From Actinokineospora sp. NBRC 105648 (GTDB lineage: Bacteria > Actinomycetota > Actinomycetes > Mycobacteriales > Pseudonocardiaceae), in assembly GCF_030269645.1 (NCBI RefSeq), contig NZ_BSTR01000008.1:62001-126000 (forward strand): a stretch of DNA of 64,000 nt, read 5' to 3'. Shown here piece after piece: positions 1-64,000 of the stretch. How positions within the stretch are numbered: the stretch's first letter is position 1; each line of letters begins with the position of its first letter. Position numbers and translations under genes: made by a program. The notes under the pieces were generated by a model that saw nothing but the letters and a program-made list of their open reading frames with translations, did not search any database and was not told the origin of the DNA.

Positions 1-200
1 CGGTGGTCGTGCGGCTGGACCACGTCGAGGCGGTCACCGCCCGCCAGCCGCTGCTCGCCGCCGATGGTCAAGGTCAGCTCGGGGACCTCGGCCTCCAGCT
101 CGGCGATCCGGCGCTGGAGCGACTCGCGCTGGGGCGTGCCCGGCGCGTAGGAGCCGATCGGCTCGTTGGTCGGGTCGGGAACGGACGAAACGGCGTCCAT
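1..200 (-). CDS. pruA: L-glutamate gamma-semialdehyde (1-pyrroline-5-carboxylate) dehydrogenase, N-terminal fragment
   Basis: Only the first 66 codons lie in the window; the gene runs off the left edge. It starts at ATG 200-198, with a GGGAGG ribosome binding site about 10 bases upstream. The translation begins MDAVSSVPDPTNEPIGSYAP and continues through LTLTIGGEQR to VVQPHDH, which is the characteristic amino end of actinobacterial PruA. The family oxidises glutamate semialdehyde to glutamate with NAD+ in proline catabolism. The catalytic part is outside the window, so the call rests on the N-terminal match alone. Confidence 0.82.
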   Translation of the reverse strand, partial: MDAVSSVPDPTNEPIGSYAPGTPQRESLQRRIAELEAEVPELTLTIGGEQRLAGGDRLDVVQPHDH

Positions 201-308
201 CGTGTGGCTCGCCTCCCTGGGACTCGGCATCGACTTGCATGGCGACGGTGAGCCTGGTCGGGACTCGCCCGCTCACCTCGTACATCCTGTCATGGGATGT
301 ACACCCGG

Positions 309-812
309 CTACAGCAGCTCCAGCACGAACGGCAACTCCTGCGGGGCGTACCAGGCCAGCTCGTGGTCCTCGGCGTCGCCGAGCACGAACTCCGCGTCCG
401 GGTCGCCCAGGTCGGCCTCGTCGATGACCGCGGCGGCGGCCCGCACGGCGGTCTCGGCCTCGGCGGTGTCCAGGTGGATCGCGGCGATCGCGGCCAGCGG
501 GACCGGGCCCGCCAGCTTGACCACCGCGTAGTCCAGGTCGGACCGCAGCAGCACGTCGTCGACGTCGGCGGAGACCACGGCCCGGCGCATCAGCACCTCC
601 GGGTCGGCGGCCGCCTCGGTGCCCAGCAGCCGCAGCGAGGCCTTCGCCGCGTCCAGCATGGCCGCGTACTCCAGTTCCTCGTCACCGCCGGTGGCGTAGG
701 ACTCGCGCAGCGCGGGGGTCAGCGCGAACGCGGTGTTGCTGATCGCGGCCAGCTCGCCGTCGGAGTTCAACGTCCGCAGCATGGCCACCGTCGCCGGTAC
801 GTACACCCTCAA
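309..812 (-). CDS. Conserved actinobacterial protein of unknown function (DUF6912-like)
   Basis: A 167-residue acidic soluble protein with no signal peptide or membrane segment. The start MRVYVPATVAML and the end, an acidic stretch followed by APQELPFVLELL, resemble a small conserved protein found in many actinobacteria. The start used is TTG 812-810, four bases after the TGA of the acyltransferase gene upstream on the same strand; the GTG two codons later is an alternative. The tight spacing suggests co-transcription with the acyltransferase. I do not know its function, and the family name is from memory. Confidence 0.7.
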   Translation of the reverse strand: MRVYVPATVAMLRTLNSDGELAAISNTAFALTPALRESYATGGDEELEYAAMLDAAKASLRLLGTEAAADPEVLMRRAVVSADVDDVLLRSDLDYAVVKLAGPVPLAAIAAIHLDTAEAETAVRAAAAVIDEADLGDPDAEFVLGDAEDHELAWYAPQELPFVLELL

Positions 813-816
813 CTCA

Positions 817-2226
817 TCACGCTCTCACGGTCGTCAGCAGTTCCTCGACGGACTCTTCCAGCATCCGCGCCAGCGCGTCCACGTCGGACATCGCGGTGCG
901 GTCGCCGGTGAGACCGAAGTACACCCCGCCGTCGTAGGAGGTGACCCCGATCGCCAGCGGCTGGTTCCTGGTCAGCGGCATGACCGGGAACATCTCGGTC
1001 ATCCTGGCGTTGCCCGCGTAGAGCGGGATCTGCGGCCCCGGCACGTTGGTGACCACCAGGTTGAAGATCCGCCGCGAGAACGACGCCGCCGCCCGCGCGC
1101 CCAGCGAGTGCAGGGTGGGCGGGGCGAACCCGCCGACCCTAAGCAGCGCCGAGGCGGCCACCGAGCGGACCGAGTCGTTGTGCGCGCGCAGCGCGTGCCC
1201 GACGTGCTGCAGCCGGACGAACGGGTTGGGCTCGCCGACCGGCAGGTCGACCAGCTGCGCGGTGACCTTGTTGCCCAGCATGCCGGGCACTGTCCCATCG
1301 GCCTCCTCGTCGCGCACGGCGAGCGGGACCAGCGCGCGGACCGCGGTGGAGGAGGTGAGCTGCTGGCCGCGGGAGAGCAGCCACGCGCGCAGCCCACCGG
1401 TGACCACGGCCAGCACGACGTCGTTGACCGTGCCGCCGTGTCGCGCCCGCACCGACCGCAGGTCGTCGAGCCGGGCCCGGGAGACCGCGTACAGCCGCGC
1501 CTTGGACACCGGGGCGTCGAGCGGACCGCCCGGCGCGGGCCGGGCGGCCAGGCCGATGGCCGAGACCACGGTGGACACCACGCCCACCACCTTCTGCGTG
1601 GTGGCCAGCGCGTCGCCGACCGCGGCGCGCACGTTCTCCACGACCTCGCGGGGCCGCTGGACGGTCTCGGCGACCGCGTCGATCACCAGCCGGGTGGGGC
1701 CGGGCAGCCTGCGCGGGATCCACGGCTCCTCGGCGGGCTGGTCGGGGGTCTGCGGGCCCGCCTCCAGGATGACCTGGCCGAAGTCGATCGTGCGGACGCC
1801 GTCGACCAGGGCCAGGTGCGTCTTGGTGATCAGCGCGACGTGCCCGCCCGCCAGGCCCTCGACCAGGTAGGCCTCCCAGAGCGGGCGGGACTGGTCGAGC
1901 GGGCGGGCCAGCAGCCTGCCGACCAGGTCGAACAGCTGCTGGTCGCTGCCCGGGCGGGGCAGCGCGGAGCGGCGCACGTGGTAGTTCAGGTCGAACCCCG
2001 GGTCGTCCACCCAGACCGGGCGGGCGAGGTGGCCGGGCACCTCGACGACCTTCTGCCGGTAGCGCGGCACCAGCGGCAGCCGCTGCTCGACGATGGTGGC
2101 CAGGTGCTCGTAGCTGAACCCCGACCGCGGCCTGCGGAACACCGCGACCCCGCCGACGTGCATCGGCGTCACCTCGTCCTCCAGGTAGAGGAAGGAGGCG
2201 TCGAGGGCGGACAGGCGGTCGGGCAT
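817..2226 (-). CDS. Wax ester synthase / diacylglycerol acyltransferase (WS/DGAT) family protein, variant active site
   Basis: 469 residues, the usual length for bacterial WS/DGAT enzymes, which transfer fatty acyl groups from acyl-CoA to alcohols or diacylglycerol. Family landmarks are LSALDASFLYLE near the start, a PLWEAYLVEGL segment before the active site, and a C-terminal NLVVTNVPGP block. The catalytic HHxxxDG motif reads HLALVDG at residues 137-143, so the second histidine, the usual general base, is leucine. Some actinobacterial paralogues carry similar substitutions, and their activity is uncertain. ATG 2226 is chosen because MPDRLSALDASF is the canonical start; an upstream extension to 2301 would run into the divergent methyltransferase gene. 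Confidence 0.85.
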   Translation of the reverse strand: MPDRLSALDASFLYLEDEVTPMHVGGVAVFRRPRSGFSYEHLATIVEQRLPLVPRYRQKVVEVPGHLARPVWVDDPGFDLNYHVRRSALPRPGSDQQLFDLVGRLLARPLDQSRPLWEAYLVEGLAGGHVALITKTHLALVDGVRTIDFGQVILEAGPQTPDQPAEEPWIPRRLPGPTRLVIDAVAETVQRPREVVENVRAAVGDALATTQKVVGVVSTVVSAIGLAARPAPGGPLDAPVSKARLYAVSRARLDDLRSVRARHGGTVNDVVLAVVTGGLRAWLLSRGQQLTSSTAVRALVPLAVRDEEADGTVPGMLGNKVTAQLVDLPVGEPNPFVRLQHVGHALRAHNDSVRSVAASALLRVGGFAPPTLHSLGARAAASFSRRIFNLVVTNVPGPQIPLYAGNARMTEMFPVMPLTRNQPLAIGVTSYDGGVYFGLTGDRTAMSDVDALARMLEESVEELLTTVRA

Positions 2227-2270
2227 GCCCCCGATCCTGACACATCGCGGGTGCCCGGCGCCGACGTGCG

Positions 2271-3041
2271 ATGCTGCGCGCTGTGTCTTACGAAGCCGCA
2301 TCCCCCAAAGACCGGTTCGTCACCGTGTACGGGCGCAAGCCGGTGCTGGAGGCGCTGGGCGACCCGCGGCTGTCCGTGGACAAGGTGATCCTGGCCGACA
2401 ACGCGGGCGGACCGGCCGCGCGGGAGATCCTGGACGCCGCCCGCGAGCGCGGGGTGCCGGTGCAGCGCGCGACCGCGCAGCGGGTGAAGGTGTTGGCGGG
2501 CAACGGGAAACAGGACCAGGGTGTGCTGGCCGACGTCGTCGCGCCGCGGATGCGACGGCTCGCCGACGCGCTCGGCGGCAAGCGGCCCGCGTCGGTGCTG
2601 CTGCTCGACGGGATCACCACGCCCGCCAACGTGGGCATGATCCTGCGCACCGCGACCGCGGCGGGCATCGGCGGCATCGTGGTCCCCCGGCGCGGGGTGG
2701 CGACCATCGACCCGTTGGTGGTCAAGGCGTCGGCGGGGGTCGCGTTCACCGCTCCGGTGCTGCGCTGCGCGACGGCCGAGGAGGCGGCGGCCGACCTGCG
2801 GGCGGCCGGGTACCCGCTCTACGCCATGGACGCGGGCGCGCGGAAGTCGGTGTTCGAGGTGGACCTGCCGGGCAACGTGGCGTTCGTGCTGGGCAGCGAG
2901 ACCTCGGGGGTGAGCGAGGGCGTGCGCCCGCACGTGAACCGCTGGGTGTCGATCCCGATGAGCGGCGGGGTGGAGTCGCTGAACGTGGCGTCGGCGGCGG
3001 CCGTGCTGTGCTTCGAGCTGGTGCGGCGGCGGTCAGCGTAG
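2271..3041 (+). CDS. TrmH/SpoU family RNA 2'-O-ribose methyltransferase
   Basis: A 256-residue SpoU-class (SPOUT) methyltransferase using S-adenosylmethionine. An N-terminal substrate-binding region (about residues 15-95) precedes the knotted catalytic domain. Motif 1 is TTPANVGMILRTA with Asn120 and Arg126, motif 2 is FVLGSETSG near residue 200, and motif 3 is PMSGGVESLNVASAAAV near residues 230-246. The target, 23S rRNA or tRNA, cannot be told from sequence. It starts at ATG 2271, or possibly GTG 2283, and is divergent from the acyltransferase. Its last 9 bases overlap the end of the convergent HAD gene. Confidence 0.88.
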   Translation: MLRAVSYEAASPKDRFVTVYGRKPVLEALGDPRLSVDKVILADNAGGPAAREILDAARERGVPVQRATAQRVKVLAGNGKQDQGVLADVVAPRMRRLADALGGKRPASVLLLDGITTPANVGMILRTATAAGIGGIVVPRRGVATIDPLVVKASAGVAFTAPVLRCATAEEAAADLRAAGYPLYAMDAGARKSVFEVDLPGNVAFVLGSETSGVSEGVRPHVNRWVSIPMSGGVESLNVASAAAVLCFELVRRRSA

Positions 3042-3422
3042 GTCGACGCCGAGCAGGGTGGTGAGTTCGTCCACTGTGGAGTCCAGGTCGCGGTGGTGCA
3101 CGCCGGTCATGCCCGCTTGGGCGGCGCCGCGCACGTAGCCGGCGACGTCGTCGACGAAGACGCACTGGCGCACCGGGGTTCCCAGGCGGGCGGCGGTGAT
3201 CCGGAAGATCTCCGGGTCGGGCTTGGCGACACCCGCCTCGCCGGAAACCACCACGGCGTCGAACACGTCGGGCAGGCCGGGCGGCACACGGTCCGCATTG
3301 GACAGCAGGGCGGTCTTGAACCCCCTGGTACGCGCCGCTGCCACGATGTTGGGAATTCCCTTGTCGGTGAAGACACCCGCGTAGTCGACGATCAGGGCCG
3401 TGTAGTGCACACGTCTGATCAT
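3033..3422 (-). CDS. Small HAD-superfamily hydrolase
   Basis: 129 residues, short for the family, with room for almost no cap domain. Motif I is LIVDYAGVF: the nucleophile Asp13 is present but the second aspartate position is Ala15, as in the DFGGV-type subgroup. Motif II is LLSNAD, motif III is the lysine of AKPDPEIF, and motif IV is VFVDDVAGYVRGA. Such proteins are usually small phosphatases, but the missing second Asp makes the chemistry uncertain. ATG 3422 is chosen because upstream codons give a low-complexity leader without homology. It is convergent with, and overlaps by 9 bases, the SpoU methyltransferase gene. Confidence 0.8.
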   Translation of the reverse strand: MIRRVHYTALIVDYAGVFTDKGIPNIVAAARTRGFKTALLSNADRVPPGLPDVFDAVVVSGEAGVAKPDPEIFRITAARLGTPVRQCVFVDDVAGYVRGAAQAGMTGVHHRDLDSTVDELTTLLGVDLR

Positions 3423-3523
3423 GCCGGGTTTCCGTTGAGGTTCACCAGTTGAGGTGACGGTCGGGCAGGACGGCCGTGCCTGTGTGCTCTGTTCTGGCGA
3501 TTCTGTCGGAAGGAGAGCAGCAG

Positions 3524-3964
3524 ATGCGGGTGACCGCGCTACCGCCGTACGAGCCCCCAATCGCCGAGTACCTGGAAGAACGCTGGGCCACACCGCCTGC
3601 GAACCAGTGGTCGCAAGGCCCCCTGCGGGACGACCGAACCACCCGCGAACTGAGCTGGCGGATGTTGCTACTGCTCATGGAATGCCTGGAGGGCAAGCGA
3701 CCGCTGACCCAACTGCACACGATCCTGACCCCACCGGTGTACGAGGCGATGTTGACCCGAACCCGCACACCGTCGCGGTTGGCCCACCGCCTGATGTCCC
3801 TGCGCACCTGCCACGTGGCCCCGGGTGTGGTGGAGATCTGCGCCTCGGTCCGCGTCTCGCCGCGCACCTACCCCGACGCCTGGCGCCTGCGCGCGGTCGC
3901 GGGCAGGCTGGCCCAGACCAACGGCACCTGGCGCTGCACAGCCCTGCGGTTGGTGGGCTCATGA
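3524..3964 (+). CDS. Rv3235-family protein, unknown function
   Basis: 146 residues from ATG 3524, preceded by AAGGAGAG at a good distance. It resembles the small proteins encoded near secA1 in mycobacteria (the Rv3235 family): a Pro/Tyr-rich start (LPPYEPPIAEYLEE), a central helix LLLLMECLEGKRPLTQL, and a C-terminal beta-rich part ending NGTWRCTALRLV. It has no catalytic motif, signal peptide or membrane segment. It lies convergent to secA1 across a 600-bp gap. The function is unknown; a link to SecA is suggested only by conserved proximity. Confidence 0.72.
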   Translation: MRVTALPPYEPPIAEYLEERWATPPANQWSQGPLRDDRTTRELSWRMLLLLMECLEGKRPLTQLHTILTPPVYEAMLTRTRTPSRLAHRLMSLRTCHVAPGVVEICASVRVSPRTYPDAWRLRAVAGRLAQTNGTWRCTALRLVGS

Positions 3965-4106
3965 GCAGGGAATCCACCGACCGGACGCCCACCGCCGCAA
4001 CCGATCACGGTCGGCCCACCGCCCGCCCGGCCAACCACTGCCCTCGCCAGCTCCGTCGAACCACCCAGACCCATCCGCGGGCACACGACCCGCGAACCCG
4101 AACCTC

Positions 4107-4215
4107 CGCAGGCCGCGCGGCGGCCTGCGCCAGGCCAGCGGCGAGAGGCCCGCACGGTCCTTCCTCGCCCAGTCACGGTCCTGCTGCCAGCACTCACCCG
4201 TGCCACCCGGACCGC
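4107..4215 (-). pseudogene. Degenerate duplicate of the secA1 terminator and 3' coding end
   Basis: Bases 4129-4212 align with the start of secA1's complement (4561-4645): both begin GCCAGG.CAGCGGCG and share GCCC..., CCTTC.TCGCC, GTC.CGG.CCTGCTGCC in the same order and spacing, with about three-quarters identity by eye. Immediately beside it, 4107-4129 forms a perfect 10-bp hairpin at the position corresponding to the secA1 terminator. Many differences are transitions, as expected of a decaying copy. It encodes only about the last 28 residues of SecA1 and has no start, so it cannot be functional protein. Confidence 0.65.
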
Positions 4216-4514
4216 GCGCCCCGCCCCGGACCACAGGCCCGGCACCACCAGTCCACCGGACACCCGGCCCACCACCAGCAAGCCCAGCTCCCCCAAACCC
4301 ACCAGGTCCGGCCGCACAGCACGCGCTCGCGAATCCGAATGGGCAGGGGGCTCGCCAGCGGCTTGGTGAACCTCGCGAACTCCGTCGCTTGGTCGCACAC
4401 CCTCCCGACGCCGGCGCCGCCCCCGGACCACCCCCGCCATCCACCCCGGCACAGCACCCGCCCAGCCACCACCACCCCGCACAACTCCCTCACACACCCG
4501 AACCACCAGACAGC

Positions 4515-4550
4515 ACGCGACCCGCGGAGCCGGGGCTCCGCGGGTCGCGT
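4515..4550 (-). terminator. secA1 transcription terminator hairpin
   Basis: A perfect 17-bp GC-rich inverted repeat (4515-4531 with 4534-4550) with a minimal loop, 16 bases beyond the secA1 stop codon. There is no clear U-run, as is usual for actinobacterial terminators. Confidence 0.85.
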
Positions 4551-4566
4551 GGTGGTGTTCGCCAGG

Positions 4567-7452
<2,886 letters not shown>

Positions 7453-7780
7453 CTCGAGTCGACCTCGCTAGCTGATAGTCGTGCGCCCGCTACGGACGCT
7501 CCTGTTCGTCATCGTAGGCAACCCGCCGCAACCCTCGCAGCGACGCTCGACAACGGCGCCGCGCAGGCTACCCGGGTGACCTCCGCCTCAGCGCTAACGG
7601 TCAGGTGCGGCCAGAGGTTCCGGACAGGTCGTTCACTGGGAACGAAGCGCCCGAACGGGCGGTGTCCGGGGTGTTGGGCGTTGGTCTTGGGGTGGGGTGG
7701 GCCTCGGTGGGCCTCGGAATGAGCGTGGGCCGCTGTAGGTCTCTGCTGGTTCCTGCTTCCCCTCCGCACAATTGTGACGA

Positions 7781-7839
7781 CGGACTGGAGGGGTGTGTCA
7801 AGGCGGGAAAGATGCCTTGACACACCCCTCCAGTCCGTG
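7781..7839. repeat. Perfect 25-bp inverted repeat with 9-base loop
   Basis: The arm 7781-7805 is exactly complementary to 7815-7839; the loop 7806-7814 is GGGAAAGAT. A short T-run (GTTTTGG) follows the right arm on the plus strand. Both flanking genes are on the minus strand, so a terminator for plus-strand transcription has no obvious client. It could be a backup terminator insulating secA1 from hpf read-through, a processed RNA hairpin, or a small palindromic insertion. Confidence 0.85.
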
Positions 7840-7964
7840 TTTTGGCTGCGTATGGGATGCAGGGGCGGGAGTGGTCGCGGGGAGACTGTGGTGGCGGGGT
7901 GCGGTTTGAGGGGTGGGCGGTGCGAGGGCTGGGGTTATGGCCAGGTGGGTTGTTGGGCTGGCGG

Positions 7965-8165
7965 GGCACTAACCGGGCCGAGCTTGGGCCGAGCCGGGCC
8001 GGGCCGCTGGGCTCGGCTGGGCTAGCCGGGCCGGGCACGCTCGGCTTGGGCCTCGGTTGGGCCTAGCCGCGCCGGGCCTAGCCCTAGCTGAGCCGCTGGG
8101 CCGGGCTGGGCTGGGCGAGCCGGGTGGCGCTGAGCTGGCTGAGCTTGGTCGGGCTGGGCCGGCCG
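7965..8165. repeat. Degenerate G/C low-complexity repeat (GGGCY units)
   Basis: About 200 bases built from irregular repetition of GGGCCG, GGGCTNGG and AGCCGGGCC words. Unit length drifts, so this is slippage-type simple sequence rather than a tandem gene repeat. Reading frames through it give only Gly/Pro/Ala/Arg strings. Confidence 0.75.
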
Positions 8166-8251
8166 GACTCCAGCGGTGGCTCACCGGGTCGGCGAGCGCT
8201 CAGCGCGGTGCGGCCGCGAAGTGAGTCTGGTGCTGGGTGTGCTGGGGCGTG

Positions 8252-8289
8252 GCGGTGCCCCGGGTCCACTCGGGTACCCGGGGCACCGC
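8252..8289 (-). terminator. hpf terminator hairpin
   Basis: Perfect 14-bp GC-rich stem (8252-8265 with 8276-8289) and a 10-base loop, starting 10 bases after the hpf stop codon. Confidence 0.8.
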
Positions 8290-8298
8290 GACCTGGGG

Positions 8299-8961
8299 TC
8301 AGACGAGCTTGATCACGCCGTAGTCGAAGGCGCGGCGGCGGTAGACGACGCTGGGGACGCCGGAGTCGGCGTCGGAGAACAGGTAGAAGTCGTGTCCGAC
8401 CAGTTCCATCTCGTAGAGGGCCTGGTCGACCGTCATCGGCTTGGCCGGGTGTTCCTTCTCCCGCACGATGCGGCCGGGGAGGTTCTCGGAGACGTCGTCC
8501 CAGCGCTGCTCGGGGACCTCGCCCGCACCGTCGAAGTCGTATTGCGGGGCGGTCAGCACGGCGGTCCGCACGGCGTGCGTGGCCTCGCCGTTGGTGCTCG
8601 CGGGCACGACGACGGCTGATGTGGCCTCCGCGACGGAGGCGGGGCTTCGACGTCCGTGGTGGACGCGCCTGCGGTCGTGCAGGCGGCGCAGCCGGTTCTC
8701 GAGCTTGGTCACCGCCAGGTCCAGCGCGGCGTAGAAGTCGCCCGCGCACGCCTCGGCTCGAACGGCCGGGCCCTTGCCCTTGCCGGTGATCTCAACCCGC
8801 TGGCAGCTCTTCGACTGCCTGCGGTTGGGCTCATGGAACAGCTCGACGTCGAAGCGGATGACCTTGCGGTCGTAGCGCTCCAGCCTGCTCAGCTTCTCCT
8901 CGACGTGCAACCGGTAGTGCTCCGGCACCTCGACGTTACGGCCCTTAACCACGATGTCCAT
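8299..8961 (-). CDS. hpf: Long-form ribosome hibernation promoting factor (HPF/RaiA)
   Basis: 220 residues. The N-terminal S30AE ribosome-binding domain (about 1-105) starts MDIVVKGRNVEVPEHYRLHV and contains LDLAVTKLENRLRRLHDRR. A variable linker (about 110-150) leads to the C-terminal dimerisation domain with KPMTVDQALYEMELVGHDFY, typical of long HPF, which forms 100S ribosome dimers in stationary phase. ATG 8961 is supported by GGGAGG 8 bases upstream; longer in-frame starts to 9288 lack homology. Its place upstream of secA1 and downstream of comF matches mycobacteria. Confidence 0.93.
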   Translation of the reverse strand: MDIVVKGRNVEVPEHYRLHVEEKLSRLERYDRKVIRFDVELFHEPNRRQSKSCQRVEITGKGKGPAVRAEACAGDFYAALDLAVTKLENRLRRLHDRRRVHHGRRSPASVAEATSAVVVPASTNGEATHAVRTAVLTAPQYDFDGAGEVPEQRWDDVSENLPGRIVREKEHPAKPMTVDQALYEMELVGHDFYLFSDADSGVPSVVYRRRAFDYGVIKLV

Positions 8962-9487
8962 ACACGACCTCCCTCGCAGCTGGCGAGTATTGGTTCTCCG
9001 CGAAAAACTGCGGCGCCGGGCTGGTCTGGATTCCAAGTCCAGGACAGGGCGTGACCTGGGGAGACTCCCCCGGGAAGTCAGCGCTCCACCGGCACCAGGG
9101 TCATGGGCTACTCGCCTCCTCCCTGCCAGCCGGGAACGGTGATAGCGCAGCACGTTAGCCCCGGAATCGACGGAGCAACAGCCCCCGAGGCGGGCGACAT
9201 CCGTTCGCGACCGAGGGTGACGCCGCGCGACGGACGCGCCGGTGAACACGACCATGCGCGGTACGGGACCGCCGAAGGGCCGAAGCATGATTCACCGATT
9301 CGCCGCATGGCGTGCGGCCGACTGGCGGTGTAGTGGATTCGGCGGCGTGACACCCCGAACCCCGCTGTCGCCCGGGATGGGCGTACCCCGTCAGTCCGCA
9401 TACCTGGCCAACGGCTCCACCCGGCCGCTGGTTCCCGTCCCGATTCACCCGAACGGGGGTGGGCCGAGTCGTCCCGCCATGTGGGCA
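8962..9487. other. Intergenic region upstream of hpf
   Basis: 526 bases between comF and hpf, both on the minus strand. I find no homologous reading frame, no RNA gene and no clear repeat. It must hold the hpf promoter, but I cannot pick out a convincing -10/-35 pair. Confidence 0.6.
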
Positions 9488-10597
9488 TCAGACCGTCGCC
9501 GCACACGCGAGCACGAGGAGAACGGGATGACCGGCCGCTTCCAGGACCCGCGCGCAGGCCGCGGCGGTGGCCCCGGTGGTGACGATGTCGTCGAGCACGA
9601 CCACCGGCGCGCGGGCGGGCGGGGTGCCACGCGGGTCGATCACGAGGTGGCGGGCCAGGTTGGCGGCCCGCGAACCCGGGGTGAGGCCCACAGAGTCGCG
9701 GGCACCCCGGGAGAACCGCAGGGCGGGAGCCACGGCCGCGTCGATCCCCTGGCCCACCAGCCAGGCGGCGGCCACCTCGGCGACCCGGACCAGGTGGTGC
9801 CCACCCCGCTTGCGGACGGCTTCGCCGCGGGAGGGAGCGGGCACGAGCCACAGGGTGGACGCGGCTCTGGGCACCGGCAAGGCGCGATGGCGGCGTGGCG
9901 CTCCCGGCGACGGCTCTGAGGTGGACTCGGCTGAGGCGGAGGGCGAAGATCCGGGGACGCCACTTGGGACTGTCTGACTCCCGGTAGCCATTGCCGATGG
10001 GACAGACACGACCGTGGCACTTGCCGCAGGTGGAGTAACTCCGCTCGCGAGGGCCGGGGCAGGGCCAGCAGCAGTGGCAGCACGTGGCACTTCTGCGTTC
10101 GCGGTAGCCGGGGCGGCGGCAGGCGCAGCGGGGGCGGCTGCTGCGGGTGGGGCGGGTGGGTTCGGGGTGGCGGCTGTGGGTGGGGCGGGTGGGCCCGTGG
10201 TGGGCATACCGCGCACTACCGCGAGGGCCGTGAGCGCCGGGTGGGTGGCGGCCAGGAGTGGGATTCGGTCGGCGGCCGCGGGGAGTGCCTGCGCCAGGGC
10301 TTGGCCGAGCGGGATCGCCAGGGCGCGGCAGTTGTGGTCCTTGTAGGCCAGGATCGCGCGCCGGGCGGGGCCCGCGTACGGGGACAGGGCCAGGACGGGC
10401 GGGCCGCGGTGGGTCGCACTGCGCTCCACCGCCATGAGGCCGGTGATGCTGAGGGCGCAGGCCGGGCACCAGTGGGTGCCGGGGCGGTCGCACCCCGCGC
10501 AGTGGCGGGGGAGGAGTAGGTCGAGCAAGGAGCGGCACAGGTCTCGCAGCGGGCGGAATGGATCACCGGGGCGGGGTGGACCGGGCAACAGGAACAC
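9488..10597 (-). CDS. comF: ComF-family phosphoribosyltransferase with a large internal low-complexity insertion
   Basis: 369 residues from GTG 10597. The N-terminal double zinc-finger is CAGC...CPAC (Cys33, 36, 44, 47), followed by the ComF helix with AILAYKDHNCRALA. The PRPP-binding loop VVVLDDIVTTGAT is at about 333-345, after LVPAPSR and RGGHHL. Between these, residues 131-244 are an Ala/Pro/Ser/Thr-rich stretch with no counterpart in ordinary ComF (about 220-240 residues in total). The frame stays open through the insertion. In competent bacteria ComF aids DNA uptake; in actinobacteria the role is unknown. The start is uncertain: the frame is open to 10936, but only from about 10597 does the sequence resemble ComF. 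Confidence 0.82.
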   Translation of the reverse strand: MFLLPGPPRPGDPFRPLRDLCRSLLDLLLPRHCAGCDRPGTHWCPACALSITGLMAVERSATHRGPPVLALSPYAGPARRAILAYKDHNCRALAIPLGQALAQALPAAADRIPLLAATHPALTALAVVRGMPTTGPPAPPTAATPNPPAPPAAAAPAAPAAAPATANAEVPRAATAAGPAPALASGVTPPAASATVVSVPSAMATGSQTVPSGVPGSSPSASAESTSEPSPGAPRRHRALPVPRAASTLWLVPAPSRGEAVRKRGGHHLVRVAEVAAAWLVGQGIDAAVAPALRFSRGARDSVGLTPGSRAANLARHLVIDPRGTPPARAPVVVLDDIVTTGATAAACARVLEAAGHPVLLVLACAATV

Positions 10598-10973
10598 GCC
10601 GGGGATGAGGCAGAGCAGACCTAGCAGGGGGCGGAGGTGGTGGGGCGGGATGCACCTGGCCGGGCGCGGGAAGGGGTGGAACAGGTCAAGGGAAGGACCG
10701 GCCGGGTCAAGCGCACGACGGGGCCGGGCGCGGACAGGGCGCAAGGCAGCGAGCATCCGGGAGCAGGACGCCCGCGGTGCGGCGACACACGGCCCGGCCT
10801 GTGCCCTGGCGGGGGCCCGACCGGGAGGCGGATGTCGGACAGCGGTCGGCGACGCGGCGCGGAACGGGGCCGGCCAAGGTGCGAGCGGGTTCGGGTTGGT
10901 GGTGCCGGGGAATCGCATGGGAGCAGGGTGGGGCACCGCCGGGATGTGTGCGTGGAGTTGTCCACAGGGGCGG
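10598..10973. other. Region between lpqB and the ComF homology
   Basis: 376 bases. The comF frame stays open through most of it (to 10936), but the translation is Pro/Arg/Ala-rich without homology, so I treat it as leader or spacer. An N-terminal extension of ComF starting at 10918 or 10936 cannot be excluded. Confidence 0.5.
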
Positions 10974-12695
10974 TCAGCCCGGGTAGAAGGGCAGTGCTCC
11001 GGCTGCTTGGACGTACTGGTGCAGCTGCCAGACCTTGCCCGCCTCCTGGGTGAACCACACCCCCGACCCGTCCGTCACGATGGCCGACCGGCTCGGTGCC
11101 GCGGTGATCGCGCGGACCGGGAGGGTCAGGTTGGTCGTGTTGTACCTCGTGTAGGTGAGCCCATCGATCGGCATGCTGGCCACCGGGAGGGTGGTCTGCT
11201 CCGTCGCCACGATCAGGGTCAGCCGGTCGAGCCAGTCCAGGCCGATGACGTCCTTGACCACACCGCCCTGGAGGGTGCGGACCGCGCTGATCGTGACCGC
11301 GTCGTTGGTGCGGACCACCGAGGCGACCTTGACCTCGCCGTTGACCACCGCGGCTACCCGGGCGCCGTCGCGGGAGAGCCGCAGCTGGGTGATGGTGCCA
11401 CCGTTCTGGGTGAACTCCGAGGCGTCCACCGGGAAGTCGTCCCACTTGCCGTCCGCCGTTCGGACGACCCGGACCACCAGGGTGCCGTCCTGCACCGTCC
11501 ACACCTCGCTGGGGCCGTTCTCGCTCGCGCCGCCGACGAGCCAGGTGGGGCGGGTCAGGGTGGCGGTGGGCGAGAGGCTCACCTCCGGCAGCTCGGCGTT
11601 CGTCCGGCCTACCCGCAGGCGCATGCCGACCGGGGTCCGCTGCACGACCGCGAGCTGGGTGCCGTCGAGGGACTGCGCCGCGCTGACGATGTCGTAGGCG
11701 CCCGCGCCGGTCGGGCCCTCCACCGGCTTGCCGTCGCGCAGCGAGCGCAGCCTGCCGTCGACCACCGCCAGGCCGAACAGGTCCGGCTTCAGGGTGGTCA
11801 GGGCGTCGTAGGAGCCCACGTCGCCGACCGTCCAGTCCTGGTGGTCGGGCACCAGGTCGGCGCCCTCGACGCGCAGCCGCAGCGGGCTGCTGGTGACGTC
11901 GCGCAGGGAGTACACCAGCTGCGCGGCGATGCGCTGCCGATCCTCGATGGGCTTGTCGAGCCGGGACAGGTTGATCAGGATCGCGCCGCCCGCCTCCTCC
12001 ACCACGTTGGTGCTTAGCGTGACCCCGTCGAGCGGGCTGCGCACGGCACCGCGCAGCGGCTCCGACGGGCCCGCCAGCAGCAGGTCGAGCACCCGGCCGG
12101 AGAGGCCCTGGCGCGGTTCGGTCTCGACGTAGCGCAGGTCCGGCACCAGGACCCGCTGGTCGAGGTCGAAGAACTCCAGGTTGACCCGGCGGTAGCTGGC
12201 CTCGAAGTCCGACTGGTTGATCAGCATCGTGTTCGGCGGCTCGGCGATGCGCCACTGGCCGTCCTCGCGGCGCAGGATCACCCGGTAGGTCACCGACTGC
12301 ACACCCGGGACGAACGACCGGTCCCCCACCAGCCTGCCCAGCGCGGTCGCGGTGAGGACGACCACCTGCTCGTTGGCGTTGTCCCGGCCCTCCTGCACCG
12401 ACTGCGGGACGGTGCGGACCGACTCGTTCTTGATGATCGTCGGCGGCTCGGCGGAGCCCTTCCAGTTGGGCTTGATGTCCTCGGTCAGGTAGGTGCGCGC
12501 GATGTCCGGCGTGCCCGCGTTGTTGACGAAGCCCTGGACCAGGGAGAACGGGTCGAGCCCGGGGGCGGGCTTGCCGATCTGGCGCTGCGGCTGCTCGGTC
12601 GCCTCGACGACGATCTTGGGCAGCGTGCGGTCCGGGATGTTCGCGCAGCCCGCCGCGAGGAACGCGCAGAACAGGGCGATGAGCAGCCGTTTCAC
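10974..12695 (-). CDS. lpqB: Lipoprotein LpqB, MtrAB accessory lipoprotein
   Basis: 573 residues. A short signal peptide ends in the lipobox LAAGC with the lipidated Cys17. It continues with a GerMN-type domain (about residues 200-310, containing RVLDLLLAGPSEPLRGAV) and a C-terminal beta-propeller-like half with regularly spaced TLTRPTW and QLRLSRDGARVA blocks. In mycobacteria LpqB binds the extracellular domain of MtrB and tunes MtrA phosphorylation. The first 4 bases overlap the end of mtrB, indicating translational coupling in an mtrA-mtrB-lpqB operon. Confidence 0.94.
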   Translation of the reverse strand: MKRLLIALFCAFLAAGCANIPDRTLPKIVVEATEQPQRQIGKPAPGLDPFSLVQGFVNNAGTPDIARTYLTEDIKPNWKGSAEPPTIIKNESVRTVPQSVQEGRDNANEQVVVLTATALGRLVGDRSFVPGVQSVTYRVILRREDGQWRIAEPPNTMLINQSDFEASYRRVNLEFFDLDQRVLVPDLRYVETEPRQGLSGRVLDLLLAGPSEPLRGAVRSPLDGVTLSTNVVEEAGGAILINLSRLDKPIEDRQRIAAQLVYSLRDVTSSPLRLRVEGADLVPDHQDWTVGDVGSYDALTTLKPDLFGLAVVDGRLRSLRDGKPVEGPTGAGAYDIVSAAQSLDGTQLAVVQRTPVGMRLRVGRTNAELPEVSLSPTATLTRPTWLVGGASENGPSEVWTVQDGTLVVRVVRTADGKWDDFPVDASEFTQNGGTITQLRLSRDGARVAAVVNGEVKVASVVRTNDAVTISAVRTLQGGVVKDVIGLDWLDRLTLIVATEQTTLPVASMPIDGLTYTRYNTTNLTLPVRAITAAPSRSAIVTDGSGVWFTQEAGKVWQLHQYVQAAGALPFYPG

Positions 12696-14362
12696 GGGTA
12701 GGCCTCCTCGGGGACCGAGAGCGGCAGCTGGGCCACCTGGGTGACCGGGCGCGCGTCAGCGGGGGGCAGCGGCAGCGGGCTGGTGCCGTACGGGACGTCC
12801 TGCAGCCGCGGCAGCGTGAGCCGGAAGCAGGCGCCGTCGCCGACCTCGCCCCAGGCGTCCAGGCCGCCGCCGTGCAGGCGGGCGTCCTCCAGGCTGATCG
12901 CCAGGCCGAGGCCGGTGCCGCCGGTGTGCCGGTTGCGCGAGGGGTCGGCGCGCCAGAACCGGTTGAAGACCAGCCCGGCCTCACCGGTGCGCAGCCCGAC
13001 GCCGCGGTCGCGCACGGTGACCGCGACCGCGTCCTCGGTCATCACCATCCGCAGCTCCACCGGCTTGCCCTCGCCGTGGTCGATGGCGTTGGCCAGCAGG
13101 TTGCGCAGGATCCGCTCGATGCGCCGGGACTCGACCTCGGCGGTGACCTCGTCCTCGGGCAGGTCGAGCACGATCTCCGAGCCCGCGTTGCGCGCGATCA
13201 CCCGGACCGACTCGGCCGCCCGGCGGGCGATGGCGCGCAGGTCGGCGTACTCGCTGACCAGCTCCTCGACCCCCGCGTCGAGCCGGGAGATCTCCAGCAG
13301 GTCGGCCAGCAGCGACTCGAACCGGTCGAGCTCGTCGACCAGCAGCTCGGTGGAGCGGGCCAGCCCGGCCGGGAACTGCGCGCGGGAGGCGTGCAGGACG
13401 TCCGCGGCCATCCGGACCGTGGTCAGCGGGGTGCGCAGCTCGTGCGAGACGTCGGAGGTGAACCGGCGCTGGAGCTGGCCGAAGTCCTCCAGCTGGCGGA
13501 TCTGCCGCTCGATGCTCTCGGCCATCTCGTTGTAGGACTGGGCGAGCCGCGCGACGTCGTCCTCGCCCGCGACGACCATCCGCTCGTCCAGCTCACCCTC
13601 GGCGAACCGCTCGGCAGCGCGGGCCGCACGGCGAACCGGTAGCACTACCTGCCGCGTGACGAGGTTGGTGATCCCCGCTAAGAGCAACAGGAGCACAAGA
13701 CCACCGACGACCAAGGTGCTCTGCACGACGTCGATAGTGCGCTGCTCGGTCGCGAGCGGGTAGAGCATGTACAGCTGCAACGGCGCGGGGTTCGAGGTGG
13801 TGACCGGGGAACCGACCATCAGGTATGTGATGCGCTCGCCGTTGCGCTCGACGGTGTAGATCTGGGAGATCGTGCGGTTCGGCGTGGTGAGCACGAAGTC
13901 GCGCAGGGACTGCGGCACCTTGTCGTACGGCCCGGCGGCGCTGACGTCGGCGGGCGGGGTCTTGAGCGTGTCGTTGACCAGCACCGGCTCGAACGCCCCG
14001 GCCGAGCCCGCGCCGGACTGGTCGGGCGAGGAGCTGGTGAGCTTGTTGACCGCGCTGTTGAGCCGGTCCTTGATCGGGTCCGAGCCGTTGATCCCGGCCA
14101 GCTCGCGCTCGGCGATCTGCACCGCGGCCCGGGTCTGGTTGATCGCGGCGTCCTCTTTGGTACCCAGCAGCCGCTCGGTGATCTGGTTCTGCAGCACCAT
14201 GCCCAGCACGAACACCACCGCCGAGCCCAGCGCCAGCGTGCTGACCACGACCCGCAGCTGCAGCGAGCGCCGCCACAGGTCGCTGAACGCGCTGGACCGG
14301 CGCCGCCCGGCGGCGGCCAGGCCGCGGGCGGCGGCGGTGAGGCGGGCTAGCAGTGCGCGCAC
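12692..14362 (-). CDS. mtrB: Sensor histidine kinase MtrB
   Basis: 556 residues. Two membrane segments (about 37-58 and 214-235) enclose a sensor region, followed by a HAMP domain (about 237-290), a dimerisation/phosphoacceptor domain with DVSHELRTPLTTV (His307), and a HATPase_c domain with LLANAIDHGEG and DRGVGL and GGTGLGLAI. It pairs with MtrA to control cell-wall metabolism and division in actinobacteria. It is 13 bases downstream of mtrA and overlaps lpqB by 4 bases. Confidence 0.96.
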   Translation of the reverse strand: MRALLARLTAAARGLAAAGRRRSSAFSDLWRRSLQLRVVVSTLALGSAVVFVLGMVLQNQITERLLGTKEDAAINQTRAAVQIAERELAGINGSDPIKDRLNSAVNKLTSSSPDQSGAGSAGAFEPVLVNDTLKTPPADVSAAGPYDKVPQSLRDFVLTTPNRTISQIYTVERNGERITYLMVGSPVTTSNPAPLQLYMLYPLATEQRTIDVVQSTLVVGGLVLLLLLAGITNLVTRQVVLPVRRAARAAERFAEGELDERMVVAGEDDVARLAQSYNEMAESIERQIRQLEDFGQLQRRFTSDVSHELRTPLTTVRMAADVLHASRAQFPAGLARSTELLVDELDRFESLLADLLEISRLDAGVEELVSEYADLRAIARRAAESVRVIARNAGSEIVLDLPEDEVTAEVESRRIERILRNLLANAIDHGEGKPVELRMVMTEDAVAVTVRDRGVGLRTGEAGLVFNRFWRADPSRNRHTGGTGLGLAISLEDARLHGGGLDAWGEVGDGACFRLTLPRLQDVPYGTSPLPLPPADARPVTQVAQLPLSVPEEAYP

Positions 14363-14375
14363 GGCCTCGCCCCGG

Positions 14376-15053
14376 TCACGGAGGGCCCGCCTTGTAGCCG
14401 ACCCCCCGTACGGTCAGGACGACCTCGGGGTGCTCCGGGTCGCGCTCCACCTTGGAGCGCAGCCGCTGGACGTGCACGTTGACCAGGCGGGTGTCGGCGG
14501 CGTGCCGGTAGCCCCAGACCTGTTCGAGCAGCACCTCGCGGGTGAACACCTGGCGCGGCTTGCGGGCCAGCGCGACCAGCAGGTCGAACTCCAGCGGGGT
14601 GAGCTGGATGGCCTTGCCGTCGCGGGTGACCTCGTGGCCGGGCACGTCGATGGTGAGGTCGCCGATGCCCAGCGTCTCGGCGGGCTCGGACTCGGTGCGG
14701 CGCAGCCGGGCGCGCACCCGGGCGACCAGCTCCTTGGGCTTGAACGGCTTGACCACGTAGTCGTCGGCGCCGGACTCCAGGCCCAGGACGATGTCGACGG
14801 TGTCGCTCTTGGCCGTCAGCATCACGATGGGCACACCGGACTCACCGCGGATGGCCTTGCAGACGTCGATGCCGTTCATGCCCGGGAGCATGAGGTCGAG
14901 CAGCACGAGGTCTGGTTTGAGCTCGCGCAGCGCGGGCAGCGCCCGGGAGCCGTCGGCCACCACTGCCGTGTCGAAACCCTCGCCGCGCAGCACGATAGTG
15001 AGCATCTCGGCGAGGGCCGGGTCGTCGTCAACCACCAGCACTCGTGCCTTCAT
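14376..15053 (-). CDS. mtrA: DNA-binding response regulator MtrA
   Basis: 225 residues of an OmpR/PhoB-type regulator. The receiver domain has Asp9/Asp10, the phosphoacceptor Asp53 in LVLLDLMLPGMNG, and the TAKSD lysine region. The C-terminal winged helix contains LTPLEFDLLVALARKPRQVF and the exact MtrA ending VLTVRGVGYKAGPP. ATG 15053 is chosen; an in-frame GTG two codons upstream (15059) is also possible. The gene is first in the mtrA-mtrB-lpqB operon, reading from a 98-bp divergent region shared with the VOC gene. Confidence 0.96.
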   Translation of the reverse strand: MKARVLVVDDDPALAEMLTIVLRGEGFDTAVVADGSRALPALRELKPDLVLLDLMLPGMNGIDVCKAIRGESGVPIVMLTAKSDTVDIVLGLESGADDYVVKPFKPKELVARVRARLRRTESEPAETLGIGDLTIDVPGHEVTRDGKAIQLTPLEFDLLVALARKPRQVFTREVLLEQVWGYRHAADTRLVNVHVQRLRSKVERDPEHPEVVLTVRGVGYKAGPP

Positions 15054-15151
15054 GGTCACATCGTCGCACTGTTCACACCGAGTTCGCGCACCGCCCGGCC
15101 GCTACCCCGATCGAGTACGTTGAAGCTTGAACGACTCGAAGGAGCAGATCG

Positions 15152-15634
15152 ATGGGCATCCGCAGGCTCAACCACGCCGTCCTCTACGTGCGCGACGTGG
15201 CCCGCAGCGTGGCGTTCTACCGCGACGTGCTGGGCTTCCGGGTCACCACCGAGTTCCCCGGGGCCGCCTTCCTGCGGGCCGCCGACTCCGACAACGACCA
15301 CGACCTGGGCCTGTTCCAGGTTGGGATGGAAGCGGCCGGACAGGCACCCGGCGCGGTCGGCCTCTACCACCTGGCCTGGTCGGTGCAGACGCTGCCGGAG
15401 TTGGCCGAGTTCCGCCGGACGCTGGTCGCAGCCGGGTCGCTGGTGGGCCAATCCGACCACGGTGTGTCGAAGTCGTTGTACGCCAAGGACCCCGATGGCG
15501 TGGAGTTCGAGGTGTCCTGGTTCGTTCCGCGCGACCAGGTGACCGCCGAGATGGAGCAGTCGAGCGCCCCGCGGCCGCTGGACATCGACGCCGAGATCGC
15601 GCGGTGGGGCACGGACGTGATCGGCGCTGTCTAG
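15152..15634 (+). CDS. VOC-family protein (glyoxalase / extradiol dioxygenase fold)
   Basis: 160 residues with two betaalphabetabetabeta modules. Module 1 starts LNHAVLYVRDVARSVAFYRDVLGF and module 2 contains GLYHLAWSVQTLPEL and KSLYAKDPDGVEFEVSWF. Metal-ligand candidates are His8, His104-type GLYHLAW and the Glu of VEFEV, as in catechol 2,3-dioxygenase-like enzymes. The substrate is unknown. AAGGAG lies 9 bases before ATG 15152. It is divergent from mtrA, and convergent with tmk, whose stop is 7 bases away. Confidence 0.88.
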   Translation: MGIRRLNHAVLYVRDVARSVAFYRDVLGFRVTTEFPGAAFLRAADSDNDHDLGLFQVGMEAAGQAPGAVGLYHLAWSVQTLPELAEFRRTLVAAGSLVGQSDHGVSKSLYAKDPDGVEFEVSWFVPRDQVTAEMEQSSAPRPLDIDAEIARWGTDVIGAV

Positions 15635-15641
15635 GCGCCGT

Positions 15642-16280
15642 CTAGACCAAGAAGCTCGCGGCCAGGGCGGGGAGGTCCGCTGTGGCCGAGCCGTCGAGGG
15701 TGTGCCAAGGGGACAACCAGGCGTCCTCGGCCAGGGACGCGTAGAGGTCCGCGACACGGGTTTGCAGGTCCTGGTCGGATTCCCACTTGTCGCGTGCGCG
15801 GGCATCGACCTGCTCGCGGTGCGCGGCACGCTCAGCCGCAAGAGCCGGGGTGACGCTCAGGTAGAGCTGTGCGTGCGGGGTAGGAAGACCGAAGCGGTCG
15901 ATCTCCAACGCGCGGACCCACGCGACGAACTCCCCGCGCGAGTCCTCGTGCAGACGGGCAGCACCGTAGGCCGCGTTGGACGCCACGTAACGGTCCAAGA
16001 GCACCACGTCGAACGACGCCAGATCGGACAAGAGGTCGTCGAGGGCGCCCTGCCGGTCGAGCGCGTAGAGCACGGCCATCCCGTAGACGGACTCCCCCAA
16101 CCCGCCGAGCCGACCATGCAGACCCTCTTGGACGAGATCCGCCGTCACCGACTGGCCGTACCGGGGGAAAGCCCGGGACCCGACGCTCGCGCCCTGCTCA
16201 CCGAACGCCGCGGTGAGCTTGTCGGCAAGCGTCCGCTTGCCCGCGCCGTCGATGCCCTCGATGACGATCAGTCGTCCCAC
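15642..16280 (-). CDS. tmk: Thymidylate kinase (dTMP kinase)
   Basis: 212 residues. The P-loop is IEGIDGAGKRTLA (about 7-19), followed by the DR(Y/H) motif LLDRYVASNAAYGAARL, which binds dTMP, and a lid region rich in Arg. It makes dTDP for DNA synthesis and for dTDP-sugars. The start is GTG 16280, giving VGRLIVIEGIDG, the canonical N-terminus. The first 13 bases overlap the end of the gene upstream on the same strand, so translation is probably coupled. Position next to mtrA matches mycobacteria. Confidence 0.93.
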   Translation of the reverse strand: MGRLIVIEGIDGAGKRTLADKLTAAFGEQGASVGSRAFPRYGQSVTADLVQEGLHGRLGGLGESVYGMAVLYALDRQGALDDLLSDLASFDVVLLDRYVASNAAYGAARLHEDSRGEFVAWVRALEIDRFGLPTPHAQLYLSVTPALAAERAAHREQVDARARDKWESDQDLQTRVADLYASLAEDAWLSPWHTLDGSATADLPALAASFLV

Positions 16281-16990
16281 ACGCCAGACCCTACGCGCGG
16301 GCCGTACGGGGCCAGCGGGGACTTCGCCACCAGGTCGCGCACCTCTTGCGGGTCCAGGCCGAGCCGGTTGAGCAAGAGGTTGAGGTGGGCGCTCCACACC
16401 CCGAGCCACCGACCGGCCACCGGCTCGGACGGGTCGTCGCCGAGCTTGCGCCTGGACCGCTGGACGGCGTTGACCCACCTGGTCAGGGCGGGGTCGGCGG
16501 CGGTGTCGCCGCCGTGGCCGAGCGCGATCACGGTCGCGGCGACCACGGTGCGCGCCGCGTCGAACTTGGTCGGGGCCAGCGCGAGCACCTGCAGTGCCAG
16601 GTCGGTCGAGCGGCAGAAGACGTCCTCGGCGACCGGCATCGCGCCCGGGCCGCCGAAGACCTCGGTCCGCGGCTCGTAGGCGACCTGCCGGACGACGCCG
16701 TGGTCGTGCTCGCCGACCAGCGGGAAGTCGGCCGCGGTGGCGAGCCGGGTGAGGTCGGCGCGCAGCGCCCGGACGGTGTACCAGTCGGCCCCGCGCAGCC
16801 GCAGCCGCAGGTGGGTCCGGTCGCGTTGGAAGTACCAGTCGGCCAGCCGGCCGGTGGCCCGCAGCGAGTTCATCAGCGGCGCGATCGAGCCCACCAGGAA
16901 CGTGTCGGCGTGCTCGCCGGACCAGGCGAGGTGGACGTGCAAGCCGGTCCAGGACCGGGTAAGGGCAGGCGGTTCGACGGTGCGCGTCAT
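16268..16990 (-). CDS. Stand-alone thiopeptide-type bacteriocin biosynthesis (SpaB_C / LanB elimination-like) domain protein
   Basis: 240 residues. The family signature is clear: a start WTGLHVHLAWSGEHADTFL, an early WYFQRDRTHLRLRLRG, a central segment with DHGVVRQVAYEPRTEVFGGP, and an Asp/His-rich end. In full-length LanB dehydratases and split thiopeptide systems this domain eliminates glutamate from glutamylated Ser/Thr. No dehydratase glutamylation domain, precursor peptide, cyclase or exporter is nearby. The gene overlaps tmk by 13 bases and has GGGAGGAG before ATG 16990. It may be a remnant, act in trans with a distant RiPP cluster, or have been recruited to another role. Confidence 0.8.
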   Translation of the reverse strand: MTRTVEPPALTRSWTGLHVHLAWSGEHADTFLVGSIAPLMNSLRATGRLADWYFQRDRTHLRLRLRGADWYTVRALRADLTRLATAADFPLVGEHDHGVVRQVAYEPRTEVFGGPGAMPVAEDVFCRSTDLALQVLALAPTKFDAARTVVAATVIALGHGGDTAADPALTRWVNAVQRSRRKLGDDPSEPVAGRWLGVWSAHLNLLLNRLGLDPQEVRDLVAKSPLAPYGPRVGSGVWDD

Positions 16991-17319
16991 TGACGACTCC
17001 TCCCGGGACTGTCCCCATGGTCCCGAGCCGCGCTGACGCGATCCTGACGCCCACCTGATCGTGCCGGCGGTGCCGGTCGCGACAGCCGTGGCCGGCGCGG
17101 ACCCGACTCTCCCCATCGGGTCCACGCCGCCCACGGCTGTCCTCCACCCCCCGGGGTGGCCTCCGCGGCTCTGGCGTGCCCCCTGCGCGCGCCAGAACTA
17201 CACAAGATCGCCCGAACGGGTCGGGGTGTTACACCTTCCAGTGACACAAGACGCGGGCCCCGGCACGCGGGTTGCGTGCCGGGGCCCGAGAAGTGTTGGG
17301 GCGTGCCCAACGCGGTGGG
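16991..17319. other. Intergenic region between ahcY and the SpaB_C gene
   Basis: 329 bases holding the ahcY terminator at one end and presumably the promoter of the SpaB_C–tmk pair at the other. I looked for a small precursor-peptide gene and found none with a ribosome binding site and a leader/core layout. Confidence 0.6.
17254..17288 (-). terminator. ahcY terminator hairpin
   Basis: Perfect 15-bp stem (17254-17268 with 17274-17288) and a 5-base loop, 31 bases past the ahcY stop codon. Confidence 0.85.
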
Positions 17320-18810
<1,491 letters not shown>

Positions 18811-18917
18811 CGGGCACATCCTCCAGACTCTTGTTCCTGCCGAACACTACCGTTGGGCCGAAGTGCGCGGGGCGGCCAAAAGGGGTGTACCGCGCCGGAG
18901 AGTGACGAGGGAGGGAC

Positions 18918-21254
18918 GTGCTGCTTACCGGTTCGGAAACCCGGGTGGTCGAGTTGCGCGTCCACGGGATCATGGGCACCTCGGCGGAGGCCTTGGTCAC
19001 CTCGGTGGCGGCGGTCGACGTCGCGGGCGACGGCGTTGGGCGGATCGTGCGCCCCGCCGACCGGCTGCTGCGGCCCGCGCCGGGGCCAGTGCTGCGCGCC
19101 GAGGGCCGTTCGGTGCCGCGCGTGGTGGAGGGCTACGTCTGGGGCGCGATGACCTCGGGCGGCTGGGCCAAGGCCACCTGGGCGCTGCTGTTCCCGTTCT
19201 CCCTGGCCAACATGGCGCACTGGATGCTGCCGCCGATCCCCAGCGGGAGCGTGGCCGGGCGATTGCTCGGATTACTCAGCCGGTCGCTGCTGCGGCTCGC
19301 CGCGTTGCTGCTGACCGCCTTGCTGGTGTCGCAGGCCGCGGTCGTGAGCCTGGACCTGGTGGCCGCGCAGTGCCTGGCACCGGGCTCGGGCTGCCTGGGC
19401 TGGGTGCCGGACTCGGTGCGCTCGGTGGCCGGGTTCCGACCCGCGGTCGGCTTGCTGCCGGTACTCGCCGCGATCTTCGTGCTGCACCGGATCTCCTCGG
19501 TGGCCTGGGAAACCCCGGCCGCGCCGAACCCGCCGGACGCGCCGCCGAACCTCAAGGTGGAGCTGCCCGGGCGCAACCTGGTCGCCGACCCGGATACCCC
19601 CGCGCTGCGCACGTTGCACCTCGCCACCGCGCTCGCCACCGTCGCCCTGCTGCCGATCGGCGGCCCCTTCGCCGCGCCGGCGCGCGGACTGCAGCACTGG
19701 GTCTGGTTGGTCGCCATGGCTCTTGTCGGCTTCTGCGTCCTGTGCGTGCTCGTGCTCGACGACCCGCGCGGCGCCGAGCCCCGGGGTGGCGGGCGCTGGC
19801 TGCGGCGGTTGCTGAGCAGCGTGCCGTGCGGGGTGCTGCTCGGCTTGGGCGTCGCGCTGGTGGTCACCGCGGGGCTGTCGGCCGATCTGCCCTCGGACCT
19901 GGTGGGCACCGGGCCGACAGTGGAGGCGATCGCGGCGGGGCTCATCGGGGTCGTCGTCCTGCTGGGGCTAGTCCTGATTCCCGCCGCGCTGATCGGCCGC
20001 CGGGTGTGGGCCGCGCAACCGCGCGAGCTGCGGCCGTGGGCCGGTGGCTGGATGACCGTGCCGGTGCTGGCGATCGCCTCGCTGCTCGGCGGCGGTTTCG
20101 GTGCGGGCCTGGCGGTGTCGCTGCGGAAACTGGTCGGCTCGGACGGCATCGAACTGCCGCGTGGCTACGAGCAGGTGACCTTGCTGTGGGGTGCCGCCTC
20201 GGTGATCGGCGCGGCGGTGGCCCTGCCGATCATCGCGGTCGCGGCGGTGCGGCTGCTCTTGGTCCCGGCGGGTTATGTCGAGGTCGCCTTGCTGCACAAG
20301 GGCCGCGCGGCCGACGCCGTCGCCGCGTTGCGCGCTTGGCGACAGGCGGGGTGGCAGCGGCGCAACGTCCACCGGATCGTGTTGGCGCTGGCCGCGGTGC
20401 TGGCTGCCGGTACGGGGATCTCGGTGTCGATGCGCGTCGCGGATCTCCGGCCGCCGGGCTGGATGAGCCCGTTGGCACCGTTGGGCGTCTTGGCGCTCGG
20501 TGTCGCGGCTGCCGCGCTGCTGCGCGCGGTGTACACGGCTGCAAAGGAACCAGAGGCGGGCCGTCGGCTCGGGGTGATCGCGGACCTGGCGTCCTTCTGG
20601 CCGCGCGAGGCGCATCCGACAGTGCCACCGTGCTACGCGTTGAAAGTGGTCCCCGAATTGGCGGCCCGCGCGATAGAGCACCTGAAAGATCCCTCAACGC
20701 GGGTGGTGCTGACCGGGCACAGTCAGGGCAGCCTGCTCGTCGCGGTTACCGTCGCACGATTGCTGGACTCGCTCAACGAACCTGAACGCCAACGGATCGG
20801 TTTGGTCACCCTCGGCTCGCAGCTGCAGTGGGCCTACCCCCGCGCGTTCCCAGCCGCGGTGCCGCACGCGTCGCTGGCAGAGCTGACGGGCAGGCTGGGC
20901 ACCCGGTGGCGGTCGCTGTGCCGGGGCACCGACCCGCTCGGCGGCGCGGTCACCACTTGGAGCAGGCAGATCTGCGACGGCCAGTTGCTCGGTACCGGCT
21001 TCCGCCCGGACGGCACCATCGGCCCGCTGCCCGCCGCCGCGGAGAGCCCCACCGGAGCCCTGGTGCTGGGCGGCGACCACTGGCTGCCCGACCCGATGCG
21101 CGGCCCGCTGACCGGCCGCCGGTGGGTGCCCGGGGTGCTCGGCCACGGCAACTACACCGCCGACCCGGAGTGGGACCGCGCGGTGGCGATGGCCGCCGGG
21201 CTGGACCCCGGCGAGCCCACCTCGACCATGCCCTGGCCCAGCCGGAACCGCTGA
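18918..21254 (+). CDS. Polytopic membrane protein with split alpha/beta-hydrolase (lipase-like) motifs
   Basis: 778 residues from GTG 18918 (GAGGGAGG upstream). An oxyanion-type motif LRVHGIMGTS is at residues 13-22, and a nucleophile elbow VLTGHSQGS at 597-605 with Ser602. Between them about 500 residues hold many hydrophobic segments (near 122-150, 174-190, 235-250, 260-281, 302-322, 336-360, 380-400, 424-450, 486-502, 517-537). A late GGDHWLPDPM could supply the catalytic Asp/His. This reads as a serine hydrolase fold interrupted by, or wrapped around, a membrane domain. The substrate is unknown; a membrane lipid or lipid-linked molecule is plausible. I do not recognise a named family. Confidence 0.75.
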   Translation: MLLTGSETRVVELRVHGIMGTSAEALVTSVAAVDVAGDGVGRIVRPADRLLRPAPGPVLRAEGRSVPRVVEGYVWGAMTSGGWAKATWALLFPFSLANMAHWMLPPIPSGSVAGRLLGLLSRSLLRLAALLLTALLVSQAAVVSLDLVAAQCLAPGSGCLGWVPDSVRSVAGFRPAVGLLPVLAAIFVLHRISSVAWETPAAPNPPDAPPNLKVELPGRNLVADPDTPALRTLHLATALATVALLPIGGPFAAPARGLQHWVWLVAMALVGFCVLCVLVLDDPRGAEPRGGGRWLRRLLSSVPCGVLLGLGVALVVTAGLSADLPSDLVGTGPTVEAIAAGLIGVVVLLGLVLIPAALIGRRVWAAQPRELRPWAGGWMTVPVLAIASLLGGGFGAGLAVSLRKLVGSDGIELPRGYEQVTLLWGAASVIGAAVALPIIAVAAVRLLLVPAGYVEVALLHKGRAADAVAALRAWRQAGWQRRNVHRIVLALAAVLAAGTGISVSMRVADLRPPGWMSPLAPLGVLALGVAAAALLRAVYTAAKEPEAGRRLGVIADLASFWPREAHPTVPPCYALKVVPELAARAIEHLKDPSTRVVLTGHSQGSLLVAVTVARLLDSLNEPERQRIGLVTLGSQLQWAYPRAFPAAVPHASLAELTGRLGTRWRSLCRGTDPLGGAVTTWSRQICDGQLLGTGFRPDGTIGPLPAAAESPTGALVLGGDHWLPDPMRGPLTGRRWVPGVLGHGNYTADPEWDRAVAMAAGLDPGEPTSTMPWPSRNR

Positions 21255-21257
21255 CCG

Positions 21258-21307
21258 GACAACGCTTCAGGGGCAAACTGGCAACGCCCTGAGGGCAATT
21301 GGTAACG
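21258..21307. promoter_or_regulatory. Three (C/T)AACGC direct repeats spaced about 21-22 bp upstream of the permease
   Basis: ACAACGC, GGCAACGC and GGTAACGC occur at 21259, 21280 and 21301, two helical turns apart, in the 138-bp gap before the amino-acid permease gene. Same-face spacing suggests an operator. No regulator can be assigned. Confidence 0.35.
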
Positions 21308-21392
21308 CTGTGTCGATCTCCTATCCGGCGGGGATACCCCCGGGGCGTTAGCCTCGCTGGGCCCATTCACCCGTGAGGAGACGGAGGCGACT

Positions 21393-22904
21393 GTGCCTGG
21401 CAACGGACTGTGGCGCACCAAGTCGGTCGAGCAGTCGATCGCCGACACCGACGACCCGGACACCAAGCTGCGGCGGAACCTGTCCACTTGGGACCTCGTG
21501 GTGTTCGGCGTCGCGGTGGTCATCGGAGCGGGGATCTTCACCCTCACCGCGCGCACGGCGGGCGACTTCGCCGGGCCGTCGGTATCCATCGCGTTCGTGA
21601 TCGCGGCCGTCGCCTGCGCGCTGGCGGCTCTCTGTTACGCGGAGTTCGCGTCGACAGTCCCCGTCGCCGGTAGCGCCTACACGTTCTCTTACGCCACCTT
21701 CGGCGAGTTCGTGGCGTGGATCATCGGCTGGGACTTGATCCTGGAGCTCGCGGTCGGCGCGGCGGCGGTGTCCAAGGGCTGGTCGGTCTACCTCAACACC
21801 GTCTTGGGCTACCTGTTCGACTTCGACCCCTCGCAGTCGACCGCGACCATCGTCAAGCTCGGCGGCCTGAGCATGGACTGGGGCGCGCTGGTCCTGGTCG
21901 TGCTGCTGGCGACGCTGCTGACCATCGGCACCAAGCTGTCCTCGCGGGTGAGCATGGTGATCACCGGCATCAAGGTCGCGATCGTGCTGTTCGTGATCGT
22001 GTTCGGCCTGTTCTACGTCAAGGCCGCCAACTACACCCCGTTCATCCCGGACGCGCAGCCCGCCAAGGCGGGCGAGAGCGGCATCGAGCAGTCGCTGTTC
22101 TCGGTGATCGCGGGCACCGAGAACAGCTCCTTCGGCGCGTTCGGCCTGCTCGCGGGCGCCTCGCTGGTGTTCTTCGCCTTCATCGGCTTCGACATCGTGG
22201 CCACCACCGCCGAGGAGACCAAGAACCCGCAGAAGTCGGTGCCGCGCGGCATCTTCGGCTCGCTGTCGATCGTGACGCTGCTCTACGTCGCGGTGTCGCT
22301 GGTGCTGGTCGGGATGGTGTCCTACCAGCAGCTGGCCACCACGGTGAAGCCCGACGGCAGCGAGGACAAGAAGACCCTGGCGACCGCGTTCTCGCTCAAC
22401 GGCGTCGACTGGGCCGCACAGGTGATCTCCTTCGGCGCGCTGGCGGGCCTGACGACCGTGGTGATGGTGCTGATGCTGGGCCAGATCCGGATCATCTACG
22501 CGATGTCGCGCGACGGCCTGCTCCCCCGCGGGCTCGCCCGCACCGGCGGCAAGGGCACCCCGGCCCGCGCGACCATCACCGTCGCCGCGCTGGTGGCGGT
22601 CGCGGCGACCTTCTTCGAGGCCGACAAACTCGAGGAGATGGTCAACGTCGGGACGCTGTTCGCCTTCATCCTGGTCTCCGCCGGGGTGATCATCCTGCGG
22701 CGCACCCGCCCGGACCTCAAGCGGGTGTTCCGGGTCAAGTGGGTGCCGCTGATCCCGATCCTGGCCATCGTCGCCTGCGTGTGGCTGATGCTGAACCTGA
22801 CCGTGCTGACCTGGCTGCGCTTCGTGGTGTGGATGGTGCTGGGCGTGGTGGTGTACTTCGCCTACAGCAGGCGGCACTCGCTGGTGGGCAAGCGCGACTC
22901 GTAG
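21393..22904 (+). CDS. APC-superfamily amino-acid permease (cationic amino acid transporter type)
   Basis: 503 residues with about 12 membrane segments. TM1 holds the unwound substrate-binding motif VVIGAGIFTLTA just after LRRNLSTWDLVVFGVA, as in the CAT family. TM6 carries FIGFDIVATTAEETKNPQKS, the conserved CAT-type loop, and TM8 is followed by RIIYAMSRDGLLP. Such proteins import amino acids by proton symport or exchange; the substrate is not determinable. Start GTG 21393, with GGAGACGGAGG upstream. The glmL gene follows 11 bases later, so the two are probably one operon. Confidence 0.92.
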   Translation: MPGNGLWRTKSVEQSIADTDDPDTKLRRNLSTWDLVVFGVAVVIGAGIFTLTARTAGDFAGPSVSIAFVIAAVACALAALCYAEFASTVPVAGSAYTFSYATFGEFVAWIIGWDLILELAVGAAAVSKGWSVYLNTVLGYLFDFDPSQSTATIVKLGGLSMDWGALVLVVLLATLLTIGTKLSSRVSMVITGIKVAIVLFVIVFGLFYVKAANYTPFIPDAQPAKAGESGIEQSLFSVIAGTENSSFGAFGLLAGASLVFFAFIGFDIVATTAEETKNPQKSVPRGIFGSLSIVTLLYVAVSLVLVGMVSYQQLATTVKPDGSEDKKTLATAFSLNGVDWAAQVISFGALAGLTTVVMVLMLGQIRIIYAMSRDGLLPRGLARTGGKGTPARATITVAALVAVAATFFEADKLEEMVNVGTLFAFILVSAGVIILRRTRPDLKRVFRVKWVPLIPILAIVACVWLMLNLTVLTWLRFVVWMVLGVVVYFAYSRRHSLVGKRDS

Positions 22905-22915
22905 GATCCCCGCTC

Positions 22916-24202
22916 GTGCCCTTCCTCTGCCTGGACGTGGGATCGACCTGGACCAAGGGCGCGCTCGTGGCCCCGGACGGCGAGCTGCTGGGCACCGCCC
23001 AGCACCGCACGACGCCGCCGGAGGTGCTCACCGGGATAGCCGCGGTCACCTCGGCGTTGGGTTCGCCCGATGCCGAGGTGCTGGCGTGCTCGTCCGCGGG
23101 CGGGGGCCTGCGGCTGGCCGTGGTCGGCCAAGAGCGACTCGTCAGCGCGGAAGCGGGCTACCGAGTCGCACTGTCCGCGGGCGCGAAGGTCGTGCACGTC
23201 TCCAGCGGTGAACTGACCAACGTACGAGCACTTCGCGCGGACCGACCCGACGTGGTCCTCTTGGTCGGAGGAACCGACGGCGGAGACCAACGCGTCCTCC
23301 TGCACAACGCGCGACGCCTTGGCGCAAACCGGCTGCGTGTCCCGATAGTGCTAGCAGGCAACATCGACGCGCGAGCGGAGGCGCTCGAAGCGCTCGCCGG
23401 TTGCACGGTTGTGCCTACCGACAACGTCTTGCCCGATGTAGGCGAACTGGCCCCGGGACCCGCGCGACGGGCTATCCGTGAAGTCTTCTTGCAGCACGTG
23501 ATCGGCGGCAAGGGCCTGTCCAAGGGACCGCGCTTCAGGTCATTGGTGCGCACAGTGACCCCAGACGCAGTGCTGGTGGGTGTATCCCGCCTGGCCGGAG
23601 TACTGGCCGACGACGACGAGGCAGGCGCAGTCCTAGTCGTCGACGTCGGCGGCGCGACCACCGACGTCTACTCCGCAGTGTCCACAATGGATAAAGAACG
23701 GGCGACCACGGTGGCATTGCCCGCCGACCGCCGCACGGTCGAGGGCGACATCGGCATGCGCTGGTCCGCACCGGGCATCGTGGCCGAGGCCCGCACCGAG
23801 CAACTGATCCCGGACGACACACTGCGGGCACCAGCGGAGGCACGGGCGGCCGACGTCGACTTCATCCCGACCACCCCCGAAGAGTCCGCCGTGGACACTC
23901 AACTGGCGGCCCTCGCAGCAATCTTGGCCGTGCGAAGGCACTTGCGCCTCATCGACGGCCGCCTAGGCCCACGCGGAGCCGGACTACTGGTCCTCTCGGG
24001 CGGAGTCTTCCGACACGCCTCAGCGGAAGCCCTCCACGAGATCCACGCGGCCCTCACCTCGGACCCAGTGCTACGCCCAGTACTCCGACAGGCCCGAATC
24101 GTGGTGGACACCGACTACGTGCTGGCCCCAGCAGGCCTCCTCACCGAGGCAGGCCACCACCCAGCCGCCAACCGACTGCTGCGCAACCTGACCCAGGCAT
24201 AA
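22916..24202 (+). CDS. glmL: GlmL/MutL-type ASKHA ATPase (glutamate mutase accessory protein family)
   Basis: 428 residues from GTG 22916. It has the actin-like ATPase fold: phosphate-1 motif LCLDVGSTWTKGALV (4-18), a VVLLVGGTDGG loop (113-123), phosphate-2 VLVVDVGGATTDVYS (239-253), and a C-terminal LVLSGGVFRHAS. In clostridia GlmL lies between the two subunits of B12-dependent glutamate mutase and is thought to chaperone or reactivate it. No mutase subunit lies nearby here. It follows the permease gene at 11 bases, which may mean a shared amino-acid pathway or just an operon of convenience. Confidence 0.85.
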   Translation: MPFLCLDVGSTWTKGALVAPDGELLGTAQHRTTPPEVLTGIAAVTSALGSPDAEVLACSSAGGGLRLAVVGQERLVSAEAGYRVALSAGAKVVHVSSGELTNVRALRADRPDVVLLVGGTDGGDQRVLLHNARRLGANRLRVPIVLAGNIDARAEALEALAGCTVVPTDNVLPDVGELAPGPARRAIREVFLQHVIGGKGLSKGPRFRSLVRTVTPDAVLVGVSRLAGVLADDDEAGAVLVVDVGGATTDVYSAVSTMDKERATTVALPADRRTVEGDIGMRWSAPGIVAEARTEQLIPDDTLRAPAEARAADVDFIPTTPEESAVDTQLAALAAILAVRRHLRLIDGRLGPRGAGLLVLSGGVFRHASAEALHEIHAALTSDPVLRPVLRQARIVVDTDYVLAPAGLLTEAGHHPAANRLLRNLTQA

Positions 24203-24239
24203 CCGACCAGTCCACACACCAACCACCCGCTACGGGCGA

Positions 24240-24368
24240 AACGTCGACCCCACCACCCACCCACAGCAGATAGGCCGACCCTGCTGGCACCCAAGTGAAT
24301 CCCATCCCCCCCCCAGCAAACCGCAGCGGTGAGGCCGCCCCCGCTGGAACGCAACGCCCGCTACGGAT
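24240..24368 (-). repeat. Degenerate array of ~27-bp repeats flanking palindromic element copy 1
   Basis: Read on the minus strand from 24368, the sequence gives GCGTTCCAGCGGGGGCGG, then CCGCTGCGGTTTGCTGG, then GCCAGCAGGGTCGGCCTAT and further decayed units. It matches the array beside copy 3 (39835-39990) nearly base for base over the first 55 bases, which shows that the flank belongs to the element. Confidence 0.7.
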
Positions 24369-24508
24369 GCTCGATCTAGTGGACTCGCTTCGTGTGGGGG
24401 GAGAGCACCGCTAAACTTGACCTGTGGTGGGGATGCCCTTCACCCCACGCTTTTTCCCCACAGCGGTGCTCTAGGGGCCCCACACGAAGCGAGTTCACTA
24501 GATCGAGC
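24369..24508 (+). repeat. Palindromic element, copy 1 (140 bp)
   Basis: Outer arms GCTCGATCTAG...CTAGATCGAGC pair over about 31 bp with one G-T wobble; an inner stem AGAGCACCGCT/AGCGGTGCTCT encloses CTAAACTTG, a GTGGGG...CCCCAC hairpin and a T-run. It lies between the convergent glmL and CDF genes. A tail with CTCGGGCAACCC follows, matching half of the linker of the paired copies. Orientation is called plus when CTAAACTTG reads on the plus strand. Confidence 0.9.
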
Positions 24509-24616
24509 CCCGCTTGCAACTCGGGCAACCCAGGGCAGCAACCCCATCAGACCGAGCTCACGATCACGACCCAAGCAACGAAGACGGCAACACCCAGGCG
24601 GCAACACCTAGGAACA

Positions 24617-25540
24617 TCACGGGCTAGGAACAGTGCTCCGGTAGAGATCAGGCTCCAGGTAGATCAACCGCGCCGACGGCACCGCCGCCCGAACCCGCGC
24701 CTCAGCATCATCAATCGCCGCGGCCACGTCCTCCATCTTCAACCCCGGCCGCAGCGCGATCTTCGCCGCGACCAGCAGCTCCTCCGGCCCGATGTACTGC
24801 GTGCGCAGGTGGATGATCCGCTCCACCTTGCCGGTGGCCAGCTCGTCCTCGATCCGGGCCAGTTCCGCCGGGGTGGCGCCCTCGCCGATCAGCAGGGACT
24901 TCATCTCGATGATCAGGATGACCGCGATGACGCCCAGCAGCACCCCGATGCACAGCGTGCCCACCGCGTCCCAGACCGGGTCGCCGGTGATCACCGTGAG
25001 GCCGACGCCGAAGAGGGCCAGCACCAGGCCGAGCAGGGCGCCCGCGTCCTCGAGCAGCACGACCGGCAGCTCCGGGGTGCGCGACTGGCGGATGAAGCCC
25101 CACCAGGAGACATCGCCCTTGATCTTCCTCGACTCCACGATCGCGGTGTAGAAGGAGTAGCTCTCCAGCCCGACGGCCACCACCAGGATGGCCACCGCGA
25201 CCAGCGGGGAGGTCAGCGCCTCGGGTTCGGAGACCTTGTGGATGCCTTCGTAGAGGGCGAACACCGAGCCGAGGCTGAACAGCATCAGGGCCACGATGAA
25301 CGAGTAGAAGTACCGGTCGCGGCCGAAGCCGAACGGGTGCTCGGTGGTGGCCCGGCGCTGGGAGGTCTTCTGCCCGAGCAGCAGCAGGCCCTGGTTGGAG
25401 GTGTCGGCCACCGAGTGCACGGACTCGGCCAGCATCGATGACGACCCGGTGACCAGGAACCCGATGAACTTCGCGACCGCGATGCCGCCGTTGGCGGCGA
25501 GCGCGGCGAGGATGGCCTTGGTGCTGCCCCCTGCGGACAC
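24617..25540 (-). CDS. Cation diffusion facilitator family transporter
   Basis: 307 residues. Six membrane segments with the TM2 metal site SSMLAESVHSVADTSNQ (His42/Asp46) and the following HPFGFGRDRYFYSF loop, then TM5 with LEDAGALLGLVLAL and a cytoplasmic C-terminal domain. The family exports divalent metals such as Zn2+, Fe2+ or Co2+ in exchange for protons. The replacement pattern (HxxxD in TM2, ExxxG in TM5) does not fix the metal. Start GTG 25540. It is downstream of manA on the same strand with a 40-bp gap. Confidence 0.9.
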   Translation of the reverse strand: MSAGGSTKAILAALAANGGIAVAKFIGFLVTGSSSMLAESVHSVADTSNQGLLLLGQKTSQRRATTEHPFGFGRDRYFYSFIVALMLFSLGSVFALYEGIHKVSEPEALTSPLVAVAILVVAVGLESYSFYTAIVESRKIKGDVSWWGFIRQSRTPELPVVLLEDAGALLGLVLALFGVGLTVITGDPVWDAVGTLCIGVLLGVIAVILIIEMKSLLIGEGATPAELARIEDELATGKVERIIHLRTQYIGPEELLVAAKIALRPGLKMEDVAAAIDDAEARVRAAVPSARLIYLEPDLYRSTVPSP

Positions 25541-25580
25541 AATCGCTCCCTGCTGCTAGTCCGATATGCCGGGATGGAGC

Positions 25581-26810
25581 CTAGAGCGTGTCGTGCGCCG
25601 CGGCCTCGGCACCCACCGTTGCCAGGAACACCTGGGTCCGGTCCGTCCCGATTGGCCGAAGTGCCAGGTCGACGTCGCAGGCGGGTACCCAGACCGAGCG
25701 GCCCCTACCCACCTCGACACCGGAGATCGACACCGCTCCCCGGGTGCACACCGCGATCGTCGGGCGGGCCGCGGGCAGCGGCACCTCGACGCGGTCCTCG
25801 GCGGTCCACTCGACCCTGGACAGCTCGAACTCGGGCGCTTCGGTCCGGTAGGTGCGCAGCCTGCCCACCTGCTCGCCGGTGGACACCGGCATGTCGCCGC
25901 AGCCGAAGTCGAGCACCCGCAACAGCTCCGGGACGTCCACGTGCTTGGGGGTGAGCCCGCCGCGCAGGATGTTGTCGGAGTTGGCGAGGATCTCCACGCC
26001 GGTGCCGTGCAGGTAGGCGTGCAGGTTGCCCGCGGGCAGGTAGATCGCCTCGCCCGGGGCGAGCACCAGCCGGTTGAGCAGCAGGGCGGCGAGCACACCC
26101 GCGTCGCCGGGGTAGCTCTCGCCCAGCTCCAGCACGGTGCGGCACTCCAGGGAGAAGTCGCCGTGCGCCTTGACGTGCGCGACGCAGGCGTCGATCAGGT
26201 CCGGCATCAGCCGTTCCAGGGCGGTCTGCGGGAGGGTGATCCAGGTGGTGAACAGCGCCCGCAGGCCGTCGGAGTTGGGCTGGCCGACGAGCAGGTCGAT
26301 GTGCGCGGACAACCCCGGCGTGCGCAGCTCCTCGAGGAGCTCGATCGTGCGCACCGGGTCGCGGAAGCCCGCCAGGGCGTGGAACTCGGTGAGCGCGCAG
26401 ACCAGTTCCGGCTTGGCCGCCGGGTCCGGGTAGTTGCGGTTGGGCGCGTCGCGCCGGATGCCCGCGGCCTCCTCGGCGGCGTACCCCGAGGCGGCCTGCG
26501 CGGCCGACGGGTGCGCTTGCAGGCTCAGCGGGTCCTCCACCGCGAGGACCTTGAGCAGGAACGGCAGCCGGTTGCCCCAGCGGGACGCGGTGGCGTCGCC
26601 GAGCTCGCCGACCGGGTCGGCCTCGATCCGGTCCAGCAGCGAGTGCTCGGCACCGTCGCGGTCGACCACCCGGGACGGGTCACCGGGGTGCGCCCCCATC
26701 CACAGCTCGGCCTCCGGGTGCGGGGCGGGCACCGGTCGGCCGAGCATCTCGGCAATGGTCGTGCGCGACCCCCAGGCGTAGGGGCGCACCGCATTGCGCA
26801 ACAGCTGCAC
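25581..26810 (-). CDS. manA: Mannose-6-phosphate isomerase, class I
   Basis: 409 residues. A type I phosphomannose isomerase: start MQLLRNAVRPYAWGSRTTIAE, zinc-site motif LSLQAHPSAAQA (Gln/His ligands), PELVCALTEFHALAGFR, and the cupin-like IYLPAGNLHAYLHGTGVEI with the catalytic region NSDNILRGGLTPKHVD. It interconverts fructose-6-phosphate and mannose-6-phosphate, feeding ManB and ManC for GDP-mannose. It follows the TobH gene by 45 bases and completes a manB–Trm112–TobH–manA run on one strand. Confidence 0.95.
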   Translation of the reverse strand: MQLLRNAVRPYAWGSRTTIAEMLGRPVPAPHPEAELWMGAHPGDPSRVVDRDGAEHSLLDRIEADPVGELGDATASRWGNRLPFLLKVLAVEDPLSLQAHPSAAQAASGYAAEEAAGIRRDAPNRNYPDPAAKPELVCALTEFHALAGFRDPVRTIELLEELRTPGLSAHIDLLVGQPNSDGLRALFTTWITLPQTALERLMPDLIDACVAHVKAHGDFSLECRTVLELGESYPGDAGVLAALLLNRLVLAPGEAIYLPAGNLHAYLHGTGVEILANSDNILRGGLTPKHVDVPELLRVLDFGCGDMPVSTGEQVGRLRTYRTEAPEFELSRVEWTAEDRVEVPLPAARPTIAVCTRGAVSISGVEVGRGRSVWVPACDVDLALRPIGTDRTQVFLATVGAEAAAHDTL

Positions 26811-26855
26811 TGACCACTCACTCCTTCGCCCTACCCAGGGACGTCGAGAACGTCG

Positions 26856-27950
26856 TTAGGCGGTGGCGGGCGCGTACCGCCCGGACCCGCCCGCGGTGCC
26901 CGCCGCGAGCCCGAGGTAGAGGGCCGCGAGTTCGAAGCGCAGCGCGAGCACCGCGGCCCGGGTGGGCTCCTGGGCGGTGATCTCCTCGGCGATGTCGACC
27001 ACGTCGGCACCGGGCAGGGTCTCGGCCGCGAGCCTGCGCGCGGGGTCGCCCGGGGTCGAGCGGACCGCGAGCAGCAGCACCCTGGGCGGCTGCACGGCGG
27101 GGCTGTCGAAGTCGTCCGGGTCGGCGAAGATGTCGCCGCCGGAGCTGGCCCGGACGGCGGCGCGGTGCAGCGCGGTGCGGCTCATCGCCTGCGGGTAGCC
27201 CGCGACGTCGGAGACCAGGTCGGTGTGCGTGGCCAGCACCTGGGCGGCGTGCCTGCCCACCGAGGTGGCGACGTGGTCCAGGCCCCACAGCAGCGGGGTG
27301 CGCTCGGCCAGCCGCAGCGCCAGCGCCTTGGCCGGGTTGACGAACGACTCGTGCTGCGGGTGGCTGCGCTCGGCCTCGCGGTCGAGCTCGTCGGCCAGCA
27401 GGTCGGTGTCGACCTTGACCAGGCCGAGGGTGCGCAGCGCCAGCAGGCCGGAGGTGAGCGCCTTGGCGAAGCTGAACCCGGGCCGAACCTGGACCCGGGG
27501 GGTGATCAGCACGGCCTTGCCCGCGGCGGCCGCGGCGACCGGGCCGTCCGCGGGCGCGCTGAGCACGATCCCGGCCCCGAACCGCCCGGCGCGGTCGACG
27601 CTCTCGGCGAGCACGACGTCGCCGGGGTCGTCGGTGTGCGCGAGGACGACGTCGAGCGCGCCCACCCAGGTGGGGACCTGGTCGGTGACGACCAGCGGCA
27701 CCGGGCAGGCGGGCAGCAGCAGCTCGGCCAGCAGGCGCGAGACCGCCGGGCCCAACCCGGGCCGGGTGACCAGCACGACCGCCCGGGGGCGCAGCCCCTC
27801 CAGCCGGTCGAGCCCCGCCTCGCGGGCGGCGTCGGCGGTCGCGCGGACCTGCGCGCCCGCCATCGCCGCGGCGCGCAGCAGGCCGTCGGAGTCGGCCTCG
27901 CCCAGCCGGGCGGAGTCGTCCAGGAGGGAGTCGTCGGGGACGGAGGTCAC
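26856..27950 (-). CDS. TobH-like protein with SIS (sugar isomerase) fold
   Basis: 364 residues from GTG 27950. It resembles the mycobacterial TobH/Rv3256c protein found between manB and manA: two SIS-like halves, with VVLVTRPGLGPAVSRLLAELL in the first and LLWGLDHVATSVGRHAAQVLA in the second. These proteins are related to phosphoglucose/phosphomannose isomerases, but no catalytic assignment is established. Its GTG overlaps the stop of the Trm112-like gene in a GTGA, which implies coupled translation. Context suggests a role with mannose phosphates. Confidence 0.82.
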   Translation of the reverse strand: MTSVPDDSLLDDSARLGEADSDGLLRAAAMAGAQVRATADAAREAGLDRLEGLRPRAVVLVTRPGLGPAVSRLLAELLLPACPVPLVVTDQVPTWVGALDVVLAHTDDPGDVVLAESVDRAGRFGAGIVLSAPADGPVAAAAAGKAVLITPRVQVRPGFSFAKALTSGLLALRTLGLVKVDTDLLADELDREAERSHPQHESFVNPAKALALRLAERTPLLWGLDHVATSVGRHAAQVLATHTDLVSDVAGYPQAMSRTALHRAAVRASSGGDIFADPDDFDSPAVQPPRVLLLAVRSTPGDPARRLAAETLPGADVVDIAEEITAQEPTRAAVLALRFELAALYLGLAAGTAGGSGRYAPATA

Positions 27951-28153
27951 TGGTCCGCCGGTCGGTCCGGGTCGGTGGCCTCGTCGAGCAGCAGCACCGG
28001 GACGCCCTCGGTGACCGGGTAGCGCCTGCCGCACGAGGTGCAGGTGAGCACGTCGGCGTCGGGGTCGTCCGGGGTGCCGACCACCAGTGGGGCGTGGTCG
28101 TCGGACGGGCACGCGAGGATGTCCAACAGCTGTGGGTCCAGCGTGACTGCCAT
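27947..28153 (-). CDS. Trm112-family small zinc-ribbon-like protein
   Basis: 68 residues: MAVTLDPQLLDILACPSDDHA, then LTCTSCGRRYPVTEGVPVLL. This is the Trm112 fold, but the first CxxC is reduced to CPSD, so zinc binding is probably weak or absent. Eukaryotic Trm112 activates methyltransferases; bacterial homologues are poorly understood. ATG 28153 is used rather than the longer in-frame start at 28177, since it is preceded by GAGGAGG. It lies between manB and the TobH gene in the operon. Confidence 0.87.
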   Translation of the reverse strand: MAVTLDPQLLDILACPSDDHAPLVVGTPDDPDADVLTCTSCGRRYPVTEGVPVLLLDEATDPDRPADQ

Positions 28154-28195
28154 GGTTGTCCTCCTCGTTGGTCCCAAGTCTCCCAGTGCGCGGGC

Positions 28196-29542
28196 TCAGC
28201 CGCGCACGACGGCGAGCACCTCGTCGCGGATGGCCGCGACCGCCGCGTCGTCGGCCGCCTCGACGTTGAGCCGCAGCAGCGGCTCGGTGTTCGACGCGCG
28301 CAGGTTGAACCAGCCGCCGTCGGGCAGCTGCACGGTGAGCCCGTCGAGCTCGTCGAGGGTCACCCCGGGGCGGTCGCCGAACTCGGCCTTGATCGCGGCC
28401 AGCCGCCCGGCCTGGTCGTCGACCGTGGAGTTGATCTCACCCGAGGCGGCGTAGCGGTTGTACTCGCGGGTCAGGTCCGAGAGCGGCCGGTCCTGCTCGC
28501 CCAGCGCCGCCAGCACGTGCAGCGAGGCGAGCATGCCGGTGTCGGCCTTCCAGAAGTCGCGGAAGTAGTAGTGCGCGGAGTGCTCGCCGCCGAAGATCGC
28601 GCCGGTGCGGGCCATCTCCTGCTTGATGAACGAGTGCCCGACCCGGGTGCGCACCGGCTTGCCGCCGTGCTCGGCGACGATCTCCGGGACCGCGTGCGAG
28701 GTGATCAGGTTGTGGATCACCGTGCCGCCCGGGTCCTTGGCCAGCTCGCGCACCGCGACCAGCGCGGTGATCGCGCTCGGCGAGACCGGGTCGCCGTTCT
28801 CGTCGACGACGAAGCAGCGGTCGGCGTCGCCGTCGAAGGCGATGCCCGCGTCCGCGCCGACCTCGCGCACCTTGGCCTGCAGGTCGACGATGTTCTTCGG
28901 GTCCAGCGGGTTGGCCTCGTGGTTGGGGAAGCTGCCGTCGAGCTCGAAGTACATCGGCAGCACCTCCAGCGGCAGTCCGTCGAACACCGTGGGAACGGTG
29001 TGGCCGCCCATCCCGTTGCCCGCGTCGACGACGATCTTGAGCTGCCGGATGCCGGAGAGGTCCACCAGCCGGCGCAGGTAGGCCGCGTAGCCCGCGAGCA
29101 GGTCGCGGTGCTCGACCGAGCCGGTCTTGCCCGAGCCGGGCACGCCCCGCTCGACCTCGCGCTGGATGTCGACCAGCCCGGAGTCCTGCCCGACCGGGGC
29201 GGCGCCCGCGCGGCAGAGCTTGATCCCGTTGTACTTGGCCGGGTTGTGGCTGGCGGTGAACATCGCGCCGGGCAGGTCGAGGCTGCCGGAGGCGTAGTAG
29301 AGCATGTCCGTGCTGGCCAGGCCGATGCTGATCACGTCGACGCCCTCGCCCGCGACGCCCTCGCCGAACGCGGCCGCCAGCCCGGGCGAGGAGTCGCGCA
29401 TGTCGTGCCCGATGACCACGGCCGGTCCGCCGACCAACCGGGCGAAGGCCGCGCCGATCTCGCGGACCAGGTCGGCGTCGATCTGCTCGCCAACCACGCC
29501 GCGGATGTCGTAGGCCTTGAAGACACCGGACAGGTCGCGCAC
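28196..29542 (-). CDS. manB: Phosphomannomutase / phosphoglucomutase
   Basis: 448 residues, an alpha-D-phosphohexomutase. Catalytic phosphoserine loop MFTASHNPAKYNGIK (Ser98), Mg2+ loop GIAFDGDADRCFVVDENG (Asp237, 239, 241), substrate loop GEHSAHYYFRDF, and the C-terminal phosphate-binding RASNTEPLLRL. It converts mannose-6-phosphate to mannose-1-phosphate for GDP-mannose synthesis. It sits where pmmA/manB lies in mycobacteria, upstream of Trm112, TobH and manA. Confidence 0.94.
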   Translation of the reverse strand: MRDLSGVFKAYDIRGVVGEQIDADLVREIGAAFARLVGGPAVVIGHDMRDSSPGLAAAFGEGVAGEGVDVISIGLASTDMLYYASGSLDLPGAMFTASHNPAKYNGIKLCRAGAAPVGQDSGLVDIQREVERGVPGSGKTGSVEHRDLLAGYAAYLRRLVDLSGIRQLKIVVDAGNGMGGHTVPTVFDGLPLEVLPMYFELDGSFPNHEANPLDPKNIVDLQAKVREVGADAGIAFDGDADRCFVVDENGDPVSPSAITALVAVRELAKDPGGTVIHNLITSHAVPEIVAEHGGKPVRTRVGHSFIKQEMARTGAIFGGEHSAHYYFRDFWKADTGMLASLHVLAALGEQDRPLSDLTREYNRYAASGEINSTVDDQAGRLAAIKAEFGDRPGVTLDELDGLTVQLPDGGWFNLRASNTEPLLRLNVEAADDAAVAAIRDEVLAVVRG

Positions 29543-29563
29543 GGGGTACTCCCAGGGGGTCGG

Positions 29564-29588
29564 GCGGGCGGCATTGGAAGCCGCCCGC
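29564..29588 (-). terminator. Hairpin between the DUF3499 gene and manB
   Basis: A 9-bp perfect GC stem (29564-29572 with 29580-29588) and 7-base loop in the 137-bp gap. It may terminate the DUF3499 transcript or attenuate manB. Confidence 0.45.
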
Positions 29589-29679
29589 GATTCCTGGTCC
29601 GGAGCCTACCGGCGGGCGCCCGCGCCCGATGCCCAGCACGGCGGGCGGGTTGGCCACACCGCGCGCGGACCGGGGGTGT

Positions 29680-30039
29680 TCAGTCGTTGATCGGGTCGGG
29701 CAGCACCCGCAGGTGCCCGCGCCGCCCGGAACCCGCGCCCGGGTCCGGCGGCTCGACCGGGCGGTCCACCCGGCCCGCCTCGCGCACCGCCTCGGCGAGC
29801 GCGGTCAGGTCGTCGACGGTGGGCTCGGGCAGGGCGAACGCGCCGTCGTGGCGGACGACCTCCCAGCCGCGCGGGACCGTCAGGCGCAGCGCGTGCTCCT
29901 CGCACAGGTCGTAGCTGTGCGGTTCGGAGTAGGTGGCGAGCGGGCCGACGACCGCGGTGGATTCCGCGTAGGCGTAGGTCAGCGTGGCGACGGCCGGGTC
30001 GACGCACCCGGTTCGCGAACACCGTCTCACGCTCCGCAC
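29680..30039 (-). CDS. DUF3499 family protein
   Basis: 119 residues from GTG 30039. The start VRSVRRCSRTGCVDPAVATL and the block PHSYDLCEEHALRLTVPRGW are diagnostic of DUF3499, a small actinobacterial protein with paired cysteines and histidines that may bind zinc (CxxxxC and CEEH). The function is unknown. It is always found near manB, whiB2 and a metallopeptidase, as here. A GTG three codons later is an alternative start. Confidence 0.85.
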   Translation of the reverse strand: MRSVRRCSRTGCVDPAVATLTYAYAESTAVVGPLATYSEPHSYDLCEEHALRLTVPRGWEVVRHDGAFALPEPTVDDLTALAEAVREAGRVDRPVEPPDPGAGSGRRGHLRVLPDPIND

Positions 30040-30147
30040 GATCGGTGACCATAGCGCCTCCCGGGGGTGCCGCGCCCCAAGTGCGCGCGCGACACGCCCC
30101 CGACACGCCCAACCGGCCCAGCAGGGCACCCGCGTACCCTGCTCAAG

Positions 30148-30615
30148 GTGGTGACGGCTCGCAGTTCCAGGCGGCGCGGACGACGCAACCGCGATCGACA
30201 CGGCCGCGGGTTGCGCGGCCCGCTCTACCCCTCGACGCTCCCCGCGGCCAGCACCCGGGCGGAGAAGTTCGACGCGCTGGTCCTGGACGCGCTGGAGCCG
30301 ATCGAGGCGCGCTGGCGCACCGAGTTGACCAAGCTCGACGTGGCCGTCGACGACGTGCCCGAGGTCACCCCCGCCGAGTCCGGTGCCCCCGAGGGCGTGC
30401 TGGCCGACAGCGGCGTGCCGCTGGCCCGGCTGGTGCAGGCGGGGGTCGACCGGCGCGGCCAGCCGACCCGGGCCCGGATCGTGCTCTACCGGCGGCCGCT
30501 GGAGGCGCGCGCCAAGGACAGCCACGACCTGGCCGACCTGGTGCACGACGTGCTGGTCGAGCAGGTCGCCAGCTACCTCGGGCTGGACCCGGGCGTGATC
30601 GACGGCGAGAGCTAG
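30148..30615 (+). CDS. Metallopeptidase-family (zincin_1-like) protein lacking HExxH
   Basis: 155 residues from GTG 30148 (or GTG 30151). After a basic N-terminus the domain begins FDALVLDALEPIEARWRTEL and ends with the helix HDVLVEQVASYLGLDPGVID. In catalytic relatives this helix carries HExxH; here it reads HDVLV, with a Glu-Gln pair following, as in the mycobacterial orthologue Rv3259. Zinc peptidase activity is therefore doubtful. It is divergent from DUF3499 and its stop overlaps the end of the large glycosyltransferase gene by 4 bases. Confidence 0.8.
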   Translation: MVTARSSRRRGRRNRDRHGRGLRGPLYPSTLPAASTRAEKFDALVLDALEPIEARWRTELTKLDVAVDDVPEVTPAESGAPEGVLADSGVPLARLVQAGVDRRGQPTRARIVLYRRPLEARAKDSHDLADLVHDVLVEQVASYLGLDPGVIDGES

Positions 30616-33600
30616 CGCCGCCTGCCGGGGATGGACGTGAGCAGGGCGAAGAGCAGGACCGCGCCCTGGGTGAGCAGCAGCACGCCGCGCAGGGCGGCGG
30701 GCTGTTCCACCCGGACCTCGGCCGCGCGGGTCGGCACGCTCACCGCCACCGACGAGCCCCAGGCCCGGACGATGGCCGCGGGCCTGCCGTCGACCGTCGC
30801 GGTCCAGCCGGGTTCCTCCTCGGCGGCCACGACCAGGAGCCTGCCGTCCGGCCCGTCCGACACCCGGACGGCGACGTGCGGCGGCGCGGCGTCCACCGGG
30901 ACCACCCCGGGGACATCGATCGCGGCGGGCGGCGGACCACCGGTCAGCGCCTGCCGGGCGGGGTCGGGCGAGAGCAGGTAGGCCGAGCCCGCCGGGACGA
31001 GCAGGCGGAAGACCGGTCGACCGTCGGAGGTGACCGGGGCGTCGGCGACGAGCGGGCCCGCCCGGTCGCGGAAGACGTCGCCCTCGGCGCGGGAGGGCAA
31101 GACGACGAAGAGCACACCGGTAGCGGCAGCCCGTCCGACAGCGTTGCGCACGCGCTCGGGATCGCCCGAGCGGAGTTCGCGGTCGGCGGTGATCAGCCGG
31201 GGCACGGACGAGGGTGTCGGGGCGAGGTCGTCGTCACCGAGGCGGGGAACGCGCCCGGTGGTCTGCCGGGTCGGGTCGCCGTTCGCCGCCAAGATCAGCA
31301 CCGAGCGCTTCGACACGGCCAGCTCGGCGACCAGGGTGTTGGCCAACCGCGGTCCGCCGCCAGTGGCGAGCGGACCCGAGCGGCCCGGGATGACGGCACC
31401 GACGACGAGCACCGCCAGCATGACCACCCCGCCGACCGCGACCAGCCGCACGGGCACCCGGATGCGCGCGCCCACCACACCGGTGCGGCACACGCCGAGC
31501 AGCGTCCACACCAGACCCCACCCGACCAGCAACAACGGCGTCCCGGCCCACGCGTGCGTGGCGGTCGTGCCGCCCAGCGGGGTCGCGGGGACCACCTTGA
31601 CCGCGACCACAGCGAGCACCCCGACGACCGCGAACCCGAGACCGGGCAACACACCTCGGTGCGGCCGCAGGAGCACGCCCGCGAGCGCCGCGACGACCAC
31701 GACCAGACCGACCAGGGGCCACGCGCCCGGACCGCCGCCGTGCAGGCTGAGCAAGTCCACGGTGGACGCAGCGGGCGCGGTGACCCGCGCGCCGACACCG
31801 TGCAGCAGCACGCCCGGGTGCTGGATCACCACCGCGGGCCACGGCAGCAGCAACGCCAGCGGCATGAGCACCAACAGGAACAGCGACGCCCCGCGCCGGG
31901 CACCGCTACCGGGCACGAGCACAAAACCGCCCAAGGCGACCAAAACCAGGACCAGGTGGGTCATCGGGGAGAAAGCTCCGACGACGGCAAGACCGATCGC
32001 GGTGCCCGCGGTGGTCGAGAGCCAAGAGCCCTCGCCCGTGCGACCGCGTACGAGCAGCGCGGTGATCCCGGCGACGAGAAGCGGTAAGAGGATGTGCACG
32101 ACGACCGCGTCGAGCCTGCCCTGCGCCACCGCGGCGGTCGCGGGCGGCAAGAGGGCGTACCCGATCGCGAGCAGTGCCCGCACCCAGCGGCGGACCGGGG
32201 CCCGCCGGGTCGCGAGATAGGCGCTCAGCCCGGCCAGCGGGAGATCGGCCAGCAGCAGCAACGCCACTGCGGCCTGAACGCCACCGAAGGGTGCCAACAC
32301 CGCTCCCAGAACACCCAGCACAGCCAGCGAGGCGGGTGCGGGCGCGGCCGTACCGCCTGTCACGCCGTGCCAGGTGTCCACGTACTCGGCCCAGACCTGA
32401 CCCAGGTCGCCGACCGGCAGCAACCGCCCGCCCGCCAGGTCCAGCCCGAGCCTGCGGTGGTTGACGACCAGCGCCAGCGCGACCAGTCCGAACAGGAGCA
32501 GCAGCGGCGGGGCGAGCAGGAACTGGCGCAGCACCCGGCCGCGGTCGACCCGGACCAGCACCAGGTCGGGCTGCACCGGGGTGCTGCCGTCGCGGCGGAC
32601 CGGCGACGGCCGGGGTGTGGGACTGGGCCGCAGCCCCACCGGGCGCACCTCGTCGGGCACCACCAGCGGCACCGCGATCTCGGTCGGCGGCCTGCGCAAC
32701 CCGGCCCGGCGCGGCCTGCCCCCGGCGCCCGCCGGGAGCGCGTCGGGTCCAAGCGGCTTGCGCGGCTCGGACTTCGGGGCGAGCCAGACCGCGGCCGCGT
32801 CGGAGTCGCCGGGCAGCCTGCCGAGCGCGGCGTCGGCCTCGACCCGGCGGCGGACCATGGTCGAGACCAACCCGCGCACCGCGTTGCGCAGCCTGGTGAA
32901 GCGGCTGGTGAACAACCCGCGAACGTTGCCAGACCGAGCAGTCCCCGCCCGCTGGGCACGCGCGGCCCGCAATCCGGCGCCGCCGCCGAGCAGGTAGCGC
33001 GTGACCTGGAGTTCCGCGCGGGCCTCGGGAAGTCTGCGCTGCACGGCGAACCCGAGCGCTCGGAGCAGGCAGAGCACGGCGAGCCTGGGTACGCCGATCA
33101 GGAAGGAGATCGTGGCGCAGTTGACGAGGAAGGTGCGCACCCCGTGCGCACGGTCGAGCACCCGCGGGGTGGCGCCCAAGGCCCCGTCGACGACGTCGAC
33201 ACCGCGCCGTTCGGTGGCGATCGCGCGGGCGTGCCGGATCCGGGCAGACGGTACACAGAGGACGACGTGCCCGGCCCGGTTCGCCCGCCAGCCGAAGTCG
33301 ACGTCCTCGCGCAGCAGGGGCAGCGCGCGGTCGAACCCGCCCAACCGCTCCCATACCGCGCGCCGGACGAGCATCCCGGCCGAGGACACCGCCAGCACCT
33401 CGGTGCTCTGCTCGAACCGCCGGTCGTCCCCCCGGCCGATCCGCGACCAGTCCAGTTCGGACGGCCCGATCCCGGTCTGCCGGTGGCCGGAGGCGTCGGT
33501 GGACAACCCGGCCTCGACGACCAGCCGCGGGTCGTGCCAGTCGACCGCGAGCGGACCGAGCACCCCCGCCGACGGGGACACCTCGGCGGCCAGCAGCAGG

Positions 33601-34007
33601 GTCGCCAGGCAGTCCGGCTCGGCGGCGGAATCGTCGTGCAGCAGCCAGATCCAGCCGCCCGGGTCGCCCCACCGGTCGACGGCGTGGTCGACCGCGGCGT
33701 GCACGGCGGCGGTGTAACCGGTGGTCCGGTCGAGGGTGAGCACGCCGTCGAGGATCTGGTCGTCGCCCTCGGCGGCCGCGGCCAGCAGGGCGGGGGTGTC
33801 GTCGGTGGAACCGGTGTCGACGGCGATCACGTGCCGGGGGCGCGGGGTCGAGTGCCGCAGCGCGGAGAGCGCGGGCCGCAACCACTCGGCGCCGTTGTGG
33901 CAGACCAGGACCGCCAGGACCGGCGCCGTACGCAGCACCGGGGCGGCACCGCGCGCCAACGACTGGCGCGACCGGGGCGGCACGGACCAGCCCACCTCCC
34001 ATCGCAC
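30612..34007 (-). CDS. Large membrane-bound family 2 glycosyltransferase
   Basis: 1131 residues. The N-terminal GT2 domain (about 30-300) has LAVLVCHNGAEWLRPALSAL, the nucleotide-binding DTGSTDDTPALL, the WLLHDDSAAEP metal site and the REDVDFGWRANRAGH acceptor motif. A linker rich in Pro/Arg leads to a C-terminal half with about a dozen membrane segments and then an exported soluble tail (about 920-1090) before a last membrane helix. The layout resembles actinobacterial GT2 fusions next to whiB2 that build cell-wall polysaccharide. Sugar and acceptor are unknown. It is downstream of nothing on its strand and convergent with the metallopeptidase gene. Confidence 0.87.
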   Translation of the reverse strand: MRWEVGWSVPPRSRQSLARGAAPVLRTAPVLAVLVCHNGAEWLRPALSALRHSTPRPRHVIAVDTGSTDDTPALLAAAAEGDDQILDGVLTLDRTTGYTAAVHAAVDHAVDRWGDPGGWIWLLHDDSAAEPDCLATLLLAAEVSPSAGVLGPLAVDWHDPRLVVEAGLSTDASGHRQTGIGPSELDWSRIGRGDDRRFEQSTEVLAVSSAGMLVRRAVWERLGGFDRALPLLREDVDFGWRANRAGHVVLCVPSARIRHARAIATERRGVDVVDGALGATPRVLDRAHGVRTFLVNCATISFLIGVPRLAVLCLLRALGFAVQRRLPEARAELQVTRYLLGGGAGLRAARAQRAGTARSGNVRGLFTSRFTRLRNAVRGLVSTMVRRRVEADAALGRLPGDSDAAAVWLAPKSEPRKPLGPDALPAGAGGRPRRAGLRRPPTEIAVPLVVPDEVRPVGLRPSPTPRPSPVRRDGSTPVQPDLVLVRVDRGRVLRQFLLAPPLLLLFGLVALALVVNHRRLGLDLAGGRLLPVGDLGQVWAEYVDTWHGVTGGTAAPAPASLAVLGVLGAVLAPFGGVQAAVALLLLADLPLAGLSAYLATRRAPVRRWVRALLAIGYALLPPATAAVAQGRLDAVVVHILLPLLVAGITALLVRGRTGEGSWLSTTAGTAIGLAVVGAFSPMTHLVLVLVALGGFVLVPGSGARRGASLFLLVLMPLALLLPWPAVVIQHPGVLLHGVGARVTAPAASTVDLLSLHGGGPGAWPLVGLVVVVAALAGVLLRPHRGVLPGLGFAVVGVLAVVAVKVVPATPLGGTTATHAWAGTPLLLVGWGLVWTLLGVCRTGVVGARIRVPVRLVAVGGVVMLAVLVVGAVIPGRSGPLATGGGPRLANTLVAELAVSKRSVLILAANGDPTRQTTGRVPRLGDDDLAPTPSSVPRLITADRELRSGDPERVRNAVGRAAATGVLFVVLPSRAEGDVFRDRAGPLVADAPVTSDGRPVFRLLVPAGSAYLLSPDPARQALTGGPPPAAIDVPGVVPVDAAPPHVAVRVSDGPDGRLLVVAAEEEPGWTATVDGRPAAIVRAWGSSVAVSVPTRAAEVRVEQPAALRGVLLLTQGAVLLFALLTSIPGRRR

Positions 34008-34156
34008 TAGTGCGCGGTCACGACCGCCGCGGCCACTGGCCGCCCACCGTACGACGGGAATCCACTGGTAAGTGTGAAGACACCGCAGGGCGACCGCCTG
34101 CGTTATCGACTCGGCACGCAGCCGCCTTGAGGCCCGGACTCCCCAGTCGGGCCGGC

Positions 34157-34190
34157 GGTCGCGGGTGTGCCACCGGGCACACCCGCGACC
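34157..34190 (-). terminator. whiB2 terminator hairpin
   Basis: Perfect 15-bp stem (34157-34171 with 34176-34190) and a 4-base loop, beginning at the base next to the whiB2 stop codon. Confidence 0.88.
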
Positions 34191-34514
34191 TCAGACTGCG
34201 CGCTTCTTGAGCTTGCGGCGCTCCCGTTCGGACAGACCGCCCCAGATGCCGAACCGCTCGTCGTGTGCCAGCGCGTACTCCAGGCACTCGGAGCGGACCT
34301 CGCAGCCAAGGCAAATGCGCTTGGCCTCCCTGGTGGAGCCGCCCTTCTCGGGGAAGAACGCCTCCGGGTCGGTCTGCGCGCACAGGGCGCGCTCCTGCCA
34401 CTCCTGCTCGTCGGTCTCGTCGAAGAAACCGACCAGGACTCCCAACTCCTCGGTCGGGCGCTCGCCCCACTCCACGACGCGGCCCCCGTCTTGAGTACTG
34501 CTCAATCCCTGCAT
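34191..34514 (-). CDS. whiB2: WhiB-family iron-sulfur transcription factor WhiB2/WhmD
   Basis: 107 residues. Four conserved cysteines, one in ERALCAQTDPEAFFPEKGG and three in ICLGCEVRSEC, hold a [4Fe-4S] cluster; the G(I/V)WGG turn is FGIWGGLSERE and the basic end RRKLKKRAV contacts DNA with the sigma factor. WhiB2/WhmD is needed for septation in mycobacteria and for sporulation in Streptomyces (WhiB). ATG 34514 is chosen because GAGGAGG precedes it; an in-frame ATG at 34586 lacks one. It is divergent from the M50-like gene across 230 bases. Confidence 0.95.
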   Translation of the reverse strand: MQGLSSTQDGGRVVEWGERPTEELGVLVGFFDETDEQEWQERALCAQTDPEAFFPEKGGSTREAKRICLGCEVRSECLEYALAHDERFGIWGGLSERERRKLKKRAV

Positions 34515-34744
34515 ATCGCCCGCCTCCTCGCCTTCCGCACTCCCCGGCTGGCGGATGCCATAAGCCGTCCCCGTGGCGAATGACATCGATGTGATTACAC
34601 CCGTGTCTCCGCGGCGGGTCAAGCGCAGCCCCCGAGAGGGTGATGGGATATGCGCAGCCAGTACCCGTTCGTGTACCAGCCGAAACGGCCCGGTTAGCCC
34701 GTACCGGTCGACGGGCAACCGGCAGACATTGCCACACTGGGGTG

Positions 34745-35494
34745 GTGCAGCGATCAGCGGTCCGCCCCTCGCCCGTGTTCATCGGCTTGCTCGTGCTCAC
34801 CGTCGGCGGTGCGCTGCTGACCCTGGTCGAGGACCGCACAGCCCTGCAAGCTGGGGTTTTCATCCTGGTGCTGGGCGGCTGGGCGGTGTCACTGTGCCTG
34901 CACGAGTTCGGCCACGCCATCGTCGCCTTCCGCGGCGGGGACCAGTCGGTCTACTTCAAGGGCTATCTCACACTCGACCCGCGCAAGTACACCGACCCGG
35001 TGCTGAGCCTGGTGCTGCCGCTGGTGTTCCTCGCCATCGGGGGAATCCCGCTGCCCGGCGGCGCGGTGTGGATCAACCACCACGCGCTCCGATCCCGAGC
35101 GGTGGACTCAAGCGTCTCACTGGCCGGGCCGCTGACCAACCTCGTGCTGGGCGCGCTGCTGGCGATCTCGGTCGGCGCGTTCGACCCGGCGCCGGGGATC
35201 GCCGCCGGGCTGTCGTTCCTGGCCCTGCTGCAGCTGGCCGCGTTCGTGCTGAACATCCTGCCGGTGCCCGGGCTGGACGGCTGGGGCGCGATCGAGCCGT
35301 ACCTGTCCTACCCGGCGCAGCAGTTCGGCGCGAAGGCCCGGCAGTGGGCACCGCTGATCATGTTCGCGGTGCTGATCGGCATCCCCGGGGTCAGCGGGGT
35401 GTTCTGGGACGCGGTCATCGCGCTCTACGGCGCGGTCGGCGGCGACCGCGACTGGGCGGCCATCGGCCAGGCCCTGTTCTTCTTCTGGCGCTAG
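34745..35494 (+). CDS. Site-2 protease (M50) family membrane protein
   Basis: 249 residues with about five or six membrane segments. The zinc motif is in CLHEFGHAIVAFRGG (HExxH), and a second metal motif is LNILPVPGLDGWGAIEP, where the NxxPxPxxDG pattern supplies the third ligand. This family includes rhomboid-like and S2P-like intramembrane peptidases. GTG 34745 is used; the adjacent GTG 34742 is equally possible. It precedes fbiA by 42 bases on the same strand. The substrate is unknown. Confidence 0.87.
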   Translation: MQRSAVRPSPVFIGLLVLTVGGALLTLVEDRTALQAGVFILVLGGWAVSLCLHEFGHAIVAFRGGDQSVYFKGYLTLDPRKYTDPVLSLVLPLVFLAIGGIPLPGGAVWINHHALRSRAVDSSVSLAGPLTNLVLGALLAISVGAFDPAPGIAAGLSFLALLQLAAFVLNILPVPGLDGWGAIEPYLSYPAQQFGAKARQWAPLIMFAVLIGIPGVSGVFWDAVIALYGAVGGDRDWAAIGQALFFFWR

Positions 35495-35536
35495 GCACCC
35501 GCCGCCGGGAGCGGGGAACGTGCGAGGATCGCGGAC

Positions 35537-36535
35537 GTGAAGGTTGTCGTAGTCGTCGGAGGGGTCGGCGGCGCCCGATTCCTGCTCGGCGTCAAGAGGT
35601 TCCTCGGTCTCCCCCCGGTCGGGCCCGCTCCCCAGGACGCTCCGCACCAGGTCACCGCGATCGTCAACACCGCGGACGACATCTGGCTGCACGGTCTGCG
35701 GATCTGCCCGGACCTGGACACCTGCATGTACACCCTGGGCGGTGGTATCGACACCGAACGCGGGTGGGGGCGCGTGGGTGAGAGCTGGACGGTCAAGGAC
35801 GAGCTGGCCGCCTACGGCGCCGACCCGGACTGGTTCGGCCTCGGCGACAAGGACATCGCCACCCACCTGGTGCGCACCCGGATGATGCGCGCGGGCTACG
35901 AGCTCTCCGACATCACCGCCGCGCTGTGCGACCGCTGGCAGCCGGGGGTCCGGCTGCTGCCGATGACCGACGACCGGGTCGAGACGCACGTGGTGATCGA
36001 CGAGCCGGGCACCGGCGAGCGCAAGGCGGTGCACTTCCAGGAGTGGTGGGTGCGCTACCACGCCGAGCCGCGGGCGCGGTCGATCGTGCCGGTGGGCGCG
36101 GACGAGGCCACCCCCGGGCCGGGCGTGGTCGAGGCGATCGGCGAGGCGGACGTGGTGCTGCTGGCGCCGTCGAACCCGGTGGTGAGCGTGGGCACGGTGC
36201 TCGCGGTGCCGGGCGTGCGGGTGGCGCTGCGCAAGACCGAGGCGCCGGTGGTGGGCATCTCGCCGATCATCGGCGACAAGCCGGTGCGCGGCATGGCGGA
36301 CGCCTGCCTGACCGCCATCGGGCTGGAGACCTCCGCCCAGGCGGTCGGCAGGCACTACGGCTCGCGGGCCTGCACCGACAGCGGGATCCTCGACGGTTGG
36401 CTGGTCAGCACGGGTGACACCGCCGACGTGCCCGGGGTCGCGGTGCGCGCGGTGCCGCTGCTGATGTCCGATGTGGACACCACGGCGGCGATGGTGCGGG
36501 CGGCGATGGAGCTGGGCGGGGTCGACCTTGGCTGA
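35537..36535 (+). CDS. fbiA: 2-phospho-L-lactate (phosphoenolpyruvyl) transferase for coenzyme F420
   Basis: 332 residues. CofD/FbiA joins the activated three-carbon phospho-acid to Fo, giving F420-0 or dehydro-F420-0. The start [19 protein letters not shown] is the nucleotide-binding loop; [20 protein letters not shown] and YTLGGGID follow, and near the end is the [11 protein letters not shown] segment. It overlaps fbiB by 8 bases, so the two F420 genes are translationally coupled, as in mycobacteria. Confidence 0.96.
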
Positions 36536-37859
36536 GCACGGCGCGCGGGGCTCGGTGGAGATCCTGCCGGTGCGCGGGCTGCCGGAGTTCCGCCCGGGGG
36601 ACGACCTGACGGGTGCGATCGTCGCGGCGGTGCCGTGGCTGCGCTCGGGTGACGTGGTGGTGGTCACCAGCAAAGTCGTGTCCAAAGTGGAGGGACGGCT
36701 GATCCGCGTCCCGGCCGACCCCGAGGGCCGGGACGCCGCCAAGCGGCAGGCCGTGCTCGACGAGGCCGACCAGGTGGTGGCGCGCAAGGGACGCACGCTG
36801 ATCACGGTGAACAAGCTCGGGATCGTGCAAGCCGCCTCCGGCGTGGACGCCTCCAACGTCGCGGGCGATGAGATCGCGCTGCTGCCCACCGACCCGGACG
36901 CCTCGGCGTTCGCGCTGCGCGCGGGCCTGCGGGAGCGGCTGGGCGTCGAGGTCGCGGTCGTGGTCACCGACACGATGGGCCGGGCCTGGCGGGTCGGGCA
37001 GACCGACGCGGCGATCGGCTCGTCCGGGCTGCGGGTGCTGCACGGCTACGCCGGTTCGGTGGACTCGCAGGGCAACGAGCTGGCCGTCACCACGGTCGCG
37101 GTGGCCGACGAGGTCGCCGCCGCGGCCGACCTGGTGAAGGGCAAGCTGGGCGGCGTGCCGGTGGCGGTCGTGCGCGGGCTGGAGATCGGCGACGAGACCT
37201 CGACCGCCCGCGACCTGGTGCGCCCGGTCGAGGAGGACCTGTTCCGGCTGGGCACCGAGGAGTCGATCACCCGCGGCAGGCGCGAGGCCGTGCTGCTGCG
37301 GCGGTCGCTGCGCGAGTTCGCCGACGAGCCGGTCGACCTGGGCGCGGTCCGGCGGGCGGTGGCCGCGGCGCTCACCGCGCCCGCTCCGCACCACACGCGC
37401 CCGGTGCGGTTCGTGCGGGTGGCGGCCAAGCGGGCGGAGCTGCTCGCGGCGATGGGGGCCGCGTGGGCGGCCGACCTGCGCGCGGACGGGCTGTCCGAGG
37501 AGGCCGTGCGGCAGCGGGTGTCCCGGGGCGACCTGCTGCACAAGGCGCCGGAGCTGGTGCTGCCGTTCCTGGTGCCGACCGGTGCGCACGACTACCCGGA
37601 CGAACGCCGTGCGACGGCCGAGCGGACGATGTTCACCGTCGCCGGTGGCGCGGCCGTGCAGGGTTTCCTGGTGGCGCTGGCGGCCGAACGGCTCGGCTCG
37701 TGCTGGGTGTCCTCGACGATCTTCTGCCCGGACGTGGTGCGCGAGGTCTTGGACCTGCCCGCCGACTGGGAACCGTTGGGCGCGGTCGCCATCGGGCACC
37801 CGCTGGAAGAACTGGAACCACGCGCGGGCCGCGTGGACGAGGGGTGGCTGGAACTGTGA
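36528..37859 (+). CDS. fbiB: Bifunctional coenzyme F420:L-glutamate ligase / FMN-dependent reductase
   Basis: 443 residues from TTG 36528. The N-terminal CofE domain (about 1-245) has [44 protein letters not shown] and [19 protein letters not shown] motifs that bind GTP and F420-0. The C-terminal nitroreductase domain (about 255-443) starts [13 protein letters not shown] and reduces dehydro-F420 with FMN. Together they finish F420 and add poly-glutamate. The TTG start follows from homology and from overlap with fbiA; no other start codon precedes the conserved block. Confidence 0.95.
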
Positions 37860-38392
37860 GTCCGCACGCGGATGCCGTCGAGGTGATGTCGGCCTGGCGG
37901 CCGCAGGAGCGCGGGCAGGAGGCGCTCCGGCAGGCGTACCTGGGGTTCCTGGCGGCCCGACCGGACGCGTGCCTGCGCGCGTGCGAGCCGGGGCACATCA
38001 CCGCCTCGGCGCTGGTGTTCGACAGCACGGCCACCCGCGTGCTGCTGACCCTGCACCCGCGGGTGGGCCGTTGGCTCCAGCTGGGCGGGCACTGCGAACC
38101 GTCGGACACCACGCTCGCCGGCGCCGCGCTGCGCGAGGCCACCGAGGAGTCCGGGATCGCCGACCTGCGGATCGACCCGGTGCCGATCCACGTCGACGTG
38201 CACCCGATCACCTGCTCACTCGGCCTGCCGACCCGGCACTTCGACGTGCGGTTCGCCGTGCGCGCGCCCGCGGGCGCCGAACCGGTGCGCAGCCCGGAAT
38301 CGATCGACCTGCAGTGGTGGCCGGTCGACGCGCTGCCCGCGGACCCGGACGGCACGGCCGGGATCCACGCCATGCTGGCCGCCCTGAGCTGA
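37856..38392 (+). CDS. NUDIX hydrolase-family protein
   Basis: 178 residues from GTG 37856, overlapping the fbiB stop by 4 bases (GTGA). The Nudix box is [24 protein letters not shown], matching Gx5Ex7REUxEExGU, preceded by [16 protein letters not shown]. It probably cleaves a nucleoside diphosphate derivative. Coupling to fbiB in mycobacteria-like genomes suggests, but does not prove, a role linked to F420 or GTP-derived intermediates. Confidence 0.9.
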
Positions 38393-38441
38393 TCGGCCGG
38401 CCGGGCGTCGAGACCGGTAACAGTGTGAATATCTTCTGCAC

Positions 38442-38960
38442 ATGCCTCGCGCCGGTCGTCTGATAGTCCTCGCGGTCCTCGTCGGCAACCTGCTGTGGAC
38501 GATCCCGCTCACCGCCGTGGCCGCGCTGAAGTGGCTCGGTTCCGACGAGCCCGATGTCGTCGAGCGGTGCAACGGCATGCACACCTGCTACTCCGGCGAG
38601 GCCGCGAACCGGGTCCAGACACTGGTCGTCGGCGGCATCGCGCTGATCACCCTGCTGATCCTGGTAGTCGTGGGTGTGCGCTGGGGCGGTCAAGCACGGA
38701 CCCGCAAGCGATTGCTGGCCAACGGGACGCGGGTACCCGCGCGATTGGTCGAGGTCAGCGGCGAGCTGATGAAGGTCATGGGCAAGCCGGTCCGCAGGCT
38801 GACCTTCGTCGCGGGCGCGGTCCGGGTCAGCCAGTCCAGCGCAGCCGTGCTGCCGCTGGGCACCCCGGTCACCGTGGCAGTCGACCCCACCGACCCGACC
38901 AAGGCGGTGCTGGTCGAGGACCTGGACTCGCTCGCCGCGACCCCGAGGAGCAGCTGGTGA
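38442..38960 (+). CDS. Small membrane protein of unknown function, DUF3592-like
   Basis: 172 residues with two membrane helices (about 7-30 and 62-82), the first with an N-terminal positive charge. Between them is an extracytoplasmic loop with a Cys pair (RCNGMHTC). The C-terminal half is a small beta-domain with GTRVPARLVEVSG and LPLGTPVTVAVDPTDPTKAVL, resembling DUF3592-type proteins. The function is unknown. Its stop overlaps the GTG of the GntR gene (GTGA). Confidence 0.7.
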   Translation: MPRAGRLIVLAVLVGNLLWTIPLTAVAALKWLGSDEPDVVERCNGMHTCYSGEAANRVQTLVVGGIALITLLILVVVGVRWGGQARTRKRLLANGTRVPARLVEVSGELMKVMGKPVRRLTFVAGAVRVSQSSAAVLPLGTPVTVAVDPTDPTKAVLVEDLDSLAATPRSSW

Positions 38961-39322
38961 TCACCTTGGACCCGGCCTCCCCGGTGCCACCGTTCGAGCA
39001 GGTGCGCACCGGCTTCGCCGCGAAGATCAATTCTGGCGAGCTGGCGGTGGGCACCAAGCTGCCGACCGTGCGGGCGCTGGCGGCTGAGCTGGGCTTGGCG
39101 GTGAACACGGTCGCCCGGTCCTACCGGGAACTGGAGGAGGCGGGGCTGGTGGAGACGCGAGGACGGGCGGGAACCTTCGTGAGCACATCCGGCGACCGCA
39201 CATTGGCCCGGGCTCGCGCTGCTGCTGACAGGTATGCGGAGATCGCGCACACCTTGGGACTGGACCGAGACGCGGCAATCGAGATCGTTCGCGCCGCAGT
39301 CACCGCACTACCTTGGTCATAG
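38957..39322 (+). CDS. GntR-family transcriptional regulator (YtrA-like, short)
   Basis: 121 residues from GTG 38957. The winged-helix GntR domain contains VPPFEQVRTGFAAKINSGEL, LPTVRALAAELGLAVNTVARSYR and LVETRGRAGTFVS, followed by a short helical tail of about 45 residues. YtrA-type regulators are usually autoregulatory and control an adjacent membrane-protein operon. The overlap with the preceding membrane-protein gene fits that pattern. The ligand is unknown. Confidence 0.9.
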   Translation: MITLDPASPVPPFEQVRTGFAAKINSGELAVGTKLPTVRALAAELGLAVNTVARSYRELEEAGLVETRGRAGTFVSTSGDRTLARARAAADRYAEIAHTLGLDRDAAIEIVRAAVTALPWS

Positions 39323-39457
39323 AGCGCTTCGCAAAGCCGATCACACTGACCCATTCCCCCTCAGACACTTCATCCTTTCATTCCCACTCTTGAAATCCCT
39401 GAATCTTTCACTCTCTAAATGCCGAGCCCGCTGGTACGCAACACCCGTTACGTTTGT
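39323..39457. other. Left part of the GntR–nrdF convergent gap
   Basis: The gap of 675 bases between the GntR gene and nrdF holds element copies 2 and 3 with their linker and a 27-bp repeat array. The first 135 bases include an A/T-richer stretch with repeated CTTTCA words and then CCGCTGGTACGCAAC, which is the conserved outer extension of the element. Confidence 0.6.
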
Positions 39458-39597
39458 GCTCGATTGGGTGGACTGCCTTCGTGTGGGGGGAGGCGACCGC
39501 TAAACTTGCCTCAGTGGTGGGGATGCCCTTCTCCCCACGCTTTTTCCCCACGCGGTCGCCTAGGGGCCCCGCGCGAAGGCAGTCCAGCCAATCGAGC
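39458..39597 (+). repeat. Palindromic element, copy 2 (140 bp)
   Basis: Same architecture and length as copy 1, but with the outer arms changed to GATTGGGTGGACTGCCTTCG and CGAAGGCAGTCCAGCCAATC and the inner stem to AGGCGACCGC/GCGGTCGCCT. Changes on both arms compensate, so the pairing is kept while sequence is not. Confidence 0.9.
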
Positions 39598-39696
39598 CTC
39601 GCTCTTACTTGGGCAGCTCGTGGGGTGTGCCGCACGCCGACCTGCGGTCGACCTTGTTGGCGGCTCATCGCATGGGCTGCCCGATTTACAAGCAGG
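39598..39696. repeat. Linker between inverted element copies 2 and 3
   Basis: 99 bases with a short inverted repeat GGGCAGC (39611-39617) and GCTGCCC (39676-39682), placed symmetrically next to the two elements. The same TTGGGCA word borders the other copies. Confidence 0.6.
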
Positions 39697-39834
39697 GCTC
39701 GATCTAGTGAACTCGCTTCGTGTGGAGCCCCTAGAGCACCGCGGTGGAGAGAAAAGGGCAGGGAAGGGCATCCCCACCCACGGCAAGTTTAGCGGCACTC
39801 TCCCCCCACACGAAGCGAGTCCACCAGATCGAGC
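39697..39834 (-). repeat. Palindromic element, copy 3 (138 bp)
   Basis: Inverted relative to copy 2, forming a head-to-head pair. CAAGTTTAGCGG, GGGCATCCCCACC and the outer arms match the family. Stem wobbles appear as G-U only when read on the minus strand, the element's own plus orientation. Confidence 0.9.
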
Positions 39835-39993
39835 ATCCGTAGCGGGACTTGCGTTCCAGCGGGGTCGGCCTATCCGCTGCGGTGTGCTGGTGGGTCAGGA
39901 TCTTGGTGCTTCGCAGCGGGGTCGGGACCTTGTCATTTTCAGCGGGTCAGGATCCTGTTGCCTGCGAGCGGAGTCGGCCTTTCCGGGTGCGGT
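39835..39993 (+). repeat. Degenerate ~27-bp repeat array beside copy 3
   Basis: Five to six units with the core CAGCGGGGTCGG or CAGCGGGTCAGGATCCT, each about 27 bases. The first unit, GCGTTCCAGCGGGGTCGG, matches the units beside copies 1, 4 and 6. Confidence 0.7.
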
Positions 39994-39997
39994 TGGG

Positions 39998-41005
39998 TTA
40001 GAAGTCTTCGTCCAGGGACACCGAGCCTGCGACTGCCACCTGGTAGGCCGAGACGCGGCGTTCGAAGAAGTTGGTTAGTTCTTGGACGTCTTGCAGTTCC
40101 ATGAAGCCGAACGGGTTCTCTGCGCCGAACTCCGCTGGGTAGCCGAGGCGCACCAGGCGTTGGTCGGCTACGTAGCGGAGGTATTGGCCCATCTCGCCCA
40201 CGTTCATGCCGGAGAGGCCGTCGCCGCATACATCGCGGGCGAATTCCAGTTCGCAGTCCACCGCCTCGGTGATCATTCGGACGACCTCCTCGTGCAGTGC
40301 GTCGTCGAAGAGCTCTGGTTCCTCTGCGCGCACGGTGTCCACCACGCTGAAGGCGAAGGTCATGTGCATGGATTCGTCGCGGAAGACCCAGTTGGTGCCG
40401 GTGGCCAGGCCGTGCAGCAGACCCCGTGAACGCAGCCAGTAAACGTAGGCGAAGGCGCCATAGAAGAACAGGCCCTCGATGCAAGCTGCGAAGCAGATCA
40501 GGTTGAGCAGGAACTGCCTGCGGTGCGCCTTGGTGTCGAGTTGGTCGAGGTCGTTGATCGAGTCGATCCAGCGGAAGCAGAACTCGCCCTTCTGGCGGAT
40601 GGACGGGATGTGCTCGAGCGCGGCGAATGCCTGCACGCGCTCGTCCGGGTCGGGCAGGTAGGTGTCGAGTAGCGTCAGGTAGAACTGGACGTGCACGGCC
40701 TCCTCGAACAGCTGGCGGGAGAGGTAGAGGCGCGCCTCCGGGGCGTTGACGTGCTTGTAGAGGTTGAGCACGAGGTTGTTCGCCACGATCGAGTCGCCGG
40801 TGGCGAAGAACGCGACCAGGCGCTTGACCAGGTGGTGCTCGTCGGGGGTGAGCTTGGCCAGGTCGGCGACGTCGGTGGCGAGGTCGACCTCCTCGACGGT
40901 CCAGGTGTTGCGGATCGCGGCGCGGTACTGCTCGTAGAAGTCGGGGTAGCGCATCGGGCGCAGGGTCAGGTCCATACCGGGGTCGAGCAGGGTGGTCACT
41001 GGCAT
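39998..41005 (-). CDS. nrdF: Class I ribonucleotide reductase, beta (radical-generating) subunit
   Basis: 335 residues. Di-iron ligands Asp71 (FFATGDSIVANN), Glu102 and His105 (FEEAVHVQFY), the radical tyrosine Tyr109 four residues after that His, and a second ligand set in NWVFRDESMHMTFAF. The acidic tail SVSLDEDF docks into the alpha subunit. It supplies the radical for reducing ribonucleotides. Its start overlaps the nrdE stop by 10 bases, so translation is coupled and both answer to the cobalamin riboswitch. nrdB would be an equally acceptable symbol. Confidence 0.94.
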   Translation of the reverse strand: MPVTTLLDPGMDLTLRPMRYPDFYEQYRAAIRNTWTVEEVDLATDVADLAKLTPDEHHLVKRLVAFFATGDSIVANNLVLNLYKHVNAPEARLYLSRQLFEEAVHVQFYLTLLDTYLPDPDERVQAFAALEHIPSIRQKGEFCFRWIDSINDLDQLDTKAHRRQFLLNLICFAACIEGLFFYGAFAYVYWLRSRGLLHGLATGTNWVFRDESMHMTFAFSVVDTVRAEEPELFDDALHEEVVRMITEAVDCELEFARDVCGDGLSGMNVGEMGQYLRYVADQRLVRLGYPAEFGAENPFGFMELQDVQELTNFFERRVSAYQVAVAGSVSLDEDF

Positions 41006-43290
41006 GCCTCGCAGGTCTCGGGGTTCTCCAGGGAGCAGGCGATCGCGTCAGCCGCTGCCACCGGGGTGGTCGACGGGTCGACTGTGTCCGTTGTGGACTG
41101 CGCCGACACGGTGGTCTGCTGGATCCGGGTCGCCGGGCGGGAGCGCAGGTAGTAGGTGGTCTTGAGTCCTGCGCGCCAGGCGTAGGCGTACATCGAGGAG
41201 AGCTTGCCGATGGTCGGGTTCGCCTGGAACAGGTTGAGCGACTGGCCCTGGTCGACGAACGGCGTGCGCGCCGCAGCCAGGTCGATCAACGCCTTCTGCG
41301 GAAGCTCCCAGGCGGTGCGGTAGAGCAGGCGCAGGTCGGCGGGCAGGTCGAGGCCCTGCACGGAACCTTCCGCGGCCTTGATCGCGTCCCTGGTGCGCCG
41401 GTCCCAGCGGCCCAGTGCCTTGAGGTCGGCGACCAGGAAGGGGTTGAGCTGCAAGAACTCGCCGGACAGGGTCTCGCGCTTGAACACGGTGGACACGATC
41501 GGCTCGATGCACTCCGAGCAGCCCGCGATCGAGGCGATGGTCGCGGTGGGCGCGATCGCGACGGTCAGGGAGTTGCGGAGTCCGGTGTGGATGATCCGCT
41601 CGCGCAGCGCTGCCCAGCGGGCGGGTTCGGTGATCGCGGCGTCGGGGTAGTGGTCGACGTGCAGCACGCCGCGGGCGGCGCGGGTCTGGTCGTAGGCGGG
41701 GTGTGCGCCCAACTCCTCGGCCAGCGCGGCGGAGGTCTCGTACGCGGTCAGCGCGATCCGCTCGGCGATCTTGGTCGACAGCGCCAGCGCCTCCGGTGAG
41801 TCGAAGGGCAGGCGCAGCGCGAAGAACACGTCGGCCAGGCCCATCACGCCCAGCCCGATCGGGCGCCACCGGCGGTTGCTGCCCGCGGCGGGCGGGGTCG
41901 GGTAGAAGGACAGGTCGATGGTGCGGTCGAGGAACCGGACGGCGGTGCGCACGGTGCGGTCGAGCCGGTCCCAGTCGAGGTCCTGACCGTCCACATGGGA
42001 CTTGAGGTTGACCGAGCCGAGGTTGCACACCGCGGTGGTCTCGTCGTCGGTGACCTCGAGGATCTCGGTGCACAGGTTGGACAGGTGTACCACGTTGCCC
42101 GGCTCGGCGGTCTGGTTGCAGGAGCGGTTCGCCGCGTCCTTGAAGGTCATCCAGCCGTTGCCGGTCTGGGCCAGGGTGCGCATCATCCGGCCGTAGAGCA
42201 CCCGGGCCCCGATCGTCCGCTCGGCCAACCCGGCGTCCTCGGCGGCCCGGTAGGCCGCGTCGAACTCCGCGCCCCACAGGTCGGGCAGGTGCGGGACGAG
42301 CTTGGGGTCGAACAGCGACCAGTCGGCGTCGGTCTCGACCCGGCGCATGAACTCGTCGGGCACCCACAGGGCCAGGCTGAGGTTGTGCGTGCGCGCGGCC
42401 TCGTCACCGGTGCTGTCGCGCAGCTCGAGGAACGCCTCGACGTCGGCGTGCCACGGTTCCAAGTAGACGCACGCGGCCCCCTTCCGCTTGCCGCCCTGGT
42501 TGACCGCGGCCACCGAGGCGTCGAGGGTGCGCAGCCAGGGGACGATGCCGTTGGAGGCGCCGTTGGTGCCGCGGATGAGCGAGCCGCGGGAGCGGATCCT
42601 GGTCCAGGAGACGCCGATGCCGCCCGCGAACTTCGACAGCCGGGCAATCTCGCCGTACCGGTGGTAGATCGACTCCAGCTCGTCGCGCGGCGAGTCGAGC
42701 AGGAAGCACGAAGACAGCTGCGGGTGGGTGGTGCCGGAGTTGAACAGCGTGGGCGAGCTGGGCAGATAGGCCAGCTGGCTCATCAGGGCGTAGAGCTCGG
42801 CGGCCTCCTCCGGCGAGTTCGACAGTCCACACGCGACTCGGAGGAAGAAGTACTGCGGGGTCTCCAGGACCTGGCGGGTCTCGGGGTGCCGGAGCAGGTA
42901 GCGGTCATAGATTGTACGCAGGCCGAAATAGCCGAGGTTGTCGTCGGCGGACTCGTCGACCGTGGCGTTGAGGGCGTCCGCGCCGGCCGCCACGAAGTCG
43001 GCCAGCCGGGCCGAGACGACACCGAGGTCGTGCGCCCGCGCGATGGCGGCGGCGAAGGTGGGGACGGCGACCTCGTCCCGGACGTGCTCGGCCAACAGGC
43101 GCGCGGCGAAGGAGCTGTACTGGGGTTCCTCACCGACCAGGCTCGCCGCGACGCGGATCGCGAGCTCGCGCACCTCCTCCGGCGGCGCCCCCGGACGCGT
43201 CCCGGCCCGAACGGCGGCCGCGACCCGCTCCACGTCCACCTCCGGCAGGTCGGCCGGAAGCCGCCGCAGCGGCACGTCGGTCACTGTCAT
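40996..43290 (-). CDS. nrdE: Class I ribonucleotide reductase, alpha (catalytic) subunit
   Basis: 764 residues. It has LSSCFLLDSPRDELESIY with the first active-site Cys, the substrate-site NLCTEILEVTDDETTAVCNLGS, the loop RRWRPIGLGVMGLADVF, the catalytic core near APTATIASIAGCSECIEPI, and a C-terminal redox pair CEACQ. The N-terminus has only a shortened ATP-cone-like region (about 12-60), so activity control by dATP is uncertain. ATG 43290 has GAGGAG 10 bases upstream. It lies 120 bases downstream of a cobalamin riboswitch. The symbol nrdA is also used for this type. Confidence 0.94.
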   Translation of the reverse strand: MTVTDVPLRRLPADLPEVDVERVAAAVRAGTRPGAPPEEVRELAIRVAASLVGEEPQYSSFAARLLAEHVRDEVAVPTFAAAIARAHDLGVVSARLADFVAAGADALNATVDESADDNLGYFGLRTIYDRYLLRHPETRQVLETPQYFFLRVACGLSNSPEEAAELYALMSQLAYLPSSPTLFNSGTTHPQLSSCFLLDSPRDELESIYHRYGEIARLSKFAGGIGVSWTRIRSRGSLIRGTNGASNGIVPWLRTLDASVAAVNQGGKRKGAACVYLEPWHADVEAFLELRDSTGDEAARTHNLSLALWVPDEFMRRVETDADWSLFDPKLVPHLPDLWGAEFDAAYRAAEDAGLAERTIGARVLYGRMMRTLAQTGNGWMTFKDAANRSCNQTAEPGNVVHLSNLCTEILEVTDDETTAVCNLGSVNLKSHVDGQDLDWDRLDRTVRTAVRFLDRTIDLSFYPTPPAAGSNRRWRPIGLGVMGLADVFFALRLPFDSPEALALSTKIAERIALTAYETSAALAEELGAHPAYDQTRAARGVLHVDHYPDAAITEPARWAALRERIIHTGLRNSLTVAIAPTATIASIAGCSECIEPIVSTVFKRETLSGEFLQLNPFLVADLKALGRWDRRTRDAIKAAEGSVQGLDLPADLRLLYRTAWELPQKALIDLAAARTPFVDQGQSLNLFQANPTIGKLSSMYAYAWRAGLKTTYYLRSRPATRIQQTTVSAQSTTDTVDPSTTPVAAADAIACSLENPETCEACQ

Positions 43291-43412
43291 CTCGCACTCT
43301 CCTCGTGTGCAATCCGGGACACGAGACGCGCAGGGACAGGCGGGCACGCCGCCTGTCGTCCGCGTTGACCCATCCACGAGGCCCGGGACCAAGCGCGCAC
43401 CGGGCTCGGCAC

Positions 43413-43610
43413 GCGCACTGGTGGCAGGTCTTCGGACTCGTGGGCGGTCGCGCTCTTCCTACTGGCCGTCGCTTCCCAGACCAGAGGCCCAGTGCTCGTG
43501 ACGGCGGTCGTTCCCACTCACCGCTGCGGGACAGTCCCGGAGTCGCACCGGGTTCCCTCTTGCCTCGCCGCTCTGGCGAACCAACCAGCGAGCGTGAGAC
43601 TACATGTTGG
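43413..43610 (-). promoter_or_regulatory. Cobalamin (AdoCbl) riboswitch upstream of nrdE
   Basis: Read on the minus strand it has the signature blocks in order: AGAGGGAACCCGGTGCGACT, CCGGGACTGTCCCGCAGCGG, then a GGGAAGCGACGGCCAG region, and the B12-box-like GAGTCCGAAGACCTGCCACC near the 3' end. In Streptomyces a B12 riboswitch represses the class I reductase when a B12-dependent class II enzyme can serve. The same logic is likely here. The ends are approximate by a few bases. The gap from 43611 to 43779 should hold the promoter; I see nothing else there. Confidence 0.92.
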
Positions 43611-43779
43611 GGTCAGCGGCAGTGACCACCCCTAGATGATGGGCGTGTCGGAGGTTCGACTTGCTTCGACGGGGTGTGTGGGTGTACGTCGGCCCGCCGC
43701 CGCGGGGTGGTTCGCGGTGCCGCCCGCAGGTGTCCGGGAGAGCGGCTCGCGCGATGCGATTCGCGTGGCCTGGGAAAGG

Positions 43780-44574
43780 TCAGAGGGACACCGCTTGGTC
43801 CTCGACCAGGGAGTAGGTCTTGTCCATTCCGGAATCGCCCACCTGTGTCACGCGGGTGGGGAACCTGGCCAGGAACTCGCGGAAGTTCCGGCAGCCGTAG
43901 TTGACCTCGTCGAATGACGGGTCGAGGGTGCGCAGCTTGGACTTCAGCGCGGACGCCGTCGGGGTGTCGGTGGTGAGCATGCCGAAGGCGCGGACCAGCA
44001 ACTGCTCCGCCTCGGCCAGGTCCGCGTCCACCACGCTCGGCGTCTTGATCGCCGGATCCGCCTCCGCGACGAGCGCGCCCCAGAATCGGTATTGCGTGCA
44101 CACCGACACCAAACGCTTGCTGGCGCTCGCCTTCGTGCCGACGCCGATGACCTGCTTGCCGTGTTCACGCAGGCGCGTCACCAGTGGTGTGTAGTCGCTG
44201 TCCCCGGTCGCCAAGACGAAGACGCCGACCATCGGGTGCGTGATCAGCGTTTCCATCGCGTCGACGGCCAGTCGGATGTCCGCGGCGTTCTTGTGCTGGC
44301 CCGCGCCGCCCCAGCGGCCGATCTGGACCAGGTCGACGCCGTTCATGGCGAGCTCGTTCTGGTGGTTGCCGAACTTCGGGTTGGCCCAGTCGGCGTAGGC
44401 GCGGCGGATGGAGGCGTTGCCGAAACCCCGGCAGAGCCAGCCCAGGGCCTTGGCCGGGACGGACTCGCCGTGGCCGTCGAACTCGTTCGCCGCGCCCAGG
44501 ACCAGGTTCTCGAAGTCCAGGAACACCGCTACCTGACCGAAGTCCCCGTCGAAGAGCGTCTTGGTCGGTTCCAT
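43780..44574 (-). CDS. NYN-domain (LabA/DUF88) putative ribonuclease with C-terminal LOTUS/OST-HTH domain
   Basis: 264 residues. The PIN-like NYN domain has acidic metal ligands at Asp20 (VAVFLDFENL), Asp99 (NAADIRLAVDAM) and Asp125/Asp127 (LATGDSDYTPLV). The C-terminal part (about 180-250) fits an OST-HTH/LOTUS winged helix, with AEQLLVRAFGML and LRTLDPSFDEVNYG, which binds RNA or partner proteins. This suggests RNA cleavage or RNA surveillance; no direct target is visible. ATG 44574 is 22 bases from the upstream glycosylase stop. Confidence 0.85.
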   Translation of the reverse strand: MEPTKTLFDGDFGQVAVFLDFENLVLGAANEFDGHGESVPAKALGWLCRGFGNASIRRAYADWANPKFGNHQNELAMNGVDLVQIGRWGGAGQHKNAADIRLAVDAMETLITHPMVGVFVLATGDSDYTPLVTRLREHGKQVIGVGTKASASKRLVSVCTQYRFWGALVAEADPAIKTPSVVDADLAEAEQLLVRAFGMLTTDTPTASALKSKLRTLDPSFDEVNYGCRNFREFLARFPTRVTQVGDSGMDKTYSLVEDQAVSL

Positions 44575-44596
44575 CAGGTACCCCGCTTCGTCGTGA

Positions 44597-45520
44597 TCAC
44601 AGCAGGCGATAATCCTTGACGGACAGCCGGGGGCCGAAGCGGGGTTTGCGGAAGCCGCTGATCTCGATGTAGCGGACGACGCGTTGGCGGTGCGGCGCGT
44701 AGGGGGCGAGCAGGTCGAGCATGCCCCGGTCGTCGGTCTTGCGGCCGGACAGCGCGTAGCCGACCAGGGCCGGGATGTGGAAGTCGCCGACGCTGACCGC
44801 GTCCGGGTCGCCCCACGCGCGCTGGGCCACTTCGGCCGCGGTCCACACGCCGATGCCGGGGACCTTGCGGAGCAAGAGCCTGCCCTCGACACCTCTTAGC
44901 TCAGCCGCGCGTTCAAGCCTGCCCGCCACCTGAGCCGCAGCGATGATCGCGCGGCGGCGGGCGCTGTCGACGCCCGCCCGGTGCCACTCCCAGTCCTGGA
45001 TGCCGAGCACGGCGGTGGGCGTCGGCGGCACGAACATCCCGGCGGGCGCGGGTCCGGGCGCCGGGACGCCGAAGCGGCGGGCCAGTTCGCGCCAGGACTG
45101 GCGGGCCTCCTGGCCGGTGACCTTCTGCTCCAGGACCGCGGCCAGCAGCGCGTCCCACACCCGGCCGGTCGCGCCCAGGCGCAGCCCCGGGCGGGACCGG
45201 CGGACCTCGGCGATCAGCGGGTGGTGGGCCTGGAAGTCGCGGTCGTCGTCCTGGGCGCCGAGCAGCTCCGGGACCCCGTCGACGAGACACTCCGCGCCCG
45301 CGCCCCACGCGGTGGCGTGAACGGCGCCCGCGGCCACTCTCAGCCGAAGGGTGCCGGGGCCGCCGGGGGTGTTCGCGGTGAGCCAGACGCCGTGGTCGTC
45401 TTGCCGGAACGCCGGGTCTTGACCGCCCCGCCGGAGGGGGCGCAGGGGTGTGCCGAGGTCGAGCGGGAAGCCCGGCACCCAGTGCCGGGCCCGCTCGTCG
45501 CGGGGCGGGGCGGACGTCAT
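44597..45520 (-). CDS. DNA-3-methyladenine glycosylase family protein (HhH-GPD)
   Basis: 307 residues. Helix-hairpin-helix LLRKVPGIGVWTAAEVAQRA is followed by the GPD aspartate in DAVSVGDFHIPALV, and LLAAVLEQKVTGQEARQSW fits the family. An N-terminal beta-domain (about 20-100) resembles AlkA. The enzyme removes alkylated purines in base excision repair. ATG 45520 is chosen; a longer frame to 45583 adds residues without homology. It is divergent from manC and 22 bases upstream of the NYN gene. Confidence 0.88.
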   Translation of the reverse strand: MTSAPPRDERARHWVPGFPLDLGTPLRPLRRGGQDPAFRQDDHGVWLTANTPGGPGTLRLRVAAGAVHATAWGAGAECLVDGVPELLGAQDDDRDFQAHHPLIAEVRRSRPGLRLGATGRVWDALLAAVLEQKVTGQEARQSWRELARRFGVPAPGPAPAGMFVPPTPTAVLGIQDWEWHRAGVDSARRRAIIAAAQVAGRLERAAELRGVEGRLLLRKVPGIGVWTAAEVAQRAWGDPDAVSVGDFHIPALVGYALSGRKTDDRGMLDLLAPYAPHRQRVVRYIEISGFRKPRFGPRLSVKDYRLL

Positions 45521-45597
45521 CACGGCGACCGTACCCGCCGGTTGGTTACAGTGGCGCCACCAGTGCGCCACGTCGGAGACCAAGGACGAGTAGCTCA

Positions 45598-46707
45598 GTG
45601 ACCTCGACAGACCTGCACGTAGTCGTACCGGCGGGCGGTAGCGGTACCCGGCTGTGGCCGTTGTCGCGGGCCGCGAACCCCAAGTTCCTGCACGCGCTCA
45701 CCGGCACCGACCGGTCGCTGCTGCAGGCCACCTTCGACCGGCTCACCCCGCTGGCCCCGCCCGAGCGACTGCTGGTCGTCACCGGCACCGCGCACGCCGC
45801 CGGGGTCGCCCGGCAGCTGCCCGACCTGCCCGACCGCAACATCCTGGTCGAGCCGTTCGCCCGCGACTCGTGCGCGGCGATCGCGCTGGCCGCCGCGGTG
45901 ATCGCCAAGCGCAGCCCGGGCGCGGTGATGGCCTCGTTCGCCGCCGACCACCTGATCACCGACACCGTGGAGTTCGGGCACACCGTCGACCGCGCGGTCG
46001 AGGGCGCGCGCGAGGGCAAGCTGATGACCATCGGCATCACCCCCACGCGCCCGGAGACCGGGTACGGCTACCTCCAGTGCAGCGAACCGGCGCAGCGGTC
46101 GGTGATCCAGCGGGTGCTGGAGTTCAAGGAGAAGCCGTCCCTGGAGGTGGCCACCCGCTACGTCGAGTCGGGCAGCTACCTGTGGAACGCGAGCATGTTC
46201 GTCTGGCGGGTGGACGTGTTCCTGGCCGAACTGCTGGCCAAGCGCCCGGACGTGGCCGAGCCGATCCTCCGCATCGCCGCCGCCTGGGACACCGACGACC
46301 AGGAGGACGTGCTGGCCGAGCTGTGGCCGACGGTGCCCAAGGTCGCGGTGGAGTACGCGGTGATGGAGCCCGCCGCCGAGGAGGGCAAGGTCGCCACCGT
46401 GCCCGGCGACTTCGGCTGGAGCGACATCGGCGACTTCGAGACCGTGGTGCAGCTGCTGGGCACCGACATCGGCCACGGCGGCCGCACCTTCACCAACGGC
46501 TACCCGGCCAGCCGGGCGGTCGTGGTGGACGGCTCCGAGGTCATGATCGTCCCAGCCAGTGGGCGGCTGGTGGCCACCCTCGGCGTGCACGACCTGATCG
46601 TGGTCGACACCGCCGACGCGGTCTTGGTCTGCGACCGCGACCGCGCGCAGGACATCAAGCGGCTCACCGAGATCCTCCGCGACCGCGGCGACATCGACTG
46701 CCTGTAG
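45598..46707 (+). CDS. manC: Mannose-1-phosphate guanylyltransferase (GDP-mannose pyrophosphorylase)
   Basis: 369 residues from GTG 45598. The nucleotidyl-transfer motif is VVPAGGSGTRLWPLSR with the following PKF lysine; NRNILVEPFARDSCAAIALA, PDHLIT-type AADHLITD and the sugar-phosphate motif PGDFGWSDIGDF are present. It makes GDP-mannose from ManB's product. In mycobacteria this gene is Rv3264c and sits beside wbbL and rmlD, the same neighbourhood as here, though a repeat-rich gap separates it from wbbL. Confidence 0.95.
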   Translation: MTSTDLHVVVPAGGSGTRLWPLSRAANPKFLHALTGTDRSLLQATFDRLTPLAPPERLLVVTGTAHAAGVARQLPDLPDRNILVEPFARDSCAAIALAAAVIAKRSPGAVMASFAADHLITDTVEFGHTVDRAVEGAREGKLMTIGITPTRPETGYGYLQCSEPAQRSVIQRVLEFKEKPSLEVATRYVESGSYLWNASMFVWRVDVFLAELLAKRPDVAEPILRIAAAWDTDDQEDVLAELWPTVPKVAVEYAVMEPAAEEGKVATVPGDFGWSDIGDFETVVQLLGTDIGHGGRTFTNGYPASRAVVVDGSEVMIVPASGRLVATLGVHDLIVVDTADAVLVCDRDRAQDIKRLTEILRDRGDIDCL

Positions 46708-46795
46708 GAAATCCCGCGTTGATCGGCCGGGCCCGCTGACGCGGCGTGCCCGGCGGGCTACCCTGGACCGAACACGATCGACGCAGGAGAGACAC

Positions 46796-47170
46796 ATGGA
46801 TCCCCGTGACCGGGCCGACGCCATCCTGGCGCGCGCCCGCGCGCGCGGCGCCTACGTCGTCACCCCGGACAGCGCCATCTCCCCGATGGACGCCGCCGCC
46901 ACCCTGCAGATCCCGCGCGCCGTGGTCGCCGCGATCGACGAGGAGGACCCGGACGTGACGCTGGTGTTCCCGGTGGCGGCGATCCAGGCCGAACTGCCCG
47001 CCATCGCGCAGGAGGCGACGACGCAGTCGTTCCCGTCGCCCGCGCGGCCGGTGCCCCGGCAGTCGGCACCGGGGGTGGAACGGGTGGAGGGAATGCTGCC
47101 GACGGTGCGACAGCATCCTGGGCGGCCGTCGTTGTCGCAGCGGTTGGATGGGGATGGGCAGGCTCGCTGA
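46796..47170 (+). CDS. Small conserved actinobacterial protein of unknown function
   Basis: 124 residues from ATG 46796 with CAGGAGAG upstream. The first 65 residues look folded: ADAILARARARGAYVVTPDS, SPMDAAATLQIPRAVVAAID and VTLVFPVAAIQAELPAI. The rest is Pro/Arg/Gln-rich and probably disordered. It lies 88 bases after manC and may be co-transcribed. I do not recognise a family. Confidence 0.6.
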   Translation: MDPRDRADAILARARARGAYVVTPDSAISPMDAAATLQIPRAVVAAIDEEDPDVTLVFPVAAIQAELPAIAQEATTQSFPSPARPVPRQSAPGVERVEGMLPTVRQHPGRPSLSQRLDGDGQAR

Positions 47171-47242
47171 TCCTGGCCCTTTGCTGCCTGGGTTTCGGCC
47201 TGGTGGGTTTTTCTGATTTTCGTTGCCCGGCTTACATGCGGG
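47171..47242. other. Start of the 613-bp repeat-rich gap before wbbL
   Basis: The gap 47171-47783 between convergent genes holds element copy 4, two units of the 27-bp repeat and a 320-base pyrimidine-rich tract. This first part includes GTTGCCCGGCTTACATGCGG, the tail matching the linker half of the paired copies. Confidence 0.6.
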
Positions 47243-47381
47243 GCTCGATCTAGTGAACTCACTTCGTGCGGGGCCCCTAGAGCACCGCGGTGGGAAAAAG
47301 CGTGGGGAGAAGGGCATCCCCACCACAGGTCAAGTTTAGCGGTACTCCTCCCCCACACGAAGCGAGTCCACTAGATCGAGC
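47243..47381 (-). repeat. Palindromic element, copy 4 (139 bp)
   Basis: Minus orientation. It has CTCGATCTAGTGAACTC and GAGTCCACTAGATCGAG arms, CAAGTTTAGCGG, and GAAGGGCATCCCCACC. It sits between the convergent small-protein gene and wbbL. On the element's own strand the stem differences are G-U wobbles. Confidence 0.9.
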
Positions 47382-47455
47382 ATTCGTAGCGGGGCGGCGG
47401 TACCAGCGGGCTTGGTATTCTGGCGCGTTCCAGCGGGGGCGGGATTCTCGCCCTT
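47382..47455 (+). repeat. Two-unit ~27-bp repeat array beside copy 4
   Basis: GGTACCAGCGGGCTTGGTATTCT and GGCGCGTTCCAGCGGGGGCGGGATTCT, matching units beside copy 6. Confidence 0.65.
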
Positions 47456-47775
47456 CCTTCCTGGCTGCTTCCCTGCTTCCCTGCTTCCCTGCTTCCCTGC
47501 TTCCCTGCTTCCCTGCTTCTTCCCCTCGTTGAGTCCCTAGCCGATCGTTCTTTCCTTGCCCCGCCCCGTTCTTACCTGCCCTCGCCGCTTCCCTGCTTCG
47601 CCGACTTCTTAGCTCTTGCCCTCTTCCTTGCCCTGCCCCCTGCTCTCGCATTGCCCTCTCCCCCCTGTCCGACCTCTGCCCTCTTTCCTTCCCTCACCTC
47701 TTCCTAACCCTCGCCCCTTTTCTTCCCCTTCCCCTTCTCCTCTTCCCTTTCCCCTTTTCCTTCCCTCTTTCCTGC
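47456..47775 (+). repeat. Pyrimidine-rich tract, ~320 bases, with six tandem GCTTCCCT units
   Basis: The plus strand is almost all C and T. It starts with six perfect GCTTCCCT copies (47467-47514) and becomes almost purely pyrimidine in 47700-47770. It lies just past the wbbL stop. A long polypurine/polypyrimidine run can form triplex or slow replication and transcription. No gene is supported inside it. Confidence 0.85.
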
Positions 47776-47783
47776 TCGTCCGG

Positions 47784-48647
47784 TCAGCGGGATTCGATCC
47801 GCAGTCGCAGCGCCAAGCCTGCTCGGACCGCCCAGCGCAGTGGTGCCCAGAGTGGGCCCTGGTGGTGGTCTGCGATGTAGCGGTAAGCGCTGTCGTGGTG
47901 GGCCTTCAGCATGACGTTCGAGGACTTCGCTGTGGAGACGCCCTGGATGTGCATGACCTTCGCGGTCGGGACGTAGATGTTCTGCCAACCGGTTTGGGTC
48001 AGGCGTTCGCCTAGGTCGACGTCCTCGAAGTACATGAAGTAGCGGGAGTCGAAGCCGTCCACCGAGTCCCAGGCGGATCTTCTGATGAGGAGGCAGGAGC
48101 CGGAGAGCCAGCCTGCCACGCGTTCGGTCAGCGAGGTGGCCGACTGCTTGTACGACCTCGTCCACGGGTTGCCCGGCCACACCTTGCCCAGGGCCGCGTG
48201 GCCGATTCCCTTGCCCAGGGAGGGAACCTCGCGGGCCGACGGGTAGACGGTGCCGTTCCGTTCGGTGATCAGTGGGCCGAACGATCCGCCCCGGGGCCAG
48301 CGGGTGGTGGCCGCCAGCAGTTCGTCGAGTGAGCCCTCGCCCCATTCCAGGTCGGGGTTGGCGATGACTATCCAGCCGTACTCCGGGCCCAGTTCGGCGA
48401 CACCTCGGTTCGCGCCGGAGCCGTAGCCGAGGTTGCCGCCGGTGCGGACCAGGGTGACGTGTTCGTGGGTGGTGGCGGCGGCCTCGGGGGCGCCGTCGAC
48501 GGAACCGTTGTCGGCGAGGATGACCTCGACGGGGCGGGTGGTGGCCTTGGCGAGGGTTTCGATGAACCGCTCCAGGGTCTCCCCGGGCGAGTACGTCACG
48601 GTCACCACGGCGAGCTGATCGCCGTATTCGGTCGGTTCAGCGGTCAC
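47784..48647 (-). CDS. wbbL: dTDP-rhamnose:decaprenyl-PP-GlcNAc rhamnosyltransferase (WbbL)
   Basis: 287 residues, a GT2 enzyme. VVTVTYSPGETLERFIETL and ILADNGSVDGAPEAA form the nucleotide site, WIVIANPDLEWGEGS carries the DxD-type aspartate, VAGWLSGSCLLIRRSAWDSV and YFMYFEDVDLGERL are near-identical to mycobacterial WbbL1. That enzyme adds rhamnose to lipid-linked GlcNAc, starting the linker of arabinogalactan to peptidoglycan. Here it may begin any rhamnose-linked wall polymer. It is 22 bases downstream of the GT4 gene on the same strand. Confidence 0.9.
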   Translation of the reverse strand: MTAEPTEYGDQLAVVTVTYSPGETLERFIETLAKATTRPVEVILADNGSVDGAPEAAATTHEHVTLVRTGGNLGYGSGANRGVAELGPEYGWIVIANPDLEWGEGSLDELLAATTRWPRGGSFGPLITERNGTVYPSAREVPSLGKGIGHAALGKVWPGNPWTRSYKQSATSLTERVAGWLSGSCLLIRRSAWDSVDGFDSRYFMYFEDVDLGERLTQTGWQNIYVPTAKVMHIQGVSTAKSSNVMLKAHHDSAYRYIADHHQGPLWAPLRWAVRAGLALRLRIESR

Positions 48648-48669
48648 GACCCGACATTGTGCACGCTGC

Positions 48670-49860
48670 TCAGCGTGCCCTGCGGTGCAGGGTTAGCGCG
48701 CGCCCGTAGGCCGCGCGGTGCGCGGTGGCGCTGGTGTGCCAGGAGAACTCCTTGGCCCGGCGCTGTGCCGCCGCCGAGAGGTCGGCTCGTCTGCCCGGGT
48801 CGTCGAGCAGGTCCGCCAGTGCCGCGCCGATGTCGCCCGCGCCGACTCCGCAGTAGGCCACGGCGTCGCCGCCGACCTCGGGCAACGACAGCCTGCGGGT
48901 GGTCAGGACGCAGGCTCCGCAGGCCATTGCCTCCAGTACCGGTAAGCCGAAGCCCTCGCCCAGGCTCGGATAGGCCACCAGTGCAGCGCCGCCGAGGAAG
49001 CCCGCGAGGTGCTCGAAGGGCAAGTAGCCGGCGCGGATCACTCGTAGGCGGTGCGGGACGGCGTCGAGTGCGCGTTCGACTTGGCGGTCCCAGCCGGGTT
49101 GTCCGGCGAGGACGAGGGTCGGGGGTTCGGCCTGGCCGCGCGCGGCGGCGGCGAAGCCCCTGACCAGGGCGGGCACGTTCTTGCGCGGCTCCAACGCCCC
49201 TAAGAACGCGACGTACGGCGCGGTGCCCAACCCCAGGAGCGCCCGGGCGGCGTCCGCCTCCTCGGGTGACGGCGGGTGGAACCGGTCGGTGTCGACGCCG
49301 TGCTGGATCACCGCCAAGCCGTTCGGGTCGGCCCCGGCGACCCTGGTCAGCTCGGTGGCGGTGGCCGCGCTGGGCACCACGCACAGCGAGGCGCGCAGCA
49401 GCGCCGCCTTGGTCCAGGCGCGGAAGAAGCGGGCCTTGATCGAGTGGTGCAGGACGGCGTCGGTGAAGAACGTGGCGTCGTGCAGGGTGACCACGGACGC
49501 GGTGGGGGTTGCCAGCGGCATCGTGTAGTGCGGGGAGTGCAGCACGTCGACGCCCAGCCTGCGCACCAGCCGGGGCAGGGTGGTCTGCTCCCAGGTCAGC
49601 CGGGAGGTCCGGGTGGTGATCGACTCCGAGGTCGGCACGAGTCGCGCGGTCGGGGCGATCTCGGCGTACAGGTCGGCGTCGCGCGGTTGGCACACCACGC
49701 TGAGCGCGGCGCCGTCGGCGGCCAGGGCGGCGACCAGCGAGTCGACGTAGCGGCCCACCCCACCCCGGTCGGCCGGGACGGCGGTCGCGTCGATCAGCAC
49801 ACGCGGGTCGGCCAGGGACACGCGGCCTAGGGTACGACGCCCACCGTGGCCATTTCTCAC
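48670..49860 (-). CDS. Family 4 glycosyltransferase
   Basis: 396 residues from GTG 49860, whose GTGA overlaps the upstream GT4 stop. A GT-B fold: N-terminal ADRGGVGRYVDSLVAAL, then HSPHYTMPLATPTASVVTLHD, the donor-side AFLGALEPRKNVPALV, and PSLGEGFGLPVLEAMACG, the GT4 EX7E motif. It likely transfers a hexose or rhamnose from a nucleotide donor. Sugar and acceptor are not determinable. It is the middle gene of a three-gene minus-strand GT run. Confidence 0.9.
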   Translation of the reverse strand: MRNGHGGRRTLGRVSLADPRVLIDATAVPADRGGVGRYVDSLVAALAADGAALSVVCQPRDADLYAEIAPTARLVPTSESITTRTSRLTWEQTTLPRLVRRLGVDVLHSPHYTMPLATPTASVVTLHDATFFTDAVLHHSIKARFFRAWTKAALLRASLCVVPSAATATELTRVAGADPNGLAVIQHGVDTDRFHPPSPEEADAARALLGLGTAPYVAFLGALEPRKNVPALVRGFAAAARGQAEPPTLVLAGQPGWDRQVERALDAVPHRLRVIRAGYLPFEHLAGFLGGAALVAYPSLGEGFGLPVLEAMACGACVLTTRRLSLPEVGGDAVAYCGVGAGDIGAALADLLDDPGRRADLSAAAQRRAKEFSWHTSATAHRAAYGRALTLHRRAR

Positions 49861-50972
49861 CAACGGGTGAACTTCCCACCGGTCGAGTGGCGTCGGGCGT
49901 ACAGGTGCACGTGCACCGCCCAGACGGCTTCGGCGGCGGCGCGCCAGGTGAAGTGCGCGGCCCGGGCGCGGCCTGCCGCCGCCATCGCGGCCCGCTGATC
50001 AGGCGATTCGATGACGCTGCGCAGCGCTGATGTCCACCCGGACGGGTCTGCGGCGGCCACCGAGATCCCGGCGCCACCGGCCACCTCGACCAGGGCGGGC
50101 GCGTCCGAGTGGACCACCGGGACGCCGGCGGCCATCGCCTCCAGCACCGGCAGCCCGAACCCCTCGGCCCGGCTGGGCGCGGCCAGCACGGTGGCCCTGG
50201 CCAGCACGGTCGCCAACTCGGCGTCGGTGATCCTGCCCAGTACCCGCAGCCGGTCCGGGGGCAGGCCGTGCCGCTCGGCGAGCGCGGTCAGGTCGACCGC
50301 GCCCCAGCCCGGCGGCCCGGCCAGCACCAGCGGCACGTCCAGCCCGGCGACTGCCTCGACCAGCACGTCCAAACCCTTGCGCGGCTCGCGCGTGCCCACT
50401 GCCAGCACGTACGCCGGGGGCATGTCGACCTCGGCCGCGGGCACGCGCAACGCCTCGGCCACCCCGTGGCCGACGACGTGCACGGGTGCCGGGCCGGGCG
50501 CGTGTTCGGCGAGCTCGGCGGCGACGGCGGCGGTCGGGACGATGATCGCGTCGGCCCGCCGAGTTGCCCGGCGGATCACCGCGCGGTGCCAGGCCGCGCC
50601 GCGCGGGGTGAGCGTCTCGGGGTGGGTGAACGGGACGGTGTCGTGCACGGTGACCACCAGCGCCCGCCCCCGCTTGGCCGACGCGGGCGCCAGCGGGGTC
50701 GGGGCGTGCAGCACGTCGCCACCCGGCCACAGCGGCAGGCCGCGCTCCCAGGCCAGGGTCAGCGCGCGGCGGGGCAGCGGCAGCCCGCGCGGGCCCGCGA
50801 CGCCGGGGATGGCGGCGGGGGCGAGATCGCGGTGGCGAGCCGTCACCCCGGTGACGGTCCACCCATCGGGTGGTGCCGCCGCGAGCGCGGCGGCCAGCTC
50901 GCGGGTGTAGCGGCCGGTCCCACCGGGGACCGGGGCGAGGAGCTGCTCGGTGAGCACGACGAGCTCGGGCAC
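49857..50972 (-). CDS. Family 4 glycosyltransferase
   Basis: 371 residues. It has the GT4 pattern: VPGGTGRYTRELAAALAA near the start, VVTVHDTVPFTHPETLTPRG, AVGTREPRKGLDVLVEAV for the phosphate loop and APSRAEGFGLPVLEAMAAG for the EX7E motif. It is a paralogue of the next gene and coupled to it. It is divergent from a GT2 gene with only 23 bases between start codons, so the promoters of both must overlap. Confidence 0.9.
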   Translation of the reverse strand: MPELVVLTEQLLAPVPGGTGRYTRELAAALAAAPPDGWTVTGVTARHRDLAPAAIPGVAGPRGLPLPRRALTLAWERGLPLWPGGDVLHAPTPLAPASAKRGRALVVTVHDTVPFTHPETLTPRGAAWHRAVIRRATRRADAIIVPTAAVAAELAEHAPGPAPVHVVGHGVAEALRVPAAEVDMPPAYVLAVGTREPRKGLDVLVEAVAGLDVPLVLAGPPGWGAVDLTALAERHGLPPDRLRVLGRITDAELATVLARATVLAAPSRAEGFGLPVLEAMAAGVPVVHSDAPALVEVAGGAGISVAAADPSGWTSALRSVIESPDQRAAMAAAGRARAAHFTWRAAAEAVWAVHVHLYARRHSTGGKFTRW

Positions 50973-50995
50973 CCGCCCACGGTACGGTCGGCGCC

Positions 50996-51934
50996 GTGGA
51001 AGCGCGCACGACGGTCGTCGTGGTCACCTGGCGTGGCCGGGCGCACGTGGGCGCCTGCCTGGACGCGCTGGCCGCGCAGACCCGTCCACATCGGACGGTC
51101 GTGCTCGACAACGCCTCCGACGACGGCACATCCGCCCTGCTGGCCGCGCACCCGAGCGCGCCCAGCACCATTCGACTCGACCACAACGCGGGCTACGCGG
51201 GCGGGTTGGCCGCCGCGCTGCCCGCGGTGGACACCGAGTACGTGGCCTGGCTCAACGACGACGCCGCGCCGTCGGCCGACTGGCTGGCCGCCCTAGAGGA
51301 CGCCCTCGACGCCGAGCCGCGGGCGGGGGCGGCCAGCGCCGGACTACACCGACCGGACGGTTCGGTTCAGTCGATCGGCGTACGGCTCACCCCGCTCGGG
51401 TATGGAATGGACGTCACCGAGGGTGAGATCTTCGGTTTCTGCGGGGGTGCGGCGCTGCTCCGCACGGCCGCGCTCGCCGACGCGGGCGGCGTCCCGGGCG
51501 ACTTCTTCTGCTACTACGAGGACACCGACACCTCGTGGCGGCTGCGGCTGCGCGGCTGGACCGTCCTGTCGGTGCCCGCGGCCCGGGTGACCCACCTGCA
51601 CGGCGCCAGCAGCAAACCGGGCAGCCGGTCGTTTCACCGGTGGAACGAGCGCAACCGGTTGCTCGTGCTGCTGCGCTGCGCACCGCTCGCGGTCGCGGTC
51701 CGTGAGATCGCCCGGTTCGCGGCGATCACCGCGGTCCTCCCGCTGCGCCGATCGGCACCGGCGGCGGCGAACTTCGACGTGCGGCTGCGGTGGGGCGTGT
51801 TGACCGAGGTCGCGGCCCGTCTGCCGGGTGTCGTGGGCCGGCGGCGGGCGATCAGTCGGCGGTGCGCGATCGGCCGCACGGCGGTGTGGCGGCAGGCGCA
51901 CGGCGGAGGTCAGGCGTCGGTTTCGGGCGGTTGA
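50996..51934 (+). CDS. Family 2 glycosyltransferase (rhamnosyltransferase-like)
   Basis: 312 residues. GT2 motifs: VVVVTWRGRAHVGACLDAL, VLDNASDDGTSALL, YVAWLNDDAAPSADWLAAL with the metal-binding Asp pair, and DFFCYYEDTDTSWRLRLRGW. The ending is basic. The family makes inverting links to rhamnose, galactose or GlcNAc; the specificity is open. It starts the plus-strand part of the glycosyltransferase island. Confidence 0.9.
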   Translation: MEARTTVVVVTWRGRAHVGACLDALAAQTRPHRTVVLDNASDDGTSALLAAHPSAPSTIRLDHNAGYAGGLAAALPAVDTEYVAWLNDDAAPSADWLAALEDALDAEPRAGAASAGLHRPDGSVQSIGVRLTPLGYGMDVTEGEIFGFCGGAALLRTAALADAGGVPGDFFCYYEDTDTSWRLRLRGWTVLSVPAARVTHLHGASSKPGSRSFHRWNERNRLLVLLRCAPLAVAVREIARFAAITAVLPLRRSAPAAANFDVRLRWGVLTEVAARLPGVVGRRRAISRRCAIGRTAVWRQAHGGGQASVSGG

Positions 51935-51994
51935 GCGCCCATCACGCGCTGCGATGAGGCACGCTATGCGCAGGAACCGCGCGAGGAGGCAGGC

Positions 51995-54535
51995 TTGGCC
52001 GAGGGGACGTCGACAGCCGCGTCGAGACTGCCTGTGCTGTCGGTGGTGGTGGTCAACTACCGGGGGGCCGACGACACCGTCACCTGCCTGCGCGCGCTGC
52101 GGTCCGATCTGGACTACCCGGCCGACCGGCTCGAGGTCATCTGCGTGGACAACGCCTCCGGCGACGGCAGCGTCGAGCGGCTGCGCGCGGTCGAGGGGGT
52201 CCTGGTCGTCGAGTCGGGGGCCAACCTCGGGTTCGCGGGCGGCTGCAACCTGGGGACCCAGCACGCGAGTGGCACTGTCCTGGCGTTCCTCAACAACGAC
52301 GCCCGACCGCACCCCGACTGGGCCCGCGCGGCCGTGCGGGTGCTGGCGGCGCAGCCGGACGTGGCGGCGGTGGCCAGCAAGGTCCTGGACTGGGACGGCG
52401 AGCGGATCGACTTCGTCGACGGCGGCCTGACCTGGTTCGGCATGGGCTACAAGCGCCACGCGGGCGAGCTCGACGACGGCCGATACGACGCGCCGCGCGA
52501 CGTGCTGTTCGCCACCGGGGCGGCGATGTTCGTGCGCACCGGGGTGTTCACCGAGGTCGGCGGCTTCGACGAGCGGTTCTTCATGTTCTACGAGGACGTC
52601 GACCTGGGCTGGCGGCTGAACCTGCGCGGCTGGCGGGTCCGCTTCGAGCCCGGCTCGCTGGCCTTCCACCGGCACCACGCCTCCATGTCCCAAGTAGACA
52701 CCGAGGACAACGCCCGCGAGCTGTACCTGTTGGAGCGCAACGCGTTGGCCGCGCTGTACAAGAACGCCTCCGACGCGACACTGGCCAGCGCCCTGCCCGC
52801 CGCGCTGGCCCTGGCCATCCGCCGGGCCACCGCGCGCGGCGGGATCGACCCGACCCAGCTGGAGATCACCCGGCGCGACGAGGACACCGCGGGCGACCAC
52901 GACACGGTCGCGATCTCGCGGCCCGCGCTCGCGGGCGTGCTGGCGATCGACCAGTTCGTCGAGCTGCTGCCGTCGCTGGCGGCTTCGCGCGCCGTCGAGC
53001 AGGCGGCCAGGGTGCGCTCGGACGCCGACCTGCTTCCCCTGCTGCGCAAGGCGATGGAGCCTGCGTACCCGCTGCCGCGCTACCTCGCCGCGCACGACAT
53101 CCTGGTCGAGGCATTCGGCTTGGAGCGCGTCTTCGGCGGCAGGCGCAAGATCCTGGTGATCACCGGGGACGCCATCTCCGAGCGGATGGCGGGCCCGGCG
53201 ATCCGCGCCTGGCACATGGCCGAGGTGCTCAGCGCCGAGCACGAGGTGCGGCTGGTGACGGTGAACCCGGTGTGCGCGCCGCCCGAGGCGCCGTTCCCGG
53301 TGGTGCGCGCCAAGCACCGCGAGCTCGACCCGCACGTCGCCTGGGCCGATGTGGTGGTGCTGCAGGGCCACGCGCTGGAACTGGTGCCCGCGCTGAAGAA
53401 GCCGGGCTCGACCAAGATCGTCGTCTGCGACGTCTACGACCCGATGCACCTGGAGCTGTTGGAGCAGGGCAAGGACGAGGTCGCCGAGCAGCGCGAGCTG
53501 GACCTGGCCGGTGTCACCAAGGTGCTCAACACGCAACTGGAACGCGGGGACTTCTTCCTGTGCGCTTCCGAACGGCAGCGCCACTTCTGGCTCGGTCACC
53601 TGATGTCGCTGGGCAGGCTCACCCCGGCGCTCTACGACGCAGACCCGACGGTCCGTTCCCTGCTCGCGGTCGTCCCCTTCGGACTGTCGGGCAAACCGCC
53701 GCAGCAGTCCCGCTCGCCGATCAAGGCGGGTATCCCGGGCATCGGCGCGGGTGACCGGGTGGTGCTGTGGGCGGGCGGGGTCTACAGCTGGTTCGACCCG
53801 CTGACCCTGATCACCGCCATCGGCACCCTGGCCCGCCGCCGCCCGGACGTGCGGCTGGTCTTCCTGGGCATGCGGCACCCGAACCCCGAGGTCCCGGAGA
53901 TGGACATCAGCGCGCAGGTCCGCGCGCTGGCCGGGCGGCTGGAGCTGACCGGGCGGCACGTGTTCTTCAACGAGATCTGGGTCCCCTTCGACCAGCGCCA
54001 GGACTGGCTCCTCGACGCCGACTGCGGCGTGACCACGCACTACGAGCACGTGGAGACCACATTCGCCTTCCGCACCAGGGTGCTCGACTACCTGTGGGCG
54101 GGCCTGCCGATCGTCACCACCGACGGCGACTCCTTCGCCGAACTCGTCCGCACCGAGCGCCTCGGCGTAGTCGTCCCGGCCGAAGACCCGGACGCATTGG
54201 CCGAGGCACTGGAGCGGGTCCTCTACGACGCGGAGTTCGCCCAGGCGTGCCAAGACCGGATCGCGGTCGTCCGCGAGCGGTTCACCTGGGAGAACGTGCT
54301 GGCACCACTCACCGCCTTCTGCCGGGACCCACGCCCGGCCGCCGACCGCTTGGCGGGCGCGGAAACCCTGGTCCGCAAACCCGGCCTGGGCGCGGCAGGC
54401 ACCGTGCGCAGGGATCTGGGCTTGGTGCGGGAGTACCTGGACGTCGGCGGCCCCGGCGAACTGGCCAAACGCGCGGCCGGCCGAGTCCGCCGAATCGCCC
54501 GAGAGCGCCTGTCCGGGGGTCGACACGATGCCTAA
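51995..54535 (+). CDS. Two-domain glycosyltransferase: N-terminal GT2 fused to C-terminal GT4-like
   Basis: 846 residues from TTG 51995 with GAGGAGG upstream. Residues 12-290 are a GT2 domain (VLSVVVVNYRGADDTVTCL, FLNNDARPHPDWARA, FFMFYEDVDLGWRLNLRG). Residues from about 385 are GT-B-like: KILVITGDAISERMAGPAIR, VLWAGGVYSWFDPLTLITAI, and YLWAGLPIVTTDGDSF. The two domains probably add two sugars in succession. The linker between them (about 290-380) is helical. It overlaps the next GT4 gene by 8 bases. Confidence 0.9.
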   Translation: MAEGTSTAASRLPVLSVVVVNYRGADDTVTCLRALRSDLDYPADRLEVICVDNASGDGSVERLRAVEGVLVVESGANLGFAGGCNLGTQHASGTVLAFLNNDARPHPDWARAAVRVLAAQPDVAAVASKVLDWDGERIDFVDGGLTWFGMGYKRHAGELDDGRYDAPRDVLFATGAAMFVRTGVFTEVGGFDERFFMFYEDVDLGWRLNLRGWRVRFEPGSLAFHRHHASMSQVDTEDNARELYLLERNALAALYKNASDATLASALPAALALAIRRATARGGIDPTQLEITRRDEDTAGDHDTVAISRPALAGVLAIDQFVELLPSLAASRAVEQAARVRSDADLLPLLRKAMEPAYPLPRYLAAHDILVEAFGLERVFGGRRKILVITGDAISERMAGPAIRAWHMAEVLSAEHEVRLVTVNPVCAPPEAPFPVVRAKHRELDPHVAWADVVVLQGHALELVPALKKPGSTKIVVCDVYDPMHLELLEQGKDEVAEQRELDLAGVTKVLNTQLERGDFFLCASERQRHFWLGHLMSLGRLTPALYDADPTVRSLLAVVPFGLSGKPPQQSRSPIKAGIPGIGAGDRVVLWAGGVYSWFDPLTLITAIGTLARRRPDVRLVFLGMRHPNPEVPEMDISAQVRALAGRLELTGRHVFFNEIWVPFDQRQDWLLDADCGVTTHYEHVETTFAFRTRVLDYLWAGLPIVTTDGDSFAELVRTERLGVVVPAEDPDALAEALERVLYDAEFAQACQDRIAVVRERFTWENVLAPLTAFCRDPRPAADRLAGAETLVRKPGLGAAGTVRRDLGLVREYLDVGGPGELAKRAAGRVRRIARERLSGGRHDA

Positions 54536-55610
54536 GCCGATCCGAGTCCTGATCGACGGCACACCACTGCTGGGCAACCGCACCGGCATCGGCCGCTACA
54601 CCGGTGCCCTGGCCGAGGAACTGGCCTCATCGTCCCATGTGGACATGCGCGCGGTAGCCTTCACCTTGCGCGGCTGGCGGGCGCTGCGCCGCGTGCTCCC
54701 GCACGGGGTGCAGGCGCGCGGCATCCCCGTCCCGGCCCGCTTGCTGAGGTTGGCCTGGCTGAAGGCACCGTTCCCCCCGGTCGAGCTGTTCGCCGGCCTG
54801 ACCGATGTCGTGCACGGCACCAACTTCGTCCTACCAGCGGCCTTCCGCGCGGCAGGCGTGCTGACCATCCACGACCTGAACTTCCTCGACCACCCCGACG
54901 AACTGAACCGCTTCGACACCCACCTACCGGAACTGGTCGGCCTGTCGGCACGCCGCGCGGGAATCATCTGCACCCCGACCCGTGCTGTCGCGGAACAGGT
55001 TGTGGAGCGCCTTGAGGTGTCCGAGGACAAGGTCCGCGTCACTCCGCTGGGAGTAGACCCAGCCTGGTTCACCGCACGACCACCAAACCTGGACTTGGCC
55101 CGAAAGCTCGGTCTACCAGCGCAGTACTTGCTCTTCGTCGGCGCAGCAGGCCCACGCAAGGCACTGGAATGGCTCTTGAAAGCACACGCGGCAACCCCAG
55201 AACTCCCACCGCTGGTACTGGTCGGCCCCGGCCACCGCTCGTCCGACCAGCGCGTGATCACCACTGGTTATCTCTCGGAGAGCGACCTCCGCAGCGTCGT
55301 AGCGGGAGCAGGAGCCCTGGCCCTGCCATCCCGAGACGAGGGCTTCGGTCTACCGGTGCTCGAGGCAATGGCTTGCGATGTCCCGGTCGTGTGCACGGAT
55401 ATCCCGGCACTGCGCGAGGTAACAGGCGGCCACGCGCGGCTCGTTCCGTTCGGCGATACAGAGGCACTGGCCACAGCCCTCACCGACGCACTGGAAAACC
55501 CGGCAGACCCCACCACCATCTCGACTCGCCGCACCCACGCGGCCACCCACACTTGGCGCCGATGCGCAGAACTGACAGTGGCCGCATACCGAGCAGCAGC
55601 AAACCGGTAA
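54528..55610 (+). CDS. Family 4 glycosyltransferase
   Basis: 360 residues. TGIGRYTGALAEELASSS, VHGTNFVLPAAFRAAGVLTI, LLFVGAAGPRKALEWLLKAH and LPSRDEGFGLPVLEAMACDV are GT4 landmarks. It resembles mannosyl- or rhamnosyltransferases of the PimB/WbaZ type, but no donor can be assigned. Its start lies inside the end of the two-domain GT gene. It ends the plus-strand run, followed by a repeat-rich gap. Confidence 0.9.
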   Translation: MPKPIRVLIDGTPLLGNRTGIGRYTGALAEELASSSHVDMRAVAFTLRGWRALRRVLPHGVQARGIPVPARLLRLAWLKAPFPPVELFAGLTDVVHGTNFVLPAAFRAAGVLTIHDLNFLDHPDELNRFDTHLPELVGLSARRAGIICTPTRAVAEQVVERLEVSEDKVRVTPLGVDPAWFTARPPNLDLARKLGLPAQYLLFVGAAGPRKALEWLLKAHAATPELPPLVLVGPGHRSSDQRVITTGYLSESDLRSVVAGAGALALPSRDEGFGLPVLEAMACDVPVVCTDIPALREVTGGHARLVPFGDTEALATALTDALENPADPTTISTRRTHAATHTWRRCAELTVAAYRAAANR

Positions 55611-55843
55611 CCACCACACCACCAGCCTTACACCGCCGCTGCGCTGGCCCCCGCTATCCCCGGCCCCGACCTGGCCCCAGCCCAGCCCGGGTATCGCCAA
55701 CGCCAGCCCAAGCCCCGGGGGCCTCGGCCGCCAAATCTCCGCCCCGCCACCACACCCCCAGCCCCAGCCCCAGCCCCAATGCTTTTGGTCATTCTTTCAT
55801 TCCTATAAGCAACCCCGCTGGTTCCGGCGGCCCCGCTACGGAT
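55611..55843. other. Left part of the 780-bp gap between the GT4 gene and rmlD
   Basis: Low-complexity C/A-rich sequence with CCCCAGCC repeats, then an A/T-richer CATTCTTTCATTCC patch shared with the left flank of copy 2, and CCGCTGGTTCCGGCGG and CCGCTACGGAT, the element's outer extension. The whole gap (55611-56390) carries copies 5 and 6 and an array; no gene is supported. Confidence 0.6.
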
Positions 55844-55983
55844 GCTCGATCTAGTGGACTCCCTTTGTGTGGGGGAGGAGTGCCGCTAAACTTGACCTGT
55901 GGTGGGGATGCCCTTCACCCCACGCTTTTTCCCCACCGCGGTGCTCTAGGGGCCCCGCGCAAAGGGAGTTCACTAGATCGAGC
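55844..55983 (+). repeat. Palindromic element, copy 5 (140 bp)
   Basis: Plus orientation. Outer arms now read TGGACTCCCTTTG and CAAAGGGAGTTCA, again compensating changes on both sides; the inner stem GAGTGCCGC/GCGGTGCTC holds two G-U pairs in this orientation. The central part CTAAACTTGACCTGTGGTGG is identical to copy 1. Confidence 0.9.
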
Positions 55984-56066
55984 GCCCGCTCTTAACTTGG
56001 GCAACCTGTATGGGCTACTTTTGTTGGCTGAGCGTAGCTCGTACAGGTTGCCCGACTAAGACGCAG
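55984..56066. repeat. Linker between inverted copies 5 and 6 with a 12-bp inverted repeat
   Basis: GGGCAACCTGTA at 55999-56010 is exactly complementary to TACAGGTTGCCC at 56042-56053. It links the two inverted elements into one symmetrical unit of about 360 bp. Confidence 0.75.
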
Positions 56067-56206
56067 GCTCGATTCACTGAACTCACTTCGCGCGGGGCCC
56101 CTAGAGCACCGCGGTGGCGAAAAAAGGGCGGGTGAAGGGCATCCCCACCACACGGCAAGTTTAGCGGTACTCCTCCCCCACACGAAGCGAGTCCAGCAAA
56201 TCGAGC
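56067..56206 (-). repeat. Palindromic element, copy 6 (140 bp)
   Basis: Minus orientation, paired head-to-head with copy 5. Arms GCTCGATTCACTGAACTCAC and GCGAGTCCAGCAAATCGAGC pair less perfectly than in the other copies (extra mismatches near the tip). GCAAGTTTAGCGG and GAAGGGCATCCCCACC are kept. Confidence 0.88.
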
Positions 56207-56376
56207 ACACGGGTGGCGGGTGTTGCGTACCAGCGGGCTTGGGATCCTGTTGCGTTCCAGCGGGGGCGGAATCGGTCGCGCACCAGCAGGGACTCGGGTT
56301 CTGGCGCGTTCCAGCGAGGGCGGTTCTGACGTTCGAGTAAGGGCGGGATCCTGTTGCGTTTTGGCGGATACAGAGG
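56207..56376 (+). repeat. Degenerate ~27-bp repeat array beside copy 6
   Basis: About six units near the consensus GTTGCGTTCCAGCGGGGG plus CGGGATCCT. Examples begin at GTTGCGTACCAGCGGGCTTG, GTTGCGTTCCAGCGGGGGCG, GTCGCGCACCAGCAGGGACT and GGCGCGTTCCAGCGAGGGCG. It ends just before the rmlD stop. Confidence 0.75.
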
Positions 56377-56390
56377 ACTTCTTGATCAGC

Positions 56391-57290
56391 TCACGCCGGC
56401 GAGAAGCCGCCCGGGTGTGCTTTGAAGGCTGCCGTCAGTGCCTCTCGCCAAGGGCGCATCGCGGGCAAGCCCGCCTCCAGCCAAGCCCGGTCCGACAGCA
56501 CCGAGTACGCAGGCCGCGCTGCCGTCGTCGGGTAATCCGCAGTGCCGCATGACTTCACCCGGGACGGATCCGCGCCCAACTCCTCGAACACCGCGCGTGC
56601 GAAGCCGGCCCAGGTCGTCGACCCGGTCCCAGTGCAGTGCAGCACCTTCGATGCCGGCGCGTCCCCCTCGACCACCCGAGCAGCCAATGCCGCCAACGCC
56701 CTGGCCAGGTCCCCAGTCCAGGTCGGCGACCCGACCTGGTCGTCCACAACGGACAACGTCTCCCGGGAAGCCTCCAGGCGTGCCATGGTCTTCACGAAGT
56801 TGGAGCCGAAAGCCCCGTAGACCCACGCGGTCCGCACGATCCAGGACCGTGCTCCCGAGCCCAGCACGGCCTCCTCCCCGGCCAGCTTCGTCAGCCCGTA
56901 GACCGACCGAGGACCGGGAGCATCGTCCACTTCGTACGGACGGTCCGCGTCCCCCGGGAACACGTAGTCCGTCGACACGTGGATCAATGGCACACCTCGT
57001 GACGAGCAGGCTGCCGCCAAGACACGGGGTCCGTCGGCGTTCACCGCGAAGGCGCGTGCGCGGTCTGTCTCTGCCTTGTCGACCGCCGTGTAGGCGGCGG
57101 CGTTGACCGCTACCACCGAGTCTCCGCGCGCCCGCGCTGAATCGGCCGCTGTGGACACTGCCTCGATGACCGAGCCCGCGTTGGTCAGGTCGAGGTCGGC
57201 GGACCCCGGTGCGTGCACCTCGAGGTCCAGCCCGGCCAGCTCGCGCCCGAGTTGTCCGCCACCGCCCGGTACCAGGAGAACGAGGGCCAT
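56391..57290 (-). CDS. rmlD: dTDP-4-dehydrorhamnose reductase
   Basis: 299 residues, a short-chain-dehydrogenase-like enzyme. The NADPH loop is VPGGGGQLGREL, where the usual GxxGxxG is shifted; VNAAAYTAVDKAE, IHVSTDYVFPGDADRPY, the catalytic YGLTKLAGE, and VDDQVGSPTWTGDLAR follow. It makes dTDP-L-rhamnose, the donor for WbbL. ATG 57290 follows the rmlB stop by 2 bases; the upstream frame has no homology. The dTDP-glucose synthase and epimerase genes (rmlA, rmlC) are not in the window. Confidence 0.94.
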   Translation of the reverse strand: MALVLLVPGGGGQLGRELAGLDLEVHAPGSADLDLTNAGSVIEAVSTAADSARARGDSVVAVNAAAYTAVDKAETDRARAFAVNADGPRVLAAACSSRGVPLIHVSTDYVFPGDADRPYEVDDAPGPRSVYGLTKLAGEEAVLGSGARSWIVRTAWVYGAFGSNFVKTMARLEASRETLSVVDDQVGSPTWTGDLARALAALAARVVEGDAPASKVLHCTGTGSTTWAGFARAVFEELGADPSRVKSCGTADYPTTAARPAYSVLSDRAWLEAGLPAMRPWREALTAAFKAHPGGFSPA

Positions 57291-57292
57291 GG

Positions 57293-58285
57293 TCAGGCCC
57301 CGGGGAGCGCGGCGCGCTGCTTGAGGGGTTCCCACCAGGCGCGGTTGTCGCGGTACCACTGGACGGTCTCGGCCAGGCCGTCCTGGAACGAGACCCGGGG
57401 CGCGTAGCCCAGTTCCGAGGCGATCTTGGTGATGTCGACCGAGTAACGGCGGTCGTGCGCCTTGCGGTCGATCACCGGCTGGACGAACGACTCGTCGGTG
57501 CCGGTGGCCGCGAGCAGCAGCGCGGTCAGCTCGCGGTTGGTCAGCTCGGTGCCGCCGCCGATGTTGTAGATCTCACCCGCCCGGCCGCCGTCGGCGACCA
57601 GCTGGATGCCGGTGCAGTGGTCGTCCACGTGCAGCCAGTCGCGCACGTTGAGGCCGTCGCCGTAGAGCGGGATCTTCTTGCCGTCCATCAGGTTCGTGGT
57701 GAACAGCGGGATGACCTTCTCCGGGAACTGGTACGGCCCGTAGTTGTTCGAGCACCGGGTGACGCACACGTGCAGGCCGTGGGTGCGGAAGAAGGACCGC
57801 GCCATCAGGTCCGAGGACGCCTTGGACGCCGCGTACGGGGAGTTCGGCTCCAGCGGGTGGGTCTCGGGCCACGAACCCTCGTCGATCGAGCCGTACACCT
57901 CGTCGGTGGAGACGTGCACGAACCGGCCGACGCCCGCGTCCACGGCCGCCTGCAGCAGGGTCTGGGTGCCGAGCACGTTGGTGAGCACGAAGTCCGCCGA
58001 CCCCAGGATCGAACGGTCCACGTGCGACTCGGCGGCGAAGTGCACGACCAGGTCGACCCCGGACACGGTCTCGCGCACCAGCGCCGCGTCGGTGATGTCG
58101 CCCTCGACGAAGCGCAGCCGCTCGCTGCCCGCCACCGGGTCGAGGTTGGCCCGGTTGCCCGCGTAGGTCAGCTTGTCCAGCACCACGACCTCGGCGTCGG
58201 CCAGGCTCGGGTACGCGCCGCCCAGCGCCTGCCGTACGTAGTGCGACCCGATGAAGCCGGCACCGCCGGTCACCAACACCCGCAT
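57293..58285 (-). CDS. rmlB: dTDP-glucose 4,6-dehydratase
   Basis: 330 residues. VLVTGGAGFIGSHYVRQALG is the NAD-binding start; FVHVSTDEVYGSIDEGSW, SPYAASKASSDLMARSFF (the catalytic YxxxK) and CSNNYGPYQFPEKVIPLF are the RmlB landmarks. It converts dTDP-glucose to the 4-keto-6-deoxy sugar. ATG 58285 is the canonical start. rmlB and rmlD form an operon read toward the repeat-rich gap. Confidence 0.96.
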   Translation of the reverse strand: MRVLVTGGAGFIGSHYVRQALGGAYPSLADAEVVVLDKLTYAGNRANLDPVAGSERLRFVEGDITDAALVRETVSGVDLVVHFAAESHVDRSILGSADFVLTNVLGTQTLLQAAVDAGVGRFVHVSTDEVYGSIDEGSWPETHPLEPNSPYAASKASSDLMARSFFRTHGLHVCVTRCSNNYGPYQFPEKVIPLFTTNLMDGKKIPLYGDGLNVRDWLHVDDHCTGIQLVADGGRAGEIYNIGGGTELTNRELTALLLAATGTDESFVQPVIDRKAHDRRYSVDITKIASELGYAPRVSFQDGLAETVQWYRDNRAWWEPLKQRAALPGA

Positions 58286-58456
58286 GTTCTGTCCACCTGT
58301 CCTCGTCGTCGCCCCAGAGTGTTCCACGTCGCTGTAAACGTCGACGCTCCCCGAACCGTGTTACCGGTGACGGCACTGAGGTGACAGCACTGACAGCCAG
58401 ACCACACCGTCCTGGGTAGCCTGGGGCGTACAGGTCGGGACCGGGGAGGAGCGTGC

Positions 58457-60067
58457 GTGGACGAGCGTGCGCCTATGGGGGTCGAGAGCGCGCCGGGGGA
58501 TGACTTACCCGGGCCGCGTCGAGCTCCGCTGTGGCTGCGGACCAGCGCGGCGCTGATGCGGGTCGTCGTGGCCCTGGTCTCGGTCGCGGTGATAGCCGCC
58601 ACCGGGTACGGCTGGTGGACCTTCGGCGACATCGACGCGAACACCGTCACCACCGACGTCATCGACGAGCGGCCGCAGGCGGGTCCGGAGCCGCTCGACG
58701 GCGCCGTCGACATCCTGCTGGTCGGCATCGACAGCCGCACCGACGCCTTCGGCAACCCGCTGCCGAAGGAGGTCCTCGCCATGCTCAACGGCGGCAAGTC
58801 CGACGGCGAGCGCAACACCGACACCATGATCTTGGTGCACATCCCGTCGGACGGCAAACGGGCGGTCGCGTTCTCCTTCCCGCGCGACTCCTGGGTCGAC
58901 GTCGGCGAGGGCTTCGGCAAGCACAAGCTCAACTCCGCGTTCGTCTACGCCTACAACGACGCGCGCAAGACCCTCGGGGCCCAGGGCGTCACCGACGCCA
59001 AGGAGCTCGACGCCAAGGCCACCGTCACCGGCCGGAAGAACCTGATCGCCACGATCGAGCGGCTGGTCGGCGAGTCGATCACCATCGACCGCTACGCCGA
59101 GGTCAACCTGGCCAGCTTCTACGAGGTCACCAAGGCCATCGGCGGGGTCGAGGTGTGCCTGAACAACGCGGTCGACGAGCCCAAGTCCGGCGCCCGGCTG
59201 CCCGCGGGCAGGCAGACCATCTCCGGCGCGGCGGCGCTGTCGTTCGTCCGGCAGCGCTACGACCTGCCCAACGGCGACCTGGACCGGATCGTGCGCCAGC
59301 AGGTGTTCCTCGGCGCGCTGGCGAACAAGGTGCTCTCGGCGGACATGCTGGCCAACCCGTCCCGGGCGAAGGACCTGGTCACCGCCGTGCAGAAGTCGGT
59401 GGTGCTGTCCTCGAACTGGAACCTGTCCCGATTCGCCGCCCAGATGCAGGGCCTGAGCAGCGGGAACATCGAGTTCCACACCATCCCGACGCAGGGCGAG
59501 GCCAAGATCGGCGGCGCCGACGTGATCAAGGTCGACCCGGCCCAGGTCGCCCAGTACGTCGAGGACGTGACCCGCGGCGCGGACCTCGCCTCCACCACGG
59601 GCAACCCGTCGACGACGACCACCCCGGCCACGACCACCCCGCGGGACATCGCCACCCCCGGCACGCCCACCACCAGCGGTCTGACCAGGAAGATCACCGT
59701 CGACGTGCGCAACGGCTCGACCACCCGCGGCCTGGCCACCACCGTGCTCGACGCGCTCGCCGGCCGCGGGTACGCCCGCGGCGACGTGGGCGACGCGGCC
59801 GTCCAGCCCACCTCGGTCATCCGGTACGCGGCAGGCGAGCTGGCCGAGGCCGAGGCGGTGGCGGGCTCGTTGGCGGCCCAGTTCAGCTACGCCGAGGACC
59901 GCACCCTGAGCGCGGGACACGTTCGAGTGGTGTTGGGCACGTCGTACCAGCCGGGGTCCACCGCCACCGCCGACCCGGTCGACCCGGTGCGCGCGCAGGT
60001 CCCGACCACCACACCGGCGAACACCCCGGCGACGATCGCGGCGGGCAGCGTCCCCTGCGTCAACTGA
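58457..60067 (+). CDS. LytR-CpsA-Psr (LCP) family glycopolymer ligase with LytR_C domain
   Basis: 536 residues from GTG 58457 (GGGGAGGAG upstream). A single N-terminal membrane helix (about 30-55) places the rest outside. The LCP domain has ILLVGIDSRTDA, VAFSFPRDSWVDVG, and RQRYDLPNGDLDRIVRQQVFL with the catalytic Asp/Arg set. A Thr/Pro linker (about 385-412) precedes a LytR_C domain (about 413-500) and a tail ending SVPCVN. LCP enzymes move lipid-linked polymers onto peptidoglycan. It follows the divergent rmlBD, as cpsA does in mycobacteria. Confidence 0.93.
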   Translation: MDERAPMGVESAPGDDLPGPRRAPLWLRTSAALMRVVVALVSVAVIAATGYGWWTFGDIDANTVTTDVIDERPQAGPEPLDGAVDILLVGIDSRTDAFGNPLPKEVLAMLNGGKSDGERNTDTMILVHIPSDGKRAVAFSFPRDSWVDVGEGFGKHKLNSAFVYAYNDARKTLGAQGVTDAKELDAKATVTGRKNLIATIERLVGESITIDRYAEVNLASFYEVTKAIGGVEVCLNNAVDEPKSGARLPAGRQTISGAAALSFVRQRYDLPNGDLDRIVRQQVFLGALANKVLSADMLANPSRAKDLVTAVQKSVVLSSNWNLSRFAAQMQGLSSGNIEFHTIPTQGEAKIGGADVIKVDPAQVAQYVEDVTRGADLASTTGNPSTTTTPATTTPRDIATPGTPTTSGLTRKITVDVRNGSTTRGLATTVLDALAGRGYARGDVGDAAVQPTSVIRYAAGELAEAEAVAGSLAAQFSYAEDRTLSAGHVRVVLGTSYQPGSTATADPVDPVRAQVPTTTPANTPATIAAGSVPCVN

Positions 60068-60182
60068 CGCCCTGTCACGATCCGTGATCGACTCCGGCGA
60101 CTCCGGGTGAATCGCACCGGATCGGTCGGTGACGTTGTCTAGCCTTGTCCCGTCGCCCATCGGGCGGAAGAGGGGGAACGAC

Positions 60183-61625
60183 GTGACGGACCGGCCGGCG
60201 CCAGAATCGGCGGACGACGAACCGGTGGCGGACCCGCCAGGGCAGGCGGCCACCCCCGCCGAGCCCGTGGCACCCGAGGACAGCGCACCCGAACCGACCG
60301 CGGCCGAACCCGCCGACGAAGCGGTTCCCGCCAGCACTACCGCAGCTGTCGGCCAGGGCACCGAACCCGAACAGGCGACAACGCCCGAGTCACCTGCGGG
60401 CGGCGAGCCCAAAGCGGCACTCGACCGGGCCGCCGAGGACGAACCAGTCGACGGACGGCCCCGGCGCAGGCGCGTATCCGCGTGGTGGATCGCCGCGCGG
60501 ACAGTGGTCGCACTGGTGTCCGGAGCGATCTTGGTCGGCTTCGGCACGGTCACCGTGCGTCTCGACAACTTCCAGGAGAGTGTCACCACCACGGACGCCC
60601 TGGCCCAGGCCCAGCAGGGCCCCGGCGCCCCGGCCGCCGACGACGGCGCCAGCGACATCCTGGTCGTGGGCAGCGACACCCGCACCGACCTGCAGGGCCA
60701 CCCGCTCTCGGCGCGGGTGCTGCGCGAGCTGCGCACCGAGGCCACCGACACGATCAACACCGACACGCTGATCCTGCTGCGCGTCCCGCACAACGGCGGC
60801 AGGGGCTTCGCGATCTCCATCCCGCGCGACAGCTACGTCCCGGTGCCCGGCTACCGCGAGGAGAAGATCAACGGCGCCTTCGGCGTCACCAAGGCCCGGT
60901 TCGCCCAGGCCATGGTCGACCGCGGCGAGGGCGACCGGGAGAAGATCGAACGCGAGTCCGACAACGCGGGCCGCACCGCGCTGATCTCCACCGTCCAGAA
61001 CCTCACCGGCGTCCGCGTCGACCACTACGCCGAGGTCACCCTCTACGGGTTCTACCTGCTCACCGAGGCCATCGACGGCGTCGACGTCTGCCTCAACCAC
61101 GCCACCAGCGACACCGACTCCGGCGCCAGTTTCCGAGCCGGCCCCCAAACCGTGCGCGGCGGCGACGCGGTCTCCTTCGTCCGCCAGCGCAAGAACCTCC
61201 CGCGCGGCGACCTGGACCGGATCGTGCGCCAGCAGACGTTCCTGTCCTCGGCGATGAACAAGGTGCTCAGCGGCGGCACCCTGACCGACCCCGGCAAGCT
61301 CAACGCGCTGGAGTCGGCGGTGTCCAAGACCGTGGTGATGGACCCCGGCCTGCACTTCCTCGACCTGGTCAACCAGGCCCAGTCCCTGGCGTCCGGCCAG
61401 GTCACCTTCGTCACCATCCCGGTCACCGGCGTCGGCACCCGCACAGAGCGGGGCCAGAGCGTGGTCACCGTCGACCCCACCGCCGTGCGCGCCTACGTCG
61501 CGGGCCTGGCCAGCGAGAACCCACCACCGCCCCCGCCACCACCCCCAGCGACAACCGGTGAGAACCTGACAAGCAGGCGGCTGCTGAACCTCAACGCCCC
61601 CTCAGCCGTCCCGTGCATCGACTGA
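60183..61625 (+). CDS. LytR-CpsA-Psr (LCP) family protein with long acidic N-terminus
   Basis: 480 residues from GTG 60183, with GAGGGGGA upstream; an earlier ATG at 60129 lacks a good site. The first 90 residues are Pro/Ala/Glu-rich and cytoplasmic, followed by one membrane helix (about 98-122). The LCP domain has DILVVGSDTRTDLQG, FAISIPRDSYVPVPGY and RQRKNLPRGDLDRIVRQQTFL. There is no LytR_C domain; a proline run leads to an end AVPCID that echoes the first LCP's SVPCVN. Tandem LCP genes may serve different polymers. Confidence 0.92.
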   Translation: MTDRPAPESADDEPVADPPGQAATPAEPVAPEDSAPEPTAAEPADEAVPASTTAAVGQGTEPEQATTPESPAGGEPKAALDRAAEDEPVDGRPRRRRVSAWWIAARTVVALVSGAILVGFGTVTVRLDNFQESVTTTDALAQAQQGPGAPAADDGASDILVVGSDTRTDLQGHPLSARVLRELRTEATDTINTDTLILLRVPHNGGRGFAISIPRDSYVPVPGYREEKINGAFGVTKARFAQAMVDRGEGDREKIERESDNAGRTALISTVQNLTGVRVDHYAEVTLYGFYLLTEAIDGVDVCLNHATSDTDSGASFRAGPQTVRGGDAVSFVRQRKNLPRGDLDRIVRQQTFLSSAMNKVLSGGTLTDPGKLNALESAVSKTVVMDPGLHFLDLVNQAQSLASGQVTFVTIPVTGVGTRTERGQSVVTVDPTAVRAYVAGLASENPPPPPPPPPATTGENLTSRRLLNLNAPSAVPCID

Positions 61626-61636
61626 CCGGAGTCCCG

Positions 61637-62299
61637 TTGAGCCTCACTGAGACACTCCTACGCCCACTGCCGTCGGCAAAGCCCCTCATCACCCACTACG
61701 ACGACGCAGCGGGGACACGGGTAGAGCTATCGGTCGCCACCGTCCGAAACTGGGCAGCCAAGACCGCGAACTGGCTGGTCGAAGAGCACGACGTAGAACC
61801 GGGAACACCGGTAGCCGTGCAACTCCCCGCACACTGGCAGACAGCAGGCGTACTACTCGGCGCGTGGTGGGCCGGAGCACACGTGATCGCCGACGGCCCA
61901 GCCGCAGTCACCTTCGTCGCCCCCGGCGAGTCAGCGGATGGCACCGTCGCGGCAGTGTCCCTGGACCCAATGGGCCGAGACCTGGGCGGCCCCTCCGGCG
62001 GCGCGGCCGATTTCGTCGGCGAAGCAAGATTGTTCGGAGACGACTTCTTCGGACCATCAGTCCCAGGATCAACCCTCGCCCTGGCAGGCATGACTGTCGA
62101 CGAAGTCCTAACAGTGGCAAAGGGCCTCCCAGAAGGCACACGACTGCTGTCGACACTGGCCTGGACAATCCCAGACGGCGTACTAGCGGCACTGGTAGCC
62201 CCGCTCGCAACAGGCGGCTCCCTAGTCCAGGTAACAAACCCCTCCCGCCTCGACTCCCACCGCACCGCAGAACGCACCACAGTGGACAGACTGGCCTGA
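61637..62299 (+). CDS. TIGR03089 family protein (acyl-CoA synthetase N-terminal-like)
   Basis: 220 residues. It looks like the N-terminal part of an AMP-binding acyl-CoA synthetase (VRNWAAKTANWLVEEHDVEP, VAVQLPAHWQTAGVLLGAWW) but lacks the adenylate-forming loop and C-terminal domain. This short form (TIGR03089) follows LCP genes in mycobacteria too (the Rv3268 position), so it is not a truncated pseudogene. The start chosen is TTG 61637 with GGAG 7 bases upstream; ATG 61613 is possible but overlaps the LCP gene by 13 bases. The function is unknown. Confidence 0.85.
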   Translation: MSLTETLLRPLPSAKPLITHYDDAAGTRVELSVATVRNWAAKTANWLVEEHDVEPGTPVAVQLPAHWQTAGVLLGAWWAGAHVIADGPAAVTFVAPGESADGTVAAVSLDPMGRDLGGPSGGAADFVGEARLFGDDFFGPSVPGSTLALAGMTVDEVLTVAKGLPEGTRLLSTLAWTIPDGVLAALVAPLATGGSLVQVTNPSRLDSHRTAERTTVDRLA

Positions 62300-62511
62300 A
62301 CCCCGAGTCCCACAACACCTTCACGGCAAGCCGACCCAGAATCTCGTCGCAGAGACCCGCAAACCCATGCCCGGCCCACCCCACCGTTCAATCCCACTTT
62401 TGTCCTCAAAGCCTCACCCCACAAAGCCGCACCCGCCCACCAGTCCTGCTCGATTTGGTGAAGTGGCTCTGCAACCCGCTCCCCAACCAGGCCACGCCCT
62501 CCCGCCCTCCT
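62300..62511. other. Gap between TIGR03089 and SDR genes, left part
   Basis: No gene. A partial element arm GCTCGATTTGGTGAAGTGGC (62448-62467) precedes the full copy 7 by about 60 bases, as though the element end had been duplicated or a first insertion was partly lost. Confidence 0.6.
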
Positions 62512-62654
62512 GCTCGATTGGGTGGAGTGGCTTTGTTTGGGGAGAAAAGAGGCGCTAGCCTGACCCAGGCGGTGGGTATCCCTTTCCCACCCGCTCTACC
62601 CACTGCGCCTCTTTTCTTAGGGGCCCCGAACAAAGCCACTCCACCCAATCGAGC
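62512..62654 (+). repeat. Palindromic element, copy 7, divergent (143 bp)
   Basis: Outer arms GCTCGATTGGGTGGAGTGGC and GCCACTCCACCCAATCGAGC pair perfectly; the inner stem is AAAAGAGGCGC/GCGCCTCTTTT and the central hairpin is GGTGGG...CCCACC. CTAAACTTG is not kept, but TTAGGGGCCCC is. This is the only copy between co-directional genes. Confidence 0.85.
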
Positions 62655-62693
62655 ACCCCCACCCAAGCCAAAACCCAAGAGCCAGGAGCACAC

Positions 62694-63500
62694 GTGAAGT
62701 CGTTCAACGGCAAGACAGCCGTAGTGACAGGCGCAGGCTCCGGCATCGGTCGAGCCCTGGTCCACGCCCTCCTGGCCGAAGGCGCCCAGGTAGCCGCCTC
62801 CGACATCAACCCCGACGCTCTAGCCGAAACAGCCGCCCAAGCGACCGGCACCCTGCGCACCTACCACCTCGACGTAGCCGACCGAGACGCGATCTACGCC
62901 CACGCCGCCCAGGTCGAAGCCGACTTCGGCCGCACCGACCTGGTGGTCAACAACGCCGGTGTCGCGCTCAAGGGCAGCGTCCGCGAGATGTCCGACGACG
63001 ACCTGCGCTGGGTCATGGACATCGACTTCTGGGGCGTCGTGCACGGCTCGCGTGCGTTCCTGCCCGCTCTGGTGGCCGCGCGTGGCCACCTGGTGAACGT
63101 GTCGAGTGTGTTCGGGTTCATCGGGGTGCCCACGCAGAGCGCGTACAACGCGGCCAAGTTCGCCGTGCGCGGCTTCACCGAGGCCCTGCGGCAGGAGATG
63201 CGCCTGGAGCGCACCGGGGTCGGGGTGTCCTGCGTGCACCCTGGCGGTATCAAGACCAACATCGCCCGCAACGCGCGCACGTCGGACCCCACCGAGGCCG
63301 CCGATTTCAGCCGCTCCCTGGACCAGGTCGCGATCACCACACCCGAGGCGGCCGCGCACACCATCCTGACCGGGGTGCGGCGCGACCGGGCCCGCATCCT
63401 GATCGGGCCGGACGCCTACGTGATCGACGCCCTGCCCCGCGTGTTCGGCTCGCTGTACCAGCCACTGATCAAGGCGGCGGTCCGCCGCCTCTCCCGCTGA
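62694..63500 (+). CDS. Short-chain dehydrogenase/reductase
   Basis: 268 residues. Cofactor loop TGAGSGIGRA (12-21), NNAGV (86-90), Ser138 in NVSSVFG and the catalytic pair Tyr151/Lys155 in SAYNAAKFA. Asp37 after the second strand (AASDIN) suggests NAD(H) preference. The substrate is unknown. It has GGAG before ATG 62694 and stands alone, convergent with the DinB gene 11 bases away. Confidence 0.93.
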   Translation: MKSFNGKTAVVTGAGSGIGRALVHALLAEGAQVAASDINPDALAETAAQATGTLRTYHLDVADRDAIYAHAAQVEADFGRTDLVVNNAGVALKGSVREMSDDDLRWVMDIDFWGVVHGSRAFLPALVAARGHLVNVSSVFGFIGVPTQSAYNAAKFAVRGFTEALRQEMRLERTGVGVSCVHPGGIKTNIARNARTSDPTEAADFSRSLDQVAITTPEAAAHTILTGVRRDRARILIGPDAYVIDALPRVFGSLYQPLIKAAVRRLSR

Positions 63501-63511
63501 CCCCGGCAGGC

Positions 63512-64000
63512 TCAGCCCATGGTCTTCTGACCGTCGAGGCTCTCCCGGATGATGTCCGCGTGCCCCGAGTGCTGCGCCGTCTCGGCGATGAGGTGCAGCA
63601 ACACCCGCCGAATCGACCACGCCTTCCCCGGCTCGAACCACGGCGCCGACGGCAACGGGAAAGCCTTGTCCAAATCAGCCGTCTTGACCAACTCATCGGT
63701 GCGGGCGGCGACCGCCTCGTAGTTGGCCAGGAAGTCGGCGAGCTTCTCACCAGGGTTCATCCGGTGCTCATCCGCCCAGTCACCCTGCTCGCTGCGCATC
63801 AACTCGGCCCCACCAACCATGAACCGGTACCAGGCCGACTCGGTAGCGGCGACGTGCTTGATGATTCCCCCGATCGTGAGCGCACTGACGGTCGACCGCT
63901 CCCCAGCCTGCTCATCGGTGAGGTCCTGCGCGGTGAACCGCAGGAAGAACCGGTGCCGGGCAAGGCTCTCCAACAGGTCCGCCCGCTCATCACTACGCAG
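63512..64000 (-). CDS. DinB-family (DUF664) protein, 5' end outside the window
   Basis: 163 codons are visible and the frame continues past the right edge, with LRSDERADLLESLARHRFFL reading in from it. The family four-helix fold carries metal-binding histidines, here in the positions of GGIIKHVAATESAWY, and HLIAETAQHSGHADII. Actinobacterial members are often bacillithiol/mycothiol-dependent transferases. The true start is probably just beyond 64000, so the first TTG inside (63973) should not be taken as the start. Confidence 0.85.
   Translation of the reverse strand: MRSDERADLLESLARHRFFLRFTAQDLTDEQAGERSTVSALTIGGIIKHVAATESAWYRFMVGGAELMRSEQGDWADEHRMNPGEKLADFLANYEAVAARTDELVKTADLDKAFPLPSAPWFEPGKAWSIRRVLLHLIAETAQHSGHADIIRESLDGQKTMG

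Follow-up and report, generated by a model that had tools for sequence, protein, structure and literature searches.

What are the long palindromes of about 140 bp that recur across this Actinokineospora locus, and why do their arms remain able to pair? The window, by which we mean the whole stretch of 64,000 nucleotides analysed here, corresponds to positions 62001–126000 of contig C8 in its own genome (G000; 8.43 Mb in 149 contigs). An earlier note on this stretch had described seven full copies of an element of no named family and had proposed selection on a folded RNA or single-stranded DNA. Our analyses revealed a fold that is kept on one strand, dispersed copies, lineage-specific sites and an intergenic placement. 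Beyond what the earlier note had anticipated, the copies lie on both strands, pair tail to tail in composites of about 450 bp, are dispersed throughout the genus at sites that are empty in the closest relative, and have loop motifs that recur. On balance, we consider the element to be, probably, a new ERIC/REPIN-like, non-autonomous mobile family that depends on a folded strand.

All seven copies are real and lie where the earlier note had put them. Their shared architecture stands as well, although three of them (39697–39834, 47243–47381 and 56067–56206) occupy the minus strand, which had been missed; flipping these three takes the mean identity per column in the seven-copy alignment from 68% up to 81%. 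Two plus-strand copies are single, one at 24369–24508 (nhmmer 150.4 bits, the copy being in the seed profile; 146.2 bits with the covariance model R1), in which both arms of the outer stem P1 can be read directly, and a divergent one at 62512–62654 (nhmmer 100.4 bits, again with the copy in the seed profile; R1 127.4 bits), whose stem 2 and apex are unlike those of the other copies. The copy at 47243–47381 is a minus-strand single, placed by the seven-copy alignment and profile. The remaining four belong to two larger units, composites A and B. In composite A, a left plus-strand member at 39458–39597, located by sequence and the nhmmer profile and present as identical 140-bp copies at two further places in G000, is joined to a right minus-strand member at 39697–39834 (alignment and profile) by a linker at 39598–39696 that contains its own inverted repeat (GGGCAGC.. 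/ ..GCTGCCC). The unit is flanked by a left outer arm at 39420–39457 (TGCCGAGCCCGCTGGTACGCAACACCCGTTACG..), kept in the composite A consensus (n=24), and a right outer arm at 39835–39869, to which the left arm is partly complementary. Composite B consists of a plus-strand member at 55844–55983, a linker at 55984–56066 with the inverted repeat GGGCAACCTGTA / TACAGGTTGCCC, and a minus-strand member at 56067–56206, both members being assigned by the alignment and profile.

Other features adjoin these copies. A second repeat family of GTTCCAGCGGGGNCGGGATCCTGTTGC-like tandem units borders elements at 39840–39960 and 56222–56372, and tandem TTCCCTGC repeats adjoin an element at 47445–47516. A cobalamin riboswitch at 43406–43601 (minus strand, 97.2 bits) lies upstream of the minus-strand genes 40996–43284 and 39998–40999; since the latter encodes the small chain of ribonucleotide reductase, the two are probably B12-controlled reductase genes.

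The element folds into a rod. An outer stem P1 of 31 bp is followed by an internal loop (GG or GA opposite AGGGG) and an inner stem P2 of about 10 bp, in agreement with the stem lengths proposed before; beyond P2 there is usually (T/C)AA(A/G)CT and then an apical hairpin with a T-run. The GTGGGG/CCCCAC apical hairpin and T-run attributed to all seven copies hold for the main subfamilies, with another apex in the divergent copy at 62512–62654. Overall length is roughly 105–155 bp, with no protein gene seen inside. On the plus strand of the 39458 copy, the P1 arms lie at 39458–39488 and 39567–39597 and the P2 arms at 39491–39500 and 39552–39561, TAAACTTG starts directly after the P2 5' arm at 39501, and the conserved AGGGG on the 3' side of the internal loop occupies 39562–39566; P1 of a copy identical to this one folds with a single mismatch.

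The same architecture emerges when distinct sequences are folded freely, with no alignment used. Among the sequences of the window's own genome, 98 of 99 parse, with a P1 of 31 bp in 75, a P2 of 10 bp in 76 and a 3' loop of exactly AGGGG in 79 of the 98; 52 of 55 sequences from genus relatives parse (exact AGGGG in 27), as do 20 of 22 from other genera, where P1 mostly measures 14–30 bp and an extra outer helix masks the architecture in two of the 20. In a loose window scan, the motif (T/C)AA(A/G)C(T/C) follows P2 in 79/99 own, 27/34 G012, 30/55 genus-relative and 15/22 other-genus sequences, and the variant TAGC(G/C)T in a further 12, 0, 17 and 1, respectively, making it a recurring rather than an invariant motif. 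From Actinokineospora to other genera the stem letters turn over almost wholly, and the fold and loop motifs recur. A mirror-repeat triplex at the AGGGG loop, considered by reasoning only, fails on geometry. Alignments A4, A5 and A6 contained wrong-strand rows, and the better strand per place was counted for private changes, orientation, folding and the motif; the near-full-length set comprised 137 copies.

The compensating stem changes cited in the earlier note are present in the sequence, and covariation is strong. We used 23 representatives clustered at 88% identity, drawn from seven genomes (G000, G002, G003, G005, G008, G012 and G014, some contributing several); in alignment A3 the truncated representative L058:9366 was swapped for the intact window copy 55844 of its cluster. 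Of 939 stem cells, 97.0% are paired, against a shuffled mean of 76.7% and against 36–44% when the partner is slid by 1–3 columns. Both sides have changed in 32 of 41 stem pairs, double-changed cells number 181 versus 54.7 in shuffles, and the covariation score is 0.594, compared with 0.201 in shuffles and 0.07–0.12 for slid partners. None of 500 shuffles matched the observed value on any of the five measures, and chance is excluded as the source of the pairing. A single genome, G012, gives a similar picture in an alignment fitted to the model (40 copies, 34 distinct): 99.5% of cells are paired, double-changed cells number 286 versus 103.5 shuffled, and three of the five measures lie beyond the shuffles. 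The number of pairs changed on both sides and that of further pair types fall within the shuffle range in this genome (26 and 494 of 500 shuffles, respectively, reach the value), probably owing to the dominance of two subfamilies.

Which strand carries the selected fold? Read on the plus strand, the non-Watson–Crick cells of stem 1 comprise 237 G.T, 7 A.C and 52 other cells in 107 own copies and 88, 1 and 5 in 30 relatives, and both stems of G012 together hold 46 G.T and no A.C; the G-U pairs thus do fall in the plus orientation, as had been claimed. Many stem-1 G.T cells are common by descent, and private variants provide the better test. In G000 subfamilies with at least five members, after the truncated L058:9366 and the chimeric L052:103 had been dropped beforehand, private one-sided changes away from a Watson–Crick pair gave 13 G.T, 1 A.C and 1 other (G.T versus A.C, p=0.002); with both damaged copies kept, the counts are 12 G.T, 3 A.C (two from L058) and 3 other (one each from L058 and L052). 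Those of G012 are 6 G.T, 0 A.C (p=0.03) and 4 other, so that four of ten break the pair. Private loop changes in G000 show no strand bias (C>T plus A>G 10 versus G>A plus T>C 8), and strand-biased mutation therefore does not explain the G.T excess in the stem. The G.T excess, the mostly fold-preserving private changes and the unbiased loop mutations, added to the strong covariation, support selection on one folded strand, RNA or single-stranded DNA, as first proposed.

The same evidence bears on whether the element could be an ordinary double-stranded palindrome, i.e., a protein site or DNA MITE in which template-switch correction, and not selection on the fold, keeps the arms matched. MITEs typically have perfect long inverted repeats, and private double-sided changes do occur among the copies; arm correction is strand-neutral, however, and the plus-strand imbalance of 237 G.T to 7 A.C in stem 1 is explained neither by it nor by plain double-stranded symmetry. 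With loop mutations showing no strand bias and the size and letters of the AGGGG loop kept in most own-genome copies, we regard this explanation as extremely improbable.

How far has the element spread within its own genome? A profile built from the seven copies, run over the window and 40 stretches around known hits (835 kb, a sample biased in density), locates 112 places, arranged as 37 pairs and 38 singles, and near-identical copies are scattered across many contigs. All but one of the pairs are tail-to-tail (36/37), with linkers of 80–102 bp in 35 and of 58 bp in one. Most pairs sit inside composites A (24 aligned) or B (12 aligned; about 450 bp long), whose linkers are conserved inverted repeats and whose conserved outer arms are able to pair with each other; in composite A, conservation extends on one side into tandem GC-rich CCAGCGGGGTCGG-type repeats. 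Other genomes are organized differently: G003, a single contig with at least 150 copies, shows the mosaics ++, -+, --, --+ and ---+ with a spacing mostly of 237–297 bp, and 63 of the 65 copies in G012 are singles. Some contigs of the G000 assembly terminate within element copies, a warning on the assembly of the window. As a separate observation, seven small genes stand in tandem at 11998–15892 of L174 (G000:C8), forming two similarity clusters with starts that look like signal peptides by eye.

A search with R1, which the earlier note had suggested, recovers matches beyond G000 that are concentrated in the genus and the family. Copies per genome are lower bounds, since the best 150, 26, 10 or 8 candidates were scored per genome, and absences in the samples are soft; match rows often count the two strands of one copy (115 rows in G012 are 65 places). 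At E<=0.001 all 16 genomes of this genus of soil bacteria match, with at least 13 to at least 150 rows each apart from G006, which has one. That one match is a stem-1-like hairpin plus GGGCCCCT, devoid of stem 2 and apex (L116 1501–1569); it is a probable relic, which suggests that the G006 lineage formerly carried the element. Matches were found in 22 of 120 genomes of the family sample (5 of the genus, 17 in 8 other genera), in 10 of 298 of the order sample (nine from the same family and one weak match outside it) and in 2 of 394 of the class sample, both Actinokineospora. All 59 matches listed from a pattern scan come from Actinokineospora diospyrosa, A. terrae or A. globicatena, and a search with one element copy returned no match in plasmids or phages.

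Site comparisons indicate that occupancy is specific to lineages. We take G006 as the closest relative of G000 on the basis of one protein, the ribonucleotide reductase small chain (92% identity, against 72–77% for nine other genomes matching at E<=1e-100). Its contig C7 shows block synteny with the window's contig, interrupted by inversions; a segment of about 8 kb (G000:C8 92613–101997) is inverted relative to G006:C7, and composite A lies near one breakpoint. Over its 213 kb the window's contig has 17 match rows at 16 element places, and the partly syntenic contig of G006 has no match at E<=10 in 234,673 bp. Eight element-bearing gaps of G000 were compared side by side with G006. Three, of 812, 420 and 654 bp, correspond to 32, 24 and 8 bp; at the other five, G006 contains 229–796 bp of different sequence, which blurs the comparison. 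Several intergenic regions of G000 are inflated by low-complexity DNA that is missing from G006 at the sites read, and such inflation by other repeats accounts for the lack of a clean target-site duplication in G000. At a further site the element is present in G005 and G003 and absent from ten genomes spanning it, with four others giving no call. Here stem 1 is identical in the two carriers, stem 2 shows two differences, each compensated on the opposite arm, and the flanks do not align, similarity stopping at the foot of P1; the stem-2 differences fit in-place compensation and independent insertion alike. No target-site duplication is visible at this site or in the G000/G006 gaps. Two species of genus g17 have five element sites in common (93–97% identity, 1.9 kb on each side), which indicates that there the elements are inherited and do not jump. 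In one shared pair, both arms of stem 1 have changed in step at two positions, possibly through conversion by another copy.

Where do the copies lie with respect to genes? With a GC-frame caller, which misses genes, no copy among the 112 in G000 shares more than 20 bases with a called gene. By base count, 25% of the intergenic DNA lies in convergent and 24% in divergent gaps; of the 71 units having both neighbours, 36 occupy the former (p=3.5e-6) and 5 the latter (p=2.5e-4). Outside G000 the figures, counted without a background, are 38 and 6 of 73. The elements of G074, g17 and G011 are biased toward the sense orientation (17 ++ versus 4 --, orthologous loci being counted twice), and one of 40 copies overlaps a called ORF.

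One may consider a cis-acting RNA at mRNA 3' ends, such as a terminator, an RNase target or a stabiliser, copies of which are kept because the transcript folds. The plus-strand G.T signature, the largely fold-keeping private variants, the position downstream of genes and the sites common to both g17 species would all suit such a role, as would a co-oriented gene on the 5' side at 18/20 (G074), 10/12 (g17) and 7/8 (G011) loci and the 18 ++ versus 11 -- at other-genome loci, from genomes partly overlapping that set. The sense bias is, however, absent in G012 (10 ++ versus 9 --) and among G000 singles (9 versus 7), the contig of the closest relative has no copies, and some alignments show, 5' of the element, a distinct hairpin that by eye resembles a terminator. 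Hence, we consider a purely cis-acting RNA unlikely. The fold-preserving private variants could nevertheless reflect a cis function of each copy after insertion, a point against mobility, and retention at the G005/G003 site could stem from cis selection or independent insertion. The sites shared by the two g17 species, and the four pair-breaking changes among ten in G012, likewise count against the reading that we favour.

If the element is probably mobile, as we favour, what carries it? No mobilising gene was found among those looked at, namely Y1 transposases, reverse transcriptases and neighbouring protein families. An all-against-all comparison of the 844 proteins called in the fetched stretches yielded no family of at least three members enriched beside copies; just two clusters of that size exist, and both lie more than 700 bp away from any element. 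It is conceivable that the element moves through single-stranded DNA by a Y1 transposase (RAYT or IS200/IS605-like) in the manner of REPINs, which the sections cited describe as short, extragenic, clustered hairpins of inverted repeats with compensatory changes (PMC3116915), features that the element shares. Y1_Tnp (PF01797), however, has no match in G000 and one each in two of the 16 genus genomes, and no strand bias by replication arm was found for any assumed origin in G012 (permutation test, p=0.99) or in G003 with its at least 150 copies (p=0.27 for singles, 0.76 for all), which renders this route highly improbable. Setting the origin at coordinate 1 for the arm test was invalid, none of seven proteins tested near two contig starts being DnaA.

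Spread of an RNA by reverse transcription, SINE-like, would fit the one-strand, RNA-like covariation, the lack of coding content and the end of G005/G003 similarity at the P1 foot, and three RVT_1 (PF00078) matches exceed the cut-off in G000 (C67:22314–22883, C3:154256–154903 and C5:187246–187767). We still judge it very unlikely: RVT_1 occurs in three of the 16 genus genomes, G000 among them, and is missing from 13, yet 15 of the 16 have at least 13 element rows. A pair of genes lying close together in G012 (L336 27–6559), encoding DUF2397 and SbcC-like Walker B proteins, brings to mind a defence operon of the Wadjet (Jet) type.

For the mobile family that we favour, we propose the following model. 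Given copying and one-strand selection, we infer that the mobilising factor reads the fold. Supplied in trans, this factor would recognise the folded strand, be it RNA or extruded single-stranded DNA, by the strand's loops and rod and irrespective of stem letters, so that lineages would be free to rewrite both stems while the fold stays. Copies would insert intergenically, mostly at converging gene pairs, and could build up, tail to tail, larger palindromic units able to spread as a single piece. The carrier may be a host factor, or a factor that is sporadically lost. More tentatively, and with appreciable doubt, we speculate that the element exemplifies a new class: protein-free, with, as its main heritable constraint, a rod-like fold of one strand in which loop motifs recur (GG/AGGGG, (T/C)AARCT and an apical hairpin plus T-run), and moved as folded RNA or single-stranded DNA in a large part of an actinobacterial family, the bacterial factor behind this being something other than a Y1 transposase or a standard reverse transcriptase. 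Interspersed repeats of bacteria are generally familiar as families of related sequence; in this one it is a fold that is conserved, whatever the letters, in up to at least 150 copies per genome, without the transposase that explains REPINs. Natural carriers, a relative in which a probable relic but no copy was detected (G006) and a covariance model for finding more make the movement of an ERIC-like repeat testable.

Does the element belong to a family already named? Rfam 15 has none of this kind, in line with the earlier note: a cobalamin riboswitch elsewhere is the sole model to reach the gathering threshold on the window, a lax scan of 39350–39950 gives two chance-level matches (E 0.94 and 2.3), and 20 other element loci return only a SAM riboswitch elsewhere in L143. 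A twister-like reading of TAARCT was dropped in the absence of an Rfam match. No paper on the element was found in the part of the open-licence PMC literature covered, and the consensus of triplex repeats, as given in the section cited, differs (PMC4666352). The element is short, non-coding, intergenic and multi-copy with inverted terminal arms, as MITEs are, and no IS or MITE end that would explain the stem was found in the fetched stretches of G000. It has the inverted doublets, hairpins and compensatory changes of REPINs, each unit already being one hairpin and the doublets being the composites. One end of a REP is reported to carry a GTAG/CGTC tag (PMC3733652); the outer ends of the element, read by eye, are GCTC, GTGA, GCCT, GGTG or GTGC, without a fixed tag, and some copies contain GTAG internally, at the AGGGG loop.

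Among known systems, ERIC, an enterobacterial element likened here by description only, is mainly a sequence family; the stems of our element, in contrast, change their letters from genus to genus, with the fold and the loop motifs recurring. ERIC (127 bp) resembles it in size, in its intergenic position, in forming one long stem-loop and in reaching up to hundreds of copies, and is described in the passages cited as inserting at 3' ends and as being regarded as a MITE (PMC10969869, PMC2267715). The REPIN/REP-BIME system with its RAYT is, in the cited description, likewise built of inverted-pair hairpins with compensatory changes and is clustered, extragenic and non-autonomous (PMC3116915). 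Our element differs in its unit of about 140 bp, compared with 20–40 bp for REPs, in a host without a Y1 transposase match and in a strand unbiased by replication arm; it is the transposase that sets it apart from true REPINs. Correia/NEMIS elements of Neisseria, again likened by description, are MITE-sized and give transcripts that RNase III cleaves at the terminal repeats, as a MITE review puts it in the part cited. A survey of stem-loop families in bacterial genomes reports, in the sections cited, 92 repeated families, 57 with predicted shared structure (PMC2267715); the element is of the same general kind. The high-GC species named there belong to Corynebacterium and Mycobacterium, and no member with its architecture is among the families those sections present. 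As far as these accounts go, ERIC and the REPINs are the nearest known kinds in behaviour.
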